From: Blepharisma japonicum
Lineage: Eukaryota; Ciliophora; Heterotrichea; Heterotrichida; Blepharismidae
Assembly (NCBI GenBank): GCA_949751835.1
Contig: CATKHK010000066.1
Span: 204,245 to 268,244 of the forward strand
DNA length: 64,000 bases
Direction of reading: 5' to 3'
Made by a program: the position numbers and the translations under genes. Shown here in pieces: positions 1 through 64,000 of the stretch. Position 1 is the first letter of the stretch. The number at the start of each line of letters is the position of its first letter. The notes under the pieces are model-generated. The model had not been told where the DNA came from and ran no database searches. It was given only the letters and a program-made list of their open reading frames with translations.

Positions 1-333
1 CCACTTCTTCATTTTTCATTCTTTCAAAACTTTAATAAAAAGTTTGAAAAATTGCTAGATTAAGAAATTAAAGAATAAGTATTTGGTATAGAAAAAGTTT
101 TCAAATTATGCATCATTAATTGGAAAATAGATGTTTATAAATAAAGTATGCAAGTTATTTAGGCAGCTAAAGAAAATAATTAAATAATAAATTAGTTATT
201 ATTAAAATTTATAATAAATCTTTATGATATTAAAACATGGATTTATTTATTAAAAAATTTTCCTAAAATCTTATTTCCTTAATTTCAAAAATTATTAAAA
301 CCAAAAATTTGCTGGTCCTTTTTAGCTGATAAA
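1..333. other. AT-rich spacer, no gene seen
   Basis: This stretch is very AT-rich and has stops in all frames. It probably holds the 5' flank of the RRM gene that starts at 334. I see no RNA gene or repeat in it. Confidence 0.6.
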
Positions 334-1224
334 ATGGAGGCTAAGACAAAGAACTGGGCTGACCACAACAGTGATTCATCCCACTCAGATCATGAAGCTC
401 CAGCAGCTCCAGAAGCTAAAAAGTCATACCCTCCAAGAGAGCCCAGGCCACGCCAAGACCTCAACGAATACATTCAAAGCAAACAGCCTCCATACTATTT
501 TAAGCTCATCAATATCCCTTACGTGTGCGACCAAGCTGCAGACATTCAAAGCTTTTTCGCAATTACGGACGAAGAGTTGTCAGAAAAAAAAGCAAGCATT
601 AAAATGATCAATTTTGAAGGCAGATTTAAAGGAGTTGCCTATGTCAATGCATGGGATTTAGAGGTCGCAACCAAAATTATCGCAAAAAACGAAAATGAGT
701 TGAAAGGCAGAAAAATCGGAATTTTGGTCGAAACTAAAGGACCTTCAGAAGGAAGAGGAAACAGAGGAAACAGGGAACATAGAGGATATGACAGAAAACC
801 TAGGGAAGGAGGCTGGAGAGAAGAAAACAAAGAAGGAGAAACCCAGCACAGACCTAGAGGTCATAGAGGTCCAAGAAGACCATATGGAGACAGAAACAGA
901 GAAAGAGCCCACTTTAGAAATCAAGAACCAGCACAAGAACCAGTCCAAGAAGTCAAAAAAACTGAAGCCAATGATGATGTCTGGGGAGAAAGCGCTGGTA
1001 TTGTAGAAAAACCACAAGTAGTACCTACAGAAACCAAGACAGAAGAGCCTAGACAAATCAAAGAAAAGCCTTATAGACCAAAAGCATGGGGCGACAGCGG
1101 TGAAGCCACTGAAGTGTTATCAAAACCTTCCCAAGCCCCTCAAGAGGCGCCAAAACACTATGGTAGACCTTATGAGCGCAGAGGAAGATACAGAGGTAGA
1201 AGACCTAATAGAGATAGAGAATAA
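334..1224 (+). CDS. RRM and RG-rich RNA-binding protein (eIF4B/4H-like)
   Basis: A 296-residue protein that probably binds RNA in the cytoplasm. One RRM lies at about residues 53-133, with an RNP2-like strand FKLINI (about 56-61) and an RNP1-like strand FKGVAYVN (about 98-105). The second half is a low-complexity Arg/Gly/Glu region with many RG and RGH pairs, followed by two short W-containing motifs (DDVWGES and PKAWGDS) that look like a small repeat. An RRM followed by a basic RG-rich tail is the layout of translation factors eIF4B and eIF4H, but it also fits many hnRNP-like proteins, so the exact family is open. The ATG at 334 follows an AT-rich leader and the gene ends in TAA. No intron was found. 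Confidence 0.75.
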   Translation: MEAKTKNWADHNSDSSHSDHEAPAAPEAKKSYPPREPRPRQDLNEYIQSKQPPYYFKLINIPYVCDQAADIQSFFAITDEELSEKKASIKMINFEGRFKGVAYVNAWDLEVATKIIAKNENELKGRKIGILVETKGPSEGRGNRGNREHRGYDRKPREGGWREENKEGETQHRPRGHRGPRRPYGDRNRERAHFRNQEPAQEPVQEVKKTEANDDVWGESAGIVEKPQVVPTETKTEEPRQIKEKPYRPKAWGDSGEATEVLSKPSQAPQEAPKHYGRPYERRGRYRGRRPNRDRE

Positions 1225-1276
1225 TTTTATTTCTTTAATAATTCACACTACCATTTTAAGCCAATAATAAACTTTT

Positions 1277-1948
1277 ATGAGGTCAATTAAGGCTATCCTA
1301 TTGGGCATGCCTTTAAGGGAATTCCAAGAATATATCCCAGTCATCTCAAGAGTCAAACCTGGTGTTTTCAGTGAAGAAGATGGCTACAGAATGCAGAAAT
1401 TGATGAAAAAAAATGTGCTACTTAAGCTTGTAAGTCTGCCCATCTCAGTGACAGCTGGCTATTTTATTCCAATTCCTGCCGATTTTACTTCACCTCTGCT
1501 AGCAAGAATAGTTACAACTTTCTTAGGCTACCGCATTTTGACTGTCCCTTATAGCTTACATACTTTTGAATTAATCAAAGAGCTAGTTAACAAATATGAC
1601 TTGAAAAATAATCCTGAATTTCTGTACCCGTCTAGAGAAGAAAGAGCCAAAGAAATTCATGATCGATTTGTGAAAGAATATGAAGAAGAAAAAGCTAAAA
1701 AAAAGGAAGGAGAACCAATAGAAACCTTTGAAGAGTTCCGTCAGAGAAAAGAAGACGATTTTGAGAAATTAGTAAATGAATACCAAGCAGAAATGGAACA
1801 GAAGAAAGAGGAGGGAAGTAAAGAGACTTTTCGGGAGTTTTTAGAACGAAAGAAAAAAGAGGCAGCAGGTGAGTTGGAAGAAACGAAAGTCGAAATTAAG
1901 GAGAATATAGAAGAAAATAAGGTGAATACAGAAACAAAAAAGGATTAG
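1277..1948 (+). CDS. small two-helix membrane protein with charged coiled-coil tail
   Basis: A 223-residue protein of unknown function. Two hydrophobic segments at about residues 47-66 and 73-93 could form a membrane hairpin. Beyond residue 110 the chain becomes strongly Glu/Lys-rich and predicted helical, and it carries an internal duplication: EGEPIETFEEFRQRKEDDF is echoed about 35 residues later by EGSKETFREFLERKKKEAA. The gene begins 52 bp after the RRM gene on the same strand and ends in TAG. The basic N-terminus and membrane hairpin would suit an organelle membrane protein, but no known family is recognised. Confidence 0.65.
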   Translation: MRSIKAILLGMPLREFQEYIPVISRVKPGVFSEEDGYRMQKLMKKNVLLKLVSLPISVTAGYFIPIPADFTSPLLARIVTTFLGYRILTVPYSLHTFELIKELVNKYDLKNNPEFLYPSREERAKEIHDRFVKEYEEEKAKKKEGEPIETFEEFRQRKEDDFEKLVNEYQAEMEQKKEEGSKETFREFLERKKKEAAGELEETKVEIKENIEENKVNTETKKD

Positions 1949-2180
1949 TTTTAATATAAAATATGATGAGAATGAAGAAAGGGTAGTTATTGTTAAAATA
2001 AAATAATAGAAAATTATAGATATTTGAAAAATAAAATGTCCATTAATTTGCAGGCTCAAAACAATGCAAATAAAATTATTTATCTCAATTAATATGCAAA
2101 AAACATTTAAAGGCTTCTATTGTATAGCACAATTTCATTTTTTTTGATTGATTTTTCTATGCAAAACTCTTGTTCTAAAA

Positions 2181-4958
2181 ATGGGGATAACATGCTCCAA
2201 AATGCAACAATATTATGTAAGGAGGCCTGAATCCAAGCCTGAGCAATCTACCATCATCCAAACTGCCAATCCCTCACAGCCAGCATTCCAAAAAACTGTC
2301 AACACACAAAAGACTCAGCAATTTATGAATAACCCTTTAAAAAGCACCCCGACACTGTGAAAAAGACTCAACAGCAGAGCGGTTTCAGTGAATTATGTAG
2401 AAGCTTCTTCAGCCTTTATTGATGTTTATGCTGCAAAAACACTCGAAGATAAGTCAATGATTCTAAATGCATTGAATAATCATTTCATTTTCACTAGTCT
2501 GACTGATGAAGATAAAGAAATCGTTGTAGAAACGATGCAGCTTTATGTGTTTGAAATAAATACTGTGGTTTTTGAGCAGGATAAGATTGGGAAAGGATAC
2601 TATGTTGTAAGGACAGGACAATTAGAAGTAATCGCAAATGGCAAAAGAATAAGCAAAATCCATCCCGGAGAAGGCTTTGGAGAACTTGCTCTTTTGCATG
2701 AAAGCCCTCGATCAGCAACAGTAAAAACTCTTGAAAAAGCTACTATGTGAGGAATAGAAAGAAATACCTTTAGAAAAGTTATCGAAGAACTAAATACACA
2801 AATTTATGAACAAAACAGAGAATTTTTAGAAAAAGTTAACATGCTACAGCCTCTAAGTTCCCAACAAAAAGACTCATTAGCAGCTTCTCTTGTAAGCTGT
2901 AAATATGTAGCTGGAGAAAAAATCATCACTGAAGGTGACGAAGGAATGCATTTATATATCATCAAGGAAGGCTGCGTAAGTGTACAAAAAAACAATAAAG
3001 AGATTGCCAGACTTTATTCAGGCCAGTTTTTTGGCGAAATGACTCTTTTGTATAATGTGCCACGGCAGGCAAGCTGTGTAGCAATGGACGGAGTAGTGAA
3101 ATGTGTTGCTTTAAGCAGAGAAGATTTACAAAAAGCATTAGGAAATCAGCTTATGCTTATTATAGAAAAAATTACAATTTTAGACGCAATAAATAAATCA
3201 AATAAACTAGCACTGCTTAGCAAAGACCAAAAAGAAAATATTTTAAGAGATTTAGTCCATGTCAATTATAAAATAGGAGACGTAGTAATTCAGAACCAAA
3301 GCCAATGCCAAAGCGCTTTATATATTATAATAAGTGGAAGGTTACATTTTTCAAGGTCAAACAAAGTTTTTGCAGAAAAAGGAAGCTGCGTAGGAGATGA
3401 CTATGTTACTTTAGCTTATGAAGACCAATCTCGATATGAAGATGATATAGTTGCTGGCTGTGATATGAAAACTGGCGAGCTAACCAAATATCAATTTGAA
3501 ATTAGCATAGGAGGAAAATATAAAGAAGTCGTCAGAGAAAATGCTGCTATGAACGTTTTAAGAAAAGTTTATTTATTCGTACATCTTGACAGCAAAGTGA
3601 TAAAAGAACTATTTGATATGATAAAAATCAAAAAGTACGAAGATGATGATATTATTTTGGATGAAGGGTCACCTGGGGAGTTTTTATATATAGTCAAACG
3701 CGGAAAAGTAAATATTATTAAAAATGGGAAAATTGTGAGAACTATGGTGAAGCATGACTATTTTGGGGAAAGGGCGCTGCTGTTTGAAAGAGTATCAAGC
3801 GCTTCTTGTGTAGCTGAAGGAAAAGTATCATTATGATTTATAGAAAAACAAAACTTTATTAATATTTTAAATGACAAAATGAGGAAACAGCTTATAAAAA
3901 GAGTAAAAATGCAGGACGAAAGGGCAGAACTCAAAGACCTGATAATCCTAAAACAAATAGGAAAAGGACTATTTTCAAGAGTTTACCTTGTAGGGACTTC
4001 AAGAAAAGATATTCACTACGCTTTAAAAGTCGTCCCAAGGCGAAAAATCGATATGTACGCTCTCTATATGCATGTGCTCGTAACTTCTATTTAGGAAGAG
4101 AAAAAAATCCTAAATATGATGGATTTTTCAATGATCATAAATCTTGTTAGGACTTATAAAGATGACCGGCGGCTTTATTTTTTGCTTGAATACGTCCATG
4201 GGTTTGAGTTAAGCCAAATATTAAGACATGTAGGACTGATTTCGAATAACGACGCTTTGTTTTATATAGCATCTTTGATTTTAGCTTTGCAATATATCCA
4301 TGAGAGGGATATTATTTATAGAGATTTAAACCCAGATAATATTATGGTGGATACACATGGATATATTAAACTGGTGGATTTTGGGTCCTCAAAAGTATGT
4401 GCAGGAAGGACTTATACATTGATAGGATCCCCTCACTATATAGCTCCTGAAGTAATCGTAGGTAAAGGCTACAACAAAAATGCTGACTTATGAAGTCTAG
4501 GCATATGCCTTTATGAGTTCTTAACTGGGAAAGTTCCTTTTGGGGAAGATTTCATTGACCCATATGATATTTATGAGTCTATTTTAGAGTTTAACTTATC
4601 ATTTCCTAATGAAAATATCCAACTCACTGACAGTGCAAGATTATTTATCATGCAACTCCTTGGAAAATTCCCAGAAACCCGATGCTCAGGCACAATTGAA
4701 AGTTTGAAGAAAAACGAGTGGTTTTCTGGCTTCGACTGAGACGCGCTAATAAGTGAATCTATGGTAGCTCCATATAATCCTGATATAGGGGACATTGAAG
4801 AAGAAGTCGATGAATTTACAGACAATAAAAATGAAAATATTGAAGACTTCTTGGATAATGCTTCAGAAGAAAGTGAGCAAGAAATGTATCAAATAGATGA
4901 CCCAGAAATAAATGAGTATAAAAAAACCATCCCTAGCAGCTGGGATTATGAGTTTTAA
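2181..4958 (+). CDS. cGMP-dependent-type protein kinase with four CNB domains
   Basis: About 920 residues after removing one 15-nt intron (4080-4094) and reading TGA as Trp at several sites. Four cyclic-nucleotide-binding folds precede an AGC-type kinase, the layout known from apicomplexan and ciliate PKG. CNB1 has FGELALL...PRSAT and CNB2 has FGEMTLL...PRQAS; CNB3 is degenerate; CNB4 has FGERALL but VSSAS where the phosphate-binding Arg should be. The kinase has a Gly loop GKGLFSRV (from about 594), Lys 616 in ALK, DFG at 728-730 and GSPHYIAPE. Its catalytic loop reads YRDLNPDN, so the usual Lys two residues after the catalytic Asp is Asn. The start at 2181 is preferred over the open frame upstream because it gives MGITCSK, a likely N-myristoylation (Gly2) and palmitoylation (Cys5) signal. 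Membrane-tethered cyclic-nucleotide signalling is inferred; whether the kinase is active is uncertain. Confidence 0.88.
4080..4094 (+). other. 15-nt intron in PKG gene
   Basis: GTAACTTCTATTTAG interrupts the kinase domain between the ATP-Lys strand and helix C. It contains an in-frame TAG, and its removal restores the conserved kinase reading with no frame change. Confidence 0.93.
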
Positions 4959-4980
4959 ATAAAAATTAAATCAAATAAAT

Positions 4981-6571
4981 ATGATGAATAGTTTTCCCAG
5001 AATCCCAGAGGTGGATGAGTTTAACACTTCAGAAAGAATAGATAATGGAGAAAGACTTCAAACAGAATACGCAGAAGAAGATACAGAAGAGCAGCTTTTA
5101 TGCATAAAACAAGAATTAAAACGATGAATAGAACTAGCAATTGCGCTTATGTTCTCTTTTATTATACTTGCGACTTATAAGAATTTAAAATTGCCAATAG
5201 AATTAGCTCTGATTCCTTTGATGATTCTTGATATAAAGACGCTAGCATTTAAGAGTGCTTTATTCAAAAACACTGAATTGTATAGGTTTACTTAGAATAC
5301 CAATTCGAAAAGATTATTTAAAAGATATTTTAGAAGCTTTTAGCTCTATGTGTTTTAAAACTTTACTGATAATTTGAAATCAGTCGAAAGAAATCCCATT
5401 TTTTACGACAACAATCCCTTTAGGAATCTCTTTAGTCTTGCAGATTTTTTTTAAATCTTTGACTGTACATGAGTGTCAATCATTCTCGAAAATGGTATAA
5501 GCTAATCAGTTTTTTTTCGTCGGAAGATGGTTCAGATTTTTTTCACTCTTAACTATTGGTCTTAAGCTAGATGGATACTTGAATTGGGGCTGAATCGAGA
5601 CTTTGTGGCCTGTTTGAATTTCATTGTGCTTTATGGGGCTAATAAGCTTAGGAGTCCTTTTGCTGCTATTAGGTGCTGTTTTATCTTATCTGTCAGGTGA
5701 AACCAAAATACAAGAAGTATTAGCATCATTATGGCTTTTATTTACTACTGCAGGTTCAACTGGTAGTGCTTCTATGTTTTTTATGTGCTTGATTAGTATT
5801 TTAAATGATGATCCAGTTTTGAGTATAAGCGAAATCAGCTTATTCCCTTTATTTTTTCTATTAGTTTTTATCATATCTTCATCTTTATGTAGAAATATCC
5901 TTTCTTTGTGGTGGAAAGCATTTTTTACTAGTAATATTGAGGTGATTGGGGCAGTTCCATCTAATTTAGACGGCAGGCCACTACCTCTACCAGAATCTCA
6001 AGCCCGGATGGCAAGAAATCAAAGCTTGTCACACAGAATTATTAATGTAATGCAAACAACTCCTAGAGTTTTAATTAGAAAAACAAGTACATATTTTCAG
6101 CCAGCTGAACATCCTATCGAGCTAAGTAAGTTAAAACATGTGAGGACTCGAAGTGCGAAATTTGACAATATAAATTCTGATATTTGTTTCCAAAATTTAG
6201 AAAATAACCGACACAAACGAGCAGCAAGTACAAACGTCAAAGATATTAAAAAAATTACATTGGGAAAAGAAAACAGTGGCCTGATACCTCGGCACTCGAG
6301 TGACATGTCTTTTGCTAATAAGACCTGCGTCATGTGCTGTGAAAATTTATGTAATGCAGTCCTTATGGACTGTGGCCATGGTGGCCTGTGCTATGAATGC
6401 TCATTAAAACTATGGAAAAATCAAGGAATCTGCCATATGTGCAGAACTGAAATAAACCAAGTTCTGCAGATAGAGATTGAGCCAAGTAAAGTGCTAAAAG
6501 TATTATCAACCACAAGAGCTGTATACGAAGAATCGGATAATGAACCCAACATAAACCAGAATAATAATTAA
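4981..6571 (+). CDS. TMEM185-like multi-pass membrane protein with C-terminal RING finger
   Basis: Three exons give about 519 residues; introns of 16 nt (5280-5295) and 15 nt (5495-5509) are removed. The N-terminal half has multiple transmembrane segments, including the GRWFRFF...LKLDGYLNWGW region typical of the TMEM185 (Fragile-X-F associated) family. The middle is basic and probably disordered. Residues 439-478 form a complete C3HC4 RING with spacing C-x2-C-x11-C-x-H-x3-C-x2-C-x10-C-x2-C. A membrane-bound E3 ubiquitin ligase is the likely role. TGA encodes Trp at several places in the membrane part. The gene begins 22 bp after the PKG stop. Confidence 0.85.
5280..5295 (+). other. 16-nt intron in TMEM185-like gene
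   Basis: GTATAGGTTTACTTAG. Removing these 16 bases restores the reading frame between the first membrane region and the next exon. A lies six bases from the 3' end. Confidence 0.85.
5495..5509 (+). other. 15-nt intron in TMEM185-like gene
   Basis: GTATAAGCTAATCAG carries an in-frame TAA. Removing it joins the exon ending in FSKM to the FFFVGRWF exon in the same frame. Confidence 0.9.
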
Positions 6572-6587
6572 TGAAAGTAATAATAAA

Positions 6588-7088
6588 ATGAATAATATAG
6601 ATCAAGATCTGCTGACTGAGCTAAAAAGCAATCAGCCGAATTATGAAAATATTAGAAGGCTCTTGACCGAAAATAAAGAAATTCTTACTCAGATTCTTGA
6701 TGATTCAGATTTTGGGACTCCTCTACACATCGCAGCTAAGACTGACACAAGGTATGGGACAAATATCTCAAAATTTCTTATAGAGGATTTCAATGCAAAT
6801 CCGAATATAAAAAATAATGGAGACTCTATACCTTTATATTGAGCTTTTGCTGAGCTTAATGCGTGCAAAAATCCAAGCTTGAATGCGATAAAATGTTTAC
6901 TGTATCATCCTAAATTTTACTTGAATAAGAGATCGATGATGAGGAAATCAGTTTTTGAGTTTGTTAAGGAACATTATTTTAACTCAGCAAGAGGAGATAT
7001 GATTAAGATGCTCATTGAGAATAAAATTTGGCATGATAGGCTTCCTTCAATATTGCTTTATAAAGAAATCAAGCAAAATTATGTTTAA
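6588..7088 (+). CDS. small ankyrin-repeat protein
   Basis: A 166-residue protein with one TGA-coded Trp (after SIPLY). One clear ankyrin repeat, with the GTPLHIAAK signature and a following NPNIKNNGDSIPLYWA repeat, is seen at about residues 46-88; weaker repeats follow. Ankyrin repeats bind protein partners, and no catalytic domain is present, so it is probably a small adaptor. It begins 16 bp after the TMEM185-like gene on the same strand. The function is not otherwise known. Confidence 0.75.
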
Positions 7089-7689
7089 AATAAATTTTGA
7101 TAATTTTTTAGTAAAAGTCGTCAAATAATTAAGATTTTTGTTTAATTTGCAATATTTTGTTCCATCAAATAAATATATCAAAAATAATTTAAGAATTATT
7201 GCTGCTCTCACTTCGCAATAATCTTATTGAATAGTCTCAAAAAGTTTATTAAAATCAAGAATAAAATGACAATAAAGATAAATAAAATTACCAAATAATT
7301 CTTAGAAAGGATTTTAATGTCGCAAAATTAAGAATTATCAGAAAGAGTGAGCTCGAAAAATTTATGAAACCTCTGAAACGTGCCTACTAAATATGGTCAT
7401 GATGCAACTTGCATACAGGGGAAAAAAATCAAAAAAGATTTTCTTAAAAGTCAAAGAAATGATTTAAAATTATGTAAATAATGATAGTCAAGGCAGAAAA
7501 AGGTATAATAAACTCTAGGATACAAATTAAATTGATATTCATAAAAATTTTAAAATTAAACTTCCACATGAGACATCTAAAGCATATTAAAATCAGTAAT
7601 AACTAAAAACTTTCTAAACTAATTAAATCCTGATACAGCTTTATATTAATAATGCTCATAATTAATTCCCCAATTTGCAGAAAAATCAT
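7089..7689. other. AT-rich spacer before the tRNA pair
   Basis: Spacer with many stops in all six frames. The part around 7318-7490 is less AT-rich and looks partly coding in two overlapping frames, but both are broken by TAA, so I do not call a gene. Confidence 0.5.
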
Positions 7690-7694
7690 AAAAA
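7690..7694 (-). terminator. Pol III terminator of tRNA-Cys copy 1
   Basis: Five T residues on the minus strand, one base past the tRNA 3' end, the usual RNA polymerase III stop. Confidence 0.75.
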
Positions 7695-7695
7695 G

Positions 7696-7767
7696 AGGGC
7701 GATATCGGAATCGAACCAATTACCTATTGATCTGCAGTCAATTGCTCTACCAATGAGCTAATCACCC
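7696..7767 (-). tRNA. tRNA-Cys(GCA), copy 1
   Basis: A 72-nt cloverleaf. The acceptor stem GGGTGAT pairs with ATCGCCC, the D arm is GCTC/GAGC, and the anticodon stem ATTGA/TCAAT encloses the loop CTGCAGA with anticodon GCA. The T arm carries GGTTCGATTCC, which doubles as the B box. The discriminator base is T, the known identity base for tRNA-Cys. No intron is present. Confidence 0.95.
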
Positions 7768-7881
7768 TTGATTAGGTAATAAATTCGAAACAGGAATTTA
7801 TACTTATTATTCTGACGAAATCTGTAAAAAATATTAACAGCAAATAATTATTTCAGCGATTTATTATAGAAGAAAGTACAC

Positions 7882-7887
7882 AAAAAA
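7882..7887 (-). terminator. Pol III terminator of tRNA-Cys copy 2
   Basis: Six T residues on the minus strand just past the second tRNA. Confidence 0.75.
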
Positions 7888-7888
7888 G

Positions 7889-7960
7889 AGGGCGATATCG
7901 GAATCGAACCAATTACCTATTGATCTGCAGTCAATTGCTCTACCAATGAGCTAATCACCC
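7889..7960 (-). tRNA. tRNA-Cys(GCA), copy 2
   Basis: This is identical over 72 nt to the copy at 7696-7767, with the same anticodon GCA and discriminator T. The seven bases 5' of each tRNA and the short 3' flank also match, which indicates a recent tandem duplication with a 193-bp period. The spacer between the copies is otherwise different. Confidence 0.95.
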
Positions 7961-8128
7961 TTGATTAAGACTTAACCTCAAAACTCATATTTATACATTA
8001 CTTAAGTGCATTTTCTAATAAAAATCTCAACCTTATCCTTCAAAATAAAATTTGATTTAATTTTTATTAATTATAACAAAATTTCTACGAAATTTTCTGA
8101 ATTTTTTCCATACTTAAGTTAAATTAAA

Positions 8129-8662
8129 CTATGGGAAAGCTCTCTTGGTCATGATTGTATAGAAATCCTCTCTAGTGATTTCATGCCCATTAGAAGCTGC
8201 TCTTTCAAGCATTTCATTAAGTTCATCGACTGTCATTGTCTCTCCAAGCTCTTTAGCCACTCTTCTCAGATTATTTAGGTTGATTGATCCTGTCTTGTCA
8301 TCGTCAAACAAGTCAAAAATCTTATAAATACCTCCTCTGGTTTCTTTATCCCCTAGTTTATCTGTAATTGCATCTAGAAACATATCAAAGTCAATTGCAG
8401 TGCCTAGCTTGTCCAAATCAGCGATCATTGAATAAATGGTTGGGTTTTTGGTCTCAAACCCAAGAGATTGCATTGCTGCCCTGAGCTCTTTGGGATCAAT
8501 TGTTCCTGATCCATCAGTATCGAACAAATTGAAAGCTTCCTTTATCTCTTCGATCTCATCTTCTGTAAGACCTCGGCGTTCAGCTCCTCGCCTGCCGCCT
8601 GGTGACTTGCTTCTAGGTGCTCCTGAACGAGAAGAAATTTCTTGGTTTTGACCACGTCTCAT
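8129..8662 (-). CDS. centrin (caltractin) with basic N-terminal tail
   Basis: A 177-residue EF-hand protein of the centrin family, which acts at basal bodies and in contractile cortical fibres. A basic N-terminal tail of about 30 residues, rich in Arg, Ser and Gly, is followed by four EF-hand units. Loop 1 is canonical ([12 protein letters not shown], residues 48-59). Loop 3 ([12 protein letters not shown], 120-131) has Asn instead of Glu at position 12. Loops 2 and 4 have lost most Ca ligands, so Ca binding probably rests mainly on loop 1. The linker [17 protein letters not shown] is typical of centrins. The gene ends in TAG and lies divergent from the casein kinase gene. Confidence 0.92.
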
Positions 8663-9152
8663 ATTTAAAAATTATTGGAAGGGTGAATTAAGAAAACTAA
8701 TGCAATTAGTTATAGCGGCTGAACGAAAAAGTTAGAAATTATATATATTTATTTAATTTTGACCTTTGGCTTGATAAAATTGTTGTTTTATAACAATTGG
8801 ATGATCGATAAGGCTTTTTAAGTTACTATTCATGTGATTGTGAAAATGGAAATCTGCAATATATCATCAATTATAAGAATAAATAGATGCCTTTTCTATG
8901 AATTTAGGAAAGATTACAGATGCATTTAATTTCAAAAATTTCAAAATAGATATATAATTGCAACTGAAATCAATTTATGAAGAGTAGCTTGCAAATAATG
9001 AAGCTAATATATAGAAAGGCTTCCACTTGAAATTATATTATTTTTAAATGCATTGCAAAAATAATTAAATAATTTTTTTTAAATTTCTGTTTCTTCCAAC
9101 TTTAATCTCTTCTAAACTCCAGTCAGTCTCACTTTATTTAATTTTATTTTAA
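8663..9152. other. shared divergent upstream region of centrin and casein kinase genes
   Basis: A 490-bp AT-rich spacer separates two genes transcribed away from each other, so it must hold both promoters. I recognise no defined element in it. Confidence 0.5.
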
Positions 9153-10187
9153 ATGGAGTTAAAAGTTGGTGGCAAATACCGAATCGGCCGTAAAATCGGC
9201 AGTGGCTCATTCGGAGAAATCTATCTCGGTACAAACACTCAAACCAACGAAGAGGTTGCCATAAAGCTTGAAAGTGTCAGATCAAAGCACCCTCAACTTC
9301 TTTACGAGTCACGCATATACCGAATTCTTCAAGGAGGAACAGGAATCCCAGTTATCCACTGGTACGGAGTCGAAGGAGATTATAACGTTTTAGTTATGGA
9401 TCTCCTCGGGCCTTCGTTAGAAGATTTACTACAATTTTGTTCACGCTGCTTTTCTATTAAAACGGTCTTGATGCTTGCTGACCAATTGATAGCTAGAATT
9501 GAGTATATGCACTCTAAAAACTTTTTACACAGAGATGTGAAGCCTGACAATTTTCTTATTGGTCTCGGCCGCAAGGCAAATCAAGTATTTGCTATTGATT
9601 TTGGCCTAGCGAAAAGATATAGAGACCCTAAAACCAATGTACATATTCCTTATAGAGAAGGGAAAAATCTAACTGGGACTGCTAGATACGCAGCAATTAA
9701 TACTCATTTGGGGATTGAACAATCAAGAAGAGATGATTTAGAAGGCCTAGGGTATGTATTTTTGTATTTTTTGAGAGGATCTTTGCCATGACAAGGACTG
9801 CCTGGAAATAATAAGAAGGAAAAATATCAGAATATTATGGAAAAGAAAATGAGTACTTCGGTGGAATCGCTTTGTGAAAATTTTCCGTCTGAATTTGTGG
9901 TTTATATTAACTATTGTAAAGCGCTAAGATTTGAGGATAGGCCTGATTATAGTTATTTGAAAAGACTGTTTAAAGATCTGTTTTTTAGAGAGAATTATCA
10001 GTATGATTTTATGTTTGATTGATGTGCGCTAAGAGGAACTGGCCCATCATCTGTGACAAGCAGTGAACAAAGACAAAAGCAAGCTCAGGATGAGCAACAA
10101 GAAGAATCAAAAGGGCCGGTAGTTATGCAACGACAACTTCAACCAGCTTCTAGAAATGCACCAATTCCGTCAAGAGGCTTTAAATAG
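9153..10187 (+). CDS. casein kinase 1
   Basis: A 344-residue Ser/Thr kinase of the CK1 family. The Gly loop [10 protein letters not shown], Lys in AIKLES, catalytic loop [10 protein letters not shown] and DFGLAKRY are intact, and the CK1-specific motif [23 protein letters not shown] replaces the usual APE segment. TGA supplies the Trp in SLPWQGLPG, a strongly conserved CK1 position, and another Trp after DFMFD. The C-terminal tail of about 45 residues is Gln/Glu-rich and short compared with animal CK1 delta/epsilon. Ends in TAG, no intron. Confidence 0.96.
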
Positions 10188-10338
10188 TATAGTTTTATTT
10201 AAAACTTATAATTATTAATTTTTATAAAATTTTTACTTTTTATATTTGACTATTTTCAAAATAAATGCCATAACTAATTGGCTAATTTTGTAATCCAATC
10301 CATTTATATTTAAATATAAGAGCAAAATGCCTATTAAA

Positions 10339-11151
10339 TTACGCAGTGCTGTCCACAAACACATAAGCTCTGTCAAGTGCCGCTATATCTTTTTCCAATT
10401 GTGCTAATTCTTTTTCACAATTTTCTTTCTTCCTCTTCAGTCCTTGTGTATCTGGTTTTCTAATGTGGGTTATCATCTGATATTCTTTATTCACAGCTTC
10501 CCATTTCTTTTTTAACCCATCTCTAAGCTCTTTAACTTCTTCTTGAGAAATCAAATATCTTTGTTTTTCCTGCTCCTCTTCTTGCTCTCTCTTTAATTGT
10601 CTTAAAGTGCTATATTCTTCTTCAATGTCTCCTTTGATCTTATGCAAATACTCAGGGACTGTTCCATAGTCTTTCTTTTTAAGAGGATTTACAGGTTCAG
10701 GCATAGTTTTTGGAGCTTTTAAGATGACTTCGACTGCATTGGCGACGATGAAATTTTTATCTGTTTTAAGGCCTAGGATTGGTTTTTCATCTTTTTTAGG
10801 GATTGGTGGCTTTTTATCTCTCGATGTATATGAGAACTTATTAGTGATTTCTGGAAGCTTCATCGTTCCAGTTCCTTTTTTACGGAAACTTTGAGGATCT
10901 GGCTTGATTGTTCCTTTAGCTTTACCAAAACTTGCAGATAGGCTTTTGCTACGGTGCGGGCCATCGAAATGATCGTAATCTCCTGCGACATTTCCGAGGA
11001 CTTTGGATGTTGTTTTGAGGCTGCGTGGAAATTACCCAAATGTGCTTGATGTTGGTGGAGCTTCGGGTGGATACTTGGATTTATATCGTTTTGGCTTCGG
11101 AGGAGGTACATACTCCTTTGGGATTAGGTTGTAAATTGATTCCTCTTCCAT
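10339..11151 (-). CDS. enkurin
   Basis: About 265 residues after removing a 15-nt intron (11021-11035). The start at 11151 gives MEEESIYNLIPKEYVPPPKP, close to the opening of known enkurins. The C-terminal enkurin domain is clear: YGTVPEYLHKIK, then LRDGLKKKWEAVNKEYQ, then a coiled segment ending DRAYVFVDSTA. In animals enkurin is an adaptor in sperm flagella and is found inside ciliary doublet microtubules, so an axonemal role is inferred. The gene ends in TAA and converges on the casein kinase gene with about 150 bp between. Confidence 0.92.
11021..11035 (-). other. 15-nt intron in enkurin gene
   Basis: On the minus strand GTAATTTCCACGCAG. It brings an in-frame TAA, and its removal joins SSTFG to LKTTSKVLG. 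Confidence 0.9.
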
Positions 11152-11409
11152 TTTATATTAATAACTGCCCATATTAGTTTAAGTTAAAGCTTTTTAGATT
11201 TACTAGGAGATTTTCAGCATTTTTTTAAATTTTCAAGTTAATGAGCGAGAATTTATTATTAGCTAAAACCATAAAATATACTATTTAATAGAATTTTGAA
11301 GTTTTTATGTAAGATTAATTATGTAATTAAGAAATTAAATATTAATTTAATCAAAAAAATAGTTATTTGAGAAATTTTTCTTAGAATAAAATATATTAAA
11401 CAGATAATA

Positions 11410-13393
11410 ATGTCTTATATTCAAGATTATCAAAAAAATTTGAAGCCAACCTCATTTAAACACAAATCTTTTTTATTATTAGACGAAACTATATCTAAAT
11501 CAGATGATATTTCTTTTGAGCCTTCAAGAAAAATTTCCAAATCGAAAAATTCTAAACTTTATGAAATGGGATATATGAATGACCATGAAAGAAATTTGCT
11601 CTCTTCAATAGACCAAGAACTCAAAAAGCTTACTGAAGCACCTGATGTAAATTAATATTTAGTATAGAATTTCCCAGAGACTTCTGAATGGCATAATTCA
11701 AAATAAAAATTCCAATGATGTACTTGAGAAAGCTGAAAATCAAAAATTATGGGGCCCATATATTGTTCTTTTAGACCCGCAAAAAAGATTGCTTGAAGAT
11801 ATATTTAAAGAGGCTGATACATTTGATGATGGGACTGTGCAAAAATATATTTATCTCCATACATTAAGGAATAATAAAGATATCATAAAAATTCTTCATA
11901 CAAATGCGGTACAGGTATCAGAGGATAAATATTTAAATCTTGAGCAAGCATTAGATATAATTGAAAATGACGGTGATTTATATGAAGAAATCACTTTTCA
12001 ACAGTTTATGGAATATTTTGATTTAATTTATAAATCACACAGCCAATTGAATGGATGAATATCAGAGAAAACAGAAACATTACTAGATAGCAAATACTTG
12101 AAAACTATAAAAAATATTTTTGATTCTTTGCCTAAATGAGATGCTGATAAAGTGTCAAGGGAAGAATTTATTTTTTCATTATTTGATGATCCACAGGTGC
12201 AAGGATTTCTAAAACTTAAAGCAAGAGAAGATAAAGTCACAAGGCAAATAGAGTCTGTAGAGGATGTTCTTAATAGGATTGATAAAGAATCTGCAGAGTA
12301 TTTGAAATGAAATGATATTATTGACTTTTTTTGTTCCATTGGAGCTCCAAAAAGAACTTTAAAAGAAAAGCTTGAAATGATGGATTTTGAAAGGAAAAAT
12401 TCTTACATTAAGTTTTATAATTCTAAAATTGAGGACAAAATTATAGAAAATAATCCTCAAGAAATAAATAAAGCCAGCCTTCCACAAAATAAGGGATCAT
12501 TACCTCGGCCTAATAAGCTTGCAAAAACACTAAAAAAGGATAAAATAATAGTAAAGAATGCTATAAAAACTGAAATTTTTGCTCCACAGAGTAAAGCTTT
12601 ATTAATAACTCAAATATCTGATCGAGATCAAAATCAATTAAAAATATCAAGTAGCTCTAAAGAAAAATTAAAGAATGAAATGCCAAAACTTGAAATAAAT
12701 AAATTTAAAGCAAAGCCTCCTCCTCCAACAAATAATATACCATTGTATAATCAAATGGCAAATCAGCTTGAAGACCAAAAAAAAATAAGAATTGAATCAG
12801 CAGCTAAGAAATCATTAGAAGAGGCTAAGTTACCTATAAAAAGATATGAAAAAGCTGATAATAAATATTTAAAGCCTATATCACGGTCTAGTAAACGAAT
12901 TAATAGCATCAAAAATGAAAATTTTTTGGAAGAATTCAATAAAGACTCAGAAGACAAATTTAATATAAAGGAGGAAAATTTAACTAAAAGAAAAGCTATT
13001 CAAATTATTGATAGATCAAAAGGGCTAATTTTGAATGGTTTTGAGTCTATGCTACAATATAAAGAATATACGAACTCAGACTCTTTATCAAGAATAAAAT
13101 ACGCACTAGAAGGAGATGGAAAGGAGCAGCTTGATAATAGTAAACAGACAGAATATACTCAAGAAAACCTGCTCATAAAAACTAAAAATGATATTGACAA
13201 ACAAAGACTGACAAAACGAATAAATCATCCACCTTTAACTAGCGACTTGCTCTCCAGCTTATATGAGACTGGCAACCCTACAAACTTCATCACAACTATC
13301 AAACAAAAAATGATTAATCGTGGAATCCAGCGAGAAGAAATAATAGGAGAAGTTACTGGACTTGAATATGTATACGCAGAAGATCTTGTATAA
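11410..13393 (+). CDS. EF-hand-like protein with long disordered tail
   Basis: About 655 residues after removing a 16-nt intron (11647-11662), with TGA read as Trp at several sites. Residues about 120-320 are helical and contain EF-hand-like pairs, such as the LPKWDADKVSREEFIFSLFDD stretch and the LKWNDIIDFF segment, but no loop is fully canonical. The rest is Lys/Ser/Asn-rich and probably disordered, with short Pro runs. I do not recognise the family. A Ca-sensing or structural cytoskeletal role would fit the EF-like region but is only a guess. Confidence 0.7.
11647..11662 (+). other. 16-nt intron in EF-hand-like gene
   Basis: GTAAATTAATATTTAG contains TAA. Removing it links the exon ending EAPD to YRISQRLLNG in the frame that continues to 13393. 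Confidence 0.85.
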
Positions 13394-13982
13394 CTATTCA
13401 AAATTAATATAAATTTAGTATTCTTAGAATTGATATTCTTTATCTTATGCATAGTTCATAGAATTATAGACGATAAGTTATTTAATAAGCAGCAGCATAT
13501 ACTTTTCATCAAGTCTACAGTTTTCTAAATGCTTATAAAGATTTATCAAAAAAGCCTAAACTTCCTCATTTAAGGCTATTTTATCAGCCTCATAGAATGC
13601 TTTAAGAGGCTTCACAGTTGATTATTACACCAAAGATAGATTTTAGCTCTTACTTTTTGATTCAAATACTAATCTTATCATAAGCAGGCAGAGGTAAAAT
13701 TCATACTTGAAGGTGTGAAAACCTTTCAATTCAAATCTTGAATGGGATATTAAAGTTAGGATTTCTAAGGATTTACATTATTGCACTTTATTGTATTTTG
13801 CATTGAGATATGAGGGGAGTATATTTAGAATAAAACAAGTACTGCTATTTCAAATATAGTCACTTATTGAGTAAATAAATTACTTTAAAATGTGCCAATA
13901 TCCTTCGATTTCTCCTGAAATCCATTTTTAAAAATAAACCCAAACTAGAACTGGAATCGATTTATTTTCAAAACGGATAAAA
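13394..13982. other. spacer containing a gene remnant
   Basis: AT-rich spacer between two plus-strand genes. On the minus strand about 300 bp (13478-13772) look like decayed coding sequence and are listed separately. Two adjacent small hairpins lie near 13707-13745; they do not fold as a tRNA. Confidence 0.5.
13478..13772 (-). pseudogene. decayed gene fragment of unknown family
   Basis: On the minus strand two stretches look coding. The first, around 13771-13630, includes IERFSHLQVWILPLPAYDK with TGA as Trp and is stopped by TAA. After a frame change near 13612 the second reads KAFYEADKIALNEE, then a TAG at 13556-13558, then AFLINLYKHLENCRLDEK, ending in TAA at 13478-13480. No start codon or 15/16-nt intron explains the stops or the frame shift. 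Both stops are one C-to-T change from Gln codons, which fits decay. Family not recognised. Confidence 0.45.
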
Positions 13983-15467
13983 ATGAGTCAGGAAAGGGAG
14001 CCGTCAAATGAAAGCAAAAATCATCACTGACTAATTGGTTATGCAATCACAGTTAATTCAGTTGTTGGCGCTGGAGTTTTAGGGATACCATGAGGATATC
14101 AGAAAACTGGATGGACTCTTGGCATTTTTTCTCAAGTGTTTGCTACATCGTTAAGCTTTATTTTATTATATCATCTCTTACAATCATTCAGCAGAATGGA
14201 AGTATTATCAGACCTTACTGAAAAAGGATACAAAATAAAGCCAATGCCCATATCAGATTTACTTAAGCCAATTCGTAAAGAAGACTACATTATTAAGCAA
14301 GAGCAGGATGAAGAAACTGAATCATTAATAAGTGAATCTTGTTTAAATCCTGAAATTGGAAATAGAAGATATGATATGTGTGAAATGGCCAATATTTTAT
14401 TAGGGAAAACACATGGAAAAATTTTGATGATTATGACTATCATCGGAAGCTCTGCATCCTTAATAGGCTACTGCACAATTTTTTCATCATCTTTAGCTTC
14501 AATTATCCCAGTCATAGGGTCTGGAACTTGTAATATTTATGATGATCCAGAGTTTGAGGAATCCTGTCGACTCCATTATTTGATTTATTTGGTTATTTAT
14601 GCATCTATTGTAATCCCACTAACTGTAGTAGGATTAACTGAGCAAACTTTCTTTCAAATAGTATTTTTTATAGTAAGAATTGTTGTAATGACCACAATGA
14701 TCGTTACTTCTCTCTACGCAATTTTTTCTGACACTGAACTTGATGATGATGGATCAATAAATTCAGATGCAACAGTATTTGAACCATTAAACTTAGGTCT
14801 TTGCTTACCCATTGTGTATATGGCGACCTTTTTTAAAAACACAATATCAACGACTACACAGTATGTAGAAAACAAAGCACAAAATATACAAAAAATCTGT
14901 CTAGCTGCATTATTTTCAATGAGCTTATTTTTCCTTTTATTAGGCTTAATCATCCCATTCGCTACAGATGAAGTTGAAAAGATGGTAACATTAAACTGGA
15001 GAGATTATTCAGCAGGTAACGACGATGATAATAGATCATGATGGACTTATTTTATAGCTTATTTAGTTGTTATTCTACCTGCTATAGATGTCCTCTCTTC
15101 ATTTCCAATTATCGCTATTAATTTAGCTGATAACATTATGTCATTAACTTATGGAAATTTTGGGGAAAAAGAGATGCCGGAATGGACTATAGCTTATTAT
15201 AGACTTGCTATAACAGTGCCGCCTGCCATAATAGCAATTTTGGTGTATGACTTGAGCTTTGTGTCAGATATAAGTGGGTCTCTTGCCCTGCTAGGAGGAG
15301 GAATTTACATTCCATTATTTGCTATGATAACAAAAAGGCTAGTCGATAAGCCAAGTAGCTATGATATTTTTTTCTTTTCAGATAGATGGGCATGAGGAGA
15401 ATTAATTATATCTATAGTCACCTTCATAGCTATTTGGGTGCTGATTCTTATATATTTTTTCTCATAG
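13983..15467 (+). CDS. amino acid transporter, AAAP/SLC38 type
   Basis: A 494-residue multi-pass membrane protein. The opening GYAITVNSVVGAGVLGIPWGYQ matches the first transmembrane helix of the amino acid/auxin permease (AAAP) family, in which the unwound G-A-G part lines the substrate site. About eleven hydrophobic helices can be traced, with a soluble loop between the second and third (about 75-135) and a short Asp/Asn-rich loop near residue 340. TGA codes for several Trp, including the one in GIPWGY. Import or vacuolar export of neutral amino acids is the family role; the substrate cannot be told. Ends in TAG, no intron. Confidence 0.88.
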
Positions 15468-16539
15468 AAGGATTTACTATTTAAATATACTAACTTATTA
15501 TTTTTAAAATGGTAAATAAAATATTATTCAAAATATCTTTGTTTTTTGGAATAATATTTGAAATCAAGTGATAGTATAAGTTCATATAAAACAGAAGATA
15601 TTTAAAACGCCCTTCACAACTTAAATGAATACTATTTACTTGATTCTCAATTATATAACTTTATTTCATTATCTTAACTATTCTAATTTATTTAGCAATA
15701 GTTATTAAAAAAGACTTTTCTAATCTCAATAGTAGATAAGCATAGATCTATGCTCATTGTAGGCATAATACTACCGTAAATGAAATTGCTTACTTAATTT
15801 GATTTTTAAATAATTTTTTTTATTTTGGCTAAGTAACAGCTAAATTCATAAATATCCATTTTTTTATATACTATTTCAATTCTTGATGCCTTAGTTATAC
15901 TTTCGAAGAATTATCTTTTGTAAAGCAGCAAGCCTTAATTCCTAGCTGCATTGCAGATAAGCTGAATATCACAACAAAAATGTAACAGTCGTCCATATAT
16001 AAGGTCACCCATTTTTATAAGATCTATTTAATTTTCAATCATATTGAAAAAGCCCATACTGCTAAATTTTAAAAATTAGATATTTTATGAAATTTCGAAA
16101 ATATATTATGAAATAAACGTAAAGAAATGATTTTTATTACGCACTGCGTAATTGCTCCCTTATCTTTATAGTCAAGATAGTAATTGAAAATAGTACATTT
16201 TCAGTTGCATTATAAAAAATGGATATTTATGAAATATGGAAGAAAGGTCAGGCAAGATACAAAAATATAGACTTTGCGAATTTCGTCTAAATCAGTCTCT
16301 CTTTCAATTGAAGAGTGAAATTTTTTTTAATGAGTGGATTTATTAATCAAATATATTTGTGTAAAAAATATTTAAAATCAATATGCATTTCTCAATGTAT
16401 ATTTAATATATGCCAAAGCCTATGCTATTATTCTTGCCTTATTAGGCTATCAATATTAGCGCCTTTAAAAGTCTTTAGTTTTTTTTAATGCATATGAATA
16501 ATCAAATTCTGTCGTACTACCCTATTTAATTAAATTAAA
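15468..16539. other. long spacer with MITE-like inverted-repeat element
   Basis: A 1.07-kb spacer between convergent genes. No coding sequence is seen. It holds the inverted-repeat element listed at 15845-16233, a perfect 16-bp palindrome at 15739-15754 and a hairpin TTACGCACTGCGTAA at 16137-16151. Confidence 0.55.
15845..16233. mobile_element. possible MITE-like element with terminal inverted repeats
   Basis: The left end TTCATAAATATCCATTTTTT (15845-15864) is the exact reverse complement of the right end (16214-16233). Similarity continues inward with gaps: TACTATTTCAATTCTTGA on the left matches TACTATTTTCAATT...CTTGA on the reversed right arm. The enclosed sequence of about 350 bp has no ORF. 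A short non-coding element with inverted ends fits a MITE or an eliminated-sequence relative retained in the macronucleus. I see no certain target-site duplication. Confidence 0.45.
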
Positions 16540-19500
16540 TTAAGATTGCTTAATATTCTCTAAAATAGAGGAAAACATACTGTCAACCTTTTCTTCATGG
16601 TTTTGCATAGTATTTTCTCTATCTTCTATAATTTTTTCAAGGTTTAAAAGTCTTGAGTCTAAGACTTGAATTTTATTTCCCATATTTTCTTCCAGTTTTT
16701 GAATTTGTGACTTGATTTTTAATTCAATTTCTTTTATAATATACGTTCCAATTTTCTCTACATCTTCTTTATAATTTTCTTTCGTTTTTGAGGCTTCTAT
16801 AATATCGTTCCTTAATCCTAATATTTTTCTCTTTGCTTTTGAGCTGTTTTCCAGTTTATCTCTGCGTCTTTCTTTTTCAAAATAATCGCATTTCTGTAAA
16901 TATAAGCGTTCTCCACGGTTTCTTCTTCAAAATATATGCTCTTCTACCTCAATTATAAGCTTAATTACCTCAATGCTGTCGTTTATTTCTCTTAAGGTTT
17001 TTACAGAGTCAAAACTTCTTAAATATTTTAACCCAAAAATAATATTTATTGCGAAAACAACATAAAGAGCAGGATTTTCGTCTAAATTAAAGATCCCTAG
17101 TATGCTTCAGCTAAAATTAAGTAATATCCTCAAAAGGTTAAAAACATTATAAGGATTTTTAAAATATCTGCAAAAAAAAGTAATAATCCCGATAAGCTCA
17201 TAAAAGAAAAGGAGAAAATTTGTCCCTAAGAAGCAGTAGCTTACAGATACATGCTCGAAATACATCATTACAATTAATGTTGTAATATTAGCACAGTAAA
17301 GAATAGACAGAAGAACTAAAAACAAGCGTACATTACTTCATTTCATCTTCAATATCTCTTTAACAAAACCAGCATTATAAATAGCTTTATTTTTACATTG
17401 AGAAATCGCCTGCAAAATCAGCATGCTGTCATAGGACCCACTAGTAAAATTTCATTTAAAATAGCTTGTCCAAAACTGCAAAGCAACTTCATCCTCAAAA
17501 GTCTCTTTAGAAGACTCCAGCGCAAAATCATTAGCATTCACATGCACGTATGGCGATAAAAAAATCATAGGGAGCTCTCCTTTTGGCTTCGCTTGATAAA
17601 CCAAGCTTCTCTCTTCAGTTTTTACAAAAATTGCTTTAAATAAAGGAATAATAAATTCGCTTTGGGATGATAAAAGATCAATCATATCATCTCTTAACGC
17701 ATGAATGCATTGAGAAAATACTTTTTTATCAGTAAGGTTTATTAGGTATTTTAATAGGAGGTCAATACATTTGTGAGATTTTTTTTCCAATGCATAAGAC
17801 AAAGGGCTTTTTCCAAATAGGTCTCTGAAAAAGGGAGGATGAAATTCTAGAGCTTTGGATAGGTGGGATGGCATATTGAAAAAACAATAGATATGGAGGA
17901 TATTGACCCGCATAGGAAAGATAGTAATTGATGCCATATAAGAGCTTGGAGGAGAGTCATTGGCGACTCTTTCACCATACATTACACTGAAAACAGGGGA
18001 TTCAATCCCAGAAAGGACAAGCTTGTCATTTGTGAAGAAGGTTTCTGTGCTTCATATTCTCAAAGTTGTATCTATGGAGCCTGATATTATATATTGACTA
18101 TCATTTGTAACTTCTAATAGATTTACATATCCTTCATGTCCTTTGAAGACACCTTCTTGTCTTTTTTCTTCAATATTCCAAATCCTTATTGTTTTATCAT
18201 ATGAGCCTGAAACAATATATTTATCATTTTTTATGAATTTTACACATACTACATCTTCAGTGTGGCCATCTAATATTGCTGCAGTTTTTCCATTATTTAA
18301 GTCCCATACAATCACTTTATCGTCTTCTGATCCAGAAACAGCAAAATTATTATCTTCAGAAATTTGTAAGCAAAACACCATTTGCTTATGACCTAATAAA
18401 TTATAGACCTGTGCAGCAGAATATAAATCCCACACTCTCACAGTCGCATCATGAGATCCAGAGACTATAAACTTATCATCTCCTGTGAGTGCTATACATT
18501 TCACTGCCCCTCTATGACCTAGCAATGTGCCGTACAAGACCTTTTCAAACAAGTCTCATATCTTAATGCTATTATCTTTTGATCCAGAAACAATAAACCT
18601 GTTTTCCTTTGTAATTTTTATACATTCTATAGCTCCATCATGCCCTACCAAATTATCTTCTTTTGACCCATTTTCTAAATCTCAAGTTCTTATAGAAAAA
18701 TCATTGGATCCAGAAATTATCAGCTTATTATCATTAGAAATTTCTAGACATTTTACGCTTTCTCTATGCCCTTTTAAGACTGCTACTTGTTTTTTAGTTT
18801 TTAAGTCCCAAATGATAATATTGTTATCAAAAGACCCAGAAATTATATATTTGTCATCACTTGTTACTTTTATGCATGAAATATAGTCAGTGTGGCCGAA
18901 TAAGGTGCAGATTTCTTTACCCTTTTCGATGCTTCAGAATTTTATTGAGTTGTCTTGGGAGCCGGAAATTACAAATTTATTGTCGTTAGTGAGAGCCATG
19001 CTGTAGATAGAGTCTGCATGGCCTGATAGGATACTTGATAGACTTTTGCCGATGTGATGAAAAAATAAAGAGCCGCTGCTGGATTTTGCGATTATATAGT
19101 TTTCATCGTCAGAAATGTGAAGGGATTGAATATCTCCTTGATTGGTAATAACAGCCTCTTGAATTCCATTTGAAATGTTTCAGAATCTGATAGTGGAATC
19201 ATTTGAGCCTGATAACACAAAATTATCGTCGTTAATAATTTGAAGGCAGTTTACTTCAGCAGTGTGCCCTTCTAATATAAAAAGCCTTTTTCTTTCTAAA
19301 AAGCTCCAAATTATAACTAAATGATCAGTTGCAGCTGTGATTATAAACTTCTCATTATTCGTCATGCTCATACTCGTAATTTCTCCTTTATGGCCTTCCA
19401 AACAGTCCTCTTGGATCTTCATTTTTATATTCCAAACTCTAAGAGTCCCATCCTTTGAAGCAGAAATCATAAAATTGCTGTCTTGTGTAAATATCATATG

Positions 19501-20136
19501 TCTCACACTTGCTGAGTGTCCTTCTAAAATTGCTTCTAAAGCTTTCTCTTTCAAATTTCATATCCTAATTTCTCCATTTACAGACCCAGAAGCTAATAAC
19601 TGGCAATTATTGGATATTTTCAGCGATGAAATTCCTTTACTATGGCCTTCGAGCACAGCTTTTTCATTGCATTTTTCAAAATCCCAAATTCTTATAGTCT
19701 TATCTAAGGACCCTGAAATAACCACATAGTTATCATTTGTTACGTCGAAGCACGTAACTCTACGGGTGTGGCCTTGTAAAACGGCTTCTTTTCTAGTGCC
19801 TTCTAAATTTCATATTCTTAATGTTGAGTCTTTTGAAGCAGAAATGATATTATTTCTGTTATAGGTAGATTTTAGAATTGTAATTGCATCTGTGTGACCT
19901 GATAATAAGGATGAATTTGTGAGTTCTTGATTTACTGCTCGGATTTTCCCATCGTTTCTGCCGATATATATCATATTGTCGATGCAGATGAGACATTCAG
20001 CTTCTTCACTTATAGAAAATACGCTGGGAGAGGTGCTTAAAGTGGTTTTGATACCTCCAAAAGAGTATAGTGGGCTTTCAATTGGGTCTGGAGTTTCTTT
20101 TGAATCTATATCTAGTAGCGGGTCTGATAAAGACAT
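16540..20136 (-). CDS. WD40-repeat protein fused to channel-like membrane domain and coiled coil
   Basis: A single 1198-residue frame, with TGA read as Trp many times (often at the WD position itself). Residues 1-695 hold about 16 WD40 units of roughly 42 residues with GH and W[DN/S] signatures, enough for two propellers; the first unit and the eighth are degenerate. A short ankyrin-like stretch follows (KSPLSYALEKKSHKCIDLLL, about 770). Near 920-1060 come four hydrophobic helices resembling the S1-S4 part of ciliate TRP-like channels. Where S5, pore and S6 should follow, the chain turns into a charged coiled coil to the end. A membrane scaffold or channel-like sensor is inferred; ion conduction looks unlikely. 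Confidence 0.8.
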
Positions 20137-21327
20137 TTATTTTATACTTATAGCCTGCATGAAATTGCCTATTGATGCAACTAATTTTAACTAGCCTAGC
20201 AAATAAGTTATTGATTTATGGCAAAGATAATAATTATATCTAAGTATGTAAACTCAAATAAAATTCTATTCGCATTATTGAAAAATCAATAAGATGATTA
20301 TCAAAAGCATATTATCTAGGGGTATTTTTTGTTTAAAATAAAGCAATAGTTTAAATGCTATTTCCTAATTTGAAAGGATGAAAGATAATAATCATATATT
20401 TTAGTATGTTAATTGATTTATGAGAATTTTTGCAAATAATTGCCAAAAGAATTTTACATGTAGAAACTGAACGCTATATAAATTACCTTCAGCTCACATT
20501 AAATTTGAGAGAGTAAAAATAATATCAATTCCCCAAAGGAGAAATTTTTGAGAAAAAGACTTGAATTCTGAGGCTTATGATATAGGAATATAATTATTAT
20601 CAATTTCTAATAAGTCAGATTTTTTAAGTTTTCTAATCAATTTAAATAAGCTTAACGCTACCTAAAATTATTGAAATAAATAAGTAATACTCAATTAGAA
20701 ATATTTTCCATAAAATTTTGATTCAAAATTTAATTTGAGACTTACAATTAATTAGTTATAATTCTAATGCAAAATTAAATGTCATACGATTTATTTGAGC
20801 ACAATTTTAATCGCAGCTGCACTTTTTATATTTTTCAAGTTCATAATAAAAATTAATAAAAAGCCATATTATTATAAAATATTATACCAAAAATATCTTT
20901 GACAAGAACAATATTAAATTGTTATTCATAACAAATAAAATAAGATATTTTGTGTTTGTCATAATGATAATTTATTCCTATAGCAATGCATATTGCTAAT
21001 TTTCGATCTTATATGATCTGAACTAATTTATAAAAGCTCAAAAAACATTAAAAAGGGATTATCTTCTGACATTTTTTATTGTATTCATAAAATTCATAGA
21101 AATTTTTGCTGAAAAACATCTAAAATAACTTATTTGAATATTCATAAGCCCTCGCTATTTCTTTACTGCTAGAGCTGTCTTCAGAAGCTCATAAGCCCAA
21201 AAATATTTGATAGTTATTTAATTCGTAATTCTTTATTTTACGCAATTTACTAATGGCTTAATTCAAAAGATCAATTATCATTAACGCTAGCACAAATTAT
21301 TTATAAAAATTCCAATTCAATTTTATA
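20137..21327. other. long AT-rich divergent spacer
   Basis: A 1.19-kb spacer between the divergent WD40 and coiled-coil genes. Stops are dense in all frames and I see no RNA gene. Two loosely similar AT-rich stretches (near 20224 and 20381, both starting AAAGATAATAAT) may be chance. Confidence 0.5.
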
Positions 21328-22629
21328 ATGGAAGAGACTTATAAAATCATTCAAAAACCGTCAAAAACTCAAAGAGAAACTGAAGAAACAAGACTAGATG
21401 AAGCCTTAAAAAATCCGATGAAGCCCATTATAGAAGCTCACTCAGAGCTACAAACCGCATACAAAGATTTAGACGTCATAATTGATGATGTCGTTTCACG
21501 AAATGAATGAATTTTGAACAGTAATTTCTAAGCAGATAAATACCTTGATCATCTCCACCAGCAAGAAGCCAAGCTTCATAATCTCAAAGAAAAACTGGTC
21601 CAAGCCAATTTTGAGATTGAAAATAACCCAGAAGTCTATAGACTTAATGAGCAAATGAAAAGTTACACAAATCAATATGAGACACTGTCGAGATTTAGTG
21701 CTCAGCTTAAAGCTCAAGAAAATAATTATAGAAGCCAGCATTCAGAAGAAGAAAAGCAGGTGATGGAATTAAAACAGACCTTAAAAGAGCTATCAAAAGA
21801 AAACCTAAAGTTGTCATATCAATTGGAAGAAATAAAGCCAAAAGAAAAATCGTTAGACACTTTCAAGTCAAAAATGCCTCCAATTTTTTCAAAATACTCT
21901 CAAAGCAACCTTTCACAGGTCCCAACAGTTCATTTTGAGCTGATGAACCAAGATCAACAACTCGAATGCTATCATTTGATAGAAAATGTTGAAAATCTTA
22001 AAAAAGATATATATAAAATAAGAGAGGAAAGCCAAAATTTAGGAAGTCTTCAAGGAGCCTTCCTTAATGAACAAAGAAAATTAGAACTTTTTTTTCAGGA
22101 ATGCTTAATCTCAGCCAAACAAGAACTTTTAAAGAATCAACAGATGCCGCAAATTTCAAAACAAGGGCTTGCAGGTTCATTGTTTTTTGAACTTGTACAT
22201 AGTGAGCAAGCTAACAATAGAACTGCCCCAACAGGCTATTTAAAGGACAGGAGCAAAAGAAGTACTTTGCAAGAAAGAGATTGCAAAAATGTTGTGTATT
22301 ACACTGTAAAAAGAATGATGAGAACTGCAAGGGATGAGACCAGAAATCAGCAGCTCTCTAAATTAAAGCTGCCTTGAAAGGATTTCCATGATTTCAGTAC
22401 TTTACAATTGATGGGACTTTTATGCATGAGAGCTGACATTTTGATGATGCTCCATCAGACCGTATTCCCAGCAAATGTTTTGCATTTGGTTGCAAGAGAA
22501 GATGTTAGTCCTTCACCAAAACCAACTCCTAATCATAAATCAAGGGACAAAAAGCGCCCACCCAGAGAGCTATCAATTAGATCATCAAAAATTGGAAAAG
22601 AATTGTTGATGAAGCATAGAATGTCTTAA
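21328..22629 (+). CDS. coiled-coil protein of unknown function
   Basis: About 428 residues after removing a 15-nt intron (21521-21535). Residues about 1-240 are largely heptad-patterned coiled coil with Glu, Lys and Gln. The second half contains a more globular region with SLFFELVHSEQANNRT and, after a TGA-coded Trp, KDFHDFSTLQLMGLLCMRA, then a basic Pro/Ser tail. It resembles basal-body or axonemal coiled-coil proteins in style only; I do not recognise the family. Ends in TAA. Confidence 0.75.
21521..21535 (+). other. 15-nt intron in coiled-coil gene
   Basis: GTAATTTCTAAGCAG contains an in-frame TAA. Its removal keeps the frame and continues the coiled coil as NNKYLDHLHQQEAKL. Confidence 0.9.
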
Positions 22630-22886
22630 TGAATTGCATAAAAATGATTTAATAGCTATAAGTTTTAATGTTAAAATAAATTATAAGCTATATAAATTGG
22701 CACGGAAATAGTTTTATTTGCTTTAGACTTTGATTTGAATATATTTTCAAATTGAAATAAAACGATCAAATTGTATATTTTTTCATATATGTGCGTTGCT
22801 CATTTAACATTAGATACCTTTCAGTTTTTCTATTTTATTTTATTCATAGCCAAGATGCTTTTGTGTTTTAACTACACTATTATGAA

Positions 22887-24134
22887 TTATTTAACATTTT
22901 TAATTATTTTTGAATTAACCAAGACGCTTATTTGTCGACTTACTGAAATTTCTGACAAGCATATCCTAACTTGCTTGGGCTTTATTGCATAAAAATACTC
23001 CCCGTCAATTTGCATATAAATTCTATTGTTTTCATTATTCCTGTCATTGAAGTTTATCTCAAAAGGTCCTTGACTTTGGTGCAATTTATGAGCACGGCCA
23101 GTGATTATCTGTTCAAGCCCAAGTCCTAAACTCCCTCTATAGATCATGAACTCAAGCAGCCCATCTCTTGGGCTTTGAACATTCCATTCCTTATTTCCTC
23201 TATTTTTTGCTTTATCCCATACAAAATGGTCTCCTCCTCCATAAGTTCTTGAGTTTAGTGCTAGTAAAACTGTAGTGTCAGAAGGCAAATTTTGTGATTC
23301 ATCTAAATTATTGAAAATATGCTTGGTATCTTCTTCTATGAGAGAAGTAGTGATTTTTTTTACTTTAGGAGAAGGGAGGCAAAATATTTTTTTAAATCCT
23401 TCCCAGCAATAAATCATTCTGTTTTTGTGCTTATTTTTGGTTCTTTTTTTGTCGAAGCCGAGCCCAATTCTTGCATCTAAGCCAATGCTGAAGTAATTAG
23501 TCATCAGCCTTTTATAGCACTTTATGTCTTCGCCTTGCGGGGTTTTCATTGTTTCTCTTGTGAATCCTTTCGGCTGTTTAGCGATTTTTTCTAAGTGCCC
23601 ATCTTCTTGGACATCAATTTCAATGTTTCACATGTCAAGGTGCATAGGGACAGCATCAAGTCAGTTTTCTATGCTATTTTTTAAGCCAATGAAGTGCTTG
23701 CCAACTATGGGAGATTTTGGATCACGGCCCCAGCCTAGCATTGATGCTAGATCATTGCCTGTCCCAAATGGTAATATACCAAAATCAATTGATGATATAT
23801 TTATATTGAAGGATAGGAGGATTTCGATTACATAAATTAAAGTCCCATCTCCACCTGCAGCCATAACTTTTAGTCTTTCTACTTGCTCTAAGAGAAATAA
23901 GCACCTTAATGCTCCATTTCGTCTGCTATTTTCATCGTTGAGGTGGTAAATATATAAATCAACAGTTCCGTTCTTTGTAGCTATGGAATGCAGCTCTGAA
24001 TTTAAATTAACGTACTCTCGCGCTTTGGTACTACCAGACGATGTATTTGCAAAAAGTACAATGCTTGTTTCCAAGCATGGCTGTGTCAACTCATCTCTGA
24101 TTGAGTCCTCTAATTTCTCACCATCTTTCAGCAT
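22887..24134 (-). CDS. diacylglycerol kinase
   Basis: A 415-residue enzyme that phosphorylates diacylglycerol to phosphatidic acid. The catalytic domain shows the ATP-site motif GGDGT (residues 94-98) and PFGTGNDLA (122-130). The accessory domain follows, with TNYFSIGLDARI and a late IDGEYF motif. There are no C1 zinc fingers, EF-hands or other regulatory modules, so this is a minimal DGK, shorter than most animal isoforms. One Trp before LDAVPMHLD is coded by TGA. The ATG at 24134 is the first in frame. Ends in TAA. Confidence 0.92.
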
Positions 24135-24433
24135 TCCAGATTATCAAAAAATTAGAATTAGAGAAATATCCCTAAAAGGACAAAAAAATCGTGAACTTCT
24201 AAATAATCATTTTACTTATATTTTGTTGATATGCAGAAATCATATTTATTATATATTAACAAAAGTACACTTAAAATAAGCATAAAAGCAATAGTGAAAG
24301 CAAAGTAAATGTAAAACATAAATGATAATCAAATTTTAATATTGGAAAATTCATAATTTATATAATAGAATTTGCTTTAACTATCATTATGAAAATTGCT
24401 TATTTAATTTAAAATGGAACACAAAGTGTTCTA

Positions 24434-25213
24434 TTAAATCATTAAACTTTTTCTTTTAACCCTCAAAAGAGATTCACCTTCTCTCTTCTTATAAATGCCA
24501 ATTGCCTTTCTTAATCTAATACTTTCTTCCTTCATCGAGCTAATCTTTTCTATAAGCACTTCATAATTATCATTTTTCTTTCCAATTTTCCCTTTTTTTT
24601 CTTCACAAATTTTCTACATTTATTTTACATTTTCTTGCTTTCTTGCTCCTTCATGTAGCAATTTCTCATATTTTTCAATATTATCGCGAAATTCTTTAAT
24701 ATGCTTATTTTGTTCTCCTTCTTCCAATCTTATTTCTTTTTCAAAATTTCTTTTTTCGGGAGAAAAATCATCATCAAAGCTCATATAAATTTGTTGCATG
24801 CTATCTTGAGTAAATTTTTTTGATGCAGCTGTGCTACTGCTTGTGTCTCTTCTTGAAAATCTCGAAAATTGAGATGGGTTTGAGTAATGGGGAGACTTAG
24901 CATCTTTAAATGGAGACATTTTGCCACTGTAGAGTGATTCGGCTGTTTCTGGAGTTTTAAGCGGAGATTTTGTAGAGTCAGGAGATATTTGTTTTCTAGC
25001 TGTATCGAGGTTTCAATGGTCTGGCAATTCTAACTTTGGAACAAGTGATTTTCTTTGTGGAGAGTTTAAAATATAATAATCGGAATATTTTGGTTCTGCA
25101 GATTTAAATCGCAGACCTTCACATCATGATTTTTCTGTCAGAGGATAAGTTTCTCTGACCGGAGACATTTGTCGAACGCATCTTAGGAGTGAATTTATCA
25201 CTGCGTTTTCCAT
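24434..25213 (-). CDS. small Ser-rich protein with C-terminal coiled coil
   Basis: About 254 residues after removing a 15-nt intron (24614-24628). The start at 25213 gives MENAVINSLLRCVRQMSP. The first 120 residues are Ser/Pro/Lys-rich, with many SP sites that could be phosphorylated. The last 110 residues are charged helix (EKRNFEKEIRLEEGEQNKHI and beyond, across the splice), likely a coiled coil. Function unknown. It lies just downstream of another SP-rich gene on the same strand. Confidence 0.75.
24614..24628 (-). other. 15-nt intron
   Basis: On the minus strand GTAAAATAAATGTAG. It carries in-frame TAA and TAG; removing it extends the coiled coil by 59 residues to the TAA at 24434-24436. 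Confidence 0.88.
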
Positions 25214-25320
25214 ATATTTTATTACTCTAAAAAAAGACAATTAGAGTTATTTTAATATATAATCGTCCCAAGAAACCAAAATTTAGGAAAGATAAAAGAT
25301 TCATTTTATTATTAACAATT

Positions 25321-26493
25321 TTATCCTCTTGATCTTTTAACTCTTCTTACAAAAACCTCTTTAGGAAATCGACTAAACTTAGGTGGTTCAGGAACTGCTC
25401 CAAAACGCGAAGTCTCTGCCATATTTTTGCTATCGAAATCCATAAATGTAAAAAGAGCTTCATCTAATTTAAAGCCAGAACTGACTTCTTCATTTTTAGG
25501 CTGAAGCTCAATTTCAGCTGATAAAATATGAGGATCTTTGAGTTGAATTTGATGTGTCTGGATAAAATTATCATTAGAAGCTGGCGGCGGATTAGAATTT
25601 TCTATAGCTTGCATATCTTTTTCATTTTTAAGTTGGTCAATTTGATTTTTTTGATCATGAATTTGTTTTTTCAGCTCTTTTTGTTCCTCGATTAATTTTT
25701 TGCAAATATTGTTTAATTGATCAATTTCACAAAATGACTGTTCCTTGGGAGTTTCGTTAATTACAAACCTCATTGGGAAAATCTGATCTTCTTTCGGTCG
25801 CCTTAGTTTCATAATCTTCCCCATATCAAATGGAATAGAAGGTCTTCTTACATTGCTTCTTTCCACATTATGCTCATTTTCCTGTTTTGACACTGGAGAG
25901 ACTTGTTCACTTACAGTTTGCTGATTTTTAAATCGAAATCTGCTATTACGTATATTAAGCAGTGGCAATGTTGGAGGTAATTTAGAGTTTTCGGTTTTTT
26001 CAACTTTTTCTAAAAAATTCTCATGGGTTTCTCTTTTAGGTTCAACTTTTTCTTCTTTTAGAAGCTTGCTTGTGCTATTAGTTTGATCAATTGAATTATC
26101 AGTTTGTTGAAGCACTTCATGCAAAATAGATCTTCTAGGGGAAAATTGGTTAGAGTTTGTTCGTTTATGTACACTGGTTATCTGAGATCTCAGTGGCTCA
26201 CGCACTATGCACCGTCTTGGTGATATTTGATCTGAAATGGGCCTCCTTTTTTCGATGTTAATTTGATTTTTAGGGAAATCATGAGGAATGCATCTTACAG
26301 GAGAAAGGTGGTCTGATGTTGATCTTTTGTGGGTTGGATTCACGCTGTTGTTGAGAGAAACAATTGGCTTTCTAGTGCTACTTGTTTCTTTATATATAAC
26401 ACGTCTGATTGTAAGGTTATTTATTTTATTATTTATTGCTCTATAATAACTCTTTAGGCTCTTACAAGTTTCAGCTGATTCAATTCTTAGCAT
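25321..26493 (-). CDS. disordered protein with SPRRCI-type repeats and a coiled coil
   Basis: A 390-residue protein of unknown function. Near residues 50-125 there are three to four copies of a unit of about 29 residues with the core SxQxSPRRCI or SPVRCI followed by an acidic-hydrophobic turn; a fourth, diverged copy (EDQIFPMRFVINE) lies near residue 235. The S-P-R core would suit proline-directed kinase sites or a short binding motif. Residues about 255-295 form a coiled coil (EEQKELKKQIHDQKNQID). The tail is basic. The ATG at 26493 is clear and the gene ends in TAA. Confidence 0.75.
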   Translation of the reverse strand: MLRIESAETCKSLKSYYRAINNKINNLTIRRVIYKETSSTRKPIVSLNNSVNPTHKRSTSDHLSPVRCIPHDFPKNQINIEKRRPISDQISPRRCIVREPLRSQITSVHKRTNSNQFSPRRSILHEVLQQTDNSIDQTNSTSKLLKEEKVEPKRETHENFLEKVEKTENSKLPPTLPLLNIRNSRFRFKNQQTVSEQVSPVSKQENEHNVERSNVRRPSIPFDMGKIMKLRRPKEDQIFPMRFVINETPKEQSFCEIDQLNNICKKLIEEQKELKKQIHDQKNQIDQLKNEKDMQAIENSNPPPASNDNFIQTHQIQLKDPHILSAEIELQPKNEEVSSGFKLDEALFTFMDFDSKNMAETSRFGAVPEPPKFSRFPKEVFVRRVKRSRG

Positions 26494-26689
26494 TTTTGTG
26501 AAAAAATGTATATTTAATTACAAAAAAATATTAAAAAATTAGACTGCCAACTCATGCAATAAACATTTTAAATTATTCAATTACAATGAATAATGCTTTC
26601 CTCATACTTTTTAAATATCTATCAATACATTACTTAATATCTACAGAATTTATCATCACAATTTAATATTAATAATTCAATAAAAACGC

Positions 26690-29374
26690 TTAAAGAGAAT
26701 ATTTCCTTGCAATTGATCTTTCGCTTACATTATCTCTTGAAGTTGAGTTATCTCCTACTGAATATGCATCGTTATCTATTTCATTAATCCTCAATTTTTC
26801 TCTCTTTAATTTTTGGCAAGTCACAAACTTATACGGGTAAACAAACAGTCCGTATTTAATTGCATTAAAAATCAGCCCAAAAATAATCAAAATTTCATCT
26901 TTTTTATCGTCAGTGCTGAATTTCTTATAATAAGTGTCATAAGACTCGTTGATAATTGCTAAAAAGATATTCAACATAACAAAAAACGTCAAGAAAATAA
27001 ATAAAATGAAAAAAATTGACGCAAAAACTGACTGAATTTGCCAAATCGTATCAAAATCAATATTTCCAAAAAGCATCTGCAGCAATGTATTAAGCGTTGT
27101 CCCATAATCTTTATACTGTATTGAATATTGGCCAAATCCACGATACGCTAATAGCAGCCATCCAGTCATAATTAAAATAAAAACTGAAAAGAAAAAGACT
27201 AGCCGACGGAGCGATTCCCTTAAAGTTCCCCATATAATCTTCATACTTTTTGATTGCTGCAAAAAGCTTAATATAAAAAAATACGCCACAAATGAGGTGA
27301 CCCCTATAAAATTATTTGTGACGTTAAAAAAATAAGCCAATTTTTCATAGTCCACAAATTCGTTATTTATTGATTGGAAATTTAAAACTTCATCACGCTG
27401 GCTGTAAGCGATGAGTAATATTACTTTGATAGCGAGCATAATAATGAGAAGGATCCTAATGGCAGTTCAAAAGCTTATACATGTTAGTTTTCAGCCTTCT
27501 TTACGGACCCTTCATATTAAATCAATAATAAAATAAAGCATTAAAGTGCCTATGACGCCTTCGAAAACGTTTCTTACTACATCTGAAGAGGTTCAATTCA
27601 CATAAACCCTATAAACATACACATAAGCTTTAGGCAATATTAAGCCGCTTGCTGTAAATTCGAACAGCAAATCTACTGAGGAGCATACATCTGCGAAATT
27701 GTTGCAGAGGTTAATGTTGAATGCTAATAAGCGGGTCTGGTAATTAATTCAGTCACTGATAATAAAACTGATGTTTTTTTGAGCTTCAGCATTCGTGAGG
27801 TTTGACCTAATATAAGCCATGTAACCTTGAAGTTTGTAGCTTAGTCTATCTCCAGTCACAGTTCTGGCACCACTGTCATGAGTGTATTTTAATCATGAAG
27901 AATCTACCGACCCAATGGATGCGTCATTTATTATAATAGGAGAAGTATCTTCTACAGAGTCAGAGTAGTCACTATAGCAGCTTGTGTCATTTCTTCCTAT
28001 TATTTTATACATACTGTGTGAGCAACTATCAGTTCTTACCCTTTTTTGGACAACTCTTATAGGACCGACTAGCTTATACACATAGGCTACATAGTTAAGT
28101 TCACTTCCAACCATTGGATCATTATTATACTTTGTATCTTGTCATATTCCACTAACAAAAGTCCCAGTCAAATAAGATTCTAAATCGCTTGGAAGTTGAA
28201 TGCTGCTAAAAGTCATGAAATTTGAAGAATTAATAGGAAAAGGGTACATTAACAGGAAATTAATAATCCCAAGCCTGGTATAATAAAATGTCGTTGTATT
28301 TTTCCATTCATTGATATTTCATGTAAACAATACAATAAACAGCATATAAACCAGCAAATTCAGCACATTCATATGTCTTAGTCTTTCTATTCTCAATAGC
28401 CCCATGTTTTTTTCTTTATCTGCTTTTAAGGCCTCTTCTTTTTCTTTAAGTTTGGTTTCTCAATCTTCGTCATAGTGGACTTTGTCTTCTTCATTGTCTG
28501 CTTCACTTTCACTTTCAGGTTCATCTTCAATAACATCTTTGCCTTCTTCAATGTTTCCTTTTACCTTATAATAATGGGCTTCTTCTTTTGTCATAATTCA
28601 GATTTCTCTGTTAGAATTTTTAGCCTCATCTTCTACAATAGCTGTCCCAGGCCACACTGTATATTCTTTGTCAACCAAAACGCAGCCTTGACCGAACAAA
28701 TTTCAGTATCTGCTTGCATTGTTTAGCAGCTCAGAAAAAGTTATTTGGTATCCATCATTGTTTATGATAGGGAAATAGCAAGAATCTTCTTCTCCTAATA
28801 AATTGGTGAACTTCACGAGGACTGTTTTTTCTTGGAATTTTTCTTTTTCTGACCGTAAATAGTCAAGCTCTTTTATTTTTTTGACAGCGCCATCTACTTC
28901 ACTTAGTTCAATTTGGGCTCTTTTAAGGTCAACAATATTTTTCTTCAAATTTACTACTTTTTCTGAAATATTCGCTATTTCTAATAAAATTTCACCTGGC
29001 TTTCCTAATAGCGCAATATTACGCTTCGCGCTTATATGTTCTTCTTTTGCAAATGCTGATGATGAAAAAATGCTTTTAGATGCTTTAACAAAGCCACTGA
29101 GATCTCTGATTTGATTTTTCTCAGGAAGATTTATTGTTTTTCTTTCTTCTATATCTTCTTTAAGCTTCGTTATTTTTTTGTCATATTTTCTTACTTCGAT
29201 CATGTCTTGCTGAATCCCAGTTTCGAGTCTCGCAATTTTTTCGTCAACTCTTGATAAGTCATCTGATCATTTTATATAAGTTTCTTGTAATGATTTTAGG
29301 ATTTTTTGATTATTTAAGTACTTTGTTCTGAGAGAAACCAATTGTTCGTCAACTTTTTCTTTATTTGGCCGCAT
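26690..29374 (-). CDS. polycystin-2-type (TRPP) cation channel with N-terminal coiled coil
   Basis: An 894-residue frame from ATG 29374, with TGA as Trp at many sites. Residues 1-190 are charged coiled coil, then an acidic linker near 290-310. TM1 lies near 336-354 (NVLNLLVYMLFIVLF). A large extracellular region of about 280 residues with several Cys and N-glycosylation-like sites matches the polycystin (TOP) domain. TM2-TM6 follow, with the pore segment LFGNIDF at about 768-774, close to the polycystin filter region, then the S6 helix MLNIFLAIINESYD. The C-terminus is short and has no EF-hand or coiled coil, unlike human PKD2. A ciliary or cortical Ca-permeable channel is inferred. Confidence 0.88.
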
Positions 29375-29547
29375 TTAATAATCTTGAAAAATAATGATGG
29401 CATAATTATTTTTTATATAATTTAGAGGGAAATAGTATAATATATTAAATTAAGCCAAAATTTTTAAATATTTAATTATAGAGATCTCACGTTCTTAATG
29501 CTTTTAGAATTTTATATCTGAAATTATAATTAAATTAGCTGAAAAAG

Positions 29548-31548
29548 TTATCTAACTGTCACAACCTTTGCCAATCCTCTAGGATGATCAGGATCAAGTC
29601 CCTTCATAATACTCAGATAATAAGCCAGCATTTGCATTGGGATTACTGAAAGTAATGCAGTAAGCGGGCCTGCTTCTTCAATTTTAATAATTTTATTTGG
29701 TGGCTTTTCACTTGTTATCAGTGCTGGATCCGATGTAATCACGATTGTCTTTGCACCTCTTCCAGTCACTTCTGCCAATGCTAAGTTCATGAGTTCTTTA
29801 TTGTCATCATTCAATATTATCAAAATAATCGGTGTGCCGTCATTTATCAGCGCAAAAGGTCCATGCTTTAAGGCCCCTCCAGGGTATCCTTCCGCATGGA
29901 CTCTTGTGATTTCTTTGATTTTCAATGCCCCTTCCTTAGCTATAGACTCAGCTAAGCCTCTTCCAAGGACAAACATATGCTCTTCATTTATGATTTCTGA
30001 GGCAATTTCTTTGATGACTTCTTTGTTTTGAGCTATAACTGAGCCAATTTGTAACGGAAGCTTGAGAAGGTGGTTGACGAGGCTTTTTCGCTTTTCTGAG
30101 TCCTCAGGTTTAAGATGGGCGGAGAGCCATAAAGCGATTTCGGTTAAAACGACACAAGAGTTCATAAAGCTTTTGGTGGAGGCGACACCTATTTCTCGGC
30201 CAGAGTTCATGTAGACTCCATGTTTTGTTAGTCTTGCGAGCTGGGATCCAACAACATTGACAATAGAAATAGCGTTAATTCCATTTTTTACTATTTCTGA
30301 AACAGGCTCAATCAAATCTCTAGTTTCACCTGACTGAGATATCGCAATTACTCCTGGATTTTCTTTTGGAATGTCTAATAAAGTTGTTTCTGACGCATCA
30401 AGGGCTTGCACAGAATTCAAGATTTCTAAGCTTTTAAACAAATGGGCGCCAAACATTGCAGCATGATAAGAAGTTCCACATCCAATTATAGCCAAATTTT
30501 TAATTTCAAGCAGTTTGTCTTTGATTTCTTCTAATCCGCCAAGTTTTGCTCCATCACGAATTAATCTTGCACCGAAGTTCATGGCTCTTGCTACTGATTC
30601 TGGCTGCTCTTCAATTTCCTTGATAGTTCAATGTGTGTGGCAGCCTAGGCTTACTTCGCCTTGATTATCGATTTGTTCGATTCGATTTTTTTCAATTTCC
30701 ATTTTTTTAGGATCCAAAGCCCAAATTTCGTCTTCTTCTAAGGCCATATATTTTTTAGTAAATTTGCTAAAAGCTGCCTGCTCACTTCCTACATATAGCT
30801 CATTTTCTCCAATCCCTACAAGCATAGGACTGCCTTTTCTTGCTACTATTATTTGACTTGGCTCATCCTTACTTAAAATTGCAAGACCCCAAGTTCCGTC
30901 TAGTCTTTGGAGGGCTAGTTTTGTGGAATTTTTTAATGAATGTCCTTCATCTAGATACATTCCGATCAGCAGAGCTATTAGTTCGGTGTCTGTTTCGCTT
31001 TTTATTGGTATTTTACACTTTGCAAGGATTGATCGGATTTCGTGCGTATTTGTAATGGTGCCGTTGTGGACAACAAAAATCCTGTTTTTATGGTCAGAAT
31101 GAGGGTGAGCATTTTCATCGCTTACACCGCCATGAGTAGCCCAACGAGTATGACCAATTCCTAAGCAGCTATTTGTGTGTTTATCTGAATTTTGCTTTAT
31201 TTTTTCTATTGAATCAGAAATTTTTAGCCTATCACTTGCAAACTTTGTGACCAAGACGTCTCCATCATGATAAGTTGCAACACCTGCAGAGTCGTAACCT
31301 CGGTTTTGGATTTCTGTAAGGCCATGCAGTAAAACATCGATAGCTTTAGGGTCAGAACCGACATAGCCAATTATTCCACAACTTTCTGATATTTTTTTTC
31401 GGTAGTGATATATTGAGTATGCACCATAAGCTGCAAATAAGACTCTATATAAAGAAAAATCTTTGTGTGTATGAGGAGCAATTGTGGATTTTGAAGGCTT
31501 GATGTATTGCTTGAATAGTCTTGAAATTCTGATAGGGAGTAAATACAT
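29548..31548 (-). CDS. glutamine--fructose-6-phosphate aminotransferase with N-terminal extension
   Basis: A 666-residue enzyme that makes glucosamine-6-phosphate from fructose-6-phosphate and glutamine, the first step of the hexosamine/UDP-GlcNAc route. The Ntn glutaminase domain has CGIIGYVG, RGYDSAG, HTRWATHG, HNGTI and SETDTE; two SIS isomerase domains follow. TGA codes the Trp in HTHWTIKEI, a conserved position. In known GFATs the catalytic Cys is residue 2 and becomes N-terminal after Met removal. Here it is residue 57, behind a basic, partly hydrophobic leader (LYRVLFAAYGAYSIYHY), and no in-frame ATG lies nearer. Proteolytic removal, perhaps after mitochondrial import, would be needed. 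The last residues are VTVR rather than the usual VTVE. Confidence 0.95.
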
Positions 31549-31863
31549 TCAATTATATTAATTTTTTTGAAATGGCAGGATATGGACATTATTATAAGAT
31601 GGTTCTAAAATAATTGAATTTTGATTTTAAGCTTGAAAATTATAAGTATTAAATTTATTTGGAGCAAATTTTATTTTCGAATATGATTATATTAAAGCTC
31701 AAGAGACTATTATATGCTTTATGGCTCAAATCAATATTATAAAATTTATGTACTGCTCAGAATTTTTTCTCTAAAAGGCTAGAAAATATCTCGATTTTCT
31801 CCGAAATAATCAAACAGAAATTAATATTCCATTTAAATAAGATCAAAACTTTAAATTATTTTA
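31549..31863. other. AT-rich spacer
   Basis: A 315-bp spacer between two minus-strand genes. Nothing recognisable beyond AT-rich sequence; it should contain the GFAT promoter. Confidence 0.5.
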
Positions 31864-33666
31864 TTAAACCACAGCAGTTTTCCTTGCAGTTTTTCTTCTC
31901 TCAATAATCTTTGGTTGCTCACATTCAGGCTCCCTCTTTAATTCCAATAAAATTGGCGAAGCCGTAAATCTCTTTCTTTCAGTTCTTATAAGCTTATTTG
32001 ATTCTTTTCTTGGGCTGTTCGACTTCATCATATATGTATGAATATTCACAATTTTTTTAATTTTCAGATTTTTTTCAATTTTCTTTTTAGGACTGTTTAA
32101 ATAGTCCATTGTACCAAGTGGAATCATAACTGATTTTCTTGATAAATGTTTGAGAGTAGGAGAAGAGTCAGAATCTTCAAGTTTTAAAGGGGGAGGGCTT
32201 GAAAACTCTCTTATATGATGTCCTGGCTCTGTATTTAAAGTAGGCGTAAGAGGCACTTCAGATGGAGAAAAAATAGGGGAAGGAGGAGGAATTTCAAGGT
32301 AGAGGGGCTTTCTGGGGGTAAGAAAAGTACTTGTTAATGCTTTTGCGTCAAGAGTTTTGGAGTGAGTTAAAGTTGGCGATTGGCTGTCAAATGCAGATAA
32401 GTCAGGAAATGGAGAAACTGAAACTGGGTCTCTTGGGGAAATCGGGACTTTTAATGTTTGTGTTTTAGTCAAAATTGGTGTCAATGATCCTTGAAGCTGT
32501 TTTATAGGAGGAAGCGGTGAAAGCGTAGGAAGCTCTTGGTCAATTTTCAAAGGAATAATCCCTGATTTTAATTTTTGTAAATAAACATTTTGCTCTATTA
32601 TAGACTGTCTCGATGCAAGCTTATTTTCAGTTCTTTTTTTCATAAAATCAATAGCTTCTTCACTCTTTAAAATATTTTTTTGAAAACTTTCTTTGCTTAT
32701 AACTAGTACACAACCTTCTCTCGACATACAAATACAAGAGGTCGTCCTATGGTCTATTCCTGACAAAATCTCTTCTTCCCCAAACATGGATCCTTTCCCA
32801 AGGACTACAATTGGTGCATCCCTTGAAATTGATTTTGACTTTAAATTTGAGTTTTTAGGGAACCCTCTAGGTGATTGTAGAGGGATAGTTAATTTTTTTG
32901 ACAAATTAAACTCTCCTTTTTGTATCAAAAATACTTCGTTTGCTGGGTCGCCTTCTTTATAAATGCATTGCTTTTTATGGCATTTTCTTGGCTTAAAATA
33001 ATAAGTCAGCCTTTGTAGGTAATGGCTTGACCGATTTTTGAACATAGGCAACTCCCTGAGCATCTCAATAAGCGCATTATATTTTTCTTCCATCAGCGAT
33101 TCCAAAATTTTTTTATATTCACTGATTTCTAATACTCCCAAGCTGCAATTGGTTATACATCTTATACTACAAGCCCGAGGAACTCCAAGCATCAAAGCTC
33201 TTTCACCGAAAGAGTCACCTGAGCCCAGTTCCGTCACAATAGAAGAGCTTCCATCTTCGTTTTCCCTTATTACATTAACTTTTCCTTCTAAAATAATATA
33301 AAACTTCGTTCCTGTTTCACCCTGCCGGATCACTAGAGAATGGGCTGGATGAAACTCGTGCTGAAGATATTTACAGCAGGCCACATGAATATCTTCAGAA
33401 TGCTCCTCTCGAATTTTTTGAAAAAATTTTAGATTTAGGGTGCATTGGTGCACCTTTTCTATCATTTCCGGGGTGCGCTCATATGGCTTTAAAGCAAGAA
33501 TAAGCCTTGTTAGTTTAAATAAATTTTTGCTATCAACTTGATTTAAAGATTTTTCGTATTCGGCGTCTTTTAAGATGTTTGATAAGGTATTCCGACGTTT
33601 GAATTTTAAAAAGTGCTCATCTTCGGCTATTGCGACGGTATTTCGACGGTCGAGGGAGTCAAGCAT
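31864..33666 (-). CDS. protein with two cyclic-nucleotide-binding domains and disordered tail
   Basis: A 600-residue protein with no kinase or channel domain. CNB1 (about 95-200) has FGERALM at 153-159 and PRACS at 163-167, keeping the Glu and Arg that contact the cyclic nucleotide. CNB2 (about 210-345) has FGEEEIL and HRTTS and carries a Ser/Pro-rich insertion. The second half is Pro/Ser/Thr-rich and probably disordered, with many SP and TP sites, and ends in a basic segment. It could be a PKA regulatory-like or free cAMP/cGMP sensor; no dimerisation/docking helix or inhibitor sequence is obvious. Ends in TAA. Confidence 0.88.
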   Translation of the reverse strand: MLDSLDRRNTVAIAEDEHFLKFKRRNTLSNILKDAEYEKSLNQVDSKNLFKLTRLILALKPYERTPEMIEKVHQCTLNLKFFQKIREEHSEDIHVACCKYLQHEFHPAHSLVIRQGETGTKFYIILEGKVNVIRENEDGSSSIVTELGSGDSFGERALMLGVPRACSIRCITNCSLGVLEISEYKKILESLMEEKYNALIEMLRELPMFKNRSSHYLQRLTYYFKPRKCHKKQCIYKEGDPANEVFLIQKGEFNLSKKLTIPLQSPRGFPKNSNLKSKSISRDAPIVVLGKGSMFGEEEILSGIDHRTTSCICMSREGCVLVISKESFQKNILKSEEAIDFMKKRTENKLASRQSIIEQNVYLQKLKSGIIPLKIDQELPTLSPLPPIKQLQGSLTPILTKTQTLKVPISPRDPVSVSPFPDLSAFDSQSPTLTHSKTLDAKALTSTFLTPRKPLYLEIPPPSPIFSPSEVPLTPTLNTEPGHHIREFSSPPPLKLEDSDSSPTLKHLSRKSVMIPLGTMDYLNSPKKKIEKNLKIKKIVNIHTYMMKSNSPRKESNKLIRTERKRFTASPILLELKREPECEQPKIIERRKTARKTAVV

Positions 33667-34055
33667 ATTTATTAATAAACTGGTGAGTAAAATTACAGGA
33701 ATGGCACAGTTTTAAGATCACTATTATATTGACCATTTTAATAAATTGGCCAGCTTGTAAAAAATTAGGCTATTTTTGAGAGAATTTGTGTATAAAGTAA
33801 TTTAATTTTTTTAGAATATATTATGCTGAAGAGAAAACATAAAGATCTATTCTAATTAAATTGAAGTTGATGTCAATATATGAAACAATATGATCAAATT
33901 TAATAATTTAATTATTTTTAATATATATTGTTAAAAAAGTTAAAAAATAAAATGCTAACTAAAACAGAATTCATTTTAAAATTCTAAAGAATACGCAGCT
34001 TATATGAATATATTTAATTCCATTTTATTATTTTATTTCTGTGGTACAAATGCAG
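33667..34055. other. AT-rich spacer
   Basis: A 389-bp AT-rich spacer upstream of the two-CNB gene. No gene or repeat recognised. Confidence 0.5.
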
Positions 34056-34760
34056 CTACAGAAAATCATCATTAATATTTGAAGTTTTATTTAATGATCG
34101 ACAGGATTCATTTTCATATTGAAATTTGCTTACCCCATTCGGTATAAATTCCCTTCATCCAAGAATCGTTTTTTCTTTAATCCCTAGATATAAAGCTATA
34201 GGTTTCACTTCTCCATATTGAAAAACGACTTTTATGATTTCCGCTTTCACATCCCGCTTAAACCCTTTGCAATCATCAGTCCTTTTTATCATTTTTCTAA
34301 TTTCATCACATTTTTCTTGGATTTTTTCAGGCAAAACTTTTCTGAGATCACTAAGGCTGATTGGCATATTTTTATACTTTTTGCTTATTTTAGTCTCATT
34401 CATCGAAAAAACTCGTTTTAATGGCAACTCAAATTCTAAGCCTGCTTTTTCAAGAACTGCTTCTGAAAAATTAGTGCAATTTGATTTTTTAAGCATTTTT
34501 TCTTTGAAATAATTTGGATTTCTTTTTAATTTGTTTTTTCAAGCTTTCATTTGATCATAAGTGACATTGCAGATTTCCATTAAAATTGAAGCTCCTCCAT
34601 ATAAAGCGTAAATTTCTGCGATTTCTTCTTTTATATGCTCTGGAACTTCTTTTGACTTAAAGATTTCTCCATGGAATAAAGGAATGAGTTCTTCTCTTAT
34701 TCTTCTTAGTCTAAGAGTTATATTGTTTACTCTTTCTTCGCCATCAAGCGTATCAGCCAT
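34056..34760 (-). CDS. small protein with possible helix-turn-helix
   Basis: About 234 residues with TGA read as Trp after YDQMKA and after KTILG. Residues about 150-205 are basic and helical and end in VKPIALYLGIKEKTILGWRE, which has the spacing of a helix-turn-helix (homeodomain-like or transposase-type) with the last helix as recognition helix. The N-terminal part is helical and acidic. A DNA-binding role is an inference from this pattern only. The frame stays open to the TAG at 34056-34058. It is divergent from the FAM227-like gene with 155 bp between. Confidence 0.6.
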
Positions 34761-34915
34761 TTATTATTAAATCAGGGGGATAGGCTTATTAAAATTTTGT
34801 CTAAATTAAAATAATAATATAAATAAATCCTTTTAATAGCCTAAAACGATTCTTAGCTCTTCAATCATATAACCAAAAAAATAAAAAGAAATTCATTTAA
34901 GTTAATTTAAACAAT

Positions 34916-36121
34916 ATGAGCTCAGGCTCAGATATCTCTTCTTCAGATAGTGAAGAGCAGCTGCTAATTGAAGATGTACAGCCTACCTTCGAAGACCCTT
35001 ACCCCCTAGAAATCAAGCCGCGCGATTATTTCCCTCCACTCCGCGTCCTCAAGGTGCAGCCCTTATTAAAACAGCAACTGAAATCATTCTTAAAACTAGA
35101 TCTCATAATTGACCTTTACCATCACCTATTCTGGCTTGTTTTTTACACAAAATATCATAACTCCACTACAAAAGAGCTACAAGATCAGGTCAAAGAGCAG
35201 CTTTCCAAAACTTATTTGAAGCTCATGCTTTATAACATCCAATTTAAAATTGATGAATGCATGGATGTTCTGCCAGTTATAATAGGTCATGCTATACATC
35301 ATGAATTGTGAGATAACTTTAAATATACAAGGCCACTTATGGATTTTAGGTTTATCTTAGACTGCTATAAGCTTATTTATAGTCAGCTATTAGGAATGGT
35401 AGTAACTGATACATTTGTGAAAGTCACAACAAAAAAGATTTTGGGTGATTATTTTATGAGTTATTCTGTAAGAAATAAGCCTCATAAACTTGATAAAAAA
35501 GGAAATCTTCCAAAAATGATTGAGGAAAAAATGGAAAATTATCAAGGTGGAAAAGAATTCGCTAAGGAGCTGTTTTCAAGACTGCAGCCAAGCAAGCCTG
35601 TATTTATAATAGAAGAAGAAGTCCCTGAAGTAAAAGCCAAATTAGATATTTCTGATATTGCCCTTGTAGAGCGTGTTGAACTGCATTTAAGTGATCCGCC
35701 TTTAAAAAAGTCATTCTTAGATGAAAATCAGATGAAAAAATTCAATTGTGTAAGACTAAGTCCTTTGGTTTCGGAACAAATCGATAGCAGTACTAAACAA
35801 ATCCCATTTAAAGTGCGACATATGACTCCCCATAAAGGAGAAAGCTATAGCGAGGGGCCACCTAATTTTATTAAAATATTAAGACAGCACTGTGACGAAA
35901 AAAAAAATTTACAGCAACAACAAGAAATGCAAAAAATAATAAAAAGAAGAGAAAGGAAGCTTAAAACAGGCAACCCACTACAGAGAAAACCAATTGAGAT
36001 TTCTCCTCAAGGCCCTGAATATTCAGCTTGCTTTGCCGATGTTTTTAAACTTAGAAATAAGCTTAAAGAAATGCCACCTATAAAAGATTTGTATCGAAAT
36101 CATATAAGATACAAATCATAA
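34916..36121 (+). CDS. FAM227-like protein
   Basis: A 401-residue protein. The segment IIDLYHHLFWLVFYTKY followed by a long helical region resembles the FWWh domain of the FAM227 family, whose members occur in ciliated organisms and are of unknown function. The C-terminal part has a charged helix (KKNLQQQQEMQKIIKRRERK) and a basic end. One TGA Trp (after HHEL) lies inside. A ciliary role is suggested only by the family's distribution. The family match is by eye and moderate. Ends in TAA. Confidence 0.65.
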
Positions 36122-36188
36122 AACATAAAATAAATTGATTTAATTTAACGTATTAATTAAATAATTGAAAGCATAATATATATTAGCA

Positions 36189-37952
36189 TTAATTTTCAAA
36201 ATTATCTGACAATGAAACTTGAAAATCTATATTTCCTATTTTTATATGCATCCCATCTTCTAATAAAACAGGAGGACTCGGCTCTTTATTTTGAAAAGGA
36301 AAATAATTCGACAATGAGAGCCAAGTTTTATTGGCTGAGCCATTGTCTTCTAAAACTCACCCAATTCTCTCTTCAAATCTTATGCGGCAGTGCATAGAGC
36401 TGACATAAGGGTCATTTAACTGTATAGTATTTTCAGGCAATCTTCCTAATGTAATTTCTTGATTTTTTGTAAACCTGAAAACCTGGCCTTTATGCTGCCC
36501 TTTCAGTACAAATTCTATTTCAATTATTGGCATAGTTTTTATTTCTTCGTTTTTTACTTCCTCAACATTTTTAGATTCTTCTAATTGGAGATTTGTAATA
36601 TCCTGCTCAGATTCTTCAATAATTATATTGGAATGCTGTGACCTCAGCTTAAAAAAAGTTTCAGGGATAAGAGTTGAAGGGATAAAATCAAGTCTCAAAT
36701 CTTTTATAACAAAAACATCACTTGACGCTAATTGAATCATTTGCCCAATACTTAATAGCAATGGCTTTGAAATTTCAATATAAGTTCCACCAGTTGAGCC
36801 AAGGTCAACAAGACTATAACCTTTTTTCGGATGAAAAGCGATTTGGGCATGTCGAGCGCTGATTGCAGGATCTGGGAAACTTAAATCTACAGGGCTTGAC
36901 GTAATTTTTCTGCCAATTGTAGTGATACCATCATATTTTAAGTTTTTTGAATATAAGTAGCCTTGAGGAGAGATCTTGAATGTTTGACCCTTTTTTATTC
37001 TTTCATTTGTTTCATGTAATGAAGAAACTCTTAAAGTTAAATAACTTGCATACTGCACATTATTATGCACAACCTGGTTTGAGCTGACAAAATTTGCACG
37101 ATTATTAGGAATATCTCAGATATTTTCAAAAAAGTTATTGCAAGCTTTTTTATTCACAATCCCACACAAATCAGGGTCAACCCATGCTCGTATAGATTCA
37201 AGCAAAGAATTTTGATAACTCTGTGCTAAATTTAGAGAATTCAGAAAAATACTAATAAAGGCATTATAAAAATCAGTCCATGAGACATTAACTGCTTCTC
37301 CAAATGCCCTCATTCAAAATTCATGAGCTACAGAACTTCTTAAAAAATATTCCCTGTGATGATTTTCACCAATTAATTTATCAATTCTCTCATTAATCAC
37401 TTTTTTACTAATCCCAATGTAAGCCATATATTCTCTGACAATAGCTTTAAGGTCTTCAGGCTTGCATTTAATTGCTGAAGAAATTTCGCTGACGATTGTC
37501 TCTTTCTCAAAGTCATCAATTGTTTGGATTTTTGAAAGAATTGATATAAGCTCTGTTTGCATATTTTCAATTAGGATTTCTGTCTGTCTGATGTTTTGGC
37601 TTATATTGAAGCTTAAGCTAATTTCACAGTCCTGAAGAATTCCTGTTAGCGAATGAAAAATGTGTGTAAGTTCATTAGGTTCTCGAGAAGCATTGTATAG
37701 GCGGAAAATTATTTTTTTGGTTGTGATTTCGCTGAGGTATTCAGCTAAATGCAAGATTGCAGAGTTGAGCCTTGATATAGCTTCTACTTGCTTTCGAGAT
37801 AAAGGATTAATCTGGAGATCTATGAGTGGGTTATAAATGCATTGGATTCTTCTTTTAATATCAAATGCAATATTTTGGTTTAGTTTTGCCTTTTCGCATA
37901 TTTCAATTGCATAAATCGTTGATTTTGTAGCTGTTTCAAGTATAGTTGCCAT
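36189..37952 (-). CDS. protein with two FHA domains
   Basis: About 587 residues, with TGA read as Trp at three junctions. Residues 1-290 are helical and of unknown family. FHA1 (about 335-420) has TIGRKI, SARHAQI and GSTGGTYI. FHA2 (about 500-587, to the C-terminus) has TLGRLPENTIQL and SSMHCRI, with SANKTWL in place of the usual NGTYV turn. FHA domains bind phosphothreonine peptides through the Arg and Ser seen here, so the protein is probably a phospho-dependent scaffold. The stop is TAA at 36189-36191. The opposite gene start of this region is free of overlap with the FAM227-like gene. Confidence 0.85.
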
Positions 37953-38199
37953 AATTAATAATAAAAAACCAACTAGACCTTATTTTCTTTCCAATAAATA
38001 TTAATCTTCAAAATCTTTTATAAATTAATTCAATTTCCAAATGATAATTCAGTTAGCAATAAAGAGATTTCGCTAAAAATGGCAAAAAATTACCAAATTT
38101 TATTTGCACAGATTAATACATATGAGTTCAACATATACCGCGCACTATTAATTTTCCCTTAAATTTAATCAAACCACCTCAATCATATTAAATACGTTA

Positions 38200-38841
38200 A
38201 TGCAAAAGGAAAGCAATTCAGAGCAGCAAAACAATTGTTCATCACTCCCTACTTTTACATCAAAGCCTATTTATCGAGCCAAGCGCATTTTTCCTCAAAA
38301 AACCCCAGAGAAAAGATTTTCAAGTATATCGGATAAAGATACAATAGAGATTATTGAAAAGACTGATTATAATCAATTTGCAAGAAATCCATTTCGAACT
38401 GCGCATTTAGATGATGTTTTATTTAATTCAAATAGCAGAAAACAAGAGAGTGAAAGTTTTGGCGAGCCAACAAAAAAAGCGCTCAATTTTGACGATAAAA
38501 ATTTGGAACACTCTTTTGCTCAGCTTTTAACTCCAGAATATGGGAATTTGAGTGGAAAAAGGAAAAGAACTGATAATACCGAGCCAAAAACCTGCAAAAA
38601 GGACAAACGATCGGCAGGGCCGGTCCCCATCATGATGGTTGAGCTGATAGACCCTGAGACCAATCAAACAGAAAATTTTCGATGCTTTAAAGAAGAAACG
38701 ATGTTTAAACACATAGGAATAGAATTAGAAGAATCCAAAGGCGATGCAGATAATGACGTTAATTCTGATGAAGACTTAATCAACGAAAGTGTAAATTTTT
38801 TAACCCAAGAATTAGAAGAAGAAATAACGAAGCAGCCATAA
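38200..38841 (+). CDS. small acidic, probably nuclear protein of unknown function
   Basis: A 213-residue, mostly disordered protein. A basic cluster GKRKRTDN near residue 120 could be a nuclear localisation signal. It is followed by a more ordered-looking stretch VPIMMVELIDPETNQTENFR. The C-terminus is acidic. No family recognised. The frame has a clean ATG and TAA. Confidence 0.65.
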   Translation: MQKESNSEQQNNCSSLPTFTSKPIYRAKRIFPQKTPEKRFSSISDKDTIEIIEKTDYNQFARNPFRTAHLDDVLFNSNSRKQESESFGEPTKKALNFDDKNLEHSFAQLLTPEYGNLSGKRKRTDNTEPKTCKKDKRSAGPVPIMMVELIDPETNQTENFRCFKEETMFKHIGIELEESKGDADNDVNSDEDLINESVNFLTQELEEEITKQP

Positions 38842-38964
38842 TATTTAATAAGGTGTAATTCAACATTATTTAGCTTAAAATTTAAAAAATAATGATATCA
38901 TTATGAATGTTATATTTAATTCTAGCATAAAATTGATGTATAAATAGATTAATGTTATTAATTT

Positions 38965-40731
38965 CTATGATGCAAATGAAAATCCTCTGTTATAAGAGTT
39001 TGACTTCACCCTCAGCAAATTTTCATATTCAATTTGATCAATTGAAGCAAATTTTGCTGAGCATTCAGATATGAATTGCTCTAAGCTGCTGTCACTTATC
39101 TTTATATTCAATTTCGCTAAAATATCCACTAGTTCATTGAACGATAAAATTCCAATTTTTTGGCTGTCTTGGTCTCTGCAAATATTTAAAAATTCATCTC
39201 TCTTAAACTCAATTTGTGCTAAAATTGGCTCAGTAATCTCACCGTGAAATCCTGGAGTTTGGTCTTTTTCCCCAAACAATTTTTCAATAATTCCTTCAAT
39301 TGCATCTTTCTTATTTACAATTTCCTTGCCACCAATAAAATGCGAGGCAAGTTTTTTCCTCAAGTCGCTGTCCTCAATATGAATTTCTTCCGTCAAAAAC
39401 AGCTTTATCATGTGCTCAAATCTAACCTCATCAGGAAAGACTTTCTCACAAACCTTCACAACATCCTCTTTTGTTAGGTCAAAATTCTCTTCAAAATCTT
39501 CCAAAAATGTTTTTACCTTGGTATCTGGGATAACTATAGACATTTTTGTAAATGAACCGCGGTTTGGCGTTATTATTGATGGAGGCGAAGAAATGTCTGA
39601 GCTATGGTCAGATTCCTTATCAATTGCAGACTGCAATTGAGAGTGCAAGGACGAGATTGATACTTGCTCACCTATTTTCAATAAATCAAAAACTGTTTGT
39701 AGCTCATTTAAAGCAGATCTGAACCCAACCCTTTGAATTGCAACTTGGAACTCTTCGTATGTAAATAAATCTTTGGAATCTGGATCTAAACTTTTAATGA
39801 AATCCGACGCATTTATTTTGTGACTTGTGAGAAAGATCATTAGTTTTCTTATAAAAGCTGTAATTATTCCGTATTTTTTCAAGTCTCGTTTCATAACTTT
39901 TGCGGGATTTTCTTCTGGGATTAAATCAAATCCATCAATTTTTGTGGTCTTCCTCTTTAGTAACCCTTCATTTTTAACGCTCAATGTATTGCTAGACTTA
40001 TTTGGGTTTTCAAGTGATTTGATTTTTTCCATAGCTTTGGTGACCTCCTTCTCTAATTTTTTAGTTTTATCTCGTTCTTGAGCCAGAAGCCCGTTTAATT
40101 TTAAAATGAGACTATTCAAGTCTTCGATTTGCTGTTCAAAATTTTGCTTTTCGTTTTGCTCAATGACTAATAGATCTTCTAGTTCTTTTATTTTGGCTTC
40201 TTGCATCCTATTTTTTGCAACCATTTCTTCAAAATCTTTATATAACTTTTCAGGGCTTTCACTCTCAAATAAATCTCTGAGTCTCAGTATTTCTTGTTCT
40301 GCAAAAGAGTGACGCCGAACTGCTTCTTGTCGGTTTATAGGCTCAAGTTTTCTCGGCTGAATAATTTTTAGAGGCTGATTTGTCGGCAAAGCAATTGCAG
40401 GTGTAAGGTGGAAATCTGGCTTAAGCAGCTGGCTTGAAGATTTGTCCATATTGTCTGACTTGTATACTGAATGCGGAGTTTCATCGAAAATGCTGTTTGG
40501 GGTCATTCTTATTCTAGTGTTATCATCGGAGACCTTGTCTTTCTCAATGATTGTACTTTTTTGGGTTTGAGTATAAAAGTACCTGGGATTCTTTTTCACT
40601 TTTTGCTTGAATGGCTGAATCAGGGAAGGCTTAATAATGTCGCCTTCTATATTAAAATTCTGCTGGAAAAAAAGTTGGTTCAAGGAAACAGTTTTCCTGC
40701 GTGATTCATTGGGAGAAAGTTTTATTGACAT
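38965..40731 (-). CDS. coiled-coil and EF-hand-like protein
   Basis: A 588-residue protein. The first 140 residues are low-complexity; about 140-245 is a long coiled coil (KIKELEDLLVIEQNEKQNFE and beyond); from 275 on there are at least four EF-hand-like units, for example LDPDSKDLFTYEEF and DQDSQKIGILSFNELVDIL, most with incomplete Ca ligands. The style fits cytoskeletal or axonemal EF-hand proteins. Family not identified. Ends in TAG. A 36-bp tandem repeat lies just upstream of its start. Confidence 0.78.
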   Translation of the reverse strand: MSIKLSPNESRRKTVSLNQLFFQQNFNIEGDIIKPSLIQPFKQKVKKNPRYFYTQTQKSTIIEKDKVSDDNTRIRMTPNSIFDETPHSVYKSDNMDKSSSQLLKPDFHLTPAIALPTNQPLKIIQPRKLEPINRQEAVRRHSFAEQEILRLRDLFESESPEKLYKDFEEMVAKNRMQEAKIKELEDLLVIEQNEKQNFEQQIEDLNSLILKLNGLLAQERDKTKKLEKEVTKAMEKIKSLENPNKSSNTLSVKNEGLLKRKTTKIDGFDLIPEENPAKVMKRDLKKYGIITAFIRKLMIFLTSHKINASDFIKSLDPDSKDLFTYEEFQVAIQRVGFRSALNELQTVFDLLKIGEQVSISSLHSQLQSAIDKESDHSSDISSPPSIITPNRGSFTKMSIVIPDTKVKTFLEDFEENFDLTKEDVVKVCEKVFPDEVRFEHMIKLFLTEEIHIEDSDLRKKLASHFIGGKEIVNKKDAIEGIIEKLFGEKDQTPGFHGEITEPILAQIEFKRDEFLNICRDQDSQKIGILSFNELVDILAKLNIKISDSSLEQFISECSAKFASIDQIEYENLLRVKSNSYNRGFSFAS

Positions 40732-41525
40732 TTATTAGAATGAATAGCTATAGTAAAATGACATTAAGAATTGATTTACTGCTGATTAAAAGATTCTGCT
40801 TAAGAATTGATTTACTGCTGATTAAAAGATTCTGCGAATATGGATAAGTCATTTTATTGATAAATCAGATTTATATGAATTAAGCTATATTTGCAGAAAA
40901 ATTGGATTTTTTTTGTTAACAACTTTTTGATTTTTAAATGAAAATTAGAAAATTTAGCTTGCTTTGTGATTCTGATGACTTTCAGGCTGAGAGACGCTTG
41001 TCAGAATTTTTAGTAATGAATGGCAGTTGAATAATTCAAATAGTAGCTCATATTATATGAAGTTATTAGTGCATCCAGCTTTCTTTAGTTATCTAATTAC
41101 TTGTTTTCTTTTATTAGATTTTTATCTGCTTAAAAATAAGAAAATATTTTTTGTATAATCTTGATAGTTCAAGTAACAAGGTCCCGTAATTTTCATATAA
41201 ATTATTTCCTTGTTGGAAGAAGCTACTAATAGAATTCAAGATTAGTTTGACTATTAAGGAAGAACCCACCTTATTCTTGAAAATGCTTTTCTGTTTTATT
41301 TTATTTGTTCCTGCACATTCTATGTCTTTAAAGTGCCAAATTAAAGGAAATTTCGCAAAACTCACTCTTTTATCTATAAAACAGATTCAATCAGGCTAAA
41401 AATTAAATTCTCTAATTCTTCTTTCCATTGAGCCGCTTCTTTCTCCGACAGATAACAGTTCGCAAGAAAACGTATAGTAAATAACCATTTTCAAATGATT
41501 TGCCGATTTTATTGAAAATACATAT
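40732..41525. other. divergent spacer with tandem repeat and a coding-like fragment
   Basis: A 794-bp spacer between the divergent EF-hand and ketoacyl synthase genes. It holds the tandem repeat listed separately and, on the minus strand at 41114-41395, a frame that looks coding (for example ENYGTLLLELSRLYKKYFLI) but has no ATG and an upstream TAG with no canonical intron. Confidence 0.45.
40764..40835. repeat. exact 36-bp tandem duplication
   Basis: Two perfect head-to-tail copies of a 36-bp unit beginning TTAAGAATTGATTTACTGCT occupy 40764-40799 and 40800-40835. They lie about 30 bp upstream of the EF-hand/coiled-coil gene start, within its likely promoter or leader. Confidence 0.95.
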
Positions 41526-42782
41526 ATGAGAAGAGTTGTAGTCACAGGGATGGGCGTGGTAACACCTCTAGGTAACACTCTAACTGAGCTATGATCCAAT
41601 TTACTTTCAGGAGCATCTGGTGTCGTTAAGCTAACAGCCGACGACATCAACGATTTAGACCAAACTGATGTAAAAATCGGTGGCCGAGTCACCTTAGACC
41701 CTGAAATCATGAAAAATTTACCTGTAAGGCATATTTAGTTCGCAAAAAACAAACAAAATGCTATGGCATTCTCAGCAGCTTCCTCGGCACTTGAAGACGC
41801 TAAATGAAATCCTAGCTCTGAGTCTGAAAAAGAACGAACAGGCGTAATCATGGGAGCTACAAAGTCTCAATTATCCCCAGCAGTCTACACAGTAGAACAG
41901 GTCTTAAAAAATGGCTTAAGGTCAGTGCCTAGTCTTTATCATTCCCATCTCTCGATTTTTGGAACCACAGCTAATATTGTAAAAAAATTTGGCTTTAAAG
42001 GTCCCACTAGTGGGTATAGCTCAGCTTGCGCTGCAGGGAGCTGCTCATTAGCAGAGGCCTTTTGGTCAGTCAGATGTGATGAAGCTGATGTTATCGTTGC
42101 TGGGACTTCAGATAATGGCATTCACAATTACTTGTTGAGCGGTCTATCGAGACTTGGAGCACTTAATAAGAGATGTAATGATAGCCCACAGTCAGCATCA
42201 TGTCCTTTTGATATGAAAAGAGATGGGTTTATATCAGCTGATGGAGCTGGATGCTTGATTTTAGAAGAACTAAACCATGCCTTGAGCAGAAATGCATATA
42301 TTTACGGAGAATTAAAAGGAGTTTCATTAAGCTCTGAGTCATTCCATCCGAGCCGACCTCATCCTGAAGGTGAAGGCATAGCAAGAACTATGAAAAGAGC
42401 TTTAGAAATCGCAGAATTGGAGCCTAAAGATATAGACCTAATTCACGCCCATGGCACTTCAACAGTTGAAGGCGACATGTCAGAAGTTATTGCAATTAAT
42501 AATGTATTTGGAAATATCAAGCCAGCTATTATATCAAGCAAAGCAAACTACGGACATATGATGGCAGGAGTAGGGGCTATCCAGTCAGCTGTTTTATTGC
42601 TCTGCATTAAACACAGCATGATCCCTCATCTGATAAACTTAAAGAACCCTGTCCAAGTTAATGACATTGAGCTAGACTATGTGCTAGAACCAAGGGCAAA
42701 AGAAGTAAACGCAGGCGTCACAAATAACGCAGGATTTGGAGGCCTAAACTGCAGCTTGGTTTTTACTAAATATAAAAAATAA
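41526..42782 (+). CDS. 3-oxoacyl-ACP synthase, FabF/KAS II type
   Basis: 413 residues after removing a 15-nt intron (41724-41738). It condenses malonyl-ACP with acyl-ACP in type II fatty-acid synthesis. The Cys-His-His catalytic set is complete: Cys163 in SSACAAGSC, His304 in HAHGTSTVEGD and His339 in KANYGHMMAGVG, nearly the numbering of E. coli FabF. In mitochondria of other eukaryotes this enzyme (OXSM) supports lipoate synthesis. Here the protein opens directly with MRRVVVTGMGVVTPLG and has no visible targeting presequence. Two Trp are coded by TGA. Ends in TAA. Confidence 0.95.
41724..41738 (+). other. 15-nt intron in ketoacyl synthase gene
   Basis: GTAAGGCATATTTAG with an in-frame TAG. 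Removing it joins EIMKNLP to FAKNKQNAMAF in frame. Confidence 0.93.
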
Positions 42783-42798
42783 ATATATGAGTTGATAA

Positions 42799-45417
42799 TT
42801 AACTATTAGTTGAAAGCAAGAAGTTAATAGCCTGAATAAACAAAGGAGCAAGCGCTGTAGACGGCACCTTGCACGAAATCTGTATTTGTGATGCTACAGA
42901 TGGAATTCTTAATTCTGATAAGATAACTCGGCCATCAGTTATTTCGCTAGAGAAATAGAAAACTTCTTCATTGGTATCTTTTGCTTTTCTTGTGGCCACA
43001 TGGAATACGTTGTTAGCTTCTAATCGACTTTTGATTAAATCTGGTGTGTTATATTGAGGAAAGATATTTTGGAGACTGTGCAAGAATTCATTGGACTCTG
43101 GGATCGATTTCCATTGTTCTTTGAAAGCTTCTTTTGAAAGGCGGCCATTTTCGGTTAGAAGGGTTGTAAACATGCATGGAGTTTGGAAGTAAAACACGTC
43201 CAGGGTGCATCTTATAGCCATTTGTACAATGAAAGGAACTCCTGGACTGTCTTGAGAGCTTTGTCCGTTTGTGGCAACTCTTAGCTTGGCAGTTGTAGAA
43301 TTGTTGGGTAGGAGAGAGTCAATTGATAGAGGGTCTTGCAAAGTAAGCCCGAAGTGGTTAATGTTGAATTGCATTGCGAAGTCAGTAAGTGCTAGCTGGG
43401 TGTAATTAGTGATGTTGCATTCTAATACAATGCCATTATCTCGCTGAAATGCCATTTCTACTTGCAGGCCGTACTGCTGCTGATTTGAGCCTTGAGTTTC
43501 TTTAGTTAAAACCACTTGCAAAGGAACTTTTGCCTTATTTGGTACTATCACAGGCTGCACACTGCCTATATCAAACTCAAGCAAATTCTCTACAGAATAT
43601 GGTGGCTGTGCTGTAGGCGTTGGATTATCAGTCTCAATATCTTCCTTTCCAGCTTCTTCTTGCTCCACAGCTTTTACCTTTGAAGCTTTGTTTTCATATG
43701 GTTTATGGTAAATTGATGCTAAAGTCCCCATTTGCTCAATCAATTTATCCAAAAACGTAGACTCAAACACATAGCTTGCATCAGAAATCAGAGGCTTTTC
43801 ACACAAAACTACTTGTTTTGTGGCCTCAGGGTCAGACGATAAAAGTCTCCAATAAATATAAGCACGATCTCTTAAATCCGGATTTGGGCACTCCTCAGTA
43901 GCTGTTTTCAGTAAGCTTGTGATCATCGCTTCTCCTTCATCAGGCTTTTTCAGGAAAAACTTGACAGTTGCCGTCAAAATTTGCAATTGGACCTGCAATG
44001 GTTCATCTACGAAGCTTTCTGACAGACTTCTCAGCTGTGTGCCTGCATCATCAATTTTATCTGCATACTCTCCGATGATCCAAATCAATGCTGATTTTGC
44101 ATCAGGGTTATCAAGTGAGTCAATGCTCTGGAAAATGTCCCTGATGATCATTTCAAACCTATTTGGATATTTTCTGAAAATATCCCTGACTACTATAATG
44201 ATTTCTTGAACTGCATAGCTGACTTTTAATTTAATCAAATCCAGCAATGCTTGGACACATTTATCTACTGATCTCTCCAGCTTTATAGCACATCTTCCAA
44301 TGGCTTGTATTGCTTTTCTGACGAAATCTACGTCGATTTCAGTGGCATAGTCACAGAACTCGTGCAAAACTTGCTCGATGTTCTTGCTGTCAGCAAGTCT
44401 GATCATGATTTCGAGCTTTTCCATTTTCACGTAATTTGGGTCGTTGAATTTGCAGAAGAAAACTCTGACTTCTTTGTCTAGGATGTTAGGGCGCTTTTGA
44501 ACTATTAAATTGATGCATCTTAAAGCAACGTATTGGATTTCAGGCTCAGAGTTAACCAAAGTTACGAGGCTTGGGGCAAGTTTTTTGCAGAGAGAACGGA
44601 TGGAGTCAGGGGAACTTATCATGTCGAGGTATTTCATAATTACTTTTACAGCTGACATAACCACTGCTGGGTTTGCATGGGCCAAACGAGGGACAACTCT
44701 TTCTAGGATGCTTTCAGCTTCTTTGGAGTCCGTAGGGACATAAGTAGCAATGAAATCTAATATAAAAACTTGTCCCCATTCAGTGCTTTCGTTCAATGCT
44801 GCCAAAATCCTATTGATGGTCTGAGGATTTAACGTCACCACTGGCGACCCTCTCATCTCGCTGATCTCCGTAAGTGCAGCCACAGTGTTGCTCAGAACCA
44901 ACGCATTTCCATCATTAAGCCCAGTTTGCAGTAAATTCAAGAAATCAGTGTCTTCTACCAGTTCTGGCGCAATGTCAAACAGCTTAGAAACACAAATGGC
45001 TGCTGTCTTTCTTACATATGGGTCTTGGTCTTGCAACGCATCTTTTAGGGGTTCACAGAGATACTCAGTGATTTTTTCGACTCGAATGCAGCCCATAGTC
45101 CTGACTGCTAAAGCTCGAATCAAAGGACTTTGAGGGTTCCTTGCGTCCTTCCTAAAAGAATTGACTGCCATAATGGCTAAGTCAGGCTGAGTTTTTGCGT
45201 AATTGATGATATAGAGATATACGAGTTTTTTAAGCTCGATGTTATTGATTTCCATGCATTTCACGACATGTGGAAAAAGTGCTGAAACATCTTTGCCGAC
45301 GGTCATAGCTGCGATCACTTTTTTGACGGCTTCTCGTTTTTGGTCTTGCTTTAAGGAGTTGAGCTCGGCTTGGAGTTCAGGGATTTCCCCTCTGTTGCTA
45401 TTGCTGAAATAGGCCAT
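42799..45417 (-). CDS. AP-1/AP-2 complex beta adaptin
   Basis: An 872-residue large subunit of a clathrin adaptor complex. The N-terminal trunk of HEAT/ARM helices (about 1-585) is highly conserved: VKKVIAAMTVGKDVS, LKKLVYLYIINYAK and RALAVRTMGCIRVEKI follow animal and plant beta-1/beta-2 closely. A short acidic, Pro-rich hinge near 590-620 is followed by the two-part appendage domain (about 640-872). The hinge shows no clear LLDLD-type clathrin box, though it has an NLLEFD motif just after it. It works in cargo and clathrin recruitment at the trans-Golgi or plasma membrane; which complex cannot be told. Ends in TAG and converges on the ketoacyl synthase with 16 bp between. Confidence 0.96.
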   Translation of the reverse strand: MAYFSNSNRGEIPELQAELNSLKQDQKREAVKKVIAAMTVGKDVSALFPHVVKCMEINNIELKKLVYLYIINYAKTQPDLAIMAVNSFRKDARNPQSPLIRALAVRTMGCIRVEKITEYLCEPLKDALQDQDPYVRKTAAICVSKLFDIAPELVEDTDFLNLLQTGLNDGNALVLSNTVAALTEISEMRGSPVVTLNPQTINRILAALNESTEWGQVFILDFIATYVPTDSKEAESILERVVPRLAHANPAVVMSAVKVIMKYLDMISSPDSIRSLCKKLAPSLVTLVNSEPEIQYVALRCINLIVQKRPNILDKEVRVFFCKFNDPNYVKMEKLEIMIRLADSKNIEQVLHEFCDYATEIDVDFVRKAIQAIGRCAIKLERSVDKCVQALLDLIKLKVSYAVQEIIIVVRDIFRKYPNRFEMIIRDIFQSIDSLDNPDAKSALIWIIGEYADKIDDAGTQLRSLSESFVDEPLQVQLQILTATVKFFLKKPDEGEAMITSLLKTATEECPNPDLRDRAYIYWRLLSSDPEATKQVVLCEKPLISDASYVFESTFLDKLIEQMGTLASIYHKPYENKASKVKAVEQEEAGKEDIETDNPTPTAQPPYSVENLLEFDIGSVQPVIVPNKAKVPLQVVLTKETQGSNQQQYGLQVEMAFQRDNGIVLECNITNYTQLALTDFAMQFNINHFGLTLQDPLSIDSLLPNNSTTAKLRVATNGQSSQDSPGVPFIVQMAIRCTLDVFYFQTPCMFTTLLTENGRLSKEAFKEQWKSIPESNEFLHSLQNIFPQYNTPDLIKSRLEANNVFHVATRKAKDTNEEVFYFSSEITDGRVILSELRIPSVASQIQISCKVPSTALAPLFIQAINFLLSTNS

Positions 45418-45452
45418 TTACAATTGAAAAAGGAATTAGAAAATGAGGATTA

Positions 45453-47042
45453 TTAAGAAATTAGATAACAAAGGAAGCAGCCAAGCAGGAAGGAGAGGAA
45501 AAGAAGGTAAAGTGGATGAAAAGAGGAGGAGACTTTAAGCTTAATTTTGACAGGCTCAGAGTGGATTTTAGGAGAGTTTGGCCTTTTTTTAGTCATAAGC
45601 GTGTGTGATGAGCTGATATTTAGGAAGTTACGCTTTCGAGGCAATGGGAGAGAGTTGAATAATCTTGTGCTGTCGATGGGGTTGCTTGGATGATAGTCTT
45701 GGTGATTGGCTCCGAGTTTTTCAAGAGTTAATTTAGATGATGAACTTCTTAATAGTAAAATCAAATCTTCAGTTTTTTTATTGCTAAGTTTCAGGTTATC
45801 AATTTGGTTTTCCAGTAAGTTGCGTCGAAGATCTGATTTAGATTTTGCTTGATCTAAAGCTTCAATTGAGTCATTTAATGTTAATAATTTTTTGTCTAAT
45901 AAATTTTCATTTAATTTCTTTTGATTTTCAATAAATTGGTTTATTCCATAAACCAAAAGCATGGCATTATCTTTAATTTTGTGAAGTGAGGATAAATCAG
46001 CTGCGTCTTTTATTGATAATTGTCTTTTATTGTTCAGTTTAGTCCTGATTATATTCAATGATCGAAAAACAATCTTTTTGCCTTTCTCAATTTTCCCTAA
46101 TCCTAATAGCTGTGATTTCTTTTTGATTCCTGGAGTAATAATTTCATCTTCTAAAATAAAACTATAGATATCATTGCATTTACTGCAATCTTTTCAATGC
46201 TGAAACTTCTCCTTTGATGGATTATACCTTTCTAAGAGCATTTGCAGTTTTTTCACCCCTTCTGATTTGGAACTCTTAATCCTTCCATATATTTTTATTT
46301 TAAGAAAAGATTCCTTATATAGGTTCTCCACTTTTTTTGTAAGTTTTATATAAATTCTCCTTATTAGTCACCTTTTTCTCATTTCTTTCTTTTTAATCTG
46401 CTCATATCTCAGCTTCATTCTATTGAAGGCTGTTTTAACTTTAACTTTGTTTAACAGGTCCAACTTATCCCTGTTTTCAATAATTTTGCATTGAAACTTA
46501 TCCATAACATACTGAAGTTTCCAGTACTGAGACAATTGTTGCTCAGATCTATTAATTTTAAATATGGTCACTCTTTTTCAATTGCTGAATCACTTTTTAT
46601 AAGCAAAACGCCCTATTTTAAGTTTTGATAGTAATAAACAGTGTAAAGCTGTAAATCTTTCTTTAGTGCTGCAGATTTCTTCAACTTCATTTGCAAAGCT
46701 GAAATCTGACCTATGCACAATAACACTTTTAGTCCTACTAGAAAAAAATGATTGCTTTAGGCTTGAATTTGAATCACTTGACTCATTGTATGCTGTTTTA
46801 GTGCGCACATAACTTTTAAAAATATTTTCTTGGTGGATAATTTCTTCATTAACGATATCGGCTTCTTCTTCAGCAAACTCAGGACCTTCAAAATAGTGAG
46901 CTTTGCTAAGCCATCGAGGAGTCTCTAAAGCAAAAATATTGCCTTGAGAAACGATTCCTGCTGAAAATGGGGACTCAGGAGATGAGGGCTGCTCAGCCGC
47001 AGAATCATCGAAGGGCTTTAAATTTGTTTTCCCAAAACTCAT
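45453..47042 (-). CDS. coiled-coil protein with C-terminal membrane anchor
   Basis: About 529 residues in a single frame from ATG 47042, with TGA as Trp after FAYKK, after KKEMRKR and in FQHWKD. The N-terminal 100 residues are acidic and Ser-rich; the middle is basic and helical with a C-x2-C pair (DCSKCND); a coiled coil lies near 340-430. The last 20 residues (PLYLLFLSFLLGCFLCYL) form a hydrophobic helix at the very C-terminus, so it is probably a tail-anchored membrane protein. Family not recognised. It ends 35 bp before the beta adaptin start on the same strand. Confidence 0.75.
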
Positions 47043-47083
47043 ATTTTATTCAGTTTAAAATAAATTAAGTGATTGCCAAAAAT
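47043..47083. promoter_or_regulatory. 41-bp gap between divergent start codons
   Basis: Two genes transcribed in opposite directions have start codons only 41 bp apart (47042 minus, 47084 plus), so promoters and leaders must lie in this AT-rich gap or overlap the genes. No specific element is recognised. Confidence 0.5.
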
Positions 47084-48535
47084 ATGAGTGACTTGCAAAA
47101 TGAATTAAACGAAGCTACAATTGAAGGGTATGAAGTTTCAAAAGAACCAATTTTGAATCAGCCAGAAAACCCAATCAATGAAATTATCACAGAAATAATT
47201 AATAGCATACCTTTTCCTAATGAAGATAAAGAATCAGCAAGTTTTAACTTACCTTTTAAACCGAACAAAATCGCTACAGAGAAATCTGTTTTTCTTATTT
47301 TTTCAAAACCTAAAACGCTTCCAGAGCATCACAATGAGCCTGCCCCAGAGCTAAAAGATAAAATTCCTGAGTCTAAAGGTGACCAAAATTTAAAATCTGA
47401 ATTCGGCACAAAAACTCCTAGAAATTTTTACGTTCCATTATCATTTAGAGCTTCCTTAGACACAGCAACCGAGGCATCATCACGAAACAAAAATTCTATA
47501 AAAACGCCTGCAAGTTCAGAAATATCAAATAAGCCAGCCAAACCTAAAATATTTCCTCGAAAAAGTGAAATTATTTCTGAATTAAATGAGACCATATCAA
47601 AAATGACTGTAAAATATATAGAAAAGTTGAAAACAATTAAAAGCCCAGGGCTACCATATGAAAATCTAGGAATAGCATTTTTAGTCCTGTATGATGTTGA
47701 TGTCCTACGATTTCATCCATGAGAAGGATTTCTAAGCTTTTTGGCACAGCCAGGATTAATTGTCCAAAAATTAAGAAAAGCAGAAAAATTAGTCGATTCA
47801 AATAAAATCTCTGATGCTCATATTCAGGATATTAAAACCCATTTGTCGCGAATTAAAGAAAAAGATTTTGAAAAAGAAGAGTTTAGAGAGTTGGTTTACT
47901 TATATAAATTCCTAATAAACGTAGCAAAACTCTATGAAATTAATCACTCAAGGACCATTCCTGAAAAGCAGCCTAAAGCTAAAATTCAAAGGTCTGCATC
48001 TATGAACTCATCATTAATATTAGGAAAAGTAATGCCTCAAAGCCCAGCAAAAGAAGACAGCAGCCCTAAAAATGTAATAGAGATTGCTGATAAAGAAACG
48101 CTTCAAAAAATCATTGAAAAAGAAAAAATTAATTTAATTCTTGAGAAGCAAAAACAAAAAAAGGCAATGTGGGACAAGGAAAGAGAGTTCAAAAAAGAGC
48201 TGAAATTAGAAGAGCAAAGGGAGTTCCTTAGAGAAATTGAATATAAGCGATCACTTGTAAAATTAAATTAGGAAGAAAAGTATAAAAAGCAGCAAGAAGA
48301 GCAGAAGCAAAAGGAGAAAAACGAACGAAAAGAGATATGCCAAAAGAAAATCCTAGAAAGTAGATTGCTAAAGTTGGCAAGATTTCAAGAGCAAGTAGAA
48401 AGCAACGAAATTTTGCTCTCACAAAGATCAACTAAAGAATTCTTAAACCAACAAGCAGAAAAAAGAGTAGTTCCAGATGAAAGTTTAGAAAAACAAATAA
48501 AGCAGCTTAAAAAAGCCAAAAAGAGGACTCAGTAA
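47084..48535 (+). CDS. coiled-coil protein of unknown function
   Basis: About 478 residues after removing a 15-nt intron (48257-48271). The ATG at 47084 (MSDLQNELNEATIEG) is chosen over an upstream GTG in the same frame. The first 190 residues are disordered with many SP and TP sites. A compact helical region follows (LGIAFLVLYDVDVLRFHPWEG, Trp by TGA, then LRKAEKLVDSNKIS). From about 340 to the end it is a highly charged Glu/Lys/Gln coiled coil. No family recognised; a cytoskeletal role would fit. Ends in TAA. Confidence 0.75.
48257..48271 (+). other. 15-nt intron
   Basis: GTAAAATTAAATTAG ends in an in-frame TAG. Removing it continues the coiled coil as KRSLEEKYKKQQEEQKQKEK. Confidence 0.9.
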
Positions 48536-48569
48536 GATTACACTAAACCTAATATCAAATTAAATTTGA

Positions 48570-49577
48570 TTAAACATTTTTTTGAAGTAAGAAGTTTTGC
48601 ACCTCGCTTTCTGTCAAAATGCTGAACTCAGCCTCACTTATCGACTCCATGTTCCTCGCCTTTCGTTTCACATTAAACTTATGCCAGTTTGTCTTGAAGT
48701 GTGCTCTATGGTCCCCTAAGTCTGCAAATTCAGCATTAGGGCACGTATTGCATGAAAACCCACTCTTTGGTTTCTGTTTCACAGGCTCCGGCTTCTGCTC
48801 AACTCTTTCTTCTTTCCTTTCTTCTAGCGCTTTTTGTTTCGCTTCTACATTCCCTTGAACAGTAGGGTCAATAACTTCCAGTCCAATTGCATCAGATAAG
48901 CCTAACTTCTGAATGCTCTGGTAAATTGACCTATAGCTTTCTGGATGGATTAATCCTACATATATAACAGAGCTTCCTTCATTATTTGTGTGCTCAATCT
49001 CCATCTGCTTAAGCTCTTCTGTGATTTTTTCATTGTGCTCCAGTGGGCAAGTTAGCCTGATCCTCATTTTGGCTCTTTCTAATCCAAGCTTATCTCCATA
49101 TTTCTGGATTATTTTCAGGGCTTGTTTTTTGGCTGTTTGGTTTGGTTTTACACTGATATGAATTTCTTCCATAGCCCTCATGATAATACTGAATGGAATC
49201 AGTCTTCCAGTCTGCTTATCGGTGCATTTTTCAGAAATAATGGTGGCTATATCTTTAAGCATACTGTCCTGTTGGCTTTTTCTTTCAAGTTCGTTAACTT
49301 GGATTTCCCCATCTCTTAAGATCGTTTGTATAACTTCGTAGTCTGAGGATTTCCCAAATGCTTTGTGAAGGTCAGCCGGCTTGGCTAAAATTCCTTTTTG
49401 GACTGATTTGAAGATTTCTTTTGACTGAAGGACCTCATCGATATCTTTTTCAATGCCATTGCGCCAATTAGTTACTTTATTCGGATAACATGCAATTTCA
49501 AATCTACCAAACTCAGATTTATACCGAACTACAGAAACATTAGTTAAAGGGACGACTGAGACTGGCTGTCTTAACAT
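48570..49577 (-). CDS. SBDS: ribosome maturation protein SBDS with C-terminal zinc finger
   Basis: A 335-residue SBDS orthologue, which with the EFL1 GTPase releases eIF6 from pre-60S subunits. The N-terminal FYSH domain is clear (YKSEFGRFEIACYPNKVTNW, then DEVLQSKEIF and SVQKGILA), followed by the helical domain and the ferredoxin-like third domain. A C-terminal extension holds a U1-type C2H2 zinc finger: Cys276, Cys279, His293, His299 in C-x2-C-x13-H-x5-H spacing. Similar fingers are known on SBDS of plants and some protists but not of yeast or human. Ends in TAA. Confidence 0.95.
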   Translation of the reverse strand: MLRQPVSVVPLTNVSVVRYKSEFGRFEIACYPNKVTNWRNGIEKDIDEVLQSKEIFKSVQKGILAKPADLHKAFGKSSDYEVIQTILRDGEIQVNELERKSQQDSMLKDIATIISEKCTDKQTGRLIPFSIIMRAMEEIHISVKPNQTAKKQALKIIQKYGDKLGLERAKMRIRLTCPLEHNEKITEELKQMEIEHTNNEGSSVIYVGLIHPESYRSIYQSIQKLGLSDAIGLEVIDPTVQGNVEAKQKALEERKEERVEQKPEPVKQKPKSGFSCNTCPNAEFADLGDHRAHFKTNWHKFNVKRKARNMESISEAEFSILTESEVQNFLLQKNV

Positions 49578-49607
49578 TTTATTAAAAATCTAATAGCGTC
49601 TGTTAGG

Positions 49608-51338
49608 TTAATATGGCAAAGTTAAATCGTCTGATTTTAGCTGAGGGTACACACTTTTTACGTTTTTTAAATCTTCGTAAAGCTTGAGGAAGTAGTCTTC
49701 GCCCAGGTAGACGAATGATGAATAAGGAAGTCCTAGCTGTTTCCAAAAACCTATGGCTTGAGATATTTCTTCAGTGATTTTTAGTAAATCAGAGTATTTT
49801 GTATTGAGAAGGTCAATATTAGCCTCCTCTAATGACATTAAGGATAGGATTGCATCTTCTCGAGTGTGGATAAGCTTAAGGATTTTTAATGTGAGTGCTC
49901 GAGCTCTGATTAGATTTGCGCATTTTTTAAGAAGTTCAGTTAAATTTTCAGCATTTTTTGTAGCACTATATGAGCCTGGAAGCATGAGCTCTGTTCGAAG
50001 CTTTTCAAGAGTTGCTAAGCCTTTATATTGTAAAGTGGCTTGGTCTTCCGCAGATAAAGAATTGCTAGATATTAAAAGATCTTCTATTTCTGATGAGGTA
50101 AAAATTGATAAATCTTTATCTTCGTTAAAATCATTGCTTGGCTTGTTTGACAAAGAATCTAAAGTAGACTGGCTTCAGTCTGCATTATGAACTTTATAGG
50201 TCCTTAGTCCAAAGCTATTGATCCTTTCCAGTTTACTAGGCGAACGAGGAATCAGCTTCGTGGATGAATTTTGTATATTTTTTGGATATGCAGACTGTGC
50301 TCGGGCTGGCTTAGGTCTTGGAGATAATTTGTCAGTACTCAATCTGTCTCTTGAGCCTTTAAAAGGAGTCACAGATCTTCGTTGCCTTGGAGATACTTTT
50401 TCGAACTCTATTTTTTCTCCTGGTTTTAAGATTTCGCTCAATAAAATAGGATCTTCTCTTATTTTCTTTAATACTTGGTTTCATGCATCTTTGTCTAAGT
50501 CATTATACAAGATTTGATCAACTAAACTAGCCTTTTTGGCTTTTGCTAATGGCTTTATGCAATCCATATCGACTGATTGGTTTCTCCTTTCCCCTGGATT
50601 ATTGCATCTGGATGCAGGACGAGAGCTGTCAGAATCGCTTAGAGCTGGAAATGGTTTTCGTAAATTCAAAGAACTTGTCAGTTCTCCACTTGAGTTTTGG
50701 ATAGAATTTCTTGATGGAGGCCTTTTGGGCCAGTCTAGCTCACTATGATTTCTTGATTTTATTCTGCTGGAAGAATCCATAAATAGACTATCTAAAATGT
50801 TATGTGGACTGCTTGACGCTTTTTCAAGGATCAGATTTTTTGATTTTTTGCCAGATATTTTTGGGTATTTAAGCGAGGATTCTTTATAACGAATTTTAGT
50901 TTTCAGCTGGATAAGTCGTGAATTTTTCGAAAATTTTGCTGGTTTCTTATTGGGGTCTTTTCTTTTCATAAGCATTACTATTTGACCGTTGTCTTCATTG
51001 AATGTGTCTTCAACAATCTGTTCAAGGGTCGGACAATGCCCAGTTGAATCCATTGATAGTCCATAATTATGCATGTATGAGGTATTTCTACGTGAATCAT
51101 TGTATGGCTGTTTGGTGGTTATAAATTGGCGTTGCATGGAAAAATTGCTTGTTTTGATAGGCTCATTTTTTCTTATTTTATTGCATAATTTTGACTTTGG
51201 ATTAGCCCTTGAATATAAATGAGAACTTTTTAGTCTTGATTGGGGACTAGAAGTCCTGTTGATTTTCGTAGTCATTGAGTAAAGTTTCTTCTGCAAATCC
51301 GCAATGATTTCGTCTTTTCTTTTAATTTCTTCTTCCAT
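49608..51338 (-). CDS. Ser-rich protein with helical C-terminal domain
   Basis: About 576 residues read through two TGA Trp codons (after DLDKDA and after KVHNAD). A short N-terminal coiled coil (MEEEIKRKDEIIADLQKKLY) is followed by about 370 disordered residues rich in Ser, Arg and Pro with many SP and RxxS sites. The C-terminal 170 residues are helical, including LATLEKLRTELMLPGSY and LTLKILKLIHTREDAILSLM. No family recognised. It ends 31 bp before SBDS begins on the same strand. Confidence 0.75.
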
Positions 51339-51413
51339 ATATATTTCATTTTACTATATGCTGTAATTAAAATTGTTAAAAATTAATAAATACCTGCCAC
51401 AGTAAATTATAAT

Positions 51414-52836
51414 TTACTCTTTAGTTTTAGAATCATCAACTGATCTTCCCCTTTTATGTACAACCCTCCTTTTGACTCTATTAAGTATGCTTTCTTCACT
51501 TTCATCTGCCAATGAATAAAGCTTAAAAGTCTCTCTGTTTATATCTCTAACGTCTTTTACTTCTTGCAAAAGTTTCAAATAATTTATAAGGCTCAATAAC
51601 TCAGTATCATTTTTATCTTCAAATCAAGAAATTATAGGAATTCCATTATCAATTTGATAGGCAAAGCTATAAGCCGCGTTATCAACAATTATCATATCAC
51701 AAAGATCACGATTTAGAAAAATTCTTAAATCTTTTATATAAACCCCTTGATTGATTATGCAGCTATCTCTATAGAATCGGTGATGAATTAAATCTCTTTT
51801 AGGGTCCAAATAATCTAAGACAGTATCTGCGTAGCATTTGTGACTAGCAGTAAATACAATGACTTCAAAATTTTGGCTTGCATATTCCAAACACTCTTTT
51901 GTGTATGGTCTTATATTAATTCCAGCCTAATTAAAAGTTTACATTGATAACTTCACCTGTAACAAAGCGGATTGGGAGAACAGCGTCAGGAGTGAATTTT
52001 TTGCTTATTTCATTGCAATGAACCAAAGTTTCATCCAAATCAAAAATGACTGTTTTTTTATTTTCATAGCCTGGCTTTTTCTGCAAATTAATCTTTTTCT
52101 CATTTAATTGAATATAATTTGGAGGCTGCAGCCTTTTGATGAGTTTTAAAGCTTGACAGGTTTGCAGTAAGTGCTGCTTGTAAAGAGTTTCTGCTTTCAT
52201 TTGCATTAGCTTCGCGTTGGCTTTTTCGAGGCAAGGGGGTTGAAAATTGGGAGATTTCACTTGGGTTACTAGTTTTTCTAAAAGAGGTGCACTCTGAGGA
52301 TTTTCTTTAGGCTTTTCTGGGGGGAGTTCTCCAAGGCTAGATGTCAAATCTGGTGATGAATGTGTTTTTGTTACTGCTCTTTCTGGCCTTGGATTATATG
52401 ATCCAAGATCTTCTAATGTAGATTTATTAATGGATCTCAGATTTGAAGATTGCGGAGTTGCTGGCTCAGCCTGATTCGGAGAAAAAAGAGAAGAAGATCT
52501 TTGTGCTCTAGTTTTATTTTTGGCAGTCAAGATAGTCCTTGAACTGAATTTATGATAATTAGAATTTAAGTTGGTCGTGGAATCGTTCGGAGAAAAAATT
52601 GTTGATTGGTTTATTGATTGCTCATTTCGAGGAGATCTACGTGAGTGTAGCTTGGGAGACGCTTCAAGATTGCTGCTTTCGCTCCCGTCGAGCAAACTAT
52701 TTCTTCTTTGGGAAAAATTTTGTTTATTAGCTTTCTTTGGTGTAAATAGAATATTAGAAAGGCTTCTTGGGGTTTTTGTTTCTTTTTTATACAGAAGTCG
52801 TGAGCTTGGTCAGCAAGAAGAGAGTTTTAGGCTCAT
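51414..52836 (-). CDS. SCP/NIF-type phosphatase (FCP1-like domain)
   Basis: About 468 residues after removing a 16-nt intron (51927-51942). The ATG at 52836 gives MSLKLSSCWPSSRLLYKKET with one TGA Trp. About 250 disordered, Ser-rich residues precede the HAD-superfamily phosphatase domain. Its motif I is DLDETLVH (Asp266, Asp268, Thr270), then IRPYTKECLEYASQNFEVIV, the FTASHKCYADTVLDYLD motif-II region, and IIVDNAAYSF as motif IV. Such enzymes dephosphorylate the RNA polymerase II tail or other phosphoserines. The final 45 residues are basic. Ends in TAA. Confidence 0.92.
51927..51942 (-). other. 16-nt intron in SCP-type phosphatase gene
   Basis: On the minus strand GTAAACTTTTAATTAG. Removing it joins GEVIN to AGINIRPYTKE inside the phosphatase domain. 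Confidence 0.93.
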
Positions 52837-53244
52837 TTTATATCTTAGTGATTTATTAGTTTTATCCATTAAGAAGATTTCCATTAATATAATTAAAAAA
52901 TCTTAAGAGTCTATTTTTCCTTAAAGCTAAATTTTAGATATAATAAAGGTTAAGATATATAGAAAATTTGTGAAAAAATACAAAACTCAAGCAGTAATAT
53001 CCATATAAAAGATGCCTGCTATTTATGAAAATGGGAAAAATCTTGAAATGTTAAAATAATTATTATAGCCCCGTGAAATTTTTGATTGCTTCTAGATGTA
53101 TTTTCAGATGCAGTTAACAATGTGCTAAAAAATCAGCAATTAATTAAAATAACTAAAATTGTTTTTTTATATATTATCCTCCACTACTATTGAATTTATT
53201 TGAAATATTCTGCATTATAAGGAGTATAAAAATTAAATTATAAA
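52837..53244. other. AT-rich spacer
   Basis: A 408-bp spacer between two minus-strand genes, AT-rich with stops in all frames. No gene or repeat recognised. Confidence 0.5.
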
Positions 53245-54675
53245 TTAAAATAAAATACATTTTGCGCATGATCCACTCCTGCTCTCTACAATTCCATTGC
53301 CATTTTCTCTCTCTACAATCTCTTTTTCTTTGCTTTTCTCATTCGCAACAGCTAGCTCTAACCTCAAAGGTGGAAGCTGGCATTTAATTAATTCATCCTG
53401 ATCTACTTCTATAAAATCTTCATCTGAGCTGGATGCCTCTGACTCTATATGAGAATCTTTCGGGTTTATAATATTTTCTTTTGATATTCCAAGATTCTTG
53501 TAAATTAAACTCCTGGGGGACATCAATGGCAAATCAACCTTTGGCTGTACTTCTTTTTCCTCTTCTTTTATTACTTCTTCTTCTTCCTCCTCCTCCTCAT
53601 TCTCTTCCTCTTCTTCAATTTCAATTGTCAAGCCTTCTTTTGGCTTTTTTTCTTCAACAACTTTTTTCTCTTGATCTCCCTCTTCTTTGTTTTCTAAACT
53701 ATTTTCAATTGTGTCAGCTTCTGGTTCATCATTTTTTAAAATTTCAACATTTTTCGGTGATTGATGAGGATATACAAATTTTTCAGCTTCAGGCTGTGCT
53801 GGATACACATAAGCATCAAAATCAGAAATTGGCTCAGCTTTATATATGAACTTTTTCTGTACACCCTTGTCTTCAGGCTCATAATACTGATCAGATAAAA
53901 TTCTCCCAGAGTTGCCTTCTTCGCTTTCTTGTGTATTAACTGAGTTAGTTCTATACGGACTTTCAGGCATTTTCTCAATAATTCCTGCGCTCTTGACTGT
54001 TTCCCCCACGTCTTCATCATAGGTTTCGTCTATTGCAAAAGTAGAAGAAAGCATTTTTTGGTGGCTCATATAATCTCCAGTAGCAACAAAAGTTGCATTT
54101 CTTTGATTATGCCTTGAAGTGTGATCAGGACTCATCACAATTCTAGTCGAAGTGGGAATTCTCTCTCTAAATCTTCTACCATCTTTTGGTCTTTCATCCA
54201 TATAAGCTGATTGGCTTCGGATATTTTTTGCTTCTGACAAGCTAATGCTTATACAAATGACAGCTTTTTTGTCAGTGCAGCCTTTTAATGGGAACTCTTT
54301 TCTTACAATTGATCCATTGGTAGGGGCTAGGTCTTGGAACTCGACGGTGGCTTTTCCATTCTTTAATCCTCTTTTGCTGGACGATAAATCGACCATTCGA
54401 AAACTGAGGTCTTTTTTGCCAAATTTGTCACCTTTTCTATACATGGTAATGAAAAATGTTACAGGGTACTCAAAAATCGCTTTTTGTTGGGTTGCATCGT
54501 ATTGCATAGCCTGGGTTTCTTCTTTTTTGTCAGCTCCGCGCTTAACAACCACTTTTAATGTGCCCTCTGTATTCAGTTTTGCTGAAATATAGTGTATAGT
54601 TGCGTTTAAATCGTATTTTACTTCATCTGCTCCAATTTTTGAACCAATTGAGCCAATTTTATGGAAAAAATCCAT
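53245..54675 (-). CDS. NT-C2 domain protein with C-terminal CaaX motif
   Basis: A 476-residue protein. Residues about 15-150 form an NT-type C2 domain (as in EEIG1 and EHBP1), with strands such as TLKVVVKRGADKKEE, FEYPVTFFITMYRKG and KKAVICISISLSEA. This fold usually binds membranes or Rab-linked partners without Ca. The middle is disordered, with a long Glu run near 360-380. The chain ends in Cys-Ala-Lys-Cys-Ile-Leu-Phe: the last four residues form a CaaX box of the geranylgeranyl type, and the upstream Cys470 could be palmitoylated. A membrane-tethered trafficking adaptor is inferred. Ends in TAA. Confidence 0.85.
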   Translation of the reverse strand: MDFFHKIGSIGSKIGADEVKYDLNATIHYISAKLNTEGTLKVVVKRGADKKEETQAMQYDATQQKAIFEYPVTFFITMYRKGDKFGKKDLSFRMVDLSSSKRGLKNGKATVEFQDLAPTNGSIVRKEFPLKGCTDKKAVICISISLSEAKNIRSQSAYMDERPKDGRRFRERIPTSTRIVMSPDHTSRHNQRNATFVATGDYMSHQKMLSSTFAIDETYDEDVGETVKSAGIIEKMPESPYRTNSVNTQESEEGNSGRILSDQYYEPEDKGVQKKFIYKAEPISDFDAYVYPAQPEAEKFVYPHQSPKNVEILKNDEPEADTIENSLENKEEGDQEKKVVEEKKPKEGLTIEIEEEEENEEEEEEEEVIKEEEKEVQPKVDLPLMSPRSLIYKNLGISKENIINPKDSHIESEASSSDEDFIEVDQDELIKCQLPPLRLELAVANEKSKEKEIVERENGNGIVESRSGSCAKCILF

Positions 54676-54732
54676 TGGAGATCACCTTTTATTTATAGCA
54701 ACAACATAAAAATGAGTAAAGTTAAATTAAGT

Positions 54733-56292
54733 TTAACGAGCTTTATTCCTTTGGGTGCTCTGCATTGAAGACAGAGCCTTGGATGGCTGGGCGGGCGGAA
54801 TTTCTATATGCCAAGTACTCCTAATCATATTCTCAAATTCGTCATCTCTCAAATAGCTGGGTGATACATCTTTATAGTAGCTCTCAAAGTCTTCAGCAGA
54901 AATAATTCCTTGATTAGGAACTGGCCACTGGCTTATAAAATCACTGAGAGCTTGCTCACGTGATTTTCTTCCACTTTTGACCTCTGGATGGAAGCCAGGG
55001 TCATAGTTAGCTCTTAAGCTATCGAGCCTCAAAACTCCATTATTTGATAATTTTTGGTATGCAGCAGAAACCAATTGTTTTCTGCCTTGGCTTAGGTCTC
55101 CTCTCAGAATCGCTATAAAATTGTTATACTGAATCCTGCTATTGCGATTCTTGTCAAAATAGTTGAATAAACGGTCTAAGTCCATTTGGTTCAAAAAGTG
55201 GCCATTGTCTCTTAACCCCCATTCAAAATCATTTTTAGTTAAAACTCCACTCTGAGTGATGTCAAGCCTTTTAAAAACTAAGCCTAAGCTTCTTATGCCA
55301 TGGAATCCTCTCCTTAGCAAATCTTTTCTAATTTTATCAATAATTGAATTGGGAGGCTCTCTTTTTCCATTAAACTGATGGCACCCAGCTGCCCCTCTTG
55401 TTGCAAAAGCTTGAGCGAATTCTTCTACTAGTAAATACCCTGACCTATCCCTGTCATAATTATCAAATAATGCCCTCGCTTCATCGTCTGAAAAGGCGCA
55501 TCCCCATTGATCTAATGCCTGCTTAAACTCTTGATATGTAATAGCTCCAGATGAATCTTTATCCACATAATTAAAAGTTCTCAACACACTTTTCCCTTCA
55601 TCTTCTGAGCTGCTAGTTCTTTGCCTTATCTTTTCATTTAAAATGTCTTCAAGATTTTCTAAAGTCCTGCCTGTGGGCAATTGATTAGTAAAATTAACAC
55701 CCCAAGTCTCGACTAATAAATTTGTAAAATATTCGTCACTTTCAGTAGGAATTGTAGCGCTTAATGAAGCATGATATGCTAAAAATCCATCTTCAGACAT
55801 AGTTCCATTGTCTGAATATCTGCTTAAAGCTGAATTGAACTCATTAGTGACTTGCTCAACTGTCTTTTCTCTTGTTAGAACCCTTGGGTGACGATTGGCA
55901 CGATATAGTCTTTGAAGCCTTTCAATTGGGACTAACCCTCTGTTTTCTGTATCTAGAAATTGAAATGCAGCCTTGACTGCACTGAGGCGCTGTTCAGACA
56001 TTTCTGACTGCAGAGAAGAAAGGAACTCAGTCACTGAGATTTGGCCGTCGTGGTTTTTATCGTAATATCTAAAAAGCTCGCTTTGCTCTTGGGTTGTGAG
56101 GAATAATCCAACCTTGCTTAAAAATGCTTCGAACTCATAACGGTCAAGGCTCCCACTTTGGTCTCTGTCGCTTTCCTAAATGAAAAATACTGAGAAGAGC
56201 TGATAAACCCGCTCCATTCCGTCATAGCGTCGAGAAAAGAGCTGAAATCGAAGGCGGTTTTGAATGCTGGGAAGTTTGTATTTCCAATCCAT
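54733..56292 (-). CDS. calcyphosin-like multi-EF-hand protein
   Basis: About 514 residues after removing a 15-nt intron (56176-56190); the start at 56292 gives MDWKYKLPSIQNRLRFQLFS. EF-hands run through the whole protein. Canonical-looking loops include DRDQSGSLDRYE, DKNHDGQISVTE, DKDSSGAITYQE and DRDRSGYLLVEE; others (DTENRGLVPIER, DITQSGVLTKND, DKNRNSRIQYNN) are partly degenerate. The arrangement looks like repeated calcyphosin-type modules (CAPS/CAPSL/CAPS2). Such proteins are found in cilia and in Ca-regulated cortex, so a ciliary role is inferred. Ends in TAA, 57 bp from the NT-C2 gene start. Confidence 0.88.
56176..56190 (-). other. 15-nt intron in calcyphosin-like gene
   Basis: On the minus strand GTATTTTTCATTTAG with an in-frame TAG. 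Removing it completes the first EF-hand: VYQLFS joins ESDRDQSGSLDRYE. Confidence 0.93.
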
Positions 56293-56429
56293 TTTTATTT
56301 ATGAAGCATTTCCAAATTCATATATGCTGAATTGACTGTAATTCAATATTATAGGGCATAAAGAAATATCGATGATATTATAGGCTAAATGCTCATAATT
56401 TATTTTTAAATAAATAATTATATTAGTCA

Positions 56430-57902
56430 TTATAAAACTTTTCTTTGCTTTTCCTCTTGCTTGAGTACTTCAAGTATTTTTTCAAATGATTTAATTCTTT
56501 CCGCATATCTCGATTTCACCACTTCAATTTCAGCTAGCATATCAACATTAAGTCTCTTTAAGGACTTCTCTATATATTCAATTGACATTCCTCTAAATTC
56601 AGGCGGAATCTGTCCTTTTTGAGATGGAAGAATATTATTTAACACTGGAGGACTATAAACTACTGGTATTGGCTGAGGAGACTGCACAGTTTTTTTCGGC
56701 TGAGGTTTAGGTTCTGGAATTCCTTCAGCCTGCCTTACCAATTTCATAAATTCAGGCTCCACGTTTTCTTCTTCCTCGTCAGAATACTCAATTCTTACTG
56801 TTCCTTGTGGCTCAGACTCTTTTTTATTCTCTTTTCCATCTTTTACAATAATTGTTGACATTTTAGACTCTTCAGGGATCTCAACCATAGTATCGTATTG
56901 AATTACAGTGCCTGAGTTGAATTCTTCAGTGCCTTTATAGACCATGCTTCCATTATCACATTCAGCTTCTTCTTCCTCCTCTTCTTCAGAGCCCTCACTA
57001 TGGTTTTGCGTTGTTCTGTATCTCTCGATGCTATCCATCGCTTGTGCGACTAATTCACTTAAAAGTCCAGGCCCTCTAGCTCTTCTTATGAAGGGGTGAA
57101 TTAATAGTTCTTTAGCTGTGGGTCGCTGTTTTGGTTCTATAGTTAAACATTTTGATACGAAATCATTGAACTCAGGGGACCATTTTCTAGGCTCAGTTAA
57201 TGATTGTGCTGGAGATCTTTGGATAGTAAACATAGCCCTTACTGGAGGAATGTTTGAGTAAGGAGGCTCTGCTTCCGCCATTTCTATAGCTGTGATACCT
57301 AGGCTTCATATGTCAGTTTTTTTATTATAGCATGATCTTGATATCACTTCAGGCGACATCCAATACGGAGTTCCAATAACTGTATCTTTTTTAGACAAAG
57401 TATGTAATAATTGCGCAGAAACTCCAAAGTCTGCCAATTTCGCTACACCTTTATGGTCTAGCAGCACATTCCCTGCTTTAATATCTCGATGGATTTTCTT
57501 ATTATCATGCAAGTACTCAAGACCCCTCAAAACAGCTTGGCAGACGCTTGCGATTTGGACTTCGTCGAGCGTCTTTTTGGTAATTCGAATTAAGTCAGCG
57601 ACAGAGCCTGCACTGCAATATTCCATGATGAGCCAAAGGTCTTCCCCTTTTATATATGACCCGATATAGCCTACGATATTAGGATGGCGACATGCTTTCA
57701 AAATCGAAATTTCTTTTTTGATTGAGGCAATTTCATTGTTATTGATTTGAAGAATTTTTATAGCGACAATAGTGCCTGTGGATTTATGGAGGCCTTTATG
57801 AACAGAGCCAAATGAACCTTCACCCAGCTTTTCGAGGAGTTGAAACATGACTTCGGGGTCTTCATGATTTGAGACTATATCTTGAATGTTCAAATCTGCC
57901 AT
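56430..57902 (-). CDS. Hippo/MST-type Ste20 kinase with SARAH-like C-terminus
   Basis: A 490-residue Ser/Thr kinase. The kinase domain (about 19-285) has GEGSFGSVHKG, Lys49, Glu64, HRDIKAGN (His138-Asp140), DFG (158-160) and the Ste20 signature GTPYWMSPEV; TGA codes the Trp before SLGITAIEMAE. It is closest by eye to MST1/2 (Hippo). An acidic linker with a Glu run near 325 follows. The last 55 residues (from about 436, FRGMSIEYIEKSLKRLNVDM onward) have the pattern of a SARAH dimerisation helix, which in animals pairs MST with Salvador or RASSF. Ends in TAA. A pseudokinase paralogue lies directly upstream on the same strand. Confidence 0.93.
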
Positions 57903-58041
57903 TTTATTATCGAAACTAATTAGGTGTCTAGTTATATAATTTTATTATTATCAGGCCATTTTCTGAGGATGCAATTATAGTAATATTTGAGCTTTCTATG
58001 ATTTCATTAGAATATTTAATCATTAAATCAAAATTGGCATT

Positions 58042-59601
58042 TTATCTGTCAGCGATCTTCAAAATTTCTTTATCACTCATTTTTGAAGAATCAATTTTGT
58101 TATTATTCCTTTGACTGCTGGAAAGAACTGAGCCTTGAAAAGGCAGCTGGCACTTTAAGAAGCGTGAGGATTTCGGACTTCTTTGTGAGTGGAGTTTAAA
58201 TTCTTTAATAAGCTTTGTGTGTTTCACCAATTTTGTAAACACAGACTCCATGTTTTCTTCTTCATCACATTCATTGCAATCTTCTTCCTTAAAATTGTTA
58301 AGAAAATCTTTCCTCCTTTTATCCTTTTCTGGGAAATTGGCTGATAATTCTCTTAAAAGCTCAGGGCCTTTTGTTCCTGCAATAAAAGGATGAGCCAGCA
58401 GCTCTTTAGCTGTTGCTCTCTGGCTTGGCTCAATTGCCAAACATTTTGATATAAAATCATTAAATGCGTCTGATCATCTATGCGGGTCAGTTAAAGACTG
58501 TACAGGGTGTTGTCTTATGCTAGTTATTGCTCGTTCAGGAGGAAGAGCGGAATATGGTGCTGATCCCTCAGCCATTTCAATCGAGGTAATCCCGAGGCTT
58601 CATATATCTGACGATTTATGAAAGCTTTGCTTTATTATAGTCTCAGGTGGCATCCAATAAGGACTTTTAGCAGCCTGTTTCGGAAATCGTTTTTGCAAAA
58701 TGGCAGATTGCATTGCATCTGTAAGCTTAACAGTCCCATTTCTGTATATGAGCACATTTTCCCCTTTCAGATTTCCATGAACTGCCCTATTATCATGTAA
58801 ATAATCAATCGCTCTCAAAATTTGTTTGCAAGTGGCTGCTATTTTTAACTCATCAAAAGGGTTTTTCATTAGCTTAAGCAAATCATGAACCGAAAAGGCA
58901 TCATAATACTCCATCACAATCCAGAGATCATTATTTTTTATATACGATCCTAAGTACTCCAAAATATTGAGGTGTCTTAATTGTTTTAAAAGTGCCATAT
59001 CTTTGTGAGCAGAAACAAGATCTTCACTATTAAATTGCAAAATTTTAATAGCAACCTTCGCTCTTGTCGATTTATGCAGAGCTTTATAAACTGTTCCCCA
59101 ACTACCTTCACTTATTTTTTCAGTCAATTGATATATAACTTCTGGGCCATCAGAAACTGCCAAGTTTTCAAATGTTGGTGATGAAAGCTCATCTATGGTA
59201 AGCATTGTACTCCCAGACTCTGCTGATTCACTTCCTGATGAGCCAAAGTAGGGTGTGTTTAACCGTTTCATATTTTTTGTCGGTCTTGAAAAAGGTAGCT
59301 CAACTTTTCTTGTTGGGCAGGTTTGGGGTTCTCTACGCGGATTGAGTGGAGGAAGAAGGTGCTTTGATGTAAATGTAAAAACATCTGGGCAATTTCTTGG
59401 AGATCTTTGTGTAGATCCTGGAATTCGCAAGCCTGAAGGACATACCGGTAATAGCTTTGCCGACCCATTTCTAGATAAACTAAGAAACGGATCATGCCTT
59501 GGTGATAAAGAGTTCTTATCAGACTGAGGGGAAAGAGAATCTCTGCTAAGTTCTGGCTGAGATCGTGAAGTTTTTAAGGTTGGAAGCTGCTTGCTTCTCA
59601 T
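58042..59601 (-). CDS. MST-like Ste20 pseudokinase
   Basis: A 519-residue protein paralogous to the neighbouring MST kinase but with an N-terminal Ser/Pro-rich extension of about 150 residues. The kinase fold (about 153-420) keeps a Gly loop SEGSWGTVYKA and Lys186, but the catalytic HRD is HGN (275-277), DFG is DAM (295-297) and APE is PPE (318-320). It therefore lacks both the catalytic base and the Mg-binding Asp context and should be inactive or nearly so. TGA codes the Trp before SLGITSIEM. The tail after 420 is basic and lacks a clear SARAH helix. It may act as an allosteric partner of the active kinase. Ends in TAA. Confidence 0.92.
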
Positions 59602-60313
59602 TTATTTCTTTTTACTTATTCATATGGAATGGTAATTACACTTTTAAAATTATAAACAATTATTAAGAACCTTATGCGACCTTGATTGTATGATGTATTT
59701 AAATTCATATAAGCAGATTTTGCAAATTTAAAATAAGTATTACTGCATTTTGAATGGCTATCGAGGGCAAACTCAAGAATGGTTTTAGCATTTAAGGTAA
59801 ATACGAATTCATACTGGGCAAAATTAAACTCTATAAGAAAGGAATACAATAATTAAATAATTTTAATCATTTGAGAGATATAAATAAACTGAACTTATTT
59901 GATTTTTGTAATTATGATTCATTTATATTTAAAATTATAAAGAGATGATAAACCAGTTTTGAGAATTTTAACTTGCGTTAAGATGAATTTTGCAAATTGC
60001 TTTTTTAAAACAGTAATTTTACGAAGTAAAGGCAAAATATAATTTATGGTCAGCTTTTTTGGCCTTGCTGAATAGTTAATTGGATATCATCGTTTGATTG
60101 ATTTTTTTTCTCTTAAGTATATAAATCTTTAATGAAAATTAAATTATCAGAGAAGTTTATCCAAAGAAATATATTTTACTTCCATATATTCCTTAGAAAA
60201 TGAGTTAGGAAAGGTTTGTTTCTATACAAAATTAAGTTTTTACTAGTTTCTCAAAAATCACAATGTTTCTTATATCTTTTGCCTTAGTAAATTAAATTTA
60301 TTTTAGATTTATA
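59602..60313. other. AT-rich divergent spacer
   Basis: A 712-bp spacer between the pseudokinase and transporter genes, which diverge. On the minus strand 59616-59849 is open and looks mildly coding, but it has no ATG and no canonical intron leading into it. Nothing else is seen. Confidence 0.45.
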
Positions 60314-61492
60314 ATGCACTTATCTCATCAAATCCAAATCTATCTATTTATGCTAATCATGCTCATCTCAGGCACAGCTAACACTCTTATTACAAAAGCA
60401 ATGGACAATGAATCATTTACTCATCCTTTCTTCCAATCAGCTACTATGTTTTTCGGTGAGATGCTCTGCCTAGCAATTTATTATCTAATTTTATGGAAAA
60501 ATAGAGGAAATGAATGAACAGCTGAAGAAAACCTTATGACAGCTCACACACCAATTACTAAGCAAGGCTGACTATACCAGAAGTTCGGCCCTTATATCTT
60601 TTTCATTCCTGCTCTATTTGATATATTAGCTTCCTGCTGCTTTTTTATAGGCCTGTTATTATCAACTCCTTCAATCTACCAAATGGCACGAGGCAGTGTA
60701 ATTGCGATTGTGGCTATATATTCAATAATTTTTCTTAATCGAAAACTATACAGGCATGAAATTACTGGAATAATATGTATTTCATTAGGGGTCCTTATAA
60801 CAGGACTAGTGAGTTATTTATATCAGGAACAGCCTCAGCATGCTTATGGGGTGGCAATTTTAGTGGTTGGCGAAATATTTACAGGAGCATTATTTGTGAG
60901 TGAAGAAATGATCATGAGAAAAGTCCAAATTGATCCTTTGCGTGCGATAGGAATTGAGGGGCATTTTGGATTGATGTATTGACTTATTTTGATGCCGATT
61001 TTATATTTCATTCCTTGTCATAAGGAAGAGCATGTAAATCTGTGTCCTGATAGAAATAATGCAGAAGACCCAATACAGGCTTTTCATCAATTGGGGAGAA
61101 ATTGAGATCTAATGCTGCTTTGGCTGCTTTATACAATTTCTGTTGCAGCATACAATTGGAGCGGGATTTCTACAACTAAGTATGCCACTGCTATTGCAAG
61201 AACAACAATAACTCTGAGTAGAATGGCTTTTGTATGAGTTTTTAGTGTTATTTTTGGATTTGAAGAGCCTTTTCTGCTAGAAATAGTGGGATTTGTCATG
61301 ATCGTGTTTGGAACTTTGTTATATAATGAAGTCTTGATAATTCCATGATTTGGATTTAAAGATGCAGTACAGAGACATAAGAATGAGATGGACTTCACTA
61401 ATAAAGTTGAATCGAAAACAATTACTAATGTTGATGATTTAGAAAGATTTACTGATCTAAAATTAGGATCAGACAGTGATACGGATACTTAA
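60314..61492 (+). CDS. SLC35F6-like transporter of the DMT superfamily
   Basis: A 392-residue membrane protein with about ten hydrophobic helices. The first helix IYLFMLIMLISGTANTLITK and the internal segment IYQMARGSVIAIVAIYSIIF match the SLC35F6/EamA type of drug/metabolite transporters. Many Trp are coded by TGA. Human SLC35F6 is lysosomal and mitochondria-associated; related members move nucleotide sugars. Substrate not predictable here. The C-terminal tail of about 55 residues is acidic and soluble and carries a short acidic ending. No intron; ends in TAA at 61490-61492. Confidence 0.85.
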
Positions 61493-61569
61493 ATATCAAC
61501 AATGTGTTTCATTATTAATTTAAAGCTCTGCTAAGGAAACAAGGCTATACTTAATTGCAAATATTAAGA

Positions 61570-63297
61570 TTATGCATTTTCGTGCTTTACTTCTTCATGA
61601 GATTCTTTCAAATTAAGAAGAGACTCTAATTCTTGCATTTTCTTATCTTTCAAAGAAATATATGCTTTGAGCTCAGCAATTTCTTCGGCCAATAATGCTT
61701 CATTCTTTTTGTGGTTTTCAAGCTCTATTCTAATATTTTTGATAATTTCTTCATCTTTTTTAATAGTTTCGTTTTGGGATTGTATTGTAATTTCCTTTTC
61801 CTCTATTAATTCTGTCACCCTTTTAAGATCATTTTCTTCTTCTAGCTGAATATTCTCAGTTTCACTTGACCCTTTATACATGACAGGACATTCCATTTTC
61901 CATATTTCAGCAGACACTTTTTTTAGCTCCCGTAGTATATTGTCCCATGAATTTAAGCTATTAATAGGCCAAAAGCTGTCAAGAGAAGGGGAATCCTCTT
62001 GATTAAAATAAAGCTCTTTTAAAATAGAAGAAAGCGTTGCTTTAGAAATAACTGTTGGCATATCATTGGATTCTTCAATATAATTTATAGTGCTTGCTGA
62101 GTCAGTTGGCAAGTTATCGGTACTTAAAAGAATTTGCAGAGATGCATAGCAGGACTTTATGAGGGTTTTGCACTTATTGAAATTTGAATCGTCTTCATTT
62201 ATTGCTGTAGAAACATTTGACACCACTGCTAAGCTATTTGCAATTGTTGCTAGAGAAACTAATAATTCATTAGATTCGTCCCTGGTGAATACAATTTTAC
62301 TGATGTCCTTTTCTTCGATTGTTGCAAAGTTTAATAATTTTTCACCAAAACCTAAAAGCACAGGATGAATTTCTTTTCAATAAGTAATAGATTTCAAAAG
62401 TCGTAAAATAGGCATATCTTCCTTTTCTTGGCTGCTTTCCCTTATAATTCTTATGGCCTTTTCCATACTTTCTTTGAGAAAACTGTCATTTATTTTATCT
62501 AATCTGGCTTCAAATGCTTTAGCTATATCCTCTAGCATGGAATTCACACTATTGCTTTGCTCATCAGGATACTCTTGGTTTTCCAGAACTCTTTCTTTAT
62601 TTTTTTCCAGCTCGTCCAAGATTTCTTGGTTTGTCTTAATATCATCAATCAAGTGAGTAATAGCATAGAGATGGTCTGAAGGAGTCGTTGGCTCAGCATA
62701 TATCACATTCAAAAATGTCCTTTTCTTTTTACTTCCTCTTCTCATAGGCTCTTTTGCTGAACAAATCATATCAAGCTTATTAGAATTTTCTTCTGACTTC
62801 TTTTGATTGGCCAATTGCAAATCTTTTATCGTTTGCAAAGATTGGTAGACATCATCTAAGTTATAGCTTTCCTGGATTATTTTATCAAGAATGCTGCAAA
62901 GGTTAAGCCCATATTCGGTCAACAAAACCGATGATGGAGAACTGGACATGATGTTTTTCCCTTCGTCGATTACAGTTTCGAAATCTTGTTTGATGGGTGA
63001 GTTACTTCTGACGAGCTTATTGAAAGCCAAAATTAAGTTTGCTTCAAGCTGAGTTAGAAGCTGGGAGAGCTTTTGATTGGATCTGTCAGTTATACCGGTA
63101 AGATTTCTGGACTGTCTTCGAATTATAGGAGGAGCTGAAATCGTTTTTTCGAGCGCTGGCTGCTCTTCAAAAGTGGGTATTGAAAGAGAAATCTCAGGAG
63201 AAAGAGGCTGAGGTTGTTCAAAGTCCATAACAGATGAAATAGTTGGAATTGACAGTGAAGCGACTATTGGAAATGCATTATTTCTTTGCTCTTCCAT
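61570..63297 (-). CDS. helical/coiled-coil protein of unknown function
   Basis: About 575 residues in one frame, reading a TGA Trp after LLKSITY. The N-terminal 70 residues hold a repeated short motif SLSIPTI / SLSIPTF and are otherwise disordered. The middle (about 75-470) is mostly helical, without recognised domain. The last 100 residues are a strong coiled coil (KRVTELIEEKEITIQSQNET onward). It could be a cytoskeletal or dynactin-like scaffold, but this is not supported by any clear motif. Ends in TAA; converges on the transporter gene with 77 bp between. Confidence 0.75.
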
Positions 63298-63888
63298 TTC
63301 AAATGAATATATTAAAAATGTTTAGCAGCTGTTTTAAAGAAAAATAGAAATATTAAGTTCAACTTTTGTTTAATATCTCAAGCTACAAACTAAAGGCTCT
63401 AAGCATTAGAATAAATAAATAATAAGATTTTATTTAAATGATTAGGCTGTTTATATGATTTGTAAATCGAAGATTCTTAGCTATAAACTTTAAAATTCCC
63501 CAGTATTATGTCTGATAGTGTGTAAATATCTATGATAGTTTCACAAATGTTTAAATTTACCTATTTCAATTTTTACTTATTATTTTAGTAGATATTTTAA
63601 GTTACATTATAAAAAGCCATTATTTATTAAACAAAGTTCAATTCAAAGCTTTTTAAACAATTTATTATAATTACCAACTTCTATACTATAAATTTAAAAT
63701 TAAATAAATTTATCTTTATTTATCTATATCCTATGAAATAAATAAATTATTTATAAATTATATAATCTATTATTAGGTTTAAAACTATGTAATCTTGCCT
63801 TTAAAATTGCTCAAAATATGTTCTCATAAGAAATTAAACGAAGCAAAGACATTTCTTTTACCCCAGCAGAGAATAATATAAAGGGGTG
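63298..63888. other. spacer downstream of the rRNA gene
   Basis: A 591-bp AT-rich stretch between the coiled-coil gene and the LSU rRNA 3' end. It should contain the rRNA 3' external spacer on the minus strand. A stem of ACCCC with GGGGT (63860-63887) lies right after the rRNA end and may serve in 3' processing. No gene seen. Confidence 0.5.
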
Positions 63889-64000
63889 ACAAATCGAAGG
63901 AAGGAGGCTGGATCTCAGTAGATCGTAAGACAAGCTTACTCTCGTACGTACAATCCCTCGTTCCATGTAAGTGGTCTGCAAAAGATTTGTCCCAGTCACT
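63889..64000 (-). rRNA. large-subunit (28S-type) rRNA, 3' end, partial
   Basis: The minus strand reads GACAAATCTTTTGCAGACCA, then CGAGGGATTGTACG, then TTACGATCTACTGAGATCCA and closes with CGATTTGT. This matches the conserved 3' terminus of eukaryotic LSU rRNA (yeast and animal genes have GACGGGGTATTGTAAG, ACGATCYRCTGAGATT and end near CTGATTTGT). The gene runs out of the window on the right, so only the last 110 or so bases are present. The exact 3' end is set by comparison and may be off by a few bases. Confidence 0.92.

Follow-up and report, generated by a model that had tools for sequence, protein, structure and literature searches.

The window, by which we mean the whole stretch of 64,000 nucleotides of Blepharisma japonicum DNA that was analysed, carries on its minus strand a GFAT/GlmS gene that is a single open frame in the genome's code as we read it, with TGA as Trp and TAA and TAG as the stops. 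The codon of W307 is TGA, and under table 11 the gene is split into two ORFs, one of 306 aa. The codon immediately 5' of the start ATG is also TGA, Trp in this code, and the closest upstream in-frame stop is a TAA four codons 5' of the ATG. In Blepharisma stoltei UGA is reported to encode Trp, introns are chiefly of 15 and 16 bp and the genome is of 41 Mbp with 66% AT (PMC9942806); in the genome studied here the AGM1 gene has a 15-nt GT...AG intron (L092:1819-1833) that contains an in-frame TAG. Elsewhere in the window lie two tRNA-Cys genes (7695-7767 and 7888-7960, minus strand, 120 bases apart), both with anticodon gca and with equal Rfam scores, and a beta-ketoacyl synthase frame (41763-42782, plus strand) whose match starts at position 93 of the PF00109 profile; the 5' part of this frame is probably either absent or encoded by an exon further upstream. 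The features of the GFAT gene and its two paralogs are as follows.

29548..31548, minus strand: GFAT/GlmS gene, 666 codons and a stop in a single open frame, with TGA as Trp at residue 307
31381..31548, minus strand: leader of 56 residues, with counterparts of 53 and 55 aa in the paralogs
31459..31548, minus strand: basic N-part, residues 1-30, a possible mitochondrial targeting helix (6 K/R, 1 D/E, helical moment 0.60)
31408..31458, minus strand: residues 31-47, a helix of moderate hydrophobicity whose highest 17-residue Kyte-Doolittle average is 0.92
31381..31407, minus strand: nine-residue linker HYRKKISES, of equal length in all three copies and ungapped in the alignment
31378..31380, minus strand: TGT codon of the catalytic Cys57, the presumed mature N-terminus, aligned with Cys1 of E. 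coli GlmS 2j6h
29551..31380, minus strand: the GlmS-type enzyme in its mature form, a glutaminase with two SIS domains, whose 610 aa come close to the length seen in bacteria
L002:1503-3494, minus strand: GFAT copy 2, full-length, 664 aa, with Cys54 and a leader of 53 aa
L003:1367-3367, plus strand: GFAT copy 3, full-length, 667 aa, with Cys56 and a leader of 55 aa

By family tests the protein of the window is a GFAT. The NCBIfam model TIGR01135 (glmS) scores 528.5 bits against an equivalog cut-off of 418.05 over residues 57-665, two SIS stretches were detected and the class II glutaminase residues are present. Cys57, R135, W136, H139, N162, G163 and D187, which we take to be the glutaminase residues with roles as in E. 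coli GlmS, are invariant across 42 aligned rows, and this invariance suggests a working glutaminase. The predicted structure (AF2) is closest to 2j6h, with a TM score of 0.83 by query length and 33% identity.

The hexosamine pathway starts with GFAT, usually regarded as a cytosolic enzyme for which removal of Met alone is needed. The sequence confirms the original prediction that the Cys stands at residue 57 and that the sole in-frame ATG preceding it (31546-31548) is 56 codons upstream, and the comparison with relatives bears out that such a leader is unusual for the family, as the start codon lies directly before the Cys in all 81 bacterial or viral GlmS loci (80 ATG, 1 TTG) and none of these bears a leader. 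The 81 comprise the best 80 of 116 relatives in viral_contigs and one confirmed relative from genome_contigs; many are near-duplicates, with 62 distinct over the first 200 residues, and the genome_contigs scan, with two exact peptide patterns, was a weak test. The phage collection gave 50 matching records, whose N-termini form no part of the 81-locus count, and a DNA pattern spanning the cut site matched 0 viral contigs. One other class II amidotransferase of this genome, an asparagine-synthase-like enzyme (L107), starts with Met-Cys, and Met removal is presumably available in this ciliate. Narrow word searches of the open-access literature found, among the titles and abstracts listed and the parts used of PMC9005719, PMC10449743 and PMC5142281, no report of a leader-bearing or mitochondrial GFAT and no earlier description of a GFAT precursor leader.

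The leader of the window copy contains no Met other than its first residue, the next in-frame Met being residue 197. The AF2 model places helices at residues 4-16 and 33-49 with low confidence (low pLDDT at 4-16), and the confident fold begins at about residue 57. Among the 37 ORFs of at least 150 aa in the window, the GFAT ORF is the only one whose first 27 residues include at least five K/R but not a single D/E, and the charge balance before the hydrophobic stretch at 31-47 agrees with the initial description of the leader as basic with a hydrophobic helix.

Searches of the genome itself (45.2 Mb, 224 contigs), which take no account of introns and give scores to the top candidates alone, located GFAT at three places, all leader-bearing, with the Cys at 57, 54 and 56 and a Met-Cys start in none. 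A search with the glutaminase domain (PF13537) matched only these three and one asparagine-synthase-like gene, and neither approach found a leaderless GFAT. All three leaders follow one plan, with a basic N-part that varies in sequence and length (the first 27-30 residues), then a moderately hydrophobic helix and then a linker. Before the helix, the window copy, copy 2 and copy 3 have 6, 6 and 4 K/R and 1, 0 and 0 D/E, with helical moments of 0.60, 0.28 and 0.62, so that the N-part of copy 2 is basic with a weak moment; the Kyte-Doolittle values of the hydrophobic segments are 0.92, 1.50 and 1.12. From the helix to the Cys the copies align ungapped, with nine residues between helix end and Cys in each; the -2 residue is Glu in all three and the -1 residue is Ser, Asn and Ser. 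Over the 26 residues before the Cys, likewise ungapped, nine positions are identical in all three copies, a number reached in 0 of 100,000 shuffles; as shuffling ignores common descent, the result shows homology and a retained register rather than proven selection. Because the identity of the N-parts is only 19-36% and most comparisons are saturated at synonymous sites, selection on the N-part is not proven, and this saturation also makes dN/dS uninformative. The window leader used as a query against the genome matched itself and copy 3 (E 0.017) and missed copy 2. Judged by sequence, the leader is beyond chance, the same anatomy preceding both paralogs found.

Of the partner enzymes, the open frames of PGI (one place), GNA1 (two genes), AGM1 (one place) and UAP show no leader, though these genes may have an upstream exon. 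Since none of them shows a leader, the cytosol is probably where fructose-6-phosphate is produced and glucosamine-6-phosphate consumed, and the product of GFAT would have to reach that compartment. Relocation of the whole pathway is unsupported.

The matrix proteases follow Arg rules, with R at -2 for MPP, at -3 for Icp55 and at -10 for Oct1. None of the three copies has Arg at any of these positions relative to the Cys, and simple cleavage at the Cys in the matrix is therefore unexpected and was rejected. The leader has more in common with a mitochondrial bipartite presequence than with the signal peptide of a secretory protein, and in the stop-transfer route to the intermembrane space a bipartite presequence (basic N-part, hydrophobic stop) is combined with cleavage by IMP (PMC8061763). 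Known Imp1 sites are described as [I/V]-[H/D/F/M]-N followed by D/E after the cut, and the substrates of both IMP subunits as having a hydrophobic -3 residue and a preserved distance from helix to site (PMC8835746). The GFAT sites read SES-C in the window copy, IEN-C in copy 2 and LES-C in copy 3; the I-E-N of copy 2 fits at -3 and -1, the L-E-S of copy 3 has the hydrophobic -3 only, the S-E-S of the window copy fits neither, and the residue after the site is Cys rather than D/E throughout. A hydrophobic segment at a preserved distance from the presumed cut is found in all three. Because the full Imp1 motif is present in none of the three, this is a likeness to, and not an identity with, a stop-transfer precursor: the leaders look like those of intermembrane-space precursors and are not identified as such.

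A gene for an S26 peptidase (G000:C25:275982-276368; L088) of 141 codons exceeds the score threshold of TIGR02227, a model of bacterial signal peptidase I; from its size and host we regard it as IMP-like, and it may have other substrates. No second S26 peptidase gene passed in the search of the genome. As a positive control for a bipartite leader we turned to cytochrome c1, which is cut by IMP in yeast (PMC8835746), and to GPD2, and obtained none from either in this genome: one cytochrome c1 locus (L091) starts straight with a hydrophobic stretch, the frame of another (L090) continues upstream without a stop and includes an earlier Met, leaving its start ambiguous, and GPD2 has an N-terminal hydrophobic stretch only. 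Citrate synthase occurs at nine places, and among the six loci read (L098-L103) a basic, presequence-like start was seen by eye in L103 only.

The reading that we favour, with a confidence a little short of even, is that the GFAT precursor is imported into the mitochondrion and that an IMP-type cut before Cys57 yields a soluble enzyme of the intermembrane space. A GlmS-type GFAT would be made as a precursor whose basic N-part directs it to the mitochondrion and whose hydrophobic helix acts as the sorting (stop-transfer) signal. A protease measuring from this helix would cut nine residues beyond it, between Ser56 and Cys57, and Cys57 would thereby become the free N-terminal nucleophile. The protease would most likely be an IMP-type inner-membrane peptidase, which would leave the enzyme soluble in the intermembrane space, where fructose-6-phosphate and glutamine may be taken in through porin and glucosamine-6-phosphate returned to the leaderless GNA1, AGM1 and UAP. 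An enzyme in this space could reach both sugar phosphates through porin, while a matrix enzyme would need carriers. The original suggestion that the protein is targeted to an organelle and then cleaved precisely in front of Cys57 holds up as the best-supported explanation, two paralogs having the same design; import, the compartment, the protease and the exact cut we infer.

The same suggestion had been offered together with a non-ATG start and a hidden intron or splice form, and these options belong to a reading in which the leader is an annotation artefact and a Met-Cys enzyme is supplied by an alternative start, a splice form or another gene. This reading could draw on the disregard of introns and the scoring of best candidates alone in our genome searches, yet the DNA of the three copies speaks consistently against it. 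The codons before the Cys (AGT, AAC and AGC in the window copy, copy 2 and copy 3) are each two changes from ATG, so that a non-ATG start at Cys is disfavoured and was rejected, no near-cognate codon standing directly before the Cys in any copy. With GT, AC and GC as the dinucleotides next to the Cys codon on its 5' side, no AG-ending intron can give ATG-TGY in any copy, and a hidden intron joining the ATG to the Cys was likewise rejected in all three, there being no AG acceptor at the right place. No GT-AG intron of 15 or 16 nt lies within any of the three leaders, and the candidates of 12-20 nt are of 18 and 13 nt in the window copy, 19 nt in copy 2 and 12 nt in copy 3. With only three GFAT places found in the genome and a leader anatomy conserved across the copies, we consider an artefact the least probable of the explanations and very unlikely indeed.

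The main rival for the cut itself is self-processing, in which the targeting sequence would end in a propeptide and the glutaminase would cut itself before Cys57 in the manner of PurF, with a second protease perhaps just trimming; we regard it as unlikely, though it deserves serious weight. We are aware of no GFAT that processes itself, a free N-terminus is required by the recombinant enzyme, and the conserved spacing from helix to Cys is not needed for self-cleavage. On the other side, the Glu that the three copies share at -2 is reminiscent of the acidic residues before the Cys of PurF. Precedents come from AtGPRAT2, for which a predicted transit peptide is described together with a propeptide whose removal uncovers Cys87, upon expression in E. 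coli as well (PMC7056826), and from class II amidotransferases in general, in which a few residues before the Cys are removed autocatalytically according to a review (PMC9140057). Exposure of the Cys after import, by IMP or by PurF-like self-cleavage, is the outcome that we favour overall. Signal anchors also show a hydrophobic helix near charged residues, and the features measured here are generic, as would suit another organelle route, through a secretory/ER signal anchor or a mitochondrial outer-membrane anchor with another protease cutting. Against this, the hydrophobic core is weak (KD 0.92-1.50) and comes after 27-30 positions that are rich in basic and almost devoid of acidic residues, an arrangement atypical of signal peptides, and the substrate-making and product-using enzymes are leaderless; we judge such a route improbable. 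A retained leader, with the glutaminase blocked and the enzyme anchored in a membrane and using free ammonia, seems to us very unlikely. The hydrophobic helix could serve as the anchor and the SIS domains of related enzymes can use ammonia, but the three copies, diverged as they are, have kept their glutaminase residues.

Under the favoured import and IMP-type cut, the committing step of amino-sugar (chitin) synthesis might be moved to the intermembrane space, with activation dependent on import, a sorting protease that both releases the enzyme and creates its catalytic Cys, and no cytosolic GFAT glutaminase active before import. We put this wider proposal forward as possible but doubtful. GFAT is described as feeding chitin synthesis in insects (PMC10449743), and a title cited in the reference list of that source concerns chitin in cysts of Blepharisma undulans. 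If the proposal is true, organelle sorting and enzyme activation would be one and the same cut, a pathway step would be split from its leaderless partners, and the gene would offer a direct test case of whether a mitochondrial sorting protease can switch on an N-terminal-nucleophile enzyme.

Compared with known systems, the protein resembles GlmS/GFAT (TIGR01135; E. coli 2j6h) in its whole mature chain, catalytic residues, domain order and predicted fold, and differs in that the bacterial and viral relatives have the start codon directly before the Cys whereas in the ciliate copies a leader of 53-56 residues stands in between. Arabidopsis GPRAT2, of PurF type, is likewise a class II enzyme whose N-terminal Cys (Cys87) is uncovered by removal of an extension, but it is a different enzyme in a different organelle (predicted chloroplast transit peptide), its propeptide is reported to be autocatalytically removed, and the portion of the report drawn on here mentions no hydrophobic sorting helix (PMC7056826). 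With stop-transfer precursors, such as cytochrome b2, the GFAT copies share a basic, possibly amphipathic N-part, a hydrophobic segment and a short fixed spacer, together with Asn at -1 in one copy of three; unlike them, the GFAT copies lack D/E after the presumed cut, two have Ser at -1, and the first mature residue would be the catalytic nucleophile itself.
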